Shown one piece after another: positions 1 through 64,000 of a stretch of DNA of 64,000 nucleotides. The stretch spans positions 372,001 to 436,000 of the forward strand of contig JAQGEQ010000287.1 in assembly GCA_034620365.1 (NCBI GenBank), read 5' to 3'. A program made the translations under genes and the position numbers. The notes beneath the pieces were generated by a model. The model did no database searches, was not told where the DNA came from, and saw only the letters and a program-made list of their open reading frames with translations. Numbering within the stretch: the first letter of the stretch is position 1; every line of letters starts with the position of its first letter. The stretch comes from Pegea sp. RAD2-039 (lineage: Eukaryota; Chordata; Thaliacea; Salpida; Salpidae).

Positions 1-1087
1 CTTTTGGTCCGTGTAATTTTTCTTCTATTATTTGATTTTTGAATTTATTACTAATAAGTGTAATTAGCATTGAATTCTTTATTTCAACATCGACAATAAG
101 AGATGACTTTGCTGAAGTTGTCTTGCAAAAATAATCAAACTCTTCTAAGCTTGTAATAGCATCTCTACGAGTGTGACCAATTTCAGAGTTTTGTCTACTT
201 GAGTGACTAATCTGAAAGTTACCATCAAACCATTTATGACTAGCAACCTCATTGATATCAAGTCTAACATGTTCTTTGTAAGCTAACATCTTTTCGATCA
301 AATTAGCGAAGTGTCTTGTAACAGTTGAGGGACAGGTTATTTGAACTTCACCTTGTTCATGTGAAAGCCATTTATTAGCTAGGCATTCTTCTGGAGGTTT
401 TGATGTTGCCATCTCAAAAAAAGTGATTCCCAGCGCCCAAATATCAGACTTTAAGGGGTCGGAGTTTTTTTGGACAATTTGAGGCGAAACGTAACCTATC
501 GTTCCCATTTGCTCAGTACTACGACCTGTACATTTTCCAGCTAAACCAAAATCACACAACTTAATAATAAAATCTTTATCTAAAAGGAAGTTGTGGGGTT
601 TGATATCACGGTGAGCGATATTCTGATCATGTAAATACTTTATAGCACTAACCATCTCTCTTGTAAATGATTTTAACAAATTCATTTTTATGGGGAAATT
701 TTGAGCAATGTATTCAAATAAATCTCCATGTTCATAAAGACTCATAAGTATGTAAGCAGAATTGTAACTCGTATAAGTATCATGAACCGTTGCTATATTT
801 TCATGTTTTAAACTTTTTGCAAACTTTAATTCTGGTTTGGTCGCTCTTTGAAATCTTGTGTTATGTTTGACTTTTCTCATTTTTTTCACAGCATATAATT
901 TGTTGGCTGATCGATCAAAAGCGGAAGTAATGAGCCCAAAGGTTCCGGTACCAATTTGTTTCCCCATTTTTAATTTCCTAGCGTTAACTTTTTCTGGTGG
1001 TGTATCTCCAAAACGGGAAAGATCTTCACTGAAAAAACTATTTTCAGAATAAGACGCTTCTTCTTCATCCGTTGTCAAATCACTCAT
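1..1087 (-). CDS. CHK1/TSSK-like Ser/Thr protein kinase, copy A (3' end off window)
   Basis: Reading the minus strand from the ATG at 1087 gives 362 codons without a stop up to the window edge, so the gene is intact but its C-terminus lies outside. It has a glycine loop (GTGTFG), VAIK-type lysine (YAVKK), HRDIKPHN catalytic loop and DFG. The APE motif is replaced by SPQ. After the kinase domain comes a tail that resembles the KA1-like C-terminus of CHK1. It is intronless in a window where nearly every other gene has many introns. It is the inverted twin of the kinase starting at 4121: C-lobe almost identical, nucleotide-binding loop strongly different. Likely a cytosolic or nuclear kinase; substrate unknown. 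A TSSK-type identity is the alternative to CHK1-like. Confidence 0.88.
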   Translation of the reverse strand, partial: MSDLTTDEEEASYSENSFFSEDLSRFGDTPPEKVNARKLKMGKQIGTGTFGLITSAFDRSANKLYAVKKMRKVKHNTRFQRATKPELKFAKSLKHENIATVHDTYTSYNSAYILMSLYEHGDLFEYIAQNFPIKMNLLKSFTREMVSAIKYLHDQNIAHRDIKPHNFLLDKDFIIKLCDFGLAGKCTGRSTEQMGTIGYVSPQIVQKNSDPLKSDIWALGITFFEMATSKPPEECLANKWLSHEQGEVQITCPSTVTRHFANLIEKMLAYKEHVRLDINEVASHKWFDGNFQISHSSRQNSEIGHTRRDAITSLEEFDYFCKTTSAKSSLIVDVEIKNSMLITLISNKFKNQIIEEKLHGPK

Positions 1088-1914
1088 ATTAAGTAGTAGA
1101 AGTTTCTTGCAGTTAATAGACAAGTTTATTCAATTGAAAAATATTACAATACTAAGTTATTGGAGTTTTTCAGATAGGATGGTATCAAACCTTAACTTAT
1201 CTGTTTAAAATTTGTAAATAGTTTAGGTTAAACTGCACCAGCTTACATTGCTGAATCTATCAAACCTTCCTTTGTACCTCCTTCTTTTTAGCTATTTTTT
1301 GCGTAATTTATCTTTTATTATTATAATAAAGCAAGAGTTATATTGATATTTATAATAAAAATTATAAAATAATGCTATACATCTAGCGATAGAATATAGG
1401 TTTACCTGTACAATATCTGCCTATTTGTTTTATTAACAGCTAAACCAAAAAAATACATAAAACAGAAATTCTGACAATTTAACTCATCCAACCTCAACAG
1501 CTGTTCCTTTAAACTTGTCTAAGCTCATACGAATTAAAATTTGATTTTTTAAATATTAATTATAAAATTCATTAATGCTTGTAAGTTTTACTTTGGCTTT
1601 TATCAGGATTACAGTACGTAGACCTTTCAAAACGTATTCCAAAATAGTTCTATAAGACTTAATACATTCTTCTGATTCGTTAACTAACTTAATTCTTATA
1701 CATCATAAAGCAAACAACAGAATTAAACTTTGATAATCAACAGATTATTTAAATAAATGTTTAGTACATTTCAAGTTTAAAACATAATTTAGTAGTATAA
1801 TTGTTACTTTAGCTGATTAAACTTAGTAGAAGTTTGTAAAATTTAAATCCTAGGTTTATAATAAACCATAAGGATTTTCCTGAATTTCTGTTCAAACTAA
1901 AACAAAATCATGTC

Positions 1915-2087
1915 CTGCTTGGTGGCGAAGCGGTTACTACACCTACCTTCTAACTAGGAAGTACCTGGTTCGACCCCAGATGGAGACATATTTATAAACT
2001 ATAGAGAAAAACAAAAAAACTCGTGAGAATCTGTGTTACCGAGATGTGCTTTCTTTAGGCACCCTCCTTCGAATTAATAAATAAAAA
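1915..2087 (+). mobile_element. tRNA-derived SINE, full length
   Basis: The head carries Pol III promoter elements: A-box-like at 1920-1933 and a perfect B box (GGTTCGACCCC) at 1967-1977, in a tRNA-Leu/Ser-like head. The 3' part ends in a hairpin-forming GC-rich tail (around 2040-2070) and an A/T-rich terminus. A 5-bp direct repeat ATGTC flanks it (1910-1914 and 2088-2092), consistent with a target-site duplication. The matching place in the right arm (near 3350) lacks the element. Confidence 0.85.
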
Positions 2088-2395
2088 ATGTCAAAAATCT
2101 TAAATAAAACCTCTCTAGCAAAAATCACTGAATTAAAGTAATTCTAACTTTAACATGTTTCATTCTTATAGTTTGAAGTTTCAAAATTGTTGTTGATTAT
2201 AAAAAAATAATTATTTTATAAATTTAAATTTATTTTAAAATAAGGTAGAATACAGCATTGAAAGATATTTCTAAATGCATTTAAAGAAAGTATTTTGTAT
2301 TTATTGTAGTAAACACTGTAGAATAGCTCTAGCTTTACAAAACTACTTCAAATGAATTTTTGAATTACAAGTTTTTTTTCTCAATTAAGATGCTC

Positions 2396-3029
2396 AAAAT
2401 TTACAATAATATAATAGTTAATATCATATAAAACGTCAATTTACAAAATAAATAAAAAAGGCAAAGCCTAGCAATATAATGCAAGATCAATTGGAATCTT
2501 ATTGATAAAGCGTAAAACCAACTTGTTAAATATTATCTGTTAATAATAATGTAATATTAAAATAGTTTTAACTTTAGTGAATAAGAAATTATTATAATTT
2601 TTATATCAAAACACTTTTATTTTGCAAGCTCTTCACGGTTTGATTTTCTCCAACGTTTCTAATTCAAATGTTTACTTAAAGTGTATTTGCAGATTGTAAA
2701 ATAAAAATTGTAATTTTTATGCAAAATTTTTCTTCATATTAGTGTATGCTGAAATGTACTTGTTATGCTCTGAATAAACAAAAATTCCATTTGTAACATC
2801 TTAGCAAGCAGGACTAAAATTAAACAGTTTTTTTTATAGATCAATAGTTTCTTTAATGATCATAATGATTTAAGTAGTCTTCTACTAATAAAGCACTCAT
2901 CTTAAAAGTAATTTCAAAATCAAGATAGGTAAATTATCAAAAATATATGCTTGGATACCAGTTGTTTAAAAAACAACTCATGTAAGAATAAGTTTGCTAT
3001 GTCATATTATGCATAAAAGTTTTAATTCT
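2396..3029. other. Spacer between inverted arms
   Basis: About 0.6 kb of A/T-rich DNA at the centre of the inverted duplication. I see no open reading frame, RNA gene or repeat in it. The two 5' ends of the kinase genes face it, so any divergent promoters would lie in the arms on either side. Confidence 0.5.
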
Positions 3030-5377
3030 TGTTTTAACTTTAATTGTGAAAAAAAAACTTTCCAATTCAAAAAGTTCATAGGTACTTTTGTAGCGCAATA
3101 ATTATGCTGCAGTGTTTATTAAAATAAATATAATATAGTTTATTTAAAATCATTTAGAAATATCTTTCAATACTGTTTTCTATCATATTTGAAAATAAAA
3201 TTTGCATTTATTTTAAAAAGATAAAATAATTATATTTTTATAAGCAATAACAATTTTGAAACTTCAAACTATAAGAATGAAAAATGTTAAAGTTGCATTT
3301 ATTTTAATTCAGTGATTTTAGCCAGAGAGTTTTTATGTGAAGATTTTTGACAAGATTTTGTTTTAGTTTGAACAGAAATTCAGAAAAATCTTTATGGTTT
3401 GTTATAAACTTAGAGATTAAATTTTACAAACTTTTACTAAGTTTAATCAGCTAAAGTAACAATTATACTGCTAAAGTTTGTTTTAGGCTTGAAATGTACT
3501 AAACATTTATTTAAATAATCTGTTGATTATCGAGGTTTTTTTTTGCTTTACGATATAAAGCAATTACGTTAGTTAACGAATCAGAAAGATATCTTAAGTT
3601 TTATAAAACTATATTTGAAATTTTTTTGTAAACTTTACGTTCTGTAATCCTGATAAAAGCCCAAGTGGAATTTTATAGAATCAATGAATCTTATAACTAT
3701 TATTTAGAAAACAAATTTTAATTCTTATGAGTTTAGAAAAGTTTTAAAAAACATTTGTTGAAGTTTGATGAGTTACATTGACAAAATTATCTGTTTTATG
3801 TATTTTTTGGTTTAGCTGTTAATAAAACAACTAGGCAGATATTGTATAAGTAAACCTATATTCTATCGCTAGATGTATAGCATTATTTTGTAATTTATAA
3901 TAAAAATATTAAAATTAACTCTTCCTATATTATAAGTATAAAGATAAATATAGCAATGTAAGCTGGTGCAGTTTAACCTAAACTATTTACAAATTTTAAA
4001 CAGATAAGTCAAGCTTTGATGCCATCTTATCTGAAAAATTCTAATAAATTAGTTGGTATTGTAATATTTTTCAATTGAATAAACTTGTCTATTAACTGCA
4101 AGAAACCTCTACTACTTAATATGAGTGATTTGGCAACGAAGGGAGAAGAAACGTCTAATTCTGAAAATAGTTTTTTCAGTGAAGATATTTCCCGTTTTGG
4201 AGATACACCACCAGAACAAGTTAACGCTAGGAAATTAAAAATGGGAAAACTAATTGGTAAAGGAAGCTATGGGTTCGTTGCTTCCGTTTTTGATGGATCA
4301 GCCGATAAATTTTATGCTGTCAAAAAAATAAGAAAAGTAAAAGATAACTCAGAAAGGCAAAGAGAAGTCCAACGAGAATTAAAGTTTGCAAAAAGTTTAA
4401 AAAATGAAAATATAGCTGCGGTTCATGATACATATACAAGTTACAATTCTGCTTATATACTTATGAGTCTTTATGAACGTGGAGATTTATTTGATTACAT
4501 TGCTCGAAATTTCCCCATAAAAATGAATTTGTTAAAATCATTTACAAGAGAGATGGTTAGTGCTATAAAGTATTTACATGATCAGAATATCGTTCACCGT
4601 GATATCAAACCCCACAACTTTCTTTTAGATAAAGATTTTAGAATAAAGTTGTGTGATTTTGGTTTAGCTATAAAGTATACAGGTCGTAGTACCGAGAAAA
4701 GAGGAACGATGCGTTACTTTTCGCCTCAAATTATCCTAAAAAACTCCGACCCCTTAAAGTCTGATATTTGGGCGCTGGGAATCACATTTTTTGAGATGGC
4801 AACATCAGAAGTACCTAAACAGTGCCAGGGTTATCAATGGATTGTTCAGAAACAAGGTGAAGTTCAAATAACCTGTCCTTCAACTGTTACAAGACACTTT
4901 GCTAATTTGATCGAAAAAATGTTAGCTTACAAGGAACATGTTAGATTTGATATCAATGAGGTTGCTAGTCATAAATGGTTTGATGGTAACTTTCAGATTA
5001 GTCACTCAATTAAAAAAAACTTTAAAATTGGTAACACTTGTACAGATGCTATTACAAGCTTACAAGAGTTTGATTATTTTTGCAAGACAAAGAAAACCAT
5101 GTCATCTCTTTTTGTCGATGTTAAATTAAAGGACTCATTGCTAATTACGCATCTTAAAGAAATTTTCGAAAAGCTGCTAATAGAAAACAAATTAAATGGA
5201 AAAAAATTTAAATGCATATCCGACAAAGAAAAGGGAATATGTTTTATGGTTGATATTAAAACCCACTTTATAAATAAGAATTATTCAACAATTAAATTCC
5301 TTCTGCTGCAAGGGTGTCAAACTAAATTTCTGGTCCTAATAAGAACTATTCTCACTTTGGTGTTTTCTAATAGTTAA
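3030..5377 (+). repeat. Right arm of large inverted duplication
   Basis: Inverted counterpart of 1-2395, containing kinase copy B and its 5' flank. It lacks the SINE found in the left arm, so it preserves the empty site (near 3345-3360). Confidence 0.85.
4121..5377 (+). CDS. CHK1/TSSK-like Ser/Thr protein kinase, copy B
   Basis: 418 residues, single exon. I chose the ATG at 4121 because the upstream part of the open frame has no ATG and the same position starts copies A and C. Kinase motifs: GKGSYG loop near residue 47, YAVKK lysine, HRDIKPHN, DFG, and SPQ in place of APE. The last ~100 residues resemble the KA1-like domain of CHK1, which in that family autoinhibits the kinase; the total is slightly shorter than CHK1. 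All catalytic residues are present, so it should be active. Role inferred only from family; the APE change is shared with copies A and C and so is ancestral. Confidence 0.9.
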   Translation: MSDLATKGEETSNSENSFFSEDISRFGDTPPEQVNARKLKMGKLIGKGSYGFVASVFDGSADKFYAVKKIRKVKDNSERQREVQRELKFAKSLKNENIAAVHDTYTSYNSAYILMSLYERGDLFDYIARNFPIKMNLLKSFTREMVSAIKYLHDQNIVHRDIKPHNFLLDKDFRIKLCDFGLAIKYTGRSTEKRGTMRYFSPQIILKNSDPLKSDIWALGITFFEMATSEVPKQCQGYQWIVQKQGEVQITCPSTVTRHFANLIEKMLAYKEHVRFDINEVASHKWFDGNFQISHSIKKNFKIGNTCTDAITSLQEFDYFCKTKKTMSSLFVDVKLKDSLLITHLKEIFEKLLIENKLNGKKFKCISDKEKGICFMVDIKTHFINKNYSTIKFLLLQGCQTKFLVLIRTILTLVFSNS

Positions 5378-8300
5378 AAGTTTACCCTTTATTCTTTATT
5401 CTCTATCAAAAAGTAATTTTTTGAAGTGTTGAAATGAATCCAGCATCATACTTATTTTCTTTTGCAAAAGTTTTTAAAATTGTTATTAACACTTTCATTG
5501 GCGGCTCAAAATACTAAGGACTTCTAAGCAATGAATAACTTTTCCAAAATCAAACCATTTTAGCTAAACTCTTTTAAGTATAATAATTTTTCCTTCATAT
5601 TTTTTCATTTTATTGAATTATTTTTCTTTGATTTACTTTCGAAATAAAGCCACAAAAGTATTATAATATCTTCCTGTATCCTTGCCCTGACTAAATTCAC
5701 AGTCCTTGGCAAAACTTATTAAACTGGTTTTAGTTTTCAATTTTCAGTAGATGACCAGCAAAACTTTCATTAGTTTTTTAACATATAAATGTAGTAGCAT
5801 TACCTCAGTTTTACATAAGTTTTGTAGTCATTGAAATACATATACACTTTTATGGTTTTGTAATTAACAAGCGTTATTTGAGCAAAGGTTTCAACTGAAA
5901 AACACATTTCAGTGAGTATTTATCAACTTAAATCATGTGTTCTAATGAAAAAAACACAAGCAGCAGAAAATCATGAGAGTATGGAAGATTTATTTATGTG
6001 CAGGGAGCAGATGCAATACTTAGAGTTGAACCTGAATATAAATCAGCAATTTAGACATGAATCGAAAATGAGTCTTAAAGGTTGGGCAGCACTTTGATGA
6101 TGCTGTTGCTTTATAAAGAAAACTTGAGTATGTGTGCAAGTTTTGCAAAAAGAAGTTCAAAATATAAATCTGCCAAAGCTGAGAAAAGACAGAAAAATAT
6201 ATTGATAATAAGTAACTAATTTAAAAAATATATCTGAAGAAGAATTGTAGGAAAACTAGAGAGATTTTGAAAAGAGGAATTTAAAAGAAAGTTTCTAGAA
6301 AACAAACTTTTGTCCTGCTTGGTGGCGAAGCGGTTACTACACCTAGCTACAAGGTACATCTAGCTAGGAAGTACCGGGTTCGACCCCAGGTGGAGACATA
6401 TTTATAAAACTCCTGAGAAAAACTGTAAAAAACTCGTGAGAATGTGTGTTAGTGAGATGTGCTCTTTAGGCACCCTCTTTAGGCACCCTCCTTCGCATTT
6501 ATATATATAAAAAAAAAACGACTTGTACTTATCCCCATTTAAAAACATGTTTATAGTTCATATCAATTTTTACAAAAGTTTAACTTAAGTATAATAAATA
6601 TTTTAATTATTGGTCTTGGTTGATTATTTAGAGAACTTGTTTTTTTGAGCCTGTCTGACATCGAGATTTAGTGTATATCCAGGAAAAACAAAACTATCAA
6701 TTGTGATCAAGATTTATTGCTGGTAATACTAACTTGATGATAATATGAATTATCCTTAAAAACTAACCAATAAAAACTATTTTACCTAATTTAGAAGCTG
6801 TTTGTAATAAAAATTTAATTGTTAAAAATCAATTAAATTGTTTATTGTTGAATTAAATTGGAAATTCAGCCTAAGATTCAATTAAAGTTAAGAAAATTTT
6901 TAACTTCTAGAGACTATTGTTTCAGCACACAAAGAATATACGCTTCTTCTTGAAAAGATTTTGCAAGTTGAAAGATCTGTTTAAATAAATACTATTGCAG
7001 TGGCTACAACTGGATCATCATCATCATTTATTCTGTAGTTCTCGGAGAAAGTAGACAATGTCTTCTTCTTCTAAACAGTTCTCATTTGAATTTCGTTTCT
7101 TTCATGATTTAATTCAGTTTTGGATTGCAACAAAGCTAATTAAAGTAGCCATATCTTTCTATCTGTTAGTTGACTTTAATATGAGTAACTATTATTGTAT
7201 TTTTAAATTATAAATATTTTTCATAAACTGAAACAAGAGATATAAAATATTTCTAAAGAAAAAGATTTATACTTTATAACATTAAAATAATGACTGGTTT
7301 CTATACTTTTGTTTGTAATTTAAGAATTTTCAGATAATTTTGAAACATGTTAATTATGCAATAAATAATTATTTAGCTGCAGTTTAATTAACATTAAATT
7401 GGTATTTCATTTGTCTTTACTAAAACCAATATCCTTAAGTTCTTAACATAAGGTTTTAATTTGAAATTTGTATACAACATTTTTGTTACTTATTGCTCAC
7501 TGAAGTATCTTTATTTTATTTATTTATCTTCAAGAGCTTGTATACTAGCTTGCTTTTGCATTTTAAATAACTTCAATTTGCAAGCCAATGTTTGATTAAG
7601 GTATAAAGTTTCAAATTTTTATTAAAACAAGAAGTGGAAACCTATCTCATGAACAAAATTTATTTTAAGTTTTAAAAATATAGGACTACTGGTGTTGGTT
7701 TTACAGTAATAATCTTTTTTTTTAATTTCAGAAGATATTACAACTTGAAATGTTTACTACTGCTTATAAAGCTATATTCTAATTTACTAGAAATAACTTT
7801 GCATTTGTGGCTATTAAAATATCTTTACAAACTAACTGTAATTTCAAAACTTTTAAACTATAAGAATAAACTAATAATCCAGATATAATAATTATTTTCC
7901 ACTTTGATGATTCTAGCTTGAAAGTGAGTTTTATATAAAACTTTTGAATAAGATTTTATTTTTGTTTAAAAAGGAATTTAAACGCATAATCGGCATAATC
8001 GCCAGTTCTTGTATTGAATTTTAGGTTTTATTGCAACTAGTTTTTTTGTCTTAGACAGCCAGATGTATTTAGAGTTACAAATAAACTAAATATGTTGATA
8101 GGTATGTCTATATTTATTATTTACCGAGATATAATGGAAGTTTACTTATCCTGTTTTCTTCAATATATAGATCATTTTCATGAATGCTTAATTTTCAGTT
8201 TTATAATCAAAGTTAGAATTTGTAAAACTATTTTTCTATTTTGAGAAATCTAAAAGTTTTAAATTACAAAAAGCTTTTACAGAAATCATATGAATTTATA

Positions 8301-8885
8301 ACTTTTAACCAATACTCAATAAGATCTTTCCAAAACTGAAGATAAATTTGGATTTTTATGAGTTTACAGCAGTTTTTAAGAACAGTTATTGAGGTTTAGA
8401 GATTTAAATCAACAGGAATATCTATTTTATAGAGTTCTACCCTATCTCTTAATAAAACAAACAAGCAGATATTGTACAAGTAAAGATTTATTCTCTTACT
8501 AGATGTATTGTGCTATAGTATGATTAGTATTATTTCTATTATTAATAAGAATAGTTGTAAAATTAAAGCCCAACTTTAGGATAAGATTATCAACCTACCT
8601 GGCAGTGTATAAAGACTTACTTTGTATTCCCAATAAAGCTAGAACTTCAATATGTGATGAAGATTTCTTAAAAGTTTGATATTAGAGAGAATGCTCTTTA
8701 ACAAACTAACAAGCCTAATCTCACTTGTTGTCGTTTCAAGCTTTACAACTAAAATTGTTATGTAGAAAACAAACCTAATAATAAATATCATAACATATAA
8801 ATATGTTAAATTTACTAATTTTTTTAATCTTTTGTTTTTTTTAATCTTTTTTGGTACATCAAATGTATGTACAGATATACTTAGT
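5378..8885. other. Intergenic region between kinases B and C
   Basis: A/T-rich, with one SINE (6315-6518). From about 7750 to 8540 it keeps recognisable similarity to the 5' flank of kinase B (for example 8450-8520 against 3815-3885), so the ancestral duplication included upstream DNA. The short open frame at 5912-6097 has no family resemblance and is probably chance. Confidence 0.5.
6315..6518 (+). mobile_element. tRNA-derived SINE, second copy
   Basis: Same head (A box and B box) and same 3' hairpin tail as the element at 1915. It differs by an extra inverted segment in the anticodon-arm region (6342-6367) and by a 15-bp direct duplication of the tail (about 6465-6491), then ends in an A-rich tract. 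No clear target-site duplication was found. Confidence 0.8.
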
Positions 8886-10157
8886 ATGACGACTACAATA
8901 GTATCGAAAAAGATTAATCAGGTATCTAGGGATGTTTTCCAAAATAATTTATTCAGCGCAGGCATGAGCCGTTTTGGAGACACACCAACACAAGAAGTTC
9001 CTGTACACGATTTGCAAATTAAGAAAACAATTGGCTCAGGAGGTTTTGGAGTCGTATTTTCTGCTGTTGATCCAACGACTGATCAGTTTTTCGCAATAAA
9101 AAAGATAAAATATCAATTAAGCGATCCGACAAGCGAAAATTGTGCTAAAAAAGAATTAGAATTTGCAAAAAGATTAAAACATAGAAATATTGCGAAAGTT
9201 TTTGGTACATATACGAGTAAAAATTCTGCCTACATAGTTATGGGTCTCTGTGAAACTGGAAATTTAAAACGTTTTATCAAGATTAATTTTCCATTAGATA
9301 TCAGTTTGCTGAAGTCATTTACAATAGATATGGCCAGTGCTGTTAAGTATTTACATGTTCAAAAGATTGCTCATCAAGATATCAAGTCTCGCAACTTCCT
9401 TCTAGATGAAAATTTGACGATTAAATTGTGTGATTTTGGTTTGACAGGAAACTGTACAGGTCGTACCTATAACAGAAGAGGAACGCGACAATACTTTTCA
9501 CCTCAAATTGCTCTAGAGAATTCACATCCTTTAAAATCTGATATCTGGGCACTAGGGATCACTTTTTTTGAGATGGCAACATCACATCTCCCAGATGAAC
9601 ATAAATTGATTACTCGCATGGCTAGACGTAAAGAAATAAAATTTAAAATTATTTGCCCTAGCTTCGTTCATAACGATCTTGCTGATTTAATTGAAAATAT
9701 GCTGGCTTACAGTGAATACTATCGATTTAATATCTATCAAGTTACTAACCACCGATGGCTTAATAATAAATCCAAAACTAGCAAAACTCAAGTAAAACAT
9801 AAAGAGGTTGGACACACACGTACAAATGCTATTTCAAGCCTGGGAGAGTTTGATTATTTTTGTGAGACAAGCCAAAGCAAACGATCTGTTTTTATTGATA
9901 TTAAATTAAAGTTTTCTTTGGTTATTACACTTCTTTCAGAGATTTTCGAAAATCAGCAGATAAATTATGTAGTATATGAGAAGAAAATTAGCTGCATGGC
10001 TGAAGATGATAGCAAGTTGTCTTTCTTGGTTGGTATTGAAGATCATTTCTTAAATAAGAATATATCTACAGTAAAATTTCTTAAGCTAACAGGGCCTCAA
10101 AATGATTTTCTTTCAATACTTAGAGTTATTTTCGAATTGGTGTTTTCCAATAATTAA
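8886..10157 (+). CDS. CHK1/TSSK-like Ser/Thr protein kinase, copy C
   Basis: 423 residues, intronless. The ATG at 8886 aligns with the starts of copies A and B. It has a glycine loop (GSGGFG), FAIKK lysine and DFG, but the catalytic loop reads HQDIKSRN instead of HRDIKPHN: the arginine that normally contacts the activation-loop phosphate is glutamine, while Asp, Lys and Asn of the catalytic loop remain. The APE position is SPQ as in A and B. A KA1-like tail follows. It is clearly older than the A/B split. It may be active but regulated differently from RD kinases. Confidence 0.9.
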   Translation: MTTTIVSKKINQVSRDVFQNNLFSAGMSRFGDTPTQEVPVHDLQIKKTIGSGGFGVVFSAVDPTTDQFFAIKKIKYQLSDPTSENCAKKELEFAKRLKHRNIAKVFGTYTSKNSAYIVMGLCETGNLKRFIKINFPLDISLLKSFTIDMASAVKYLHVQKIAHQDIKSRNFLLDENLTIKLCDFGLTGNCTGRTYNRRGTRQYFSPQIALENSHPLKSDIWALGITFFEMATSHLPDEHKLITRMARRKEIKFKIICPSFVHNDLADLIENMLAYSEYYRFNIYQVTNHRWLNNKSKTSKTQVKHKEVGHTRTNAISSLGEFDYFCETSQSKRSVFIDIKLKFSLVITLLSEIFENQQINYVVYEKKISCMAEDDSKLSFLVGIEDHFLNKNISTVKFLKLTGPQNDFLSILRVIFELVFSNN

Positions 10158-12884
10158 GTCTATTACCTATTATCTGTTTTTTATTATCTGTTTTTTACTT
10201 TCTGTTAAGTTTGTATTCTCTAAAACTTGACAATTAAATTAAACATCAAACTTTATCTTTTCTTAATTTGACTAAGTGTTGTGATGAAATTTTGATTATT
10301 GGATGAAGGTAGTAAAGCCAGTAAGCAATACATGTTTAGTTTACAACAATACAGTTAGTGATAAAATTAAGAGTTTGTTTGCAACGAGACGTGTTGCTTG
10401 CAAGAGTTAGTTTTAAAATTTCAATGATTTTGATGAACAAAATTTTATTGGAAATGGTTTTTGTTAGTATATGGTTGGATTAAAATATTAGTAAGTGAAA
10501 GTAATCCCAAGTTACGGCAGTATTTAAATCTACATATGTAACCATACAAATGTTTTAAAGTGAATTGTTTACATGATAAACATTTGGAGAAAATAAGAAA
10601 AAGATTAAATCAACTGGTGATTAAAAGCTATTGATGATTAAAACAAATCCTTTTTCACCATGGTAAAAATAAAGTTAATTATTAAATGCTTTAAATTACG
10701 TAATTAGCAGATTTATGTAAAAACCTCTCCCTTTAAAGCTTTCAGTTGGTTTTGAGTAAATGTAAAACGATCTTTCTTACTTTACTGGAAAAGAAATTAG
10801 TAAATCTTCTTCTGAACCAGAAAATGTAGCTCATGAACTTAGCGAAGCATCTCAGAAATCTTTAAAGAGCTCACTTAAGAAATCAGTGTTTTGGTCAAAT
10901 TTTTTATGCATCATATTGTTGTAATTTCAACAATTGGATTAAAACAAAAGTAAATGAAGAGAAAATTACCAGTTCTTACAATTCTTGGTATGTTGCTTTA
11001 TAGTTTTTTTTTTTGGTTTAATCGGTGGCTGTTATTAGTTTTTCATTAAAGATTTACAAGAAAATACTGGAGTCAAGCTAACTGAGATGAAAGCCATTAG
11101 ATTAGTACAGTTATTATGTAGCTTGTGATTATTTTTTGTATTTTTATTTAGTCTTATATCACATATGGAAGTTCAGTAGCTAATATTTCTCTTTATTGCA
11201 CTAACCCTGTTCTCTATTTTTTCAAAGTTTGCAGGTTTTTTAAAAGCTCCAAGGTTGAAATTTTAAAAAGCTCAATGTATCCAGTAATGACCATGAAAAT
11301 TTTGACAAAACGTAATTAAAAAATTCATACATTCATGTAATCAAAAAATATCCTAATGTTGAAACTTTATTAGAAAATAATCTAACAAAATATCATTAAG
11401 TTACTATAAGTAGTGAAAAAATACTAAAATTATTTGATCAAAAACGTGAAAATTGTAATTATATAAACCAGTAAATAACTGTAAATATGAAAAAATTCTT
11501 CAAACCAGCTTTCAAGAACTAATCAGCAAATTCTAAGCTTAAAATGAATATGATCCAACAATATATGAAGCAAACTTAGATTCAACCAAAATAGAAGAGT
11601 TTAAAGTGGATGAAATTAGTTTAAGTCATCTGAAAAATAAAACTACAAAATCTTACGATATTTGCTGGAGTCTACTTTTTTGGATGAATTGATCAAATCT
11701 TTAAAATAATCTTAAAATTTAAAGATTTTTGTTGGAGTAATTCAGAATCTAGTCAATTGAAAATATAACGAAAAATGATTTAAAATGGAATACAACCTTA
11801 AAGTTTTACTTTTTTAATAAAAAGAAATAACTTGAAACAATTAAGCATTTTTAGGGCTACTGTTCAAATATTAAAGTTTACAATTTAAGGTTTTTTGAAC
11901 TTTTCAAATTCCAGTTTTAACATTTTTATCCAATCTTATGTAAAACCAGCTTTAGCAGAATTATTTTGCTGATAACTTAGACAAGAGATGGAACGTCTGG
12001 AATCAATGAATCTTACAATATTCAAGTGAAAAAATGTTTGTTTAAACCAATTGCTGAAACCTTTTTGAATGGATGACAATATAGAGGGGAAAACAACGAA
12101 TTGAAATTAGTTAATCCTTATCTCAAACTCTTCAAAGACACAAATGCGGTACCTAATAGAGTCACTTTATCAAAAGTACTAACATCTTTTTTAACGTTTT
12201 TAGGATTCTTGAAATTTGTAATAAGAATATTTAGTTTTAAGTTGAATGAAAGTTAAAAAACAATAATCTTACAAAATAATTAGATATTAGAATAAAGAAA
12301 TATTTTCTTTTTAGGAGAAATTATCTCTGAAATATTAACTATACGAATAATTAACAAATAAATAAAGAATAAAAAGTATATTCTACAATAAATATCCTAA
12401 AATCAGTGCATACTATTGAAAAATTATTTACTCTTAGCTGAGATAAGTTCGATAAAATAGCATCTGCACATCGCGGTTATATATACTGGTTTCGACGTCA
12501 TTAAGTCAGTTTTAATCTCAAAATGTCGGTTGTGAGCCAACAAAAGATTAGTTTTGAACCTCAATGAATCAACATATTAATTGATTTTTGTTATTAAGAT
12601 ATAATTTATAAATAAGTAAAAATATAACAGAATACAAAATATGTTTTATGATGATGCTGTGGGTTTCTTTGAGTGAAAACTTTGTTTGGTTCTACAACAT
12701 AAATAAATAAATATTTGAAATCCATTTGTTCTTCCTTTTCTCATTTTTTTAGATAAAAATCGTCGACAACTTCATCTGATTCCAAGCTTTTGGTGAAATC
12801 TTGAAACGACGCTTTTCCCAGCAGAATTCATCTTTCTATATTTATTAACAACTTGAAAGTAACAAATAAACTACCTTCAACTTC
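10158..12884. other. Intergenic region, mostly featureless
   Basis: About 2.7 kb of A/T-rich DNA between the kinase C stop and the end of the B4GAT1-like gene. A stretch at 11574-11671 could encode a short segment resembling the N-terminal part of LINE reverse transcriptases, but it is surrounded by stops. The B4GAT1 poly(A) signal is at 12841-12846 (minus strand). I see no host gene. Confidence 0.5.
12841..12846 (-). promoter_or_regulatory. Poly(A) signal AATAAA of the B4GAT1-like gene
   Basis: AATAAA on the minus strand about 39 nt after the stop codon. Confidence 0.6.
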
Positions 12885-15485
12885 TCACTTTTTTTTCCTA
12901 ATATCAACAACTTCCAAAGGTGAACAAGTTCGATTCGTATTGTACTTCACAAGAAGTTCATCCTGAAACTTGGAAAATAAAACCACGAAATATAACTGAA
13001 TATTTTCACCTTGAAATGATAATTAAATAAAATCCAGTTCTGAGCATTATCTAAGTCTTTATTCGCATAGAACTTGCCGGCAAGTTTCCAGCCTTTGTGA
13101 GTTAAAAAAGCGTTATCGAGAATTTGAAAGATGTAACCAGCAACATGCATCTCACAAATCTGTTTGAAACAAACTTAACTCTTTGATTTATCAATTTCAA
13201 ATGACCTACTTGTTGAATTCGATCGAAACCATACTGTTTGAACCTTCCATCAAATAATGGAACAATTCTATTAGCGATGTAGAATGGTTCCCAACTTTTA
13301 TCCCAGACTGCTTTAAAGGCAATGTTGATTTCATTAAGATTCTACAAAACAAAATTTGATAACAATTTAAGATAAAGATCAGGGATTACTTGAGGTATTC
13401 TTTTCCATTTATCTATATTCTCAGCTCTATGACACCACCAACATGTCTCATTGTGGAATGGTCTGATCGTTTCTTGACGAATCTGAAATATTTGAGATTT
13501 GTAGAAAAGTCGAGAAAGCTTCCAGCACACTTTTTCCAACAATTCTTTTTTGTCTTCTGGAACTTCTGAATTGGACTTCACTTCAAACACCGGAACTACA
13601 AACGCAACTAAATCACTTGAACCGAAGAACGACTTTCGATGAGCAAAATCGATAAATTTGTGTCTTAATCCAGTATTGGGAACAACATCAATATCTGAAA
13701 TTAAGAAAAGATTCAAGTGATCAGGAGGGAGCAGTTTTCAACCCACCTACGACGAAAACAAACTCAGTTAGGACAGAGCTCCTTGCTGCGTTCCGAAGCA
13801 CATTATGTGGGAATGAAAGATCACCAACCACATAATTCTGATATCCATAATTCTCTAATTTATCCAGCAACTCAGTACATGACAAGTTGTCCCAATCTCC
13901 AATCTTTTAACAAGTAGAATCACAAACTGAATCTACAAATTAGAAACTTACAGATGAAATATCAGCTGGATGCTGGGACGGATAAACAAAATTGAAAATC
14001 ACGTGACTATCTATTTCAGTAAAACACGATCTTAGAAGTCGAATAGCATCAAAAGCTACTGAAGCATCCTAAATAAATGAAAGTTATCAAAAAAGTGAAA
14101 ATAAAGTTTGATGTGCTTTAGATTTGCTTGAAGTAGGTCTTAGCAGCTTTGAACACTAAGTACAAGGCACTGAAGAGTTCCAACAACAAAGCTGAGTTTT
14201 GAACTTAGAATAATTTTCAAAAATGAACTCTTAAGCCTTTTAAAACACATTGTGCATCCTCAAAATAAGTCCTCATCAATGTAGACTATTTATTTGTTTA
14301 TAAGATGTCTCATCAGTGATCTCCTCTGGGAGCTTTTTATGAGTCAAAAACATTTTTAGTTGAAATTTGAAGAAGTGTCGTGGCACACCAAAATCATCAA
14401 CTCACAGGGAGTCAAAGACATCATAATTGATTTGTAACAAAATAAAATTCAAAACTCCCTGATATCAATGACTAATACAACCAATCGCTTTGATACTTTT
14501 ATCAAATTATTAAATATTAATTTTTAATTAAATTTATTTAGTAATTTTTTGAAGTGCATAAAAATACTTTCCTAAAAACTTCAAAATCAAATTACCTGAT
14601 TTGGAACAAATACAGAACAACTAACAGGTCCATTCCATTTTCTTGTTAATTCTACCAAATGATGAAGATGGTTTACTGAACATTGTGTAGCTAAAGTTAC
14701 ATCCTAAAAATTTACCATCATTTGCATATTTGTAATGTTTTGATGTACTTACTTGATAGTTATAGTCTTCTGGAATTCCTTTAAATCCTACAAATCTAAT
14801 AATTTGGTATTGACCACTAAAAAAGATTATTGATTTTACTTTATGTTTAAAAGTTAGAAAACAAATTTGTATTAAAAAAGATTTTTAAATGTACTGAATT
14901 TTCAATTTATTCTTCAAAAAATATAATCAAATGACAAAATTTCAGAATAAAACTTAGAAATTTTTCCTTAAAAGGTGTATTTGATCAATAAAAGATTCTT
15001 ATGGAAAAGAAATTAATTATTGATAAATCAATAATAATTATCTGATTAATTAATCAGTTTAATGATTTTTCAGAAGAAAAAAATGTTTTCTTTGAATTAA
15101 TTCCAGGATAAACTTTGCTATTCTAAAATCTAAACTTTGTATACCATCTATTATCTTTTTTGGAATTTTGTAAAACATTTTCAAAGTAAACCAGTTTAGA
15201 AAGACTTCCAGAAAAGTTTTTCACTTACAACAAAGGCACATAACCTAGATTAAAACTATCTTTTAAAAGAAAATGATTAAAGAGTTAAACCACCTTTTCT
15301 ATGATAAAGTAAATGTTTGATAGATTATACCTGTAATCGAATATTTGTCCATTTATATATTTCCTTTTTGTTGCAGTTTTAGTTGGATTTAACATTTTTA
15401 GCCAATATTTTTGAAAAGTTACAAAGATAAATGTCCATAAAAATATTTCAAGAATAGTTTTATGTTTTCTTTTTACCATCAACAT
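12885..15485 (-). CDS. B4GAT1: Beta-1,4-glucuronyltransferase 1-like (GT49)
   Basis: Ten exons in phase: 15331-15485, 15229-15255, 14753-14816, 14596-14703, 13952-14068, 13747-13903, 13390-13694, 13210-13341, 13010-13159, 12885-12962; about 430 residues against 415 in human. The N-terminus is a type II signal anchor (hydrophobic near residues 10-22), expected for a Golgi enzyme. The DxD metal/nucleotide-sugar motif (DID, residues 210-212) spans an exon junction. The C-terminal exons match B4GAT1 (HVAGY, HKGWK, final FKDELLVKY). In mammals the enzyme adds glucuronic acid to the O-mannosyl glycan of dystroglycan, making the primer for LARGE. No upstream exon was sought beyond this ATG. Two introns are only 47-48 nt. 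Confidence 0.9.
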
Positions 15486-17737
15486 CTTAAAAACAATTCT
15501 ATTAGAAAAATTTTATACATATTATACATAATGAATCACAAAAAGAAAGGTTAGAGTTCATATTACCAAATTTATTCATTATCTGTCAACAATGTAATTA
15601 CTCATATAGTACTTAGGTATTGTTTCAAGGTATTGAAATCTAATAATAGTTAAGAAACTTAATTTGATCAATAACAAAATAAAGTATTTAACTTGTATAT
15701 TTCAAATCTATCCTAATTTCCTAACTTCAGTAAAAATAATAAAAATTGCTATCAATAAAATAAATTATATTTTAAAATAAAAGTTTTTTCTGAATATGTT
15801 TAAAAATAAACATAAAAATATGAATTGAAAACACTTTTAAGTCAAAATTAAAACAAATTTTTTATTTTTTCAAATAAATCTATTGAGTGAAATATCGTCA
15901 TTGTCTATCTTTGATCTTTTATTTTGAAGGATCAAATTATTCAGAGCGATTTGTATAACCATACCCTACAGCTATAATATTTATCTTATGTTAGGGAGTT
16001 ACCCAACAACGAATACTAATATATTAAAAGCTAGATGAAACTAGAAGGTGAAAGAATGTTTGTGTTAAATAAAAACTGTTAGTAGGTCAAGTTAAACTGT
16101 TAGTAGGTCAAGTTAAACTGTTAGAAAACATATTTTGGTACTGTATTAAATTTGTAAGGCTAAGTTAATTTTAAGGTAACTCATATTTTATTATAAAATT
16201 TTTAAATTTTAGCGATTCAACCGTTTTAATTCAGAAAACGTATCATTATTATTTAAATTCCAGTCGAGTAAATTCTAATTTTTATAATTTAATTAAATAA
16301 ATTGAATTAAATTCATCAGGTAGAGTGTAAATTAATTTAAACCATTTTAAGTATCTATATAATCAAGTAGCTTCACCACTTTTAGATTTAACGTAATACA
16401 AACAGTTTTCATAAAAACATAATTCTTACAAAAAATAATGCCTACAGATCTATTGAGGTGCCGACCCAATTTTTTTATTTTTTCTTTGACAAAAGTAGTA
16501 TGAAGTATGTTGGGTTAAGTATTTCAAGAAAAGATAAAGTTAAGATTTTGTTGAACAGTTCGAAATCAAATATCAATTGAGAGATAATTAATTAAATAAA
16601 CTTGATAAATTTCAGATAAATATCAGATACACAAACAAACTTCGATTCTTGAAATGCTAAAGACTCGCTTGCTCTCATTAGTCCACTACATAAATAAATA
16701 CCATAAGAGATCCTTATTTCTCTTACAGGAAAAAGTTGATAAGTGATTGAATCAAAATAAAGAAATTGGTTACAAGAAGCTTAATTTTTTAAAGTTGATT
16801 AAAAAGGCTGAATATTATTCACGTAGATTAAATATTTCATTCAAGCTGATCTTTGAATTCTTACATTTCGAAGTAAGGAAAATCCTTTAAAATAAAATTG
16901 AAATCGATTCTAAAAAGATAAAATAAAAAACAATCCTCAGTTAGAATTTTTTTTTCAATTCGAAAGGAATATAAAGTCATTTGACAGTTAACTTAAAATA
17001 ATTTTTCAATCTTTCTGTAAAAGTGAGTTTTAGAGCTAGTTGTTTAGATAAGTAACAACATGTCTCTGTTTGTTTGTAAACAGCTTTTAACAAAAGTTTT
17101 GGTTTTCTGTTTTTCTAAATTAGAAACTTTTAATGTTTCTTAATTGGTGATTACTTTTGCATGATAGAATACTATTTTGTAATTCTGTATAAAGCTTCTT
17201 TAGTCTTTTAGTTAAGTGAAGGTATTTAAAAGTTTTGTAAACAGAAGAAAAAATGTTTAAAATTTGTAATCAAATAAACGTTAATGTTTTAAAAACATAT
17301 ATTTAAATAACTATATTGAAGTTCTATAAAGTTTTCTTCATAGTTTGTTCAACTTAACTAAATTTGAGGAAATGATGGCTTAATTGAGCATTATTGAAAA
17401 AATATTTTGGTCAAAATAATGTTTATGATCAAATTTAAGAGAGTTAATAATATTGTTCAAGTTATAAATTTCAAATAATTAGTTTCTATATAATAACTTT
17501 TTATCTTTTCTAATGAATTAATACTAAAATAGTTTCATTTGTTAATTATTATTCGATTATTCATTAAAAATATTTTTGTAGAAATTTGATAAAGTTTTAT
17601 CATTTTTAATATTAGTTCTAGAGGTGATTTTTAGAAATGTAATATCTTTAAAATTATTATTAACAGAATTATTATTTCTATTCATTTAGTTTGTAAAGTT
17701 AGATTAATCTCTGAAATCTCTAAAGTAAACAATTAAA
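15486..17737. other. Intergenic region between divergent B4GAT1-like and PITPNM-like genes
   Basis: 2.25 kb, A/T-rich, presumably holding both promoters. Besides a short tandem repeat at 16078-16125, I see nothing recognisable. Confidence 0.5.
16078..16125. repeat. 21-bp tandem repeat, about 2.3 copies
   Basis: The unit GTTAGTAGGTCAAGTTAAACT occurs twice exactly, followed by the first bases of a third copy. Confidence 0.9.
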
Positions 17738-20700
17738 ATGTTGATCAAAGAATATAGAATTCCTATGCCATTAAATATAGATGAATATAAAATTGCTCAA
17801 CTATATATGATTCAGGTAAAAGTTAACTTTTATTTTAACAAAACTATTTTAATTAAAATTAAAATATCTTGATATTTAACAAACTTTTTTATTATTATAC
17901 ATTTGTTTAATTGTTAATAGACTATTGGTTAGTTTATATCATCATAAAATAAATGATTTATTTCATAGAGGAAAAGTCGAGAAGAAAGCGAAGGTAAAAG
18001 TAGTGGAGTTGAAATTATTAAAAATGAACCTTATAAAGATGGTCCTGGTGGTTCAGGACAATATACTCAAAAAAGATATCACATTTCATCTCATATGCCC
18101 AGTAAGCAATCATTTCCAGCATTGAATCTTCCTTTTTTAATCATTTTCTTTTCACTTAGCTTGGATTTTGCCCATTCTTCCTAAAGACTCTTTAACTGTA
18201 CTTGAAGAGTCTTGGAACGCTTACCCTTACACTAAAACTCGATTTAGTTGCCCTTTTGTAGAAAAATTTTCAATTGAAATGGAAACTTTCTACTACAATG
18301 ATGCTGGTGACCAAGAAAATGTATTTTCATTAAGTGCAGAGCAAAGAAAAAATGTCAAAATTGGTAAACTTGTCATATTTTTTAATTTTTAAATGATTCT
18401 GATAAATCATTTTTATAGATGTGATTGACATTGTAAATGAACAGACTTCAGAGTACCTTAAAGAAGAAGATCCTAAGATTTTTGTTTCTAAAAAGTCTCA
18501 ACGTGGGCCATTAGATGATAATTGGATTGAAAATTCTGTGGAAGCTAATTCAATTATGTGTGCTTACAAAATTTGCAAAGTTAATATATGTTTAAAAGAT
18601 TTCCTAATTTCGTGGTTCAATTAATGCTTTTAATAATTCAATTTCTGTTTTTTTTTTACTAAGAGATTTTGTACAACAAAATCAATTTAATTTTATAGCA
18701 GATCAAAAGTATTGATTTGATTTCAAAATAGATTTATGTCAATTCTTATAAAACATACACAATTTGTCAGATGGTTCCAATATATAATGTCTAATTCCAA
18801 TATATAAACATCTGTTTTAAGCAAACTTCTCTTCTAAACAAATGTTATCTTAAAGTAAATTTTTAAAGGTTCATTTTTCATTCAAATTTTAATCATTTTT
18901 TAGGTAGAATTCAAATACTGGGGAGTGCAAACTAAAGTTGAAAAATTCGTTCATGATGTTGGTAAGTCATTGGATGTTGTAAAAAAGATTTCAACCAATT
19001 GGATGAATTGATGAATATTTCATAGTATCCTCTCATCATATTTAATATTAGAAATAATTTAATAAAATTCAAACCTGACATCTGTGATCTTTTATTAATT
19101 ATGTTTCTCTTAGCTCTTCGCAAAACCATGCTGCGAGCTCATATTCAAGCCTGGTGTTGGCAAGATCACTGGTTTGGACTTACAATGGCAGACATTCGAA
19201 AATTAGAATATGAAACTCAACTTTCATTACAAAGAAAGTTTCTAGAGGTAAGAGACAAAAACTGAACACAAAATAATCAAAAAAACAAATTTCTTTGTCA
19301 GATTGATGAATCGTCGCCAACTGTGCTATCAGGTGACTCCATAAATCAATTCTGCATTACATGACGTCATTTTTACAGAGCAAATGACGTCACAACTACA
19401 TGAAAGTAGCTCTAGCAACTCGCTTCTATCGATAAGCAGCAAAGAAAATGAAAGTGAGAATTATTTAGTGATGACGTCATCAAATAGCAAACTCTGTTCA
19501 GATTTGAAGTTTAAAAGAAGAAAGGAATCCGTGTCTAGTGATGAATTTTTCGATGCTTGTGGTTAGAATTAATTGTTTCTATCTCTTTGATCTCTATTGT
19601 ATGTCTTCATAGATAATCTCGAAGAAGAGATGAAATCTCTCCAAAATTATACTTCAGGTGACATATCACTTGAAGCGGTCACTTTTAGCTCATTCTTTTA
19701 TTTGCAGATTTGTCAGAAAGAAATTCAAAAACTTTAGAAAAGGTTTCGAAAGATATTTATCAGTTTAAACCATCAGAAGATTTCCTTTTCCGCCTTCAAG
19801 CTTTATTTTTCAGAAATTTATCTTTCTAGTAATGATGACGTCAAACTGACTTGTTATTGCAGACTTTCAGTATCTCAACATCAAGATGTAAATTTCTATT
19901 ACTAGTCCTTCACGGAGGTGCAGGTTGCCGTGGAAACATTCCAACTGAAAAACCTCCTTCAACTAACAAGCAGGTGATTCAACGATGACGTCATTGATAC
20001 GTCATCAACTTCCGATTTCAGAGTGATGTACAAACGTTACAGTCGACTTTTCAAAGCGTCATTTCGCGACATTATAAAGCAGCAGCCAATCAAATAGCGT
20101 TTCGTGTTGTTGCATGTCCTGATGACGTCATCAGTGACGTATATGATACACTTCATGGGTTAGTTTTTTCTTTCAGTTTTATCTTTTGGTTTTTAAATGA
20201 AGTAAATTGCACCCACTAATTTGTGGATCAATATCTCGTTAAAAAGTCTGACAAGATTAGTGCCAAAAGTATCACGAACTTGTAAGTAAGAAATAAATCC
20301 GAAAAAAGATAAAAGATTTTCATCCAAAGTCAATTAGATCAATCTTGTTGATTATTCAACATCATCAATTATTGATCTATGAAAACTGAAGTAGAAATGT
20401 TTTTGTTAGTTGAAGCTACTTAGTTAATTGAGTTTTTAAAAGGAAGCAAGCTTGATGTATTTTCGTTGAACAAATTTCCTTTTTTACAACTATTGACATT
20501 CTATAAACATTGAACAATTAGTTCAAAGCTTTTTTAAAAGTTTTTCTTTTATTCACAATTTTGTTGAAAACTAAAAGCTGATTTTTTATCAAAATTGTTT
20601 TTTTTTTCATTTCTTTTCAGATTGAGTCCAAATTATGTGAACCAGCAAAATTCGAGTTCTTTTATCACATCATCTCTTCTATCAATTTTTCTTACAAAAT

Positions 20701-23700
20701 CTGATCACTACAAAGAAAGTTTACAGAAACTTGTACAACAATGTAATAATGTATATAATCAATTCTTGTTGAGCGCTGAGGGTCTTTGTTTTAATGGGCA
20801 GGTATTATTCATTTATCTTTAATAAAATTTGTTTTAAAATGATTAATCAAAACATGAACTTAGAAATTGAATCAATATCACGTTTCTGCTTAAAGATATG
20901 ATTCATTGCATTAAAAAATTGAAATAACTTTTAAGAAATTTGTTTTAAGTTTCATATTTGTTGTAGAAAGTTAAATATTTATTTTTTAATTTCAATAAAT
21001 ATTTCAAATTAATCTCAAATATTTATTTATTTTTTACTTATTTAAAATCTTTTAATACTTTTACCGAAAATAATTGTCAGTTTTATTACTACGGTTTTTC
21101 TTATGAAATCTGAATTTAAAATTTAATAATTTGGAAACACTCAAATATTCTACAAGTTTTGAAGATGAATAATTCATTGAATAAAAAATTAAAGTTTTAA
21201 TAATTTTCGACATTTATAATTCTGCATCATTAATTAAAAGAACCGGACTCGACTTGAAAGATTTCTTCATCTTTTGAATTTAAAATCTTTTTACAATTTT
21301 AAAATACGAAATGTTGACAGGTTTGTATACTCGGTGATACAATAGGAAGTTTGTTTGGTTATGATTTACTTTCAACACACAGCAAGTCACTAGATGTAGC
21401 AAGCGAGTATTCATCTACGGTAACCATTTATTCCCAACTCAATTAATTGCTTAATGATCTTCATCTTTAGAATATTCCTGAAGATTCTCCAACTTTTGAC
21501 TCTCCCAAAGTTTTTTCAAGATCTTCCAGTACGTTTAGGAGATCATTTGGATCAGCAGTGGATGAAGATGTTCCCCGGAGGCTCAAGCCTTCAACAAGAT
21601 CTCTAAGAGATTTCGATAAAGTCAGATGAGGATAAAACGAGATGATGATCTTTAACTTATGTATTGTTTAAAGAGTGGATATGAAATAGAATCAAGGGGA
21701 GATGAGGATCAGATGACTCTCAACTTTCATGTCACAGACTTCTTTATGTTAGGTGAAAAGCAAGTTGAATGATGCTGATGGTGATGACATCAAATCTTTA
21801 TAGGATCACCACTTGGTGTCGTACTTGCAATGAGAGAAATCGATGAATTGATAGAATTATTACAAAAACCAAAATGTCGCCAAATATTTAATATCTTTTA
21901 CTCTTCTAATCCTAACTGTTCCCGGATCGAACCAATTATTGATTTAAGGTTTGATCACGTGACACTTCAGAAATCACGTGATAACTCACAAGCCACGTGA
22001 CTTTTGACAGATTTGTGAAAATTCCTTCAGTTAAAGTTCCCAATTATCGTTTTTTTCCTTACGGAGTTGATCAATCTTCTTATTTAGGTCAGTAATGACA
22101 TCTTGATCTACACGAAGCGTCTGATTGGTTGTTGTAGGTGATACATTGGTTAACTTCACCAACTTTTTATGTGAGTCAAAATCCGAAGATGGAGTCAGTG
22201 TCAAAAGTGAATCTTTCCTGAAAAAGTGTTTCTAAATAAATTTTTAAACATTTTTGGTCAGCAGATTCAGATTTCGACAACAACTTTCATTTGTTCGAGT
22301 CAGAAGAAATCACTCGCAGTAAACAGCTGCAATTTTCATTAACCAATCAGCAATTAGCAAATACCTTTCAGTTGTAACCAAATGGTGGGGAAGAAAACGA
22401 ATTGATTATCAGTTATTCAGTCCAGATGAAGCTTTCAAAGATTTTCCTCCAACATCTCTTGCTCATCTCTTTCATACTAGCTTTTGGGAGTCTAATGATT
22501 GTGTTGCTTTCATTCTTCGTCAGGTAACCACGTGACATCACTGACCACGTGACGTCATTTATTACATCATTCAGCTGTTTAATGAGGATTTTTCTGGGAA
22601 CCATTTGTGTGAAACTGATGAAGCTAAATCTGAGGCTTTTTTCTCACCAAGTCTGCAACGTTTAAAATGGAAACACAAAAGAACTTACTTTAAATTAAGA
22701 GTAAGTAGCAAACGTTGACAAACTAACCCTCAACTGGATCTTCATTCGATTTTTATATTCTCTAACGGAATTTGAATCAAGATTTTCGGGAATTTAAATT
22801 GATTTTTGTGTGTCTTGTAGAATCTCACTGAAAATCACAGATCAAAAGATGTAATTGCCCTTGAAAGCGGTCCACAAGTACTACAAGGACGGTTTACATA
22901 TGGTCCATTAGATATGGTATCATTAAATGATGAGATGGTGGACATTTATGTGTTAGCATCCGTATGTCTCATCTATTTCCTCTTTTTGTGATAATTTTGA
23001 AGATTTCTTTCTAGAATTCTTCATCTGAGTGGAAATTGATACACAGTGGATTTACTTCTAATCATGGAAAGATTAACTTCACAATCCCTTCTCAAATGAT
23101 ATTCAAACAAGGTCTTTATCAGATCAGAATGATTGTTAGGTACAAACAAGATCTTTCTAAATCTACAATTAATTGTCCAAAACCATTTCAGAGGTGATCT
23201 AAGCTACAGTGACAACTATTTGGCGGTCGTACCACCTCAGGTTGAATGTGTAGTCTTCAGTGTGGACGGGTCTTTTGCAACCAACTTCTCAATCATGGGT
23301 AACGACCCGAAAGTGCGGCCCTCAGCTGTGGATGTGGTTCGGTAGGTCATCTACTAGTACTATCAATCGATTAGCATCTTCATCACATTCAGACGATGGC
23401 AGGATTTGGGATATGCAATTGTATATGTCACAGCTCGCCCTGAAATGCAGAAGAAGAGGGTAGTCACGTGGTTAGCTGAACATAACTTCCCTCATGGGAT
23501 CGTTTGCTTCTCCGATTCGATTACATCTGATCCGTTACGTCATAAAGCCACTTTGTTAAAGAATCTGCAATCAGAAGTGATGACGTCACTGCTTCTTTAA
23601 AGACTTTAGCATCGCTTTTTTTGCAGTGTCAATTGGATTTTGTAGCAGCTTATGGATCGGCAAAAGATGTGAGCGTCTACTCGCGCTTACAAATCGACCC

Positions 23701-24033
23701 TCAACGTATTTATATCGTCGGGAAGTCGCCTTCTAAAAAACAAACGACCAGTTGTAGTTGCACGGTTGGTTGGTTTGTCATGCATCACTGAACATCATCC
23801 AGATCCGCATTTGAGTCAATCAAATTTTTTAGCTGCTTCTAAAAGGATATTCAGCTCATTTAGAAGAACTCAACCGTCCACAAGTCCTTGCAGCTGCTAA
23901 GTTTGATGCTCAGGTAACTAAAAGGTTATTTTCAATTATAAAAGACTCAATTTTTCAGGAGATATTTGGTAAGAAATGTTTTCGGTTACCTGGCACCAAT
24001 GGAAGAAAGCGAAGAAGTGATTCTACTGTTTGA
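17738..24033 (+). CDS. PITPNM: Membrane-associated phosphatidylinositol transfer protein (RdgB/Nir family)
   Basis: 29 in-phase exons give about 1098 residues (human PITPNM1 is 1244). Exons: 17738-17815, 17969-18101, 18160-18363, 18419-18579, 18904-18961, 19114-19247, 19302-19332, 19379-19561, 19613-19657, 19708-19742, 19863-19973, 20022-20158, 20621-20801, 21321-21419, 21471-21620, 21713-21752, 21804-21948, 22011-22087, 22138-22206, 22265-22318, 22372-22523, 22575-22700, 22821-22961, 23015-23139, 23192-23340, 23393-23576, 23627-23764, 23833-23913, 23959-24033. Order: PITP lipid-exchange domain (about 1-256), FFAT motif EFFDACD (322-328) for binding VAP on the ER, DDHD domain, then LNS2 domain (FSVDGSF, DPKVR). 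It should move phosphatidylinositol and phosphatidic acid between ER and plasma membrane. Splice choices near 19742, 21620 and 22206 are the least certain. Confidence 0.93.
19362..23588. repeat. Cluster of TGACGTCA and CACGTGA palindromic words
   Basis: Perfect TGACGTCA at 19362, 19385, 19472, 19836, 19986, 20123, 22550 and 23581. CACGTGA at 21956, 21975, 21994, 22529 and 22546, plus CACGTG at 23465. Most lie in 45-65 nt introns, several beside splice sites; three TGACGTCA copies are in coding exons. I found no exact TGACGTCA elsewhere in the window, and only three other CACGTG words (near 13997, 60308, 62519). They match binding words of CREB/ATF (bZIP) and bHLH factors, but function is not shown. 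Confidence 0.75.
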
Positions 24034-24136
24034 AGATCGGATCTTTTAAATCTTCCTCACTTTAATGTGTGCAATAATGTTCATTGATGTTACTAGTTTT
24101 AGTTACTGTTTTATATCTCAACTTTTTTCTATCTAC

Positions 24137-24142
24137 AATAAA
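24137..24142 (+). promoter_or_regulatory. Poly(A) signal AATAAA of the PITPNM-like gene
   Basis: AATAAA about 104 nt after the stop codon. Confidence 0.55.
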
Positions 24143-27100
24143 GTTAACTTGTCTCGGATTGTTTATATACTCGTGGAAATTACAACTTTTTATGTATTAC
24201 TCAAATTTGATATTTAAATTACAAACTAATTGGTTTAATTCTATAAAAAGTTTAAATGTCATTAAGTTTAATTTAATTTTGAAAAAAGTGACCATTTTAG
24301 TCGGTATATGGTAAATCATACATACAGGGGAAAGAGTGATTTCGAAGAGATGATATAGAGATAAAATAACGACTCTTATTCTTTTGGAAGGCTAGTACAA
24401 TTGTTGTAACCGATTGTTCGTTGTGGAACGTTTGAAATCTATATCAGAAGAGTATTTTACCGCTTACGTAAAAGTGTTATCAAGTTATTATGATACCTTC
24501 CAAAATACGAGACCATTATGTCGTCGTTCAGTAAGTCGTTACGTACTGTCGTCATTAGCTGCCTTTTAAAGTTGAATAAAGCTCTTTTCAAAGTGATTTT
24601 TATTACAATTTATTCCATTGTTCAATTTTTTTCTTGGATGAATTGTTGCAGATGTTTTTTGGTTTTATTCGAGCTTAGCGCAGGTAAAACTTAGCAGTGG
24701 TTAAAATAGTTTCTATTTTTTTTACTGATATTAGTTTTTTTACTGCGACAAATTTAAAAAGAAAAGGAGCGTTTGTTGAAACCAGACAAGCTGTCCATAA
24801 ACCAAATAGTCCGTCAGCAGCCATGGAGTGGCGTCAGTGAAAGACAACTTTTACCATTTTCTTAGACAAGTGTGTACTGAATGAGAATGGTGAACACAAA
24901 TGGGCTGCACTTGTGAATTTTGCAGGCTCAGAAGTGTACCAAGTCTTTTAGATCTGTCGGACTTATGTATAAGCTAAAGCGACGCTAAAGCAGTTGAATT
25001 TAATGGAGCTTAAGGAGAAGCACCAAGCAAAACTGACGGTAGCGGCCATGAAAGCAGTTTGTTTAAAGTGTGAAGGTAACAAAACGTTGGATTAAGTACA
25101 TGTTTCAAATGTAGGAAGAAGGAACATGATAGTCATCTTCAGGTAAGGTATCCCAAGAAACAATCAAGAAGGCAAAGCATGGAAAGAGTTGAAGTGGTTA
25201 GCTGAGGGTAGGGCGTGATAGGATTTACTCGATTGTCGGGTAAATCAAACTAACCAATAGTAGATGTCTTTATAGAACGCAGGGTACTCAAGGCGTTTAT
25301 TTATACCGGATACTTAAAGAGTTTAAAAATTAAACTTTTAGAACTTTCTTAAGAAGTTATTTTAATTTTATTCGGTGACTCTAAAGATTTTTCTTAAGAT
25401 TCCTTCTGCGGTATCAACTTTGAATTAGATCTTCAGAGAAGTCAACGCTGTCGATCGTTTTTCTTCAAGCTGCAAGATCTGCTGCAAGTTGAGTATTGTA
25501 CACCCAGCTGTTATAACAAAGATTTCACGTGCTTCTTGTACCTTCTTTCCCTATATCTTTTTACAACATCTCTGTTTCTACAGCCAGATAAAAATTTACC
25601 AAATAGTACAATTTTTGGTAGGCGTTTACTGTCCATTCTAAAAGGTCACCAACCGAAAACAACATCAACGGGGTAGTTTAACTCTTGCACAACAGCATTA
25701 GGGACTAAGTCCCATAAGTTGATCGGGTTTGTTGAAAGAACTCACTGAAAGACTTGATGTTTTATTTTTGTCAAGTCTTTTTCTATGAAAGAATTTTATC
25801 TGAACCTCTAAAACTGGGGTGGACTTTATCTATTTATATAAATAATTATGTCTTAAAGCAGTGTCAGAGCTAAAATTGCAAATTAGCCGGAATCGTGACA
25901 GTTAAGTGAACTCTTGGTGGACTAATTCAGGTCAATCTAGCTTCATAACTTTTCCTAATATTCATAAAATAAATTACTTGAGTCAAGCCATAATCAACTC
26001 CTGCACTAAAATTTGTTTACAAGATGGTACCTTTACCGCTAGTATTTTCAGGTGTTGGTCATATTGCTGTCTTGCCCTTGTGCCATTTCCAAAAATCCGC
26101 GGCGTATACTTAGCACACATCCCCTCATCAATGCCTCACACCAAATTAGTTTTTGTAAGAATCGACTTGTGAAATTAGAAAGTGAATATTTTTGCAGCAT
26201 GCCAGTCCTAAAACTTATAATGCAAAGTAAACACTCATATAGCTTTGATGATTTCTGTAGAAACAAAGCAAAATTTATTAATTGTTTATAATATCTATAT
26301 TCTAATTGAGTTCTCGGAGAAGCTCCTAATCGTCTTCAACACGCAATACTCCAAATAACTGGGTCTTTGACAAACACTGTCCCCAAACAGATGATATATA
26401 GGCCTTGTTGTCCGAAATGTTTCTTTGAGCGTCGAACTAATTTATAGATTTATTGTTTGTGGTGCATAAGTTAGAAGTTAATCTTTCTAACTGTATGATA
26501 CCACATTGAAGCAATTGAATTATTACTATCACATCTTGTATTACAGCGCTTCGTTAGGTTGAAAAAGAGGGAAGAAGTGCTTTGATTTCCTTGTAGCTTA
26601 TTAAGTTGCATAATTACACATAAGAAACAAAAAGTTATAATTTAGATTAGCTTCTTGGTATAGATAAACAAATTTAAAAATATTTTCATTTAAAAATGTG
26701 TGTTTAAGTTTAACTAAAATTTAGCTTACTTTGTAAGATTGTAGAAATCTTGTTCGGTATTATCATATAAGAAGGCTTTATTTATTACGTACTTTACTGG
26801 ACTCATTTTGAATTAATATTAATCATAGATCGAAGTTTTAATTCTAAATAGGTGATATTTAAAGCTTTAAAAATGATGTATAACAAGAAACTTATATTTT
26901 GTCTAAATTTAGGGGATTCCCAGAAAAAATTACTGCAACTAATTTTTATAATTTTGACGAAATATGAAGCTTTAAGTGATTTATGTATTTAAATATATTT
27001 TAGTTATAGTATTTTTGAATAAATATTATTAACTTTTTTTGAATTATTTATAAAACTAAGGTTACCTTTCTGTATTCAGTTTTTTTTTTTTGTATATTCA

Positions 27101-27310
27101 GTTTAAGTTACGTCTAAGTTATGCCCAAACCTATATAAACTCATAAATACTTTTATAGATAGATTATTTTAATTTGATAGATTTATTAATTAAAAGTCTC
27201 TTATGTAAGTCAAATTTGTTTTGTTTTTATTCTAATAAATTTTTTTCAAATTATAATTTCAAAAATTTTTTTTATAGTAACCTGTATGATCTTAAACTAA
27301 AAAAGAAGTC
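24143..27310. other. Intergenic region with retroelement debris
   Basis: 24.3-26.4 kb looks less A/T-rich than its surroundings and carries a decayed gag-like fragment (24771-25240). Overlapping short open frames on both strands at 25906-26291 match no family I know. 26.4-27.3 kb is A/T-rich with nothing recognisable, and should include the promoter of the next gene. Confidence 0.45.
24771..25240 (+). pseudogene. Decayed gag-like retroelement fragment
   Basis: Around 24871 a short frame resembles the capsid region of Ty3-like gag proteins (WAALVNFAGSEVYQVF) and then hits a stop. Further on (25100-25135) lies a zinc-knuckle-like segment, CFKCRKKEHDSH, with the expected spacing up to the histidine but no final cysteine. 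Several stops and frame changes separate the parts, so it is dead. No LTRs, protease or reverse transcriptase were recognised. Confidence 0.35.
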
Positions 27311-30300
27311 ATGAAAAATTTGCAAAATTCTTCAAAAGAAGAGATTTATAAGAATTTATTAGGAAATCCAACATATATTCTTGCTCCAATGGTTGCTCAA
27401 AGTGAATTAGCTTGGAGAATGCTTGCAAGAAAGAATGGTGCACAAATGTGTTTTACACCAATGTATAGCTCATATACAATGTTAAATAGTGTGTCATATA
27501 GAAACCAGGTAATTAATCAGTTTATTTTATGAATAGATAAATATTAATTGAACTGAATATTTTGTAAAGGTCCTTAAAGAGGTTTCTGAGTCATCTGACA
27601 GACCATTGATAGTTCAATTCTGTGCAAATAATCCAAATGACTTTCTAAATGCTTCACTTTTAGTTAAAGATCATTGTCAAGGAGTTGATCTGAATCTCGG
27701 CTGTCCTCAGCATATAGCAAAAAAAGGTTAAAGTTTTTTTATGTTTACTTATTACTTTAAGTAATTTATTAATTTATGTTTTGAATAATAGATGTTTTCA
27801 TTAATCTTTATTAATTTTGAATCTAGCCTCTTTCATTTAGCGCATGTGATCACTTATTTCGTAAAATTTCATTTTTAAGGACATTTTGGTGCTTATCTTC
27901 AAGATGAATGGGATTTAATCCATAAGATCATTTCATTGACTAGTGATCATTTATCAATTGGTGTTTCAGCCAAAATTAGAATATTTCCTGAAGTAATTTG
28001 TGTTTACAATTTTCCTTATTTACATTTTTTTATGTATTTATAAACTTATCATATAAATCTTTGCTTTATAATTAAAAAAATCTTTAAAGTTGTTCTTTTA
28101 CAAGAATAACTGCAAAGTATTAGTTTGATGTTTTGAGTTTTCATGAAATTAAACTGTGGTATGTAAACTTTAAAGGTATCAAAATCAATTGAATATGCAA
28201 AGAGGTTGGAATCTGCTGGCTGTTCATTCATTACTGTTCATGGTAGAACTAAAGAACAAAAAGGAAACTTAACTGGATTGGCTGATTGGGATCAGATTCG
28301 GAAGATTAAGTAAGATTCAAATATTAAATCATTTTATTTTAGAAATTTATTAAACAAGCAAAAATTAATTTAGATTTCTGTTATCATTTTCAAATCAGTA
28401 AAGTATAGATTGAAATTTTTTAAGGAACAGCTTGACAATTCCAGTAGTTGCTAATGGAAATATTCAATACTTTGAAGATATTGAACGCTGTATCAAAGCA
28501 ACTGGTGTAGATGGCGTCATGATAGCAGAGTCCCATCTTACTAACCCTGCTATTTTTAAAAGTATTTTTTTCAGTGTAATACTTTTGTAATATTACTTTG
28601 TGCTTAAAACTAAATATTTTTTTACTACACCTTGTTCTAATTTTTAGATTGTTACCCAAAAGTCTTCGATGCTGTGGAAGAGTATTTTGAAGCTGTTGAA
28701 AAATATCCTTGTTCTGTAGCTACAATGAGAGCACATGTATTCCGATTGTGTAAGCATAGTTTAACTGTAAGTTGAAACTAATTACAAATTAATCTATTTA
28801 GTTTTGCATAGTTAATTTAGTTGATTTAATGAAATTAATTCAATTAAAAAATGCGAAATTATATTGGGTGAAAACCCTATCATGAAAACTTTTCAATTGT
28901 TTTTAGATACATACTGATATAAGATCACAAATTGGAACTGCTTCAACTTTAGACGAACTAAAGAGTCTAAATCTGCAGTTAAAGCAAAAGTGTTTAGAAG
29001 ACGTAAATATATTTTTAACAATATACTAGTAATGTTTTATTCAAGTATAAAATAAAGTTTCAAAGAAAATAATTATCAGGAAGAGAAGAAGTATTATGGA
29101 CTCGATGTAATAAACAATGATAAGAAGAGATTTCTTCCTCATTGGATATGTCAGCCTTATGTTCGAACCGGTAAAATCTATTAGAATAATTTCTGGTCTC
29201 TCATCTAAAATTTAATTTACAAATTAATATTGTAGTTCAAGAAATTAGAAATGACAATGATCAAAACGAAAAAGAGGATGAATCAGAACACATCTCTGTA
29301 AATATTTTACTTCAATTGTTTACAATAATCTGTTTTAATTATTTATTTTAATTATTAGAAAAATCAACTTCGTCGAATTAGAAAGTATGAAAAAAAAGTT
29401 GAGATAAAAAAGATGAAAAGAAAGCAGAAAAAAGAATTAAAGAAAATAAAGATGAGAGAAAATCATATTCAGGTCAGTGAAAATCTTATCACATTTCTTC
29501 ACATACCACAACGTACTCCTTTAGTGGTGTTCTTTGCAACACCAGATTCCAAAATAGCTCAAATCTCTCGTACACAAAACTGTTAATATCCTAAAAAGCT
29601 TCGCTGCAGCAAGAGAACTTGCTTGATGATAAGGATAATAACAATAATCGCTCCAATTACCTAATTTTATGATATATAATTTATCTTTAGCGTCTTTTCA
29701 TGATAAATACAAAAGATTTAAGATCAGATTATTATTTACTTAAATGATATTTTCAGGTAGTAGATTGTTTCAAAGAATTGTTCTTGAATTTTTTTGAAAG
29801 TTAGATTAGTTTATATCATAATAAATAATTGATAAAAGCTTTTGCAAAAAGGGAAATCCACAATTGATTACAGCAGATGACAGAAGAAAAGACAACCTAC
29901 TAAAAGCTAGTAAAATGGAAGCAGCACTTTGTGATAATAGTGGAGCTTTAAAGTTTTGTGTTGATCTGTCATGGTCACATCACATGAACGATAAGGTTGA
30001 CCACTTCTGTTTTCAATTTCACTTTAATAGTTCAACTTACAATTAGTTGTAACACTTCTCAGTAGAGTACTTTAAAATTTAAAACAAATTTTAGGAAATT
30101 TCTAAACTATCAAGTCAGCTTGGAAGGTTATATGGAAGCAATCGTCAATCAGCATCACCAGCACATGTTTATTTCAGTGGTAACCTCTCTTTTTTAAATT
30201 AGTAGAATTTCAATTACTAACTAATTAAATTGGACTTAAATTTCAGGGTTTTCTACAAACAGTTTGTTGTGGAAGGAGTGTATACGTAAACACCAAGGAT

Positions 30301-30901
30301 TCCAATCATATAAGATCGAAATGACTACGAAATGTTGTCAAGAGTTGTTTCAATGTGAAGATGTTGTATACCTAACTCCTGATGCGGAAATACGTGAGAT
30401 TAAAAATTTGTAGATCATCATAAGTATTTTTTAACTGACAATTATTTTCAATGTTTAATGTTTGAGTCCCTAAAAGCTCAGCTGCAAATGTTTACTTGAA
30501 ATCAATGTTTCAGCTTTGGATAAGTTAGAAGAAGATACTGTGTATATAGTTGGAGGTTTAGTTGATGAAACTGTAAGTAAAAAGTTGACATTGAATCATG
30601 CTCAATCACTTCAGTTTGTAACTCGTCGCCTACCTATTATTGAACATATGCATCGATCTGGTAATCATAAGAACTACTCAACTGTACTTGCAATTAATCA
30701 AGGTAGTTAGTTTGCTAATTATGTGATTCTTAAAAGATAACTTTGATTACTTTCTCAGTTTTTGACATTTTGTTGAAATTTAATGAAACCAAATGTTGGG
30801 GCTCCTCACTTTCTATCGGAATGCCAGCTAGAAAGGGATTTGTTCTAAATAATGCACTTTTGCAGCCAAAGTGTTACTTAAAGATACTTTTTTTTAAATA
30901 G
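27311..30901 (+). CDS. DUS1L-TRMT10B fusion: tRNA dihydrouridine synthase plus tRNA m1G9 methyltransferase
   Basis: Exons 27311-27508, 27570-27726, 27880-27992, 28176-28309, 28425-28561, 28648-28766, 28907-29002, 29080-29170, 29236-29297 and 29359-29472 are in phase. They encode a DUS1-type FMN reductase: NLGCPQ with the catalytic Cys at residue 111, the VHGRT motif, and a CQPYVR end. The last of these exons (residues 370-407) is the basic N-terminal segment typical of TRMT10B ([13 protein letters not shown]). The SPOUT methyltransferase follows in exons about 29877-29995, 30095-30179, 30247-30393, 30514-30702 and 30759-30901, with GGLVDE holding the Asp known to be catalytic in Trm10. There is no in-frame ATG between the two enzymes ahead of the TRMT10 basic segment. 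The junction 29473-29876 is unresolved: the best donor (29473) is phase 0 and the acceptor is phase 1, so a weaker donor at 29477 or an extra exon (near 29758-29801) is needed. About 635 residues in total. Confidence 0.8.
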
Positions 30902-30968
30902 GAAATGTCTTCATTAGCCATTATATCTTTTGAGCTGATCTTGTATTAAATTTTATACGTGTATGAAA

Positions 30969-30974
30969 AATAAA
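30969..30974 (+). promoter_or_regulatory. Poly(A) signal AATAAA after TRMT10B part
   Basis: AATAAA 68 nt after the stop codon at 30901. I saw no equivalent signal between the DUS1L and TRMT10B parts in the right place to end a separate transcript, though I scanned only by eye. Confidence 0.5.
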
Positions 30975-32069
30975 CTTTGTTTTGATTATTATCGTTTTAG
31001 GAATATTACGGTAAGTAATAATGAAAAATCAGTTTTATTATTAACATCTGATTGAAAAAAATTTAGTTTTTCACAAAACATTTTTAATTTTTTGTAAACT
31101 ATCGACGTTTCACTTGATTTAGAGCAGTTGAGGTACAATTTTTAGGCCTTTTTAATACAGTTAGAAAATAATGTTGGTGTTAGTCATTTAGAAAGACATA
31201 GTTTCAATGATTGTTCAAAAATTATGTTTAAAAACCTTTAGCTAAACAATCGATAGGTAAATGGTATCTTGCCTGCGGTTCTAGTGATAAGCTATACAAA
31301 CCCAAAATATTTACACTTAGCTTACTATGTTAACTAATGAACTGATTCCAATAGTATTGTAAGTTTTATACAAAATTGTTTTAATAAATTCTTTTAATAC
31401 CCATTATTTAATAGGTAAGTTGTAAAAAGGCCTTTATTTTTTTATAAATACTAAAAGCAGAAAATAGAATAAATTAGCGAATAAAAATTTCTTAAAATTA
31501 TTAAACTTATTTTAATCGAATTAATTAAATTTTTTTTGTGTTGAGCTTTTCAAATAAGTAATAGAAAAGTCAAAACGTCCTTTTTAGAATGGTTATCATT
31601 TTGTAACTGGCGGCCAAAAAGTCAACAAGACTTCGTAAACAACTAAAATCATTGCGTAAATTGCTTATTCCAAAACTATTTATTTGTATAATTGTAAACA
31701 TTTTTAAGTTTTTATACTAAGTCGTTTATGTTGATAAATAATATATTTTTACAGTATTAACAATTGATTACTGTCATTACTGGTAATGTATTATCATCAC
31801 GACTTTAATTATTCCAGATAAGTTGTTTTTTTATTTAGTTTACTATTAAGTGTATAGTTAATTAAGTTTTTATATTTGTAAAATTTATTTAACTGATCTG
31901 AAATTTAAACTAAAAATTTTAAAATGATTTTTTTAGTTAGTCTTGATAGGATTATTTTTAATTTAAATCATGCTTTTATGAAAACTGCTGAAGTAACGTT
32001 GAGTTATCTGTGGGGTTAAAACAATCTTTTTGAAAAACCTGAATCTGGAATCTAAGTTGTCATTAAAAC
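30975..32069. other. Intergenic region, nothing recognised
   Basis: 1.1 kb of A/T-rich DNA between two genes on the same strand. No open frame or repeat of note. It should contain the paracaspase promoter and possibly an undetected first exon. Confidence 0.5.
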
Positions 32070-35000
32070 ATGAATTTTCACTCACTGCCCACAAAAGCTG
32101 AGAATTTTTTGAATGAAATTGATGGAAGATCATATGTGTCTTTAGATGAACAGAAGATTGATCAGTTATCTTTTGAAGTATTTTGTAGATTTGATATAGT
32201 TACCTAAAAATTGTTAAATCTAAAAACTTATTAAAACTAAATAATTTATTATAAAAAAAAGAATAAAATTGTTTCTATAATTTTCTTCCTATCTTTGATT
32301 AAAGATTTCTGGTTATAATTTAAATTTTATTTTTTAGATGAAAGAAAATATAACAATAAAACCTCATATTAGTGTCATAAACCACCCTAAAAGTAAACAA
32401 CTTCATATTGGAGATGATTTGACGTTATACTGCTCTGTTCGTAGCACTTGTAGGGTTCACTACCAATGGTTTTTTAAATCTAAAGAGCTAGTGGGTGAAA
32501 CTAATCAAATGTTGATGATAAATAATGTTTCAGTTTGTAAACAAGGCTTTTATGAAGTGATTGCAACTTGTTCATGTTCTAAATTATTTTCTGTAAAATC
32601 TAATGAAGCTTTCATTAGCATAAGTAAGTTATTTCTAGATTCTTCCATCTTGAATCTATTTTAATATTTTTCTTTTATAGTTCCTCTTTCCTGTAATGCT
32701 GATGTAAAAGAGTTATGTGCTACAGATAAAATTGCCTTATTAATTGGAAATGATATATATGACAATAATAGTAATTTAGAATGTGCTGCAGTTGATGTCA
32801 ATATACTTGGTGATATATTACGCGTAAGTTCTTGTATGATTATTATATGAAAATTTTAGAATTGCTGTTCACATACATGTTTAAAAATACGTTAATTTAT
32901 TTTTAGTTTAAAGTAATGTTTGAGGTTGATTGTGAAATTATAAAATCCAAAGATTATTTGAAGAAAAGGTCTTGTTAAAATATGTTACTTTCTCTTTGAT
33001 TTAGTTTTCCATTTGATTAACCTTTGAACACTGGTATTCAATTTTTTCTTGGAAAAAATTGGTGAGCTAACTTAAACAATAAAATTATTATTTTTCAGAA
33101 TGAAATGAATTTTAAAACATTGACATTTGTAAATTTGAATTTAGTTGAATTTCACGTCGCACTTAAATGGTTCTATAACCTTTGTAGAAAAGGATGTTAT
33201 TGTAAGTTTGTTCAACAAATTTTACTTTGAGCATAATAAATTTGATGAACAATCTAAAGATTTGTGTTTTCGAACTAATTTTTTTTTCTTTGCTATAGGT
33301 CTCTTTTACTTTGCTGGTCATGGTTATGCAAGTAATAATTTATTATATTTACTACCCACTGATGCACCATGTATGAATGATATCACAGCAAGATCTTGTA
33401 TAAGTGTTCAAAATTTAGCTGAAACTTTACAAAGACGATGTGAACCTGAGCTGACAGTCATTCTACCTGACACTTGCCGAGTGAAGTAAATTCGGCCAGA
33501 AAGCAATTGTTAAATAGTGACCTATAAGAACTAACTATAAGAACTCAGAACAAAAATAATCAAATTGTTTATTTAACAAATGAAACACCCGGTAGTATAT
33601 TTGCGATGATTAACTTATATGAGTTGTAATAGTATTATAGTTCTGATATATTCTTGTTAAAACGCAGTAACCCTGTAACAAACCCAAATCGGCAAGTAGT
33701 ACCTACAGTGAGAGGAAATGTTGTGTTTGCTTATGCCACGTGAGTTGCTGCTTTTCGAATACAATCGCAAAATTATGCTAAAATCCACTTATAAATCAAA
33801 TTAAGATTTATTATTTTGTATAAACAATTTATTTACTAAAAAACGTAGCAGATTTACTCCAAGTAATATCTTAGTAATATTTTTTAGCATGAACAGAGGT
33901 GTTGCTTATGAAAGAACCAACTGCAAAAGAAGTTTGTTTGTCAATGCATTACAACATCATTTGCATAAACCCTTACGTGTAAATGATATGTTAACAAGAG
34001 TCGGGGACGAAGTCGCTAAATACGGTTATCAGGTTATTCGATTTCACTTTTTATAATAACCAAGTTATTAAACAGTAATTTTCAAAAGAAGTTTACGTTG
34101 AAAACAAACCTTTTTAATGATAGATTGTTGAAGTATGTCATACCTTATCGCAATATCGATGTCTTACTGATCATGTAATGCCAGATCAAGCTTTTCATAG
34201 CTTGGAAAGTTGGTGGACTAGCATACATGGTGAGAGATTTAAGTAGCAATCATCATGACTTATTTCTTCTTTTATGAGAGTAGAAACTCCTCTACCTATT
34301 TGCTTTTCTTATTCAATCTGTGGGATTACTGCTGCATTACATTTTACTCCAAAACTTACAAATGTGATTCTACTAGAAGCAAAAGTGATTGAGTTAGGTT
34401 CAACTTTAGATTGCCAAGTTGAAATTGAATGGATAAAAATGGTAATTTGATAAATCTATCACCACAGACTTTAATTTTTTTAATGATGTTGTTAAGACTC
34501 ACTATTTGAGAAAGATAATTTAATAATTGGTTAGATGCAGTCCCAGAAAGTCCTCTTGTCAGATCGTAACAATCAAGCTCTTGAAGACGAGAAGTCATAT
34601 GATGCTATTCAAGTTTCTGGTCTTCAAAAGGTTTGACTTTTTCATTTAAAACTCACTTTTACATCAAGCCTGTTTTACAAATTTATCTTTTGTGCAAATA
34701 CTTCTGTAATCTTTAATTTTTCTTTCAGCTTTTTCAACATCTATCAGTTTATCTTTTGCTAACTTTTATCCAAGCCGATGGCAAATTTAAACATGTTAAA
34801 AGGATCCAGCATCAAATAAAACTTCCTTTTATCTACTTTTGGAACGATAATTTTGTACGGTAAGCTTACATGCCAGAGCATTTTGTATTAAATGATCTAC
34901 AATTCATTTGTTGGTATTTACTTTTCAATTCAAATTGACATATTGTGGCACTTATTATTTTAAACATTTTAAAATCAAAAAATTGCCTCGAAAAAACTCC

Positions 35001-35151
35001 ACTTTTAACTGAACTGATATTTTATTGAACGAAACAAACAAGTTTCAAATTTGTTGGAAATAAAATTCATTTTTAATTCATTTTTTTTTCTTTTATCAGC
35101 TTGGAAAGCTTAGCAAAAGAAATAAACAAAATGAAATTAATTATGAGTTAG
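32070..35151 (+). CDS. MALT1: Paracaspase (MALT1-like), one Ig domain
   Basis: Twelve in-phase exons: 32070-32177, 32338-32623, 32681-32823, 33099-33201, 33299-33485, 33668-33739, 33888-34032, 34124-34229, 34284-34441, 34541-34630, 34729-34859, 35100-35151; about 526 residues (human 824). A short N-terminus is followed by one Ig domain (YQWFF, Cys pair), then the paracaspase domain with catalytic His221 (FAGHGY) and Cys273 (PDTC). The acidic residues that set arginine specificity in human MALT1 (Asp365, Asp462, Glu500) appear conserved in the matching motifs. A diverged C-terminal Ig-like region follows. MALT1 is the protease of CARD-BCL10 complexes that drive NF-kB signalling. A full death domain and one of the two N-terminal Ig domains are missing; an upstream exon could have been overlooked. 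Confidence 0.88.
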
Positions 35152-35160
35152 TCAACTAGA

Positions 35161-38100
35161 TTAGGAAGACCAAGTATACTTTTGCTTTCGCGCAAATACT
35201 TTTCGGAGTAGGTGAGGTTGCAGGACATTATCTTCGTCGAAATCACAGCTAGAATTGAATGAACTTGTGCATGTATACGAACTACATGCTGCATTGTATT
35301 CTTCTTGAGTTTTATCCAACAACTTAATAAGACTTTGAAAATGATGGGGCATTATAGGTCCAGTTATATCAAGACAGTATTTATCTCTATTGGGTTTCAG
35401 ATTTAAAAATGTCTCATTTTCTTCACGTTCACCAGTCTAAATAAAGATACATTTTCTAACGTTATTCATCAAATGCAAATCAAGTACAAACCTTTGCTAG
35501 TCCTGAACGGAATTTTAAACATTTTAAACTAGAATTAACAAATGGTACTGGTGATAATATCGTTGGAGAAATATTAGCTTGTTGTCCGGAACTACTTATA
35601 CTGCTTGGGCAGTTTAATAAATAGTTGTATAAAAGCTGAAAGAAACACTTCTAAAAACATCACAGTTCAATAAACATCTAACACTGACTTGTAAATTGTT
35701 TAAATCTCTGATAACAACTGTCAAGTGAGTGTTTTCACAACTTGAAGTATCCATACTACTTTGTAAACTTCTTTCCAAATCTTTCCAACACAGTTCTGTC
35801 TATTAGAAATAATAAGTAAGATATTAAGAAGGACGACGAAGATACCTCAAGATCTTCTTCTTCATCTACATCTGAGGCATCTGAGTCCCATCTTCCTCTT
35901 GCATTTGTATCTTCCGAAAAAACTGAAACTAAAATTTGATCAAATAAAAATTGAATAAATTTCAACCGATTACCTAATGATGCGTTTTCAACATTCTCTT
36001 TTTTCTTCTTTTTTCCTAAAGTTGTAAATTGAATTCCCTCAGAGGTAAGAGAATTTCTAAATCCTGTTGAAGCCGGATTCAAAATACATTCCACCTGAAG
36101 ATAAACCAACAAATTACAACTAAGAAAAAATTAATCAGATTGACTTACTTTTTCACCCACATCACTACATCGAAACAAAGCCGTATAACTTTCAGAGCAA
36201 ATGTAAAAGTAGGGGCAACTTCTTTGCAAAAACAAATAAAAGACTGAACGCAAGGAACACATCCTGGAAAAATCTTGTTAGATAGTTTTAGAGGATTAGA
36301 TTTCAAAAATTTAAGTTCAGAGTGTAAATAAAATTCAACGATTAAAAAACTAAGCATTAAAAAAGCGGGTAACCTGTGGAAATATCAAGAATATGATAGA
36401 ATGATTATAAAGCTTTGTGGTTTCTAAGGATATTACAAAAACGAGACAAGTTACTGTCCAAAGCTGAAAAGTTTTCAGCAACTTCGTTCAACCAAACAGA
36501 TAAAATAAGATTTTTGGCTCAGTGTTGCTGACCAAAAAGTTTTTATCAGTTAAGATGCAAAATTGATGAAAGATATTTTCATTAAATTTCTATGGTTTAC
36601 GTGAGTTTCAAAGTACTAGCTTACAAATCAATCTTCCAATTTAATCTGTATTTAGTTTAAATCATTTAAAACATTAATTAAAGGATAGAAATTACATTTT
36701 TATAAGTAAGCTACTAACCATGAATCAAAGAGACTTGACTTCACATATGACAGATCAAGCAAACTTTTAGTAGTGGTAAATGTATCAACATCAACAGTCT
36801 TCGGTAAGAGACACGCATCCTCAGAAAATCGTGGAAACAGAGAGAGCCATGGTAAGTTAGGATGTTGGTAGTAGACAAGAGATTTGTAAAGATGAGAAAG
36901 ATTGTCGGCTGTAGTTTCAACTATTTTCTTCAATAAATCAAAATCAATGTGATGTTTCACTCAAAGAATTTATTAATTCAATACGTTGCTGGCGAGCTAC
37001 AAATTCAACAGCTCTTATAGCGAACAAAAACCAAGTGTTATAAACAAAGTAATAGTAGAAAAGTATTGAGTACCACAATTCAAAATTAAAATATAAATAA
37101 TAGGAACACTACAGAGACAGCTAAAATATAAATTACAAACCAAAAATTTAATCTAACAAAATAAGAAGATGAGGAAACTGGTATTTACTGTGGGGTTATT
37201 TTGAAGGAGGTTCAATCCTTTTGCTTCATCAACACTGCGATGTCTTTCACACCAAATAAAGGTTTTAGGGGAAAGAAATCTGTAAGAAATATAAATGATT
37301 ATGAGTGATGTAAAGAAACGATATTTGTCGCTATTATAAGATAAAAACCTCTGCCAGCTAACTCAATACTACTTTTTCGAACCTTAATTTTCTCTTTATT
37401 GTCCAATCTTTAGGAAGTTCATCGAAAAATGATTCTTTTATTTCATTACGAGGTGCAGTGTCCTATTAAAAAGCAATAATTTGTAATTTTATCAAAAATT
37501 TGTGTTTTTTATAGCTTGAATCAATTTAATGAAATATTTTTATATAATTGACTATATGAGTGATTGACTTACAGTGAAAACTGACTGAATCGAATCTTCA
37601 TTCAGATAAATTGATTCTTCAACTTCTAAATTTATTGAATCATTTGCTAATGAGTCTGAGCCATTCATATTAAAAAATGAGCTTAAAAATAAATATCAAA
37701 TAAACCCACCATCACCTATATAATTTGAAACCTACTTTTTTTGCTTTTTACCAAAAGCTGAAGATGAACTAGCATCTGATTTTCGTTTAGTAATATTTAG
37801 AAAACTTTCCAAAGATTTATCTTTCTTTGCAAATGGGTTTAAGGAATGTTCTTCTTTCTAATCAAGTACAACTTGTTGTTAATCATCAATCATATTATAT
37901 ATTTATATACTTATAATTTGCTTTTTAGATTAATTAAACTATAAAAATAAGCTTTTGACGCTTATTGTTTAACTATTGACTCAACAACAACTTTAAACTT
38001 GAAAATGAAACTGAACAGACTTATTAGTAACAAAATTATATAATCAGGAAAGTTTTTTAAGAAACAAAAATACCTTAGAAGAAACTATTTGTTCTGGTTT

Positions 38101-38220
38101 AATAATAGAACAAGCTTTTTTCTGGTATGATTTATTTGATAAACTTTTTTTCTTTTTTTTGCAAATTTGAAACTTTTTCATTATATCAGATGGCTTCCTC
38201 CATTCATTATCAGAAGCCAT
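35161..38220 (-). CDS. DONSON: DONSON, replication initiation factor
   Basis: Twelve exons: 38074-38220, 37736-37857, 37573-37681, 37383-37462, 37179-37279, 36719-36959, 36149-36263, 35974-36094, 35846-35928, 35689-35799, 35492-35635, 35161-35436; about 549 residues (human 566). Diagnostic matches: ELPKDW in exon 4, a WCERH...DEAKGL block in exon 5, LVYYQHPNLPWLSLFPR in exon 6, CPYFYIC in exon 7, SEGIQF in exon 8, GPIMPH in the last exon. DONSON helps load GINS to build the CMG helicase at origins and protects forks. The N-terminus is Lys/Ser-rich and nuclear in character. The exon 5/6 junction is the least certain: I extended exon 5 to 37179 to keep phase instead of using the stronger donor at 37188. 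Confidence 0.9.
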
Positions 38221-38413
38221 TTCATTTGAACTACAATTTACACACTAAAAACTGACCAAACACTAATTAATATATTAAAAACCACCTATTGATAACAAAA
38301 AGGTAAATTAAATTAACTATTTTTATCAAAAGTTCAAACAAACAAAAAGTCAGAGAAAAATCAAGCTACTAAACTGATTTAATCAAGACATTTTCGTTTA
38401 GACCATTATTAGC

Positions 38414-38419
38414 TTTATT
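38414..38419 (-). promoter_or_regulatory. Poly(A) signal AATAAA of POLR3F
   Basis: AATAAA on the minus strand about 17 nt after the stop codon; the transcript would end before the DONSON start at 38220. Confidence 0.6.
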
Positions 38420-38435
38420 ATCAGAGATTTTTAAA

Positions 38436-39350
38436 TCAAAAATCAAGCCACTGATTAATATAATCACAGTTTGTAGGAGAAATATAACCACCTGGCTGAC
38501 ATCTATCCGTTAATGAGCAAATACCACATGGACTTCTTGTAATTTCACTATTTTCAACCAATGAATTTGTGTATCGATATATTTTGATATTTTCACCATT
38601 AGGGCTTGGCTGAACAGACACTTCCAATTTTCCCTCATAGTCAAGTGTGTCTAAAATATTTTCAATATGACGAAGTTGAAGCTCAATTTTACAGATGCCT
38701 GACTTCATAATAAAGTTTAAAACATTTTCAGCTGTAACAAAAGATTTTTTTCTTTTCTCTAATGGTGAAGTATCTATTTCTTTTTCTGCTTCTAAAACTT
38801 TACTTTGTAAAAATTTAGCAACTTGTTGGTTTAGTATCTCAACAAAGTCAGCCTCAAATGTTTGCTTCTCATACCAAGTACCACCAGTAACAGACTCATC
38901 TGGAGTTACATCATAAAGCATATAGAGTTTCTTTTTGCTGTTATTAACAGCTTTAACATCTTTAATTAAACGTTTCTTCTTTAAACTTTTCAAAATATTT
39001 GTTAGTTTAATTTGAAAAATTTTACTTTGATTTTGAATTGATCTTTGCCAAATCCCTTTATTACCAGAATCTTGAATTATTTGATAAACTAATTTATCTT
39101 CTTCACTGAGATCACTTGTTTCAAAAGACTCTTTTGCCTTTAGTCTATACACAAGTTGATCCCTGATACGAAACACTTGTATCACATTTTTTTGTAACAA
39201 GTTATTCAAAACAGAGGTAATTTTTGTAGGAGCCAAGTTAGGAAAAGTCTGAAATAGTTTAGTCTCATTAAACCCATTAGGGTTACTTTCACCAAGAAGT
39301 TGGATTTTTTGTTCAACTTCTGCCTCAAAATTTACTTTAAGCTCCTCCAT
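38436..39350 (-). CDS. POLR3F: RNA polymerase III subunit RPC6
   Basis: 304 residues in a single exon (human 316). Matches along the whole length: LVYQIIQDSGNKGIW winged-helix region, YMLYDVTPDESVTGG, and the C-terminal cysteine cluster (PCGIC, RC, NC) that binds an iron-sulfur cluster in the human subunit. RPC6 forms a heterotrimer with RPC3 and RPC7 that opens the promoter in Pol III transcription. It is intronless, unlike its neighbours, but full length and intact, so it is probably the functional gene. Same strand as DONSON, which starts 215 bp downstream of its stop. Confidence 0.95.
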   Translation of the reverse strand: MEELKVNFEAEVEQKIQLLGESNPNGFNETKLFQTFPNLAPTKITSVLNNLLQKNVIQVFRIRDQLVYRLKAKESFETSDLSEEDKLVYQIIQDSGNKGIWQRSIQNQSKIFQIKLTNILKSLKKKRLIKDVKAVNNSKKKLYMLYDVTPDESVTGGTWYEKQTFEADFVEILNQQVAKFLQSKVLEAEKEIDTSPLEKRKKSFVTAENVLNFIMKSGICKIELQLRHIENILDTLDYEGKLEVSVQPSPNGENIKIYRYTNSLVENSEITRSPCGICSLTDRCQPGGYISPTNCDYINQWLDF

Positions 39351-42300
39351 TTGAAGAACAAAAAATACTAGAAAAGATGGAATCTACAAAATAATAATTT
39401 ATAAATAATAATATAATTACATCTAAAATTAATAATGAAGAATTGATTCAACATTTTTAAAGCTAATAAAAAGGAAATACCATTTATGGATTTATAATAT
39501 TATTTCAATGAAATTTATTTTAAGAATTAAAAAACTAAAAAACTATATCTTTTGACATGCAGTTTAACTATTTCACCTTAAAAAATGTTTTTTTTTATCT
39601 CTTGGATATATAATCATAGAACTAAAATATTTATTTTTGAAATGTAAAAAATAATAGAAACAGAACCAACTTTTCAAGATGAGTTAAATAATGATAATTC
39701 AAAAAATTATTAAGTTATTAACTATTTATTAGAGCTACATTTGTTACTATCAAGCAAAAAAAACTTTTATAATAATATAAACTGATCAAGATTATTTGTT
39801 TAAACAAATATAAATTAAATAGGAATTCAAAATAATAAACATAACGCTTGTATAAAATAATTTTCCAAACAAATTTGCAGAAAATAAATCTTACATTTTT
39901 ACTTTTATGTTTACTTGTATTATTACTCTACTTATGGCTGATTATCAAAATAGGATATTTGTGAAAGTGATCTATTAGAAACAATTAGAACGAAGGACTA
40001 TGTAAGTAGCGGGAACCAACAAGTCAAATATCTTCCTTATTAGAGTAGTATGTTGAGCTCCTAAGTAAAAAAATAATTCATTTGAAAAAGGGAGCTCCCC
40101 TAAATAGGAAATTAAATTTTTATATTATAAAATTTACTATATATTATAGTGTATATATTCGCCAATAAAACAGTTTTAAATTGAAAAATAAATAATTAAC
40201 TGAAATGAGCCTTGATAAAACTGATTTTATTTTAAATAAGATATAAAATTAAACTCTTTTAACTCCTTTGATACTTCTTATAGTTGTTTCAATATGCTAT
40301 CAAAAACAGCAAAATCTAAACTAATAAACAATTTTGATTTTTTTATTGATTCAATAACTAAGAAAATTTTAGTTTTTGAATGGCAAAGAGCTTAAGATAA
40401 TATTTTATGAGAGCATACTACATTTTATTTGGTAATTTGGTACAATTACTTTAAAAGAACGAGTTCTTACAATCTTCCGCCAGTAAGTTCAAGAATTGAT
40501 AAAGATGGTTTTTCTAATCGTAGTTGTTACCAAAGAGTTGTATAAACCAAGCTGTTAGATCAGTTTATCAGATTTTTAATTAAACTTTTGTGCTTAACTA
40601 AAACTAGAGTTGCTAGTGTATAAAAGCAAAACTCTTGTCATGTTTTCAGACCATCACAACTTTTTAAAGCTCACAGTTCTTGAAAAAGATATGATTTAAC
40701 ATTTTGAGGTTGTATAAGATCAATCGGAAATTTTTAAAAGAAAGTTGTTATATTGTGAAAATAGTTTAACATAATGTTAAAAAAATCTTTTGTAATTTTA
40801 TTGTTTGACTTTTTTTATTTATTTTGTATCTTATTATTTTCCTATCTGAAAAACTATAATTTACTATAATTGAGATAAATTTCCCAATGCAATGCTCCTA
40901 TTTTTTCTTTATACTTCTGATGTTGAACTATGGTACGTGTGACCTTTCCATTTTTCTCTATATTAAAAGTGGCCTACACTATTATTTCTAAATATAAATA
41001 AATTATATATATAAATATATCAAATAAGTTAAATTTTTAGAGTGAAACTTTAGTTGTTTAAATGTTTTTTAAAGAAGGAATCACCATACCATATAACTCC
41101 TAACAAATTATTGAATTAAAAGGTATGATTCTTCTAAAGATAAGAGTTATTTTTAAGAATTTGATCAGACTGAATAATTTCAAAGCTTTTTAGATTAATT
41201 TGTTTTGTGGGACTTTGGAGAAAGTTTTTAATAGCTTTAAGAGCTTGTTGACATCATTGTTATCCGATTAATCACTGCATCAATAATAGACAAGTTGGTA
41301 AATCCAGTAGAGCAAATAAAATTGCTATTTTGAAAATACAATAAAGGTAATTTTAAACTTAAAACTAAATGAGAAATAATCGAGTTCCAATTGTATCTTA
41401 ACTACCAAAAGCACTAAAATTCTTTTAATTCATAAAATTCTTTTAAAAGCAGTACAATTAACGTCATTTTATCAAATTGATCCACTAAAACTAACAATTT
41501 TCATAAACACTGGTAGTAATTGTGCAGAAATATTCAGAAAGTCAAATCATCAGTAGATTTAAATCTCTTTAGCAGTCTTCAGACAAATATTTGTTTTTGA
41601 TTAAAATTTTTACAATATGTCCAGCTGACATTATCGATTCCAATACTTCTGTATAATTGAATTTTATTAATTTTATCAGCATATTTTACTGATACCAAGC
41701 TACAAGTAAAGTGTGATCGATTTTATACCTAAGACTTGAAGAAAATCGTATTATAAGATGATTATAAAAAATCAAACAGCAATATTAAATAACAATTTTC
41801 TTTTAAGCTTACAATTAGTAAACCTGCAAATTAATTTTTTTAATTATTTTGAAAAAATTATTAAAATCAATTAATTAATTTTTATGAATGCTAAAATATA
41901 GAACTAGTTTTTAGTTTAAAGAGCTGGTTTTAATTATACAGAATGTATAGGCATTTAAAATTGAAAGAGCTAACTTCTTATAACCTTTAGTCAATTAATT
42001 TAGTGACTTATATATAAATAGCATAACTAAAATAGACTTGTATATGTAACCTGCGTGTTAACCTTTTGCTTATCGCTAGTTAACAGGAATGTTAGAACTT
42101 AGAATCATTTTATGCAAGTCTACATTAGAAAAGATGCAATTACGATTACATTCTAAAAAATCATGTTAGTTACTCTTGCAGCATTAGACTAGTAAGAAGT
42201 AAATTTGATTTAAAAATGATGAAGACTTTGATTTTTTTCTAAATTAAAAATAAATGACAAAAGTTTAATAATTAAAATGCTAAAAGTCGAGGTAGCCATA

Positions 42301-43864
42301 TTAGAGATACTTTATACGAAGTTTAAGACATAACTTGGCTCTTGAGTAAAAGAGCAAATCCAATCAATTAATATAAATAATTTAAAAGGTATCAGAAGAA
42401 AGTGTTGTAATTCATCACTGTGAAATCATTAGATTTGGCTTAAAAAAGTAAAAAAAATTCAGTGGGTTACTTTCTATTGATCAAACAGTTCTACTTCAAT
42501 CTATAGTATAAATATCATGTTCGTTTTCTAGATTTTGTGATTTGAATGAAAGTTTTTTTTTATTTTGTTTATTCAAAAAATTTGTTTTATTTTCTATTGA
42601 AAATAACAAACTAGAAACTCCAGAAAATTCCAAGCTTTTAAAGAATCTTTTAAATTTAAATAATTTTATAAGTAAAATTGAAAGCCTTAAATTAGAATAT
42701 TTTCTAAACAGTTACTCTTATTTACCTGAAAGAAAAGTAATTAAAAGCTAATAAACAACTAATGAAAAATTAATGTAAATATTGTTTACTTTGGACTAAT
42801 TTTAAATTACGTTTTAATTTTAAAAGTTGACAAATTTTAAAATTGACCAGGTTCAAAAGTATTTGATGTCATATGAGCAGCTAAGTCTGAACTTAAATAA
42901 AAAACTTAGTTAATAAATAAATAATGAAATTAGTTCTTTGATTTATACTTCAAAGACACTATATAAGCCTGCAAACTTTTTTAATGTAACCAAAAGTGAT
43001 TTACGAAACTTGAGTATTATTTTAAATTTTAGTGAAATATTTGATGTGCATTTAGGTTATATATTGGGTAAGTTAGTAACTAAATAATTACATTAAATCG
43101 ATTTTCGTTTTGGTTTTCATTTGTTTTTATTTCATTGAATTCTCCTTAAGGTAGTCAGTAAAGTTTTTTGTGTACTTTGAAATGATAAAGTAAGCAAAGA
43201 ACTGTAAAGTTTAGAAAAGTTGCTTCAGACAAAATTCTCTTAAAACATAAATAAGATGAAAGCAAGCTCCGTTTTAGTTTTTTAAAAAGATATTAGTATA
43301 ATAATAGAATGAGGTTGTATATAAATAATAAGTATCATGTTTTGATTATAAATAAACAATTAATTTGATTTATATTAAAAAAAAACTTTTGTGGCTTAAA
43401 ATATGTTTGTTAGTTGAAATCTAATTTTTAATTTTACGAAAAATTAAAAGAAATCTTTTATTTTTGATCATGCATTTAATGAAATAATGAAAAATGCTTT
43501 TATTAATAGTCCTAACAATTATAAAAATGTTTTGTAAAAGCAAGTTAACAAAATTAGCTTAAATGACTGAACAGAATATTTTTTTACTATAGTTAATGAG
43601 AATCTGTTAGAAAAAGCCTTTTTGTAGCAGCAATAAATCGTTATATATCTCACATTTTACGTCATTTCCGTTTTATTACTATCAGTAAGCATAAAACAGC
43701 TTTCATCTACAAGAAACTATGCTTGGTTTAAGATACAACTGTTTTTTTTCTCAAAGTGTGACGGTTTTACGTCAAAAGAAAGAGTTTAAGTAAAGATTTA
43801 AAGATCAAAGTGAAGATTGTAAACTTATTTTACTAACTTTAGTAGTAGACTTTTTACTTACACT
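39351..43864. other. Intergenic region between divergent POLR3F and kelch genes
   Basis: 4.5 kb, very A/T-rich, with no gene I can support. An open frame at 42542-42751 lacks an ATG and resembles nothing. A small inverted motif (GGGAGCTCCC near 40091) stands out from the A/T background. The kelch promoter should lie at the right end. Confidence 0.5.
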
Positions 43865-46800
43865 ATGAAGCCATTATATAAAAACCCATCCAACAAAAAG
43901 TAAGTTATTCTAAATCGTTATACTATATTTAACTAAAATGTACTTTCAAGATGTTTTAGTAACTTTTATCCTGATAATAATACCTATGATTAAAATACTA
44001 ATGTTCGAAAATACGTTAAATGTACATAAATATCTATAAAGTGAATAGAATATTTTCAAATATTTTTAAAAAATTGAATTCTAAAAATCAAGTATTTAAA
44101 AAAATCTTAATTTATAAGATCAGTAGTTGGATCTGCATCAAACTTGAATAAGCCGTTTGGTATTGGTGGAACAACAGTGTGTAAGATTTATAATGACAAG
44201 CATGGCAAATGGCTACTTAAACAGTTGAATCATCTAAGATTAAAAGAAGATATGACAGATATCACGTTTAACTGTAATCAACAGGTACAAAAATTAAACG
44301 CAAGATCCTAATGATAAAATAATTTTAAAATTATGACTTATGTTTCTAAGCAACAAATTGCTCCTTAGATAGAAATATTTGGTTGAAATAAACCGATATT
44401 TTTTGTCAAACCGAATTTAAGTTTGACTTTTTGTAAAATCCTTTAGAGATTAGAAAGACTTTTGAATAATAACCTGAATTTTTAATAGTTGTTACTAATT
44501 TTGTAGAAAATACGAGCAAATCGAGCCGTACTTGCTGCTGCAAGTCCTACTCTTTGCAGTTTGCTTATACACCGTGAAAATCAACTTAATGCTGAAATTC
44601 TTCCTCCTGACACTTTGGAGGAGGCTGTAAACTTCATTTACAGGTGAACACCAGCATTTTACAATCAAAATTCTTACTTAAAAACTTATTCATTACTTGC
44701 CGTTATAAATAGGAATAAGCTTCAAATCTAAAAGTTATCAAATTCTTTATACTTATTATATAGTATTAATTGTATTCAAGAATAAATATATTTTAAACCT
44801 TCTCTTGAATTTCTGTACATATTTTTGTGTCAGTAACATGCATTTATTTGATAACGATAACGTTATAATGCAAAGTTAAAAAAAGTTAAATTATATTTAA
44901 TCGTTTCCGGAAATGCTAAGTAAGCTAATGAAGGTAACAAGTAATTTTAAAGTTAAATTTATAAATTAGCTTCAAAATTAACTTGAAACCCAATTTGTCT
45001 AATTGTATTTATCAGTGCCAGCTTAGAAGTCACTGTAGATGGTTTAATGAGGTTGAAACATGCTTCAGAGCTGCTAGAAATGCCTATTGTTCACAAAATG
45101 TGCATCAATGCTCTAATGAGTATTCCAAGACAAACAATTGTTTCAAGTAAGTAAACAAAATTGTCGGTCATTATTAATTATAAACTTTAATTTGTTGTCA
45201 GGTTATAGTTCCTTAAGTAAATCTTCAATGTCATTAACATACAATGCTGAAAAGGTTTCTTCAAGTGATTTAAAGGTATTATTTAATAATGAAATCATTT
45301 AAAATGATTATTATGAAGTTGTGTTTGATATAAATCAATGCAATGACATAAATAAAAAAAATTATAAAGATGAAAATAATTAAATTTGGATAGCCTGTTT
45401 AATTAAGTTATCAAAATAGTGCTTATATAGAAAAATAAAAAAATCTGTACATTAGATGATCTTAAATTTTCTAAAACACTTTTGGAATGAATTGTATTTC
45501 CTAACTTTTCTCTTAATTTGATTATAATCAAAAAAGATGTAAGTTTGAATGAGTTCTTAAAAGTTCAATTCAATCAATTTTTAAAGCAACTGAACGATTT
45601 TAATGGAGATGAAGTTTCGTTGAATCCAAGAAAGTCAATAAAGATGACTTTTCACTCAAATGATAACCTTGAAGATTCCACTACATCTATTTCAAGTGCA
45701 GATGATCCTGTTCCTACAAGATCAAGCTCAACTGACGGGAACAGTTCTTCATTGAGTGAAATTGAATCATCTTTTCCAATCCGAAATGAAAGTGAAGCAA
45801 GTAATTTGTCGACCAAATCTTTAATCGAAAGTATTCCAATTCCCTTTCTGTCACCGAGTCCACCTCAAATTTTACTGGACAAAAATGTTGAACAAGAAGA
45901 ACAGCACCGAGCAACAGACACTTTTACGCTTGCTTTCAAATCTAAAGTGCTTCCAGGATTCCTTACAAGTCAGTTTCGTAAAACTTAATTATTTAACAAA
46001 ATATTTTTCATTACAACAATATTAGTTTTGATTCTATTCAAAGAACAGAATTATAAACAATCTAACCTGTTTGCTTCAGCACCTAAACTGGTATATCTAA
46101 ATTAAATCTTTTTGAGTCTGAGAGATCCGTAACCTACAAACCTAATAAATTTGTGTACTTAATGATCAAGTTTGTTCTCGCGTGGCGGCGTGACAGAAAC
46201 TATAATTTTGGTTTGAGTTTCCGTAAATTCTAGTTAGTAAAATCTAAGATAAAATCTTAAAAACGAATCTTTTTTATTTTCATCAAGTGTGCAATCGATC
46301 GTAAGCACCTATTTTGGTTGGGTTCTTATAAAATATTTATATTTCTTTTTAAAATCATAGGTTTAAACATTCTACGCGAAGAAGGATATTTTTGTGACTT
46401 GATTTTTATTGTCGGAAACAGTCGAATTCACTGTCATCGCTGCGTAGTGGCGGCTAGTAGCTCTGTATTTTACGCAATTCTCAAACGGATTAAGATCAAA
46501 GAGATTATTTTGAAAAAAATTGAAGATACTTCTCTAAAAGAACTAATCAATTATGTTTACACCGGTCAGGTAAATGAAAGTATTTTTCAATTAAAGTAGA
46601 TCTTTCAAACAGAATCTTCTGAAATAATTTGTTCAGATTATTCTACTGTTTGCAGAGCGTGATAGACAAAGAAAATGTTGTTGCTACAATGAGAGCTGCT
46701 AACCGCTTCCGGTTTCATCATGTAGCACAGCAATGTTCTTGCTACCTGGAACGAAACGCCAGCCAAGCCAGCTTTTTTCTGTCTGTTGATAACGTTCTTG

Positions 46801-49800
46801 TCACGTATAAGCTTACAAACGTCTACGGATGTCCAAGATTTAGAGAGGAATGCTACAAGTTTATAATCAATAAATTTTGGGAAATTGTTAGGTTGCCTGA
46901 TTTCTATGATCTTTCTTTAAACGTAAGTTTCATCTTTTTCTCATTATTTTTTTAATTAGAAACTATTGGAAAGCTAACTTTAAAAAGAGTTTGATTCAAT
47001 TTTATGAATAAAGTCTAAGAAAGTTTGTGTTCTTTAGTAATATCAAAAATAAGTTTTGCGATTGATAATCTTGCGTTGGTAACAGACGAAGAACAAAATC
47101 TCCTTTAATCAGATCAGTTCTTCAACTAGTTACTGGAAGTTAGAAAAGTTAAGGAACTGTTGGTCAATAAACCTATATTGCTGGTTTTGGGCTTGTCATT
47201 TTATTCTAACTTTTTTAGCAGCTATTAAAGCATAAAAATGAAACTCAGTTTAGACAAAACAACTTAAAAGATAGTTGTTTACTTAAAATGACGTCTTTAG
47301 TAGTGAACTAACTTATTTTAAGATAAACCAAAGAGAGAGTGCTTATGTTTTTAAAACTGCATGAACCACGCTTTGATATTATATCTGTCTTTAATATCTG
47401 TTCTTCAATTATTTGGAAGGAATTGAATCGGATTGTAACGAATGAGGGATTAACTCATTCAAGGCTACAGAATTCTTCTTTTGATTATAATCTCTTCAAT
47501 GTATTAAATAAGTGGCTGAAGCATAAGCCTGAGCGTCAACCAAAGATGACATCATCTGTATTAAAATTTGTAAACTTTGAAAATATTGACGTAGCAATAC
47601 TGAAAAAATTTGTGACGAAAAGTAGCCTTGCTATGTCTGACGAAGTAAGTTTTGTTGATATTAGTGTTTACTACAAATTTAAAAAAAAAATTTAGTGTTA
47701 GTATTTTAATACTTTAAGTTTTCAGAATATCATTGGCAAGATTACTTGATAAAAAACAAATTATTTTTTCTATTTAAGATTATAAACTAAAACTTCAACA
47801 ATTTATATAATTTTTTACACTTAAAATCATTATTAAAACAGTTTAATCAAAGTCCTTATAAATATAATTTTAATAAGATGACACATCAGCGGGTGACACA
47901 AGCAATGGAAAGTCAGATACAAAAAGGAGTTTCCATAACCACCCCACCAGAAATCACGACAAAAGAAGAGAAGTTGATTTCACTGATTAGTTGGAGGCAA
48001 GATGATCAACCGAAGACTTTCTTATCTCAGTGAATTAACTTCAAAGCTTTCGTTTGTATTTTACATACTTATTTTCTCTAGATTTCGTTCGGATACAAAT
48101 AAGTGGCAATATACGGAAAAAACGCCAGTTAGATTTCTGAACTACGCTGTCACAGCATCTGACGGAGTTTTGTTTCTTTCGGGAGGCCGAGAATTAACAG
48201 CAACAAAGCTTGTGTCACCTGAAACCTATATGTAAGTGCAAAAAGCTGCAATATTTAGAAACAAATTTCATATTTCTATATTTATTTGTAGGCTGGCTGA
48301 TGGAAAATGGAGTCGGTTACCTGACATGAAAGTAGCAAGATATAATCATGCTTTAGGCTATCATAAAAACTATTTGGTTGCGATTGGAGGGAATAATAAT
48401 GATCAAGATTCAAGTAGAATTTGATCTTTGTTTAGTTTTAGTGCAAACCAATTTTGCATCCTTTCACAGTTACGTCAATTGAAGTGTTAGATCTTACTAA
48501 ATGGAAGAACGATGTTAAAACTAAATGGAAGATTAATAAACTATGTCTTCCTACTCCTAATGCATGTCTTAGTTTTAATCCAATATTTCTTCGATTAAAT
48601 TCAAATAAAGACCAAAAAAGTGAAAAAGTACGAAAAAACAGAGACTATTTGATAAAACTGATTAATAAAAAATAGTTAATGACTTAAATGATATCTTAGG
48701 AACTTTTTTTATTTGTTTAATCAAAATAATAATTTAGGATATTTTTTAGGCGATTTTCCAAAATATATAAAATGTACTTTTTCAGGGTAAGAAGTCATAT
48801 GGGCATCGGCTGGGAGCATCTTCCTTACAAGAGTCCGTTAGTTCACCAGTCAAATCATCATCGATGAAATTAAAAAGAGTTTTATCTGGTTTGCTGCTTG
48901 CTTTTTATATTTTGTTATTAATTGGTTTCAATAATGGTTTCTGAAGATTTTATAACTGTTGAAAGTTTTTAAGATAAATACAGGAAAATCAAATAATGGT
49001 TTATTACGTGATGTTCATCACCAGACAGGTCACGATCTAATTTTACCTTTCTTCTTATGGGCGGAGAAAGTTGCCCGAGGCAAAATCTTCAATGTGACCT
49101 CAATAGCGGGAAGTCAGTTTCCAAATAATACGTGAAATAAATTTTACTCGGTGACTAAAATTTATTTCAAATTTTCAGACTTTTTGTAAAAAGACCATTA
49201 CCTCAAGATTGCTTACATCCTTTCTCTGTTTCTTGTAATTCTTTTATATTTGTCATTCCTAATGACTCCACTAATTTTTCTGATCATTTACTTCAGTACA
49301 ATCCACTAGAGGATGTTTGGGCAAAATTATATAACCCATTTGCGGTGGAAATATCATCAATGTGTTCGTAAGTTAAAAATCGATTTGAACATTTTGTAAG
49401 AAAGTAGATGCTTGTAAAATACATGTCTTGAAGCAATATATACACAAAGAAGATTACAGTATTTATCCAATCTAGCAATTTTTAGGATCATATTGTATTT
49501 CATATTAGTACTTTAAAGAAACTATTTTTAATACTAGCTTTTGTTACACCTTATATAAATTCAAATATTTATTTGAGTAGATGCCTCATTAACTATCCAA
49601 AGAGTGCACCTGCAAATAGCTCAGTGTCAAAGATTATTGCTTATGAAAGAAACCTGAAGCTACATGTGATGGTAGTTCAAGAAAAAACTGCTGCTGTGTT
49701 TGTATATGATTCTCATTTAAACACTTGGTCAACACCTGTAGCTACTGATCTTGACTTTAACACTGAAGGAAACTTTATGTCTTGGTTTACATATTGCGCT

Positions 49801-49803
49801 TGA
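43865..49803 (+). CDS. BTB-BTB-BACK-kelch protein
   Basis: Seventeen in-phase exons: 43865-43899, 44119-44284, 44507-44643, 45016-45146, 45202-45275, 45587-45968, 46361-46569, 46656-46922, 47336-47644, 47878-48029, 48082-48231, 48292-48413, 48470-48627, 48786-48888, 48984-49116, 49179-49367, 49581-49803; about 979 residues. First BTB domain about residues 45-150 (DITFN, RAVLAAASP); a Ser-rich linker about 180-300; second BTB from about 309 (FCDLIFIVG, HRCVVAASS, YVYTGQ); BACK (WLKHKPE) to about 570; diverged kelch repeats to the end (FLSGG, AIGGNNND). BTB-kelch proteins usually recruit substrates to CUL3 ubiquitin ligases. The join at 45968/46361 uses a GTCAGT donor, keeps phase and makes the standard pre-BTB sequence continuous. 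The acceptor at 45587 is weak. Orthologue not identified. Confidence 0.82.
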
Positions 49804-49808
49804 ATAAA
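49803..49808 (+). promoter_or_regulatory. AATAAA overlapping the kelch stop codon
   Basis: The hexamer begins with the last base of the TGA stop (49801-49803). If used, the 3' UTR would be only some 15-30 nt. Confidence 0.35.
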
Positions 49809-50225
49809 TATAATTGATTATAAATATAATAATTAGTAAACTAATTTGTTTTAAATTAACAGATTTGAATCTCACCTTAAGATTTTAATTTTTTTAAATT
49901 GTATTTATTTGATAAAAAATAGAGTTAGATTTTGTACCAGTAAGTTGATGATGATATGTATGTGTATAAGTAGCCATATAGTAAGTGTACAGTTTGTCAG
50001 GTTTATAAAAAACAATTGAAACAAGATTATAAAGAAGCAAGAGACAACTTAAATAGTTTTGTGTACAAAGAAAAACAACAGAAAGTTTATATTTGGACAG
50101 TATGAATAAAGAGTAAAAAAGTACGATTTTAAATGATAAAAAGCTGTTCACAGCATCAAGTGATAACAGTAATGCTGTAGAGGATAAAAGCCAACCAAGG
50201 TAAATTGATTTGTGTAAAGATTACT

Positions 50226-53200
50226 AACACTCCGCCTCCATTGATGAAGAAGCATCGTCACCACTAAAAAGAAATTTGTGATTTATATTCATTTGTTGAT
50301 CACCAAAGTTTGTTTATAAATTTGTGTCTTTTGTCAAATTAACTTACTTTGGAAGCAAACGGTAAATTTTACTTTTTATATGTTGCTCATCTGAAAAATA
50401 TTTTGAGTCGATTTAAAAATTAAAGGAAAAATATTTGATTAAAATGAAATATAATTTGAAGTAATCATGATAAAGATTAGTTTTTGTATAAAGAATTATA
50501 TTAAATGAATTAAAATAAATCTTCAAAGCAAATAAACGATATAAATAATGATTTTTCTCACCTTGTAAGCTTGTAATTCTGTAAAAATTAAGTTTAAAAA
50601 CAATTCATTAAAAGTATAGAAAGCTTACATAGAAAAAATCGATATTAAAAATGAATTTTTAGTTTCAATCTCAAAAGATTGTCTTAAATTTTTTATAGAT
50701 ATAAAGTTAGATATGAGTATTAAAAACTAAAAAAATAATAATAATGAAGAGCTTTGAAAGAGGTAGTGAATAATATTTATTTATAATCACAAAAGTCTTT
50801 TAGTTTTTGAAAAATAAATACAGATTTTGAAAAATGATGTAAAATTTTCAAAACTAACCGATTATTTGATTCAGCAGCATATTCCGTAAGATCAAAAGTT
50901 GATTTACTTTTGTTTTTAAAACCAGAAAAAAACCTTTCCGCTTGCTACAAAAACAAGAATAAAATTAAACTTTTTGAACCATATGAGAGGTTTTGATTTA
51001 AAAATAACAAAACATATAATTGAACAAACAATGACTTTTATTTAATTTATTTTTTTTTAATTCTTAAATCAAAACTTTAACAAAAGAAAAAAATAGTGTT
51101 TTGTTGAAATTATTATAAAAGAAATTTTATGTTTCGTAAAAAATAATTTCAAATTGCAAAGTTTCAAACTAAAAATAGAAAACTAGATAGACAGTTTTCA
51201 AACATGTTTCTGCCAACAGAAAATTTGAACATGACAAGCAAATAGGAGAATCTTACAAATGATCACTAATCATATCAGATTACAAATCAGATAATTAGAA
51301 AAATAGAAAAAAAAAATGTTTTTGAACATTTTAAAAGATGTTTTTTGTCGAGTATTTACTTTGGAAAAACTTTTGACTGTTTTTAAAGTTGCAAATCGAG
51401 ATGGCAGCATATCTACAGAGTCAAGTCTTTTTGTTTTGTGATAACTTCCACTAGAAGATGGAGTTTGAAGACCTTAAAAATGAAAAAAAATAATTTTATA
51501 CAAAATAAATCAACAAAACAAAAAACACAAAAACAAAGAAAACAAACTACAACACCAAAAACTAAATCAAATACCATGCGCATCACCACAAAATGAAGAT
51601 GCAACAGAAGACTGCGAAGAAGATACTTCTAGATTTATACTTGGATTATTCAACAAGTCTTCACTGGAGCGTGAGAATTGAGGTGTAGAAAGTCCTGGAG
51701 TTGTGATTTGAGTGATATTTTCAAATAGTGCTAGTGATGAGAAGTGACTTGTAGGTGTTTCAGATAAGTAGTAACGATGCATTTCAATAATAAGCTGAAC
51801 AATCAGTTTTGCTCTGAAGAATAACAAGTCTTATTGATGATTGCCAGTATTCTTGTAATATTTTGTTACTTGTGTAATGTTTTTTGGTAGAATTTGACTT
51901 TGGTTGTAAGATCATTCACAACAAACACCAATTTTCGTGACTAAAAATGAAAAATTATATTTATTCGTAACCCAAAAGTTTAATCAGAAGACATAAAGAT
52001 GCTTCTTACATTATAAGAAAACTTTTTGAGAATTTTCCACGGATATGTTTCTGTTTTTGTTCTTATATTTCTTCTTTTTACTTCATATAAAGTAATGCCA
52101 AGAGGACCTATTCCAAACCATAATCTTTCATTGTCACTGCAATCTTTATGCTAAAAAATACAATGAGATAAAAGATAAGAAGTTTACTTAATCCTTCTTC
52201 ACTTATTATCAAATAACAAATTGCTTTATTCAGTTCTAGATTTGAAACAGAAAAAATTCGACGATATCGAAGCCGAATTCTCAATTCAATTTTGACAAAT
52301 CATCTTGAATAGAACAATTTGATTCAACTTTAGATGCATCAAGAGGTACCTTGTAGATTCGATAAAGATGTGCTCCATATTCTTCAAGATTCTGACAACG
52401 GCGTAAAAATAACAGCTGAGCTTCTTTCTGTTTGATTCCTGCTAATTGGCGATGGAGAGCAGAAGTCTGAGTTCGGATATAAGAGACTCCTAGTTGATCG
52501 ATCGCATGTTTTGATGCGTAATCTTCAATGATGTAGTAGTTTAATCCGTACTCCTAGCATGGAAAGTTTCAAAAGATGAATGAAATCATTTGTAAATGTT
52601 GATCAGCTTACTGATTTGTAATCACCAATCTCACATTGCAGAGCCAATGAAATTAAGGCTAGCATGTCGTCATGGGAACACACCAAGCATTCATCAACAA
52701 TATCTGATCTAACTTGCATGTAGATTGCTTCACGTAAAGAATTTCTGTGAAAAAATATCATTAGAACATTAAAAAAAAGGATTAAAACAAAATAACCGAT
52801 CTGATGAAAGATTGTTTGGGAAGAAGATTATCTTTAGATGAAGATTGGTTTCATCTGGTTGCAACACTTTTGATAAATATGAATCTTTTTCCAGAAAGTA
52901 ATATTCTTTATCTGTTAGATTATAACAATTGCTAACAACTGAAACTTATCTAGAAAATTTGAACAAACATTTTAAAGTCACATATTATCATCACACAAGC
53001 TACGTGATCTGTTTGTTTAATAAAGACATTGTTAATCAAATAACTAACAAACCTATAGAATGTACCAACACAAAACACTTAAGTTGAAATATTTGTGGTT
53101 ATTTGGTTTTATTGGGATATAGAAGACATTAAGTTCTATTATTTTACCTTTATATGTAGAAAGTGAGAAGCAAGCGCATTCTGTATCGAATTTCAAAAAG

Positions 53201-54778
53201 TTCAGAGCACATTTCATCACTTTTCGAACAGTTGTAGTTTCAGGGTCTCTAAAATAAACTTTCATTTTGATCCTCATCAGAAAGATAACATTGACAGAGA
53301 AAGAACATGAATCGTCTAATGAAACCTAAAATTGAAACAATTGTTATTAAGATCTTTTATTAAAAAAACAATTGAATCTCACATCTAATCTTATAATATG
53401 TTCCTCGTCGTCATGATGAAGAATACTTTTATGAGGTTTTGAAATTGTTAAAATTTTGCTAAGAATTTTTTTCCCAATTACATCAGCTTTAAGTGACACG
53501 TTTTCAATCGAATCAGATCTCAATGATGAATCTAGAAAATATTTCAACAATTAGAAACTCAATCTAAAAAACCCCAAAAAAAGATGAGTTACATTAAAAA
53601 TCATAAAAAACACTAAAATAGGTTTTATAATAATTATATAAGAAGTTTCTTAAATATTTTTCAACATTTGGTTTATATACTTTCAGTTGGATGTTCAGAA
53701 GTTATTGAGTAAGATTGACCAAGTATTTGAACATCATTTATTGATTCAAAATCAAGTCTATGAAAAGAATTTGTAATTAGAAATAAAAATCATTTAGTAT
53801 CTTCTTAGATAAATTGTTGACTAAAAATAATTGTTTTTATAAGCAGCTTAAATCAAACGAAAAACTATAAATAGAAAATAAACAACTCAACAGACCTTTC
53901 TTTTAAAAATGTATTATTTCTTGATTGATTATTCAAGTTAGAAGTATAGTTGCTGGTATCAAACTTAAAAAAGGAAAAATTTAATAAAAAATAAATATAA
54001 TCACAGATATAACCACTTGAACTTACTATAGTTGAATTTCCCATTATCAAGTTGTATAACTCAACAAGTTTATTGGCTTTTATATGAGGTAAGCATTGGT
54101 CTTTAAGTTTTTTGAGCTGATATTCTTTATTTTCTATCATTTCTGTGAGTGTACTTTGGAGTAAATCAGATATCTGCATAGGAAGACAGGGATCCAGATT
54201 GTATTCAGCACACCAAATCAAACAAAGAGACAAACTTGCTAAGATCAGTCGATCCTGTGATTTGAAACATTAGTTGGTTGTTTAAGAACTGTTGGTAAGT
54301 CTACTAACAAGACTAACATCTTCTTTATATTCAGAAGCTTCTAAATTTAACAAACAGGCAAACTTGATTCTATCAGTATCTGTTGCTTCAAAATTTAAAA
54401 AAACTTTTCCATCTGGTAAAAGCATAATTGTTTTTGGAGTTGTAATTTTATTCGACTTCTTTTTAATAGTATCTGTAAACAAACAGAATCAATTTTAAAT
54501 AGAATTAAACAAAATGTATGAGTGTAATTACTCATATTAAATCATTAGAATCACTAGTTTTTCATTATATCACTCAAACATTAACAAAAATTGTACTAAA
54601 GTTAACATTAAAATTTATAACTTAATATAAAAAGCTCAAACATAAGTTTCAAATCACCATAATTCGCAGAACAAAATACTAGAACTTGATAAGCTATATT
54701 CCATAACATATCCTCTTCTAGAGGACTTCCTATAACTTCAACGACTTCTTGAAGAGAGCAACCAACCACTTCTAGCAT
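50226..54778 (-). CDS. KIND-FERM domain protein (PTPN13/FRMPD2-like front part)
   Basis: Eighteen in-phase exons: 54658-54778, 54309-54472, 54027-54254, 53896-53963, 53681-53757, 53383-53531, 53148-53325, 52797-52911, 52612-52744, 52350-52553, 52010-52150, 51870-51940, 51575-51813, 51360-51472, 50859-50944, 50562-50578, 50348-50390, 50226-50265; about 728 residues. Residues 1-170 form a KIND domain (SLQEVVEVIGSPLEE, then MLLPDGKVFLNFEA). A FERM domain follows (about 280-560: EEYGAHLYRIYK, LWFGIGPLGITLYEV, SRKLVFVV, IIEMHRYY). The tail is Ser-rich. KIND-FERM pairs are known at the front of PTPN13 and FRMPD2, but here no PDZ or phosphatase domain follows before the stop. It likely acts at the cell cortex. 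The exon 2 end is either 54309 or 54318. Confidence 0.82.
50562..50578 (-). other. 17-nt microexon in the KIND-FERM gene
   Basis: An acceptor TTTTTACAG and donor GTGAGA flank 17 bases that restore phase between the exons at 50859-50944 and 50348-50390. Without it the join reads into an immediate TGA. Confidence 0.65.
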
Positions 54779-56314
54779 GTTGTCAAAAATAGATTACTTT
54801 TCAATTATTTTCAAGAAAATTAACTCCAAGTGCCCTAATAAACATTCTAATTAAAAGGTTTTCATAAACTTCAAATCTACAAACCAATCATTGAATTCTT
54901 TAGAAAATTATCTCAATTAAACAAATAATATTATTAAAACAATGTAAGTAGTAAAACAACAATTAGTAAAAGATAAAGTTAATTTTTAAAATAATTATTA
55001 TTATATCACAAATTTTTACATTAATATGAAAATAAGAAGCTTATAGAGCCTTATAAATTAGCATACTATCATGTACTATTACGAAATTATAATAACCTAA
55101 GATTCTTAAAATTTCTGGGAAATAAATAAACGGAAGTACATTTAATTAAGATAAACAAATACCTAGCTTCTTAAAGTAAATCATATATGATGATAATTTG
55201 AAACCCTTAAAACAAATTATAAATTCGAAATAAAGTTCATTCATTTTTGTATAATAAAATATATATCTAATGAAATATAACAAAGTAAATAATATAATAA
55301 GTATAAAAACGTAAGAATAAAGACTAATAATTTCACTTTTGGATATTTTTCAGTTAAATAAAAACAAAAAACATATAAAAAATTTAAGTATATAAGTTAG
55401 AAATATAAATATTATAAATAACATCAATAATATTTATAAATATAGACTAAACCTTTCATATTAAAGTTATAAATAAAAAAATATATTGATTTTGTTCTTA
55501 TGACAGCTTGAAAAATCATGAAAAAGAGATTTCATTGGAAGACAGACAGATATTCAGCTAAAAAGCAATTTTTAGTTTAAAATTAAACTTAGGGAATAAT
55601 CAAAATAAGTTTTTGAAAATAAGTTAGTTTAATAGTCTTAATCTTTAAGAGCTTATGAGCTTGAAATGTCTAAATGAAAAAAATATTTTTTGGTAAGATA
55701 CTTTGTTCAAAAAAATAGTAAAAATGTTTACATTAACATTTGTTATGTACCCAATACGAAACTGAATTTCGAACAGCTGGGAAAGTTTGGTCGATTTCAA
55801 CAAAATATTTCATCTCATAATTAACATTACTTCAAAAATTATATGGGTAAATTTTTGTCAATCTAATAGAAGTATTACTGAAATACGTATCTCAAAAAAA
55901 TTACAAATTCAAACCTGGCTAGAAAAGGCGCAACTTAAACAGATTCTTAGCATCTTCAAAAGCCTGACACAAAAAATGTTATAGGTCAAAAGTTATTTTT
56001 GTCGATCAGGTTGTTGTATAAGAAAAATTGCTGAATTGATATAACAAACCTTAAAATCAAGTGTTGTACCTTTAGGCTGAATTTAAATCAGTACTCTTAG
56101 TAATTTTATCACTAGCACTGCTACAGGAGCTCATATATTAAAATATCTTCCTTAAAATGAATCTAAATTCACATTTCAAGTTTAAACACCAGTTTTCGCA
56201 TAAAGTTACAGGCATAAAGTGAATGTCTTTTTATGTAAATGTGTTTATCATATGAAAGTATAAATCGTTAAACCTGATTACACCAATAAAAAATATTTTG
56301 AAGACTTTAATATC

Positions 56315-56661
56315 TTTTTATTTATTCATTTATTTTTTACACTAAACGCAAAGAGGAGGGTGCCTGAAGAGAGCACCTCTCGCTAACACACTTTCTTACA
56401 AATGATACTTATTTTATATAATTAAGTTAGAAATATAGAAAGAAAAAGATGTAACACATGGCATTGCAGTAGTCCTCTTACTAACAATTACATAGAATGT
56501 TTATAAAATAAAAAAGAGAAAAAAATACAGTTTAGAAATGACAATGTTGGTAATATTATAACGGTTCAACTTCTTCTTGAACAGTAAAGAGATTCTGACA
56601 TGACAATGTCTGATGGCAGCTGATTCCAAGTACTAATTGTGCGGTATGAGAAAAAATTTCT
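56315..56661 (-). mobile_element. 5'-truncated LINE: reverse transcriptase C-terminus and 3' tail
   Basis: On the minus strand 56661-56587 encodes the hallmark C-terminal block of many LINE polymerases (RNFFSYRTISTWNQLPSDIV), then breaks frame. About 200 nt later come the hairpin tail (56393-56345) and a TAAA-rich end (56340-56315). The same tail ends the SINEs at 1915 and 6315. It is inactive. The clade is uncertain (jockey/CR1/Rex-like by motif). Confidence 0.65.
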
Positions 56662-57412
56662 CTAATTAAAGTACCAGGTGATATCGGCTTACAAATTTAT
56701 AATACATTAACAATTACTGAATAGAGTAGATTTAGCAAAACTATAATAAGAAGGAAAATAATTCTTTTTTAACAAATTATTTATCTTGTGTCTGTTAAAA
56801 AATTTATATAATTACTCACATTTGAGAAATAGTTTGGTTTCTTTTCAATAAAGATAAACTCATTACAAAAAATGTAGTATTCTTGCTTTCATAAGTTTCA
56901 TTTTATACAGTAGCTTCCCAATTCCATTTGCGATATGATTTAGTTTTGTATATATATCTTGAATATATGCAATTTGTTTTTTCAGTAATTGTGTTTTCTG
57001 TATTCTTTCAATTAATTTTATCATTAAAATTTGTAAATTTTACGATCAAGTAAATTATGGAAATTAATCAAGTAGATTATTTTGAAAATGTTATAAAAGG
57101 TTGTTTAACGAAAAATTAAATTATCAAAAAATGATTCTTCGTTAAAATTGTTGTACCCATAAGAATAACTAAAATAAAAATTTTACAATATTATTATCTA
57201 AGTTTTCATGTAGGTTTCCTAATAACGAGAGTTTAGCTTAATTATTTTATGAGGTATATACCCAAACGCATGGTTGATTGAGTTGGTAGAAAAAAGTTTG
57301 ATTCAAAAATTGTTGACTAGATTTAAACAAGCATTTGAATTTAATGGCAATTGCTAAGTAATTTTATCTATTGGTAAGCTGACTTATGCTTGAACTATGG
57401 AAAAAGACCCTT

Positions 57413-57501
57413 CTTATTTATTTATTTATTTATTTATTACAATAAATGTGAAGGAGGGTGCCTAAAGAGAGCACCTCTCGTTAACACACATTCTCACATA
57501 T
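57413..57501 (-). mobile_element. LINE/SINE 3' tail fragment with (AATA)n end
   Basis: The same hairpin tail as at 56345-56393 and in the SINEs, ending in a run of about seven AATA units (57413-57440). No tRNA head lies upstream of it on the minus strand, so it is more likely a LINE 3' end than a SINE. Confidence 0.65.
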
Positions 57502-58571
57502 TAGATCCAAATTTGAATTACGAAATTAAAATAATTTCAATCAGAGTTTTATTAGGGCTGTTACATGCTACATTCGAATACAAAACTGAGTAAAACTGTG
57601 ATTGTTTCTGAGTCTTTAATGTTTATTTGAAGCTCTCTATATGATGGGGAAAATAAAAGCTTGAAACTTAATATGAGTTTTACTAAAAGTTTACACTAGA
57701 ATATCAATTTGAAATGAGTTCTAAGTTTAAGAATACTTGTAACATAATTTAAGTGAATAGTACCAATTGAGTCTTCATTTTTTTCTCGTTAAATATACTA
57801 ATAAGATAAAGCAAAATTGTATATAAACTTTGCTTGATAAAAGAGTTTGATTATTAAATAAAGCTGGTATCTTTCACTAGGATAATTGACAACATAAAAA
57901 ATTCATTTTATTTGTAAAACTGCAAAATAATACTTTATTTTTCGGAATAAAACTCAGAACATAAATATCAAAATATTTAATTCTTCTAATCTGAAGCATA
58001 GGAATTACATCCTTACATCATCAAAATGACATTATTATTTACATTTTCATGATTTTTAAAAAGTGAGACTTGTTTATATATTTGTTTATTTTGACATCAA
58101 TCAAAATAATATCTAAGGGTATTAATAATTCATTAGTCTTCATAATATGATTTTTATAACTTGAATAAACATGCTATCAAAATTTTTAATCGAATAAAAT
58201 ATTTTCAATTAAAAGAATATAGCTTTAGAAATGAATAAAGTTTTAATTTTTACCAAACTATTAATTGTATGTAACTTTTAATAACTTTGCTTGAGGTTTT
58301 ACATAACTTTCTTCAAGGAGATAAAATCATTTCAGAGGATTCATCAGCAATTTTATTCTTACAAAAATTGAAATGAAATATCACCAGACCGGTAAAATAT
58401 TAAAATATAAAATTCATGCTTTTCAAATGTAGAAAAACTACTAATAAGCCAATAACAAGTTGCAACAAATTTAATTTGAATTACTCATATATAAATGTTT
58501 GAAACTTTTATCTATGAACATAAGCAGGTAAATATAATTATTATAAATGCGGCTTTTACTTCTCTTTTGGC

Positions 58572-58814
58572 ATGATTATAATTTACTTAACAATAGTTCA
58601 TTGCACTGTAACTACTATTCATAAGAAAGCTGTAAAACCTCCATGTTTTCATGGCTATAAACTCTACACTTTGATTAGTTTATGCGCTTTGGCTTTGAAA
58701 GAAAAATGTACACCAAAAAATATTTGTCATAAACAACAAACTTCCTTAGTTGATAAAGTTAAGCATTTTAAAGATGTTTATTACCAACTAAAAGTGAGAG
58801 AAGAAGTTTTTTGA
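58572..58814 (+). CDS. Small Cys-containing open frame, doubtful
   Basis: 80 codons from an ATG at 58572, with a hydrophobic start, five cysteines and a basic C-terminal half. It matches no family I know. Its last 47 bases overlap the final annexin exon in antisense. It could be a short secreted peptide or a chance frame in a low-stop stretch; I favour chance. Confidence 0.2.
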   Translation: MIIIYLTIVHCTVTTIHKKAVKPPCFHGYKLYTLISLCALALKEKCTPKNICHKQQTSLVDKVKHFKDVYYQLKVREEVF

Positions 58815-61800
58815 AATAGCCTTTTGTATGTCTTTCCACTTCCCACTCTAAAGTTTTTCCGTAACGGTCAAAAAATTCCATTTTTACATCCTCCAAGTCA
58901 ATCTATGACAAGATTTAAAGTTAAAGCAAAAAAAAATATTGTGAAACATTCAATCAATTTCATACTATGTCTAGTCTTGGTTTTCTAATCTTAATATTTT
59001 TTAACAATCTCTGCACACTTGTCAAAGATTGGAGCGAAACAAACAACTTTAACCTTAATTCTGAATAATTTTTAAAAATATTTTAATGTAACAATGTCCA
59101 AACCATTAATAATGAAATAAAATATTTTTGAATCATGGTATGCTGATATATGTATGAAATCTATATAGTTTGATGCAAAAATTACTTGTCGTATGGTTTA
59201 GCTATAGAGGCCAACTTTATGTAACAAAAACTGGCACTAAGTATATTTGTTTTTGTATTTTAAATGTTATCAAAACTCATTAACTTGGTTGGAAGCAAAT
59301 AGAAATGCTTCTTAGCTATTCATAACTAGAGGATTGTAAAGTCATCAATTTTTTATATGAATAGATCAAATAGATAGCAGCATACCTCTGTTCTGCTTAC
59401 AATAATTCGAGACAACGTATCATCGTCAGTTGCAATTCCAAAACTTTTCTTGAGTCTATCAGCAAGAAAGCCGGGTACTGAATGAGCGCATTTGACAGCA
59501 CATTTCAAAGCCCATTCACAGTCACCGTTGAACTCACGTTTGATTAGCTTGATAATGCTTCTTCCTGTTATCTATATAAGCAAACGTAAACAAGTAAGAG
59601 GACAGTAGTTTATTTACACAACACTAGTATGCAAAATATAATATCTATTCCAAAACTAAAATACTCTGGTTTAAGCAAATAAGTTTTGTTTAAATTACTA
59701 ATTTAGCAAATTCAATTTTCTTAATCGATTTTGTACTTAAATGGAATCTTAACCATCTACTCTAAAAATACGAATCTCGGAGGAGTCTTGATTGAATCAA
59801 AGAGTAATTTAATCAAGTTTGTAAAGGTTAAGACTGAATGCTCTAATTTAAAGTACTTGAAGTAGTTGATCAAAAAGTTAGGTTATTATTTAAAAGGGTT
59901 TTCTCAAAAATGCTTTTCTAAATCAATATTTTAGTTGAATCAAATAAATTTAAGCATTTGATTATGTTTATCTATTGTAATGAATTTAATTATAAGATCA
60001 TTGTGATAATTAGCTGATATTTTGATATATTTCTAATATTCATTGTAAAATTGGTAACATACTCTTTCATATTCACTAAAAGTAACAAGCATTTGTGGAA
60101 AACTTTCCCGGCAGCAAAACCCTATGAGGTCAAATCTTGGTTCTTCTGTACCACGACACTGCGTGAATGAACGATCTATTTCCTGAGCGGTTCTGAGAGC
60201 CTTGTCTTTGTCCAAACGATTATTTGAAGATTTTCTTTTCACCTTAAAAATTGAAAATACTTTTAAATATTCGTCAAGTTTTATTCTATCAATTAAAAAT
60301 AGATCAGTCACGTGACTAATTGAGACCTACACCTCTTTATCTTCGCTCATTTCATAACAAATATCTTACGTTAAATCTTTGATCTTTAAAACTAAACGTT
60401 TATCGCTGGTAGCGTTTTTCAAATCATTGCTTTTATGAAGAAAGGTTGACACAACAATTGGATAAACAAAATTTTATGCATTCTATCGCTAAATCTAATG
60501 CAAAAATTCAGTAAGCAAAATAAACCGTTATTACAATTCAGTAAAATTAATATCAATCAAGTTATAAGTTTCTAAAAACAAAATAAATTATGTATAACGA
60601 GAAACTGCTCTAAAATTGATGAAATCAGTCAACTTTATAAAAACATAAAATCGTTTGTATAGTTCAGGGAGTATTTAAAAAAGGCAAAGCTAAAAAATGT
60701 TGTATGTTGAACTATTAGGCTTAAACTAAAATCAATTAACTATTTATATGCTCCTTGATTTTCAAAAGAATTAAACGAAAACATTTAGTAGTTACAACAA
60801 AATATAATCGATTTCATACAACAAAAACAGCTTAAACATTAGACCACAAAGTTTCAAAAAACACTTTAATGCTGTTAGAGAGTAAAGAGAAAATACTTTT
60901 GAGTATTCATTAAAATATCGTCAATAGTTCCACGGTATTTTACTGACATGTGTTTGAAGATAATTTCTGAATATTTATTGATTTATTTCATTACAAGACT
61001 TTTGTTAGTTACATTGGATATTTTGGCAGATAAATGATTTGAGTTACTTTTTACACTTCAAAAAATTCAAACTTTTAATGAATAAAACATAGGAGCAAAG
61101 AAGCAAAAATCGGGTAGGAATCTTGAAATCAGTTTCAACAATTTTCTTCTAGGGTAATATATATATCTAGGGTATTTATAGAAAATATCATAAAATTATA
61201 TTTTATTCTGCAATATTCGTTTAAAAGATTAATTAAAAATGTTACCATAAAAAATGAATATAATTAGAAATTATATAAAATTTTGAATGCTGGCAAATAC
61301 AATGTCATAAAATCAATAAGTGTTACTAAGAGTATTTGCTTAAATTATGTAATAAACTTCTTCATTCATTTTTGAAGTAAAATTTTAACATAAAGTATCT
61401 CAAATAATTAGTTTGTAACATATGTTGATTTCAGTAAAGATAGTTAAAATTATTTTTATTCTTTCTAAATGCGTAAAAACCAATTTACTTGAAGCTGGAA
61501 TTTTAAATATAATAATCTAAAAGTGAAAGTTTAAAAGTTATTTTAAGTAAACTTATAATCACTATCTTAAAAATTAAGTGGATTACAGATCTTGGCTGCT
61601 TTTGACCATGTTTAACCTCCACACTTAAAAAAAGATTTTTATAAAAAAGCTATTTAGAGGTATTGTGTTATAGATGTTATCATTATTGATCGTTCAGAAC
61701 GTTAAAGAAATGTAAAAAAAAATATTAAGTTAAAACTTGCTATTGTAATAAATAAAGTTAATGATAACCTCTGTAAACAATTATTAATTATTTTTTATAT

Positions 61801-64000
61801 ATTTTTAACTGAATACTTTTTCAATGAAAAATATGCCAGCATCAACTCTTAAATTAACTTCTTAACATTCTATTTAGCATGATTATGCTGATATAAAAAC
61901 AATAATATAATTGAACACAAATTTGTGGTTTTTAGAGCATTGAAAATAGAAATTTGAAAATTGTTATATATACAAAATAAATACTTAGAATGCAACTTCG
62001 AATGCAAAGTATTCTGGATTTAAAATTCATAAGCACAAATTACTGTAATTCTAAACTATCAATAATTTATAAAAGAACAATTTTGGTTAAATTTATTCAT
62101 AGTAATTGATAAGTATTTGTAATTTCTGTGAAATTATTTCATTTATTTTGAGAATAAAAGCTTTAGCGACTTTTTGATAAATGATTTGACCGGATTGTGT
62201 TTAGACATAAAATTCAGTGAAAAAGCATTTACAATGAGATTAAAAACAAATGTGCAGCTGGATTGACTATTAAGACTCTTAAAGATTACTTATTTAGCTA
62301 AATTTTTTTTATCAATCAACCTAGACAATCGCGTTTAGTTCTTTAAATTGTTCCTGTAATTGATTACGCAAAAAGACTTGTAGCATTTACGTCTTGTAGA
62401 AATAATAATAAAACAAATTCACCAACATCCAAAACATTTTAGAAGAACTTAGTCCCTTAAAATTAATATTATTTTCTATTTCTTGCCAATTTAACTTTTC
62501 TATATTCTCTATAGAAATCACGTGAATGTTACGAAGCTTGCAACGTCATATGAAAACGTCACTTTACAAAATCGATTTTTACGATGTACTCATGTGCCAA
62601 CCTTGTCATTCTTGTTCTGTTTTTGACATAGACATATTTAATGTTGATTCAACAATGTTACTATTAAATATTACAATAACAATACTTTTTCAAACGACAA
62701 AACTTTATTCATGTTTGTTTATCGATTGTGTCTTTTGAGGTTTAAGATTTGATAAAAATATGTAAATAGAACTCACTGCAGGTTCTTGTATTTGTTGAAA
62801 TATCTTTAAAGTATAGAATAAACTATTGTTATTCTATCAAAGACTTTATCAAATGTATATTTGTATTTTGTTTTGTATCTTAGTATCAGTACTTTTATTT
62901 GAGCAATTTGTTTTTATAAACAATTTACTTTGTCATAAATTCTGATTAAATTGTTTCTTTTTAAAAGTCATTTTTAATGAAAGTGATAAACTATTTGCTT
63001 ACTTAAAAACAAAACAACTTTTAAGGAAGTTTTTTTTTAAGATGTAGTTCGACCTAAAATCAATAAAATAAATGATGAAAGCTTACAAAAATGTATTTCT
63101 TATCTTTTATGAAATAGTACAAGACTGTGATTTTATTGATATTTATTTGTGAAATCATTTACATTTAGAATTAATAACTGTATAATAATCTATTGTCAAC
63201 TTAACAAGAAGATCTTACATCGAATGTAGTTGTTGTAGAACATTTACATAAAGACGTTAAAATATTTATCATTGCTTTAATATGTTTTTTTATCGATTGA
63301 TAAATATTCAAAGGAATAAATCGAATGTTTGTATTTAATATGGTAGTAAGTTCCTGCTCGGTATAAACTAAAGTATTTTATGAGTATGCTATATATTTTT
63401 TATAACTTCAATTTTAGTTCTATAATGTGAAAAACCAACAATAATATCTTGAATAGCAATAGAAGTTTTTACAAAAAATTCTTGTTTTAAAAGAATCAAA
63501 ATGTCAACAGCTAAATAACTTATTCTTTTTCTGTTCATACTTTCATCGACTGTTAAAAACTTCTGAAGATTTGATCAAACCTTCTATCAGTTGAAACCTT
63601 ATTAAACTTTCATCAAGTCTGAATAAACTAATGGAATATTTACAGCGTATCAAATTTATATTATAGCATTACCTCTAATGAAAATTACTTACCCGACTCA
63701 GAGGGAAAACAGTTTTTCGGAAATCACCACTTGTGTCTTGAGCGATGTCTTCTTCAAGACTGACACCGAATCTCTTTGGATATTCAACTCTTGCTTTTTC
63801 TAAATCATCCGGTGAACGAGTCAGTAATATTTCGACCAATGCCTTGAAATTAATTCTTATTTTTGTGAAAGAATTATTAAAGGAACAAAGTAACAAAACC
63901 TTTTCATTAGTACCAAGACCTTTAACACATAACTTTAGACAGTGAATATCAAACTCTACTGTCGACATAAAAAGTGATCTTAAAAGTTGACGAAAATCCG
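58768..64000 (-). CDS. ANXA: Annexin (repeats 1 end to 4; 5' part off window)
   Basis: Exons 63900-64000 (continues beyond the edge), 63693-63842, 60063-60242, 59386-59571 and 58768-58902, all phase 0 at their junctions. The right-most exon starts in the end of repeat 1 (DFRQLLRSLF). Repeat 2 holds a canonical calcium loop (KGLGTNEK) and DTSGDFRK. Repeat 3 has the CRGTEE variant. Repeat 4 has FGIATDDD and SRTEIDLEDVK, then RYGKTL. Annexins bind acidic phospholipids in a Ca-dependent way under membranes. The repeat-4 loop lacks the usual GxGT, so that site may bind calcium poorly. A 3.45-kb intron (60243-63692) is far longer than others here. Human subfamily not assignable. Confidence 0.9.
60243..63692 (-). 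other. Large annexin intron
   Basis: Bounded by GTAAGT at 63692 and TTTTTAAG at 60243, phase 0. A/T-rich. I saw no nested gene: the open frames inside it are short and unrelated to known families. Confidence 0.6.

Follow-up and report, generated by a model that had tools for sequence, protein, structure and literature searches.

A 15-exon chain with Dus and SPOUT domains

On the forward strand of the window (the whole 64,000-nucleotide stretch of DNA that was analyzed), positions 27311 to 30901 hold a phase-clean chain of 15 exons, E1 to E15, separated by GT-AG introns. Its 642-amino-acid translation ends at a stop codon at 30899-30901 (Table 1) and comprises, in order, a Dus domain (Pfam, E=1.2e-66), a linker, and a TRMT10 SPOUT domain (Pfam, tRNA_m1G_MT, E=2.1e-28). 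Both enzyme halves, DUS1 and TRMT10, score far above chance. DUS1 forms dihydrouridine at D-loop positions 16 and 17, and TRMT10 enzymes methylate purine 9. The initial annotation placed DUS1-type and TRMT10-type exons on the same strand at this locus, and they do lie there, in one continuous phase and with both Pfam domains detected. Its count of ten in-phase DUS1 exons held for the eight that are secure, E1 to E8; E9 is ambiguous and can be read as a DUS1 tail, a linker, or a TRMT10 N terminus, and the exons from E10 onward belong to TRMT10.

A DNA search of the genome returned the DUS1-TRMT10B locus at this single place, with no second copy or allele, and the comparison of such copies as a test of selection on E9 was rejected for that reason. 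The host genome is AT-rich; a search of it for COX1 gave no match, and a short universal 18S word hit four places.

Table 1. Exons and associated features of the DUS1-TRMT10 locus
Feature	Position	Strand	Evidence or remark
E1, DUS1 N terminus including ATG	27311-27508	+	Phase 0 out, CAG/GTAATT; Dus domain
E2, DUS1, motif LNLGCPQ (Cys111 of chain)	27570-27726	+	Alignment to C101 copy
E3, DUS1	27880-27992	+	Exon chain, Dus domain
E4, DUS1, VHGRT motif	28176-28309	+	Exon chain, Dus domain
E5, DUS1	28425-28561	+	Exon chain, Dus domain
E6, DUS1 C-terminal part	28648-28766	+	Exon chain, C101 alignment
E7, DUS1	28907-29002	+	Exon chain, C101 alignment
E8, last secure DUS1 exon	29080-29170	+	Donor 7.1 bits; end matches LPHWMCQPYIRP of C101 copy
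E9, linking exon, acidic peptide, candidate cassette exon	29236-29297	+	Acceptor 1.8 bits, donor 2.0 bits
E10, basic N-terminal segment of TRMT10 part	29359-29472	+	In-frame ATGs 29413, 29452; TAG in frame just before the exon
Candidate micro-exon on the alternative path from E10 to E11	29757-29799	+	Acceptor 10.0 bits, donor 6.3 bits; composition intron-like, -2.2
E11, SPOUT domain start	29852-29995 (or from 29874)	+	Acceptor at 29852, 0.7 bits
E12, SPOUT domain	30095-30179	+	Exon chain, Pfam domain
E13, SPOUT domain	30247-30393	+	Exon chain, Pfam domain
E14, SPOUT domain	30514-30702	+	Exon chain, Pfam domain, structure-chain match
E15, SPOUT domain end, stop TAG 30899-30901	30759-30901	+	Exon chain
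Putative polyadenylation signals, ATTAAA and AATAAA	30945-30974	+	Motif search

An apparent additional DUS1 paralogue

Taken alone, the DUS1 part matched PF01207 (Dus) with E=1.9e-67. A separate full-length canonical DUS1L with a Cys-rich tail was found on contig C101, and genes that we named by eye as DUS2-, DUS3-, and DUS4-like are located on contigs C28, C1, and C3, respectively. The Cys-rich C-terminal tail is a feature of animal DUS1L; it is absent from the window chain, and none was seen by eye in the list of open reading frames from 24000 to 35000. Because the genome retains the separate full-length DUS1L on C101, the window DUS1 appears by sequence comparison to be an additional paralogue and not the canonical DUS1L. 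The catalytic cysteine presumably lies within the GCP motif, and Cys111 in the LNLGCPQ motif of the window chain aligns with the C101 copy. In human DUS1 the catalytic cysteine is C107, according to the available part of PMC11445529. NCBIfam gave matches below the family cut-offs, to bacterial Dus families and those of other barrel enzymes, and no Trm10 family.

Contamination was considered as the origin of the C101 DUS1L and rejected on the basis of shared repeats and agreeing GC content. A repeat on C101 recurs with 97-98% identity over 366-389 bp on C46 and C1, contigs that bear TRMT10A- and DUS3-like genes, respectively, and with 72-96% identity within the window.

With a canonical DUS1L present elsewhere, the window copy may be dispensable, and its exons could be the remnants of a decaying duplicate that happens to lie upstream of TRMT10B. 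Remnants would be expected to show stops and broken sites, whereas the reading frame is open across all eight exons, the Dus domain scores 225 bits in the whole chain, and the GCP, SAKIR, and VHGRT motifs are intact. The 186 identities over 412 columns in the alignment with the C101 copy also speak against decay, which we consider highly improbable.

A TRMT10B-like half

The TRMT10 part matched PF01746 (tRNA_m1G_MT) with E=3.2e-29 and the structure chain 4fmw (RNA (guanine-9-)-methyltransferase domain-containing protein 2) with E=3.4e-22. When the genome was searched with this part, the strong matches fell at the window locus; the others were on C21 (TRMT10C-like), C46 (TRMT10A-like), and C6 (a weak match, E=0.1). 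Judged by these matches, the window gene looks like the only TRMT10B of the genome, an assignment made by exclusion, because the A-like and C-like genes lie elsewhere, and by its motifs. We take it to resemble human TRMT10B in particular.

The basic N-terminal segment encoded by E10 aligns to 9xzq, 8rr1, and, with gaps, 4jwh; when 35 E10 residues were compared with TRMT10A, 103 of 10000 shuffles were equally good. An ISKNQ motif is common to the window TRMT10 part and the TRMT10A of the same genome, and its first two residues, IS, are encoded by E9. The initial annotation stated that the TRMT10B segment has no in-frame ATG of its own, which is wrong as put, given the two within E10 (29413 and 29452). 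There is no ATG in E10 ahead of 29413, and an in-frame TAG immediately precedes the exon, so the first 18 E10 residues need an upstream start. Residues encoded before ATG 29413 can be aligned loosely with Trm10 and TRMT10C chains, in a segment that is basic and of low complexity.

The join at 29473-29876 had been described as not phase-clean with the strongest donor, a concern answered by at least two phase-clean routes. One leads from the donor at 29472 to the acceptor at 29852, which at 0.7 bits ranks lowest among the acceptors of the 24 introns scored; the other passes through a 43-nt micro-exon (29757-29799) to an acceptor at 29874 (3.5 bits). The chain remains open with the micro-exon included and then encodes 649 amino acids.

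The linking exon and rival gene structures

The join between E8 and E10 depends on E9. Among the 24 introns scored, the E9 donor is the weakest and its acceptor the second weakest; the E8 donor and the E10 acceptor (7.6 bits) are ordinary, and a direct splice from E8 to E10 shifts the frame. With E9 skipped, DUS1 stops at TAG 29379, seven residues into the shifted frame, as a free 355-amino-acid protein ending in CQPYVRTEKSTSSN, just past the conserved end and 31 nt before ATG 29413.

Splice phase alone was rejected as evidence for E9, being too weak: a linking exon equal to E9 in splice sites and phase occurred in 429 of 2000 shuffles, and in 61 of 204 genomic 188-nt stretches (overlapping and mostly noncoding). 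The composition of E9 is exon-like, as high a score being reached by 3 of 163 overlapping segments from introns or the 3' flank, versus a control in which 19 of 220 segments from 25000-27200 were equally exon-like. Together with the next ten residues, E9 resembles the tail of the C101 DUS1L, with almost identical spacing (a likeness equaled in 22 of 10000 shuffles), and 5 of 1384 random open peptides matched the DUS1L tail as well as E9 did. Taken singly, the pieces were equaled more often: 601 of 10000 shuffles were as good for E9 alone against the DUS1L tail, 783 of 10000 for E9 alone against the TRMT10A segment, and 986 of 10000 for the ten E10 residues alone. Both the composition of E9 and the similarity that spans E9 and the start of E10 exceed chance; each has a weaker counter-control. 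With E9 added, the 4jwh score rose from 80.2 to 86.4 bits and the 9xzq score from 80.8 to 84.2 bits, while the scores for 4fmw (82.5 to 82.3) and for chains of TRMT10C (e.g., 8rr1, 76 to 76.2) stayed almost unchanged.

The ordinary sites on either side of E9, set against its own weak ones, would also suit two overlapping units that make no fusion protein. E9 would then be rarely used or not an exon, splicing of E8 to E10 would yield the 355-amino-acid DUS1, and TRMT10B would start at ATG 29413 through bicistronic reinitiation, an alternative first exon, or an internal promoter of its own. The close succession of the DUS1 end and this ATG agrees with such an arrangement, as do eleven candidate first exons (each with an ATG that is in frame with E9 or E10 and with a donor scoring at least 4 bits), although these sit mostly inside DUS1 exons. 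The exon-like composition of E9 argues against it, as does the alignment to Trm10 and TRMT10C chains of the residues that precede 29413, including ISKNQ as in TRMT10A, albeit in low-complexity sequence. We consider two overlapping units somewhat unlikely.

E10 starts in phase 0 behind a good acceptor, so that a leader with a terminal AUG would be in frame there. The locus could accordingly be an operon of two genes that are separated by spliced-leader trans-splicing; the leader would be placed on the E10 acceptor, its AUG would start TRMT10B as M-KNQLRR, and the fusion would be a chimeric gene model. On the E9 acceptor, however, such an AUG would not be in frame, and use of the E10 acceptor would lose the E9-encoded IS of the ISKNQ motif. 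A canonical poly(A) signal (AATAAA or ATTAAA) is also absent from the 188-nt gap that separates E8 from E10 (29171-29358), as it is from 176 of 435 noncoding stretches of that length. In some groups, 5S rDNA arrays house leader genes; in one 5S array, no leader gene was evident by eye and Rfam reported 5S only, the Rfam searches covering 99 kb in all. Flatworm leaders can end in AUG, gene models have been wrongly fused across operons, and the median intercistronic distance in S. mansoni is 99 bp among 45 gene pairs (PMC12582326, in the sections available). By eye, the rDNA of this genome looks closer to that of annelids or molluscs than to that of parasitic flatworms; in annelids, the accessible part of PMC7854359 suggests that operons and trans-splicing are absent. 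We judge a spliced-leader operon to be distinctly unlikely.

A putative bifunctional tRNA-modifying enzyme

A real fusion gene is the likeliest of the readings considered, and we hold it to be moderately probable on moderate evidence that turns on a single exon, E9, and its weak splice sites: an extra DUS1 without the Cys-rich tail appears to be joined to a TRMT10B-like gene in one reading frame. The initial annotation had named DUS1L as the partner of TRMT10B; the fusion reading survives our analysis, with the additional DUS1 taking the place of the canonical gene on C101. Splicing, the fused protein with its activity and substrate, and any regulation are inferences from the DNA. E1 to E8, the linker E9, and E10 to E15 would be cis-spliced into one mRNA and translated into a protein of 642 amino acids (649 with the micro-exon). 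Its N-terminal Dus domain would reduce U16 and U17, and its C-terminal SPOUT domain would add a methyl group to A9, with tRNA-Asp(GUC) as the probable substrate. Inclusion of E9 would produce the fusion and skipping the free DUS1; because the splice sites of E9 are weak, its inclusion may be partial.

The genome contains 19 exact and 4 one-mismatch copies of tRNA-Asp(GUC). In the 12 of these genes that were read, A9 is present in 11, U16 in 11, and both in 10, which fits the presence of both target sites on one tRNA, the presumed substrate. The part of PMC7293042 available to us assigns tRNA-Asp(GUC) to human TRMT10B as its single nuclear-encoded tRNA. As a fusion, one protein may modify two neighboring sites on the same tRNA.

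We further speculate that E9 is a switch exon, a proposal that we put forward tentatively and think unlikely. Inclusion would yield a bifunctional DUS1-TRMT10B that introduces D16 and m1A9 into tRNA-Asp(GUC) in one binding event, and skipping would yield free DUS1, with TRMT10B silenced or rerouted. The duplicated DUS1 would be steered to one tRNA by its methyltransferase tail, and the general copy would keep its Cys-rich tail. The junction may have arisen at a basic SK-rich motif common to the tail of DUS1L (ISKKKMKK) and the N terminus of TRMT10 (ISKNQ).

If the fusion is natural, both enzymes would be tied to one substrate, the coupling of D16 to m1A9 would become testable, and the locus would offer a clean example of a duplicated enzyme acquiring specificity through a tail swap. 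Should the locus prove to be an operon or a pair of overlapping genes, it counsels caution about fused gene models in genomes that lack RNA data.

Comparison with known systems

To our knowledge, dihydrouridine synthases and methyltransferases of the Trm10 type are separate enzymes. No Dus-Trm10 fusion was apparent in the literature searched, which lay largely outside subscription journals and included the available parts of PMC9508554 and PMC5372738. The chimeric operon models of flatworms, as described in the accessible portion of PMC12582326, resemble the locus in that two unrelated enzymes share an apparent frame and a strand, the gap is short, and the downstream start is missing; they differ in that the window frame runs on through E9 and that a leader is hypothetical here.

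The TRMT10A-like (C46) and TRMT10C-like (C21) genes have the same SPOUT domain as the window gene, but a Dus match was reported at neither. Like TRMT10B, the window gene combines a SPOUT domain of the Trm10 kind with a basic N-terminal segment; unlike it, that segment has no ATG before 29413 in E10, and a Dus enzyme lies in phase ahead of it. The Dus domain, the GCP cysteine motif, and the VHGRT motif of animal DUS1L are all present in the window chain, and the LPHWxCQPYxR end is common to the window copy and the DUS1L on C101. The four introns read in the C101 gene sit elsewhere than those of the window copy (by eye), and where the C101 protein carries its Cys-rich tail, CVLCGNPAGEKCVFKSCRLCC, the window chain has the TRMT10 domain instead.

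A predicted exon chain joining Dus and Trm10 domains

The initial annotation placed DUS1-type exons ahead of TRMT10-type exons on the same strand and in one frame, and this arrangement was borne out. The 15 exons (E1 to E15) are separated throughout by GT-AG introns with continuous phase, and, once joined, they translate to a chain of 642 residues with a Dus domain (residues 23 to 301, E = 1.2e-66) and a tRNA_m1G_MT domain (residues 451 to 620, E = 2.1e-28). The Dus part retains its motifs whole, namely LNLGCPQ (Cys111), SAKIR (Lys150), and VHGRT (His178). Lys150 and His178 presumably have functional roles, and Cys111 is presumably the counterpart of C107, the catalytic cysteine of human DUS1L (PMC11445529). 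The window covers positions 372001-436000 of contig C265. A DNA search of the assembly (105.7 Mb, 387 contigs) matched the locus in a single place, with no second copy.

Coordinates of features in the window

Feature	Position	Strand	Remark
Exon chain	27311-30901	+	Stop codon 30899-30901
E8-E10 spacer	29171-29358		188 nt
E9, linking exon	29236-29297	+	
E10	29359-29472	+	
Stop if E9 is skipped	29379		
In-frame ATGs in E10	29413, 29452		Within basic segment
Exon-like block	29493-29674	+	E10-E11 intron; perhaps an old insert
Phase-0 acceptor, E11	29852		0.7 bits
Alternative-route acceptors	29757, 29874		10.0 and 3.5 bits
Downstream gene	32067-34300	+	Ig domain, caspase-like GLFYFAGHGY
Open frame	2-1129	-	376 aa
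Open frame	4079-5374	+	432 aa
Open frame	8766-10154	+	463 aa
Dispersed repeat	56316-57507		

Other Dus and Trm10 genes

Dus matches were found at five loci genome-wide, among the best candidates, which alone were scored. Judged by eye, contig C28 carries a DUS2-like gene, C1 a DUS3-like gene with CCCH-type pieces, C3 a DUS4-like gene, and C101 a full DUS1L whose tail bears a Cys-rich stretch, CVLCGNPAGEKCVFKSCRLCC. The DUS1 of the window is therefore an extra copy; that it is decaying is highly improbable, since its frame is intact. The window chain and the C101 protein share 186 identities over 412 columns, in an alignment that extends beyond E8 to reach E9 and E10. Their intron positions differ (four C101 introns, read by eye), a difference that points to either an ancient duplication or a reshuffling of introns. 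Foreign origin of C101 was ruled out by a repeat 97 to 98% identical over 366 to 389 bp to C1 and C46 and 72 to 96% identical to the window; the family, common to all four, spans identities of about 71 to 98%.

Trm10-type genes were identified on C21 (TRMT10C-like), on C46 (TRMT10A-like), and in the window, along with a weak match on C6 (E = 0.1). The window gene was tentatively assigned to TRMT10B by exclusion and by its motifs. About nine EPKSE-type repeats lie at the start of the TRMT10A-like gene (L016, C46:262000-270000, about 3130 to 3300).

The join and its probable linking exon

The C-terminal residues of E8 are common to the window chain and the C101 DUS1L, and E10 encodes a basic segment that resembles the Trm10-family N-terminal one and can be loosely aligned with Trm10 and TRMT10C chains of known structure. 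The motif ISKNQ, of which IS is the final two codons of E9, recurs in this genome's TRMT10A. An in-frame TAG lies immediately upstream of E10. The earlier statement that the basic segment lacks an in-frame ATG holds for its first 18 residues and fails beyond them.

Three results, each limited, favor E9 as a probable exon: composition, tail similarity, and a gain in phmmer score. GC content is 0.31 in E9 and 0.20 and 0.13 in its flanks. Its exon-versus-intron score, 9.7, falls inside the span from 2.5 to 15.9 covered by the remaining exons of the gene, themselves part of the training set; a score as high was reached by 3 of 163 overlapping windows from introns or the 3' flank, but also by 19 of 220 windows in 25000-27200. 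Together with ten E10 residues, E9 resembles the C101 DUS1L tail (22 of 10,000 shuffles as good) at a nearly equal distance from the conserved end; taken separately, the two parts were equaled by 601 and 986 of 10,000 shuffles, respectively. Random open peptides matched that tail as well as E9 in 5 of 1,384 cases, and 783 of 10,000 shuffles equaled the match of E9 to the TRMT10A segment. Adding E9 to the TRMT10 query raised the phmmer scores of 4jwh (80.2 to 86.4 bits) and 9xzq (80.8 to 84.2) and left those of 4fmw and the TRMT10C chains nearly unchanged. Neither AATAAA nor ATTAAA occurs in the E8-E10 gap, nor in 176 of 435 control stretches.

Splice sites were scored with a position matrix trained on 21 introns (11 from the window gene, 4 from the C101 gene, 4 from TRMT10A, and 2 from the MALT1-like gene) and applied to these plus the three questioned joins (E8-E9, E9-E10, and E10-E11), whose absence from training lowers their scores slightly. 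The E9 donor (2.0 bits) is the weakest of the 24, and its acceptor (1.8 bits) is second weakest after that of E11; the E8 donor (7.1 bits) and E10 acceptor (7.6 bits) are ordinary. Of 2,000 dinucleotide shuffles of the spacer, 900 contained an open exon with clean phase, 429 contained one that scored equally well, and 70 an equally good one of at least 60 nt. An equally good exon also turned up in 61 of 204 genomic stretches of 188 nt (overlapping and mostly noncoding); splice phase is thus no proof of E9. Taken at face value, the better-scoring sites would yield overlapping units without a fusion protein, a reading we consider unlikely and one that must explain the Trm10-like residues upstream of the first ATG in E10. 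Less likely still is a spliced-leader operon with a leader AUG in frame ahead of E10; how such operons yield falsely fused gene models is described in PMC12582326.

The join between E10 and E11 had been flagged as not phase-clean with the strongest donor. Phase-clean routes do exist, so the frame can be preserved in the predicted transcript in either of two ways: from the E10 donor (9.5 bits) to the weak phase-0 acceptor, or through a possible 43-nt micro-exon of intron-like composition (strong acceptor 29757; donor, 6.3 bits) to acceptor 29874, in frame, giving 649 aa. The exon-like block in this intron scored up to 16.9 in 62-nt windows starting at 29493 to 29613; with this intron as blastn query, the window and the fetched loci yielded only the intron itself and matches of ≤49 bp.

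Neighboring genes and rDNA

We take the downstream gene to be a MALT1-type paracaspase. The three similar long open frames look, by eye, like protein kinases of a local gene family. Partial rDNA copies occur on C1 (L011), C125 (L013), and C27 (L014), with aligned pieces 89 to 99% identical. The C27 28S gene ends abruptly at GACTCTCTTAAG, presumably the R2 retrotransposon site. Overall, the rDNA may resemble that of annelids and molluscs.

A candidate two-site tRNA-Asp enzyme

In humans, TRMT10B has tRNA-Asp(GUC) as its sole assigned nuclear-encoded substrate (PMC7293042). Copies of tRNA-Asp were sought with a short anticodon-arm word, which has 19 exact and 4 one-mismatch copies in the genome. 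ARAGORN called tRNA-Asp(gtc) in all 12 loci that were fetched and read. With positions assigned by eye, A9 is present in 11 (T9 in the other), U16 in 11 (A16 in the other), and both in 10, so the presumed substrate has both sites on most genes read. At eight of these loci (L044 to L050 and L055), tRNA-Asp is preceded, 7 to 14 nt away, by a same-strand tRNA-Ile(AAT) gene, as if the pair had multiplied as a unit.

The best reading of these sequences is a fusion enzyme that would place D16 and m1A9 on tRNA-Asp, with other tRNAs left to the C101 DUS1L. Inclusion of E9 would give the single enzyme acting at both sites; skipping it would end DUS1 at residue 355 (CQPYVRTEKSTSSN*) and leave TRMT10B with the first ATG in E10. 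Such a choice is plausible because the E9 splice sites are weak. Our literature search, judged by listing, found no report of a Dus-Trm10 fusion; such fusions may be recorded in protein-architecture databases. In a published table that names both TRMT10B and DUS1L, the two are separate enzymes.
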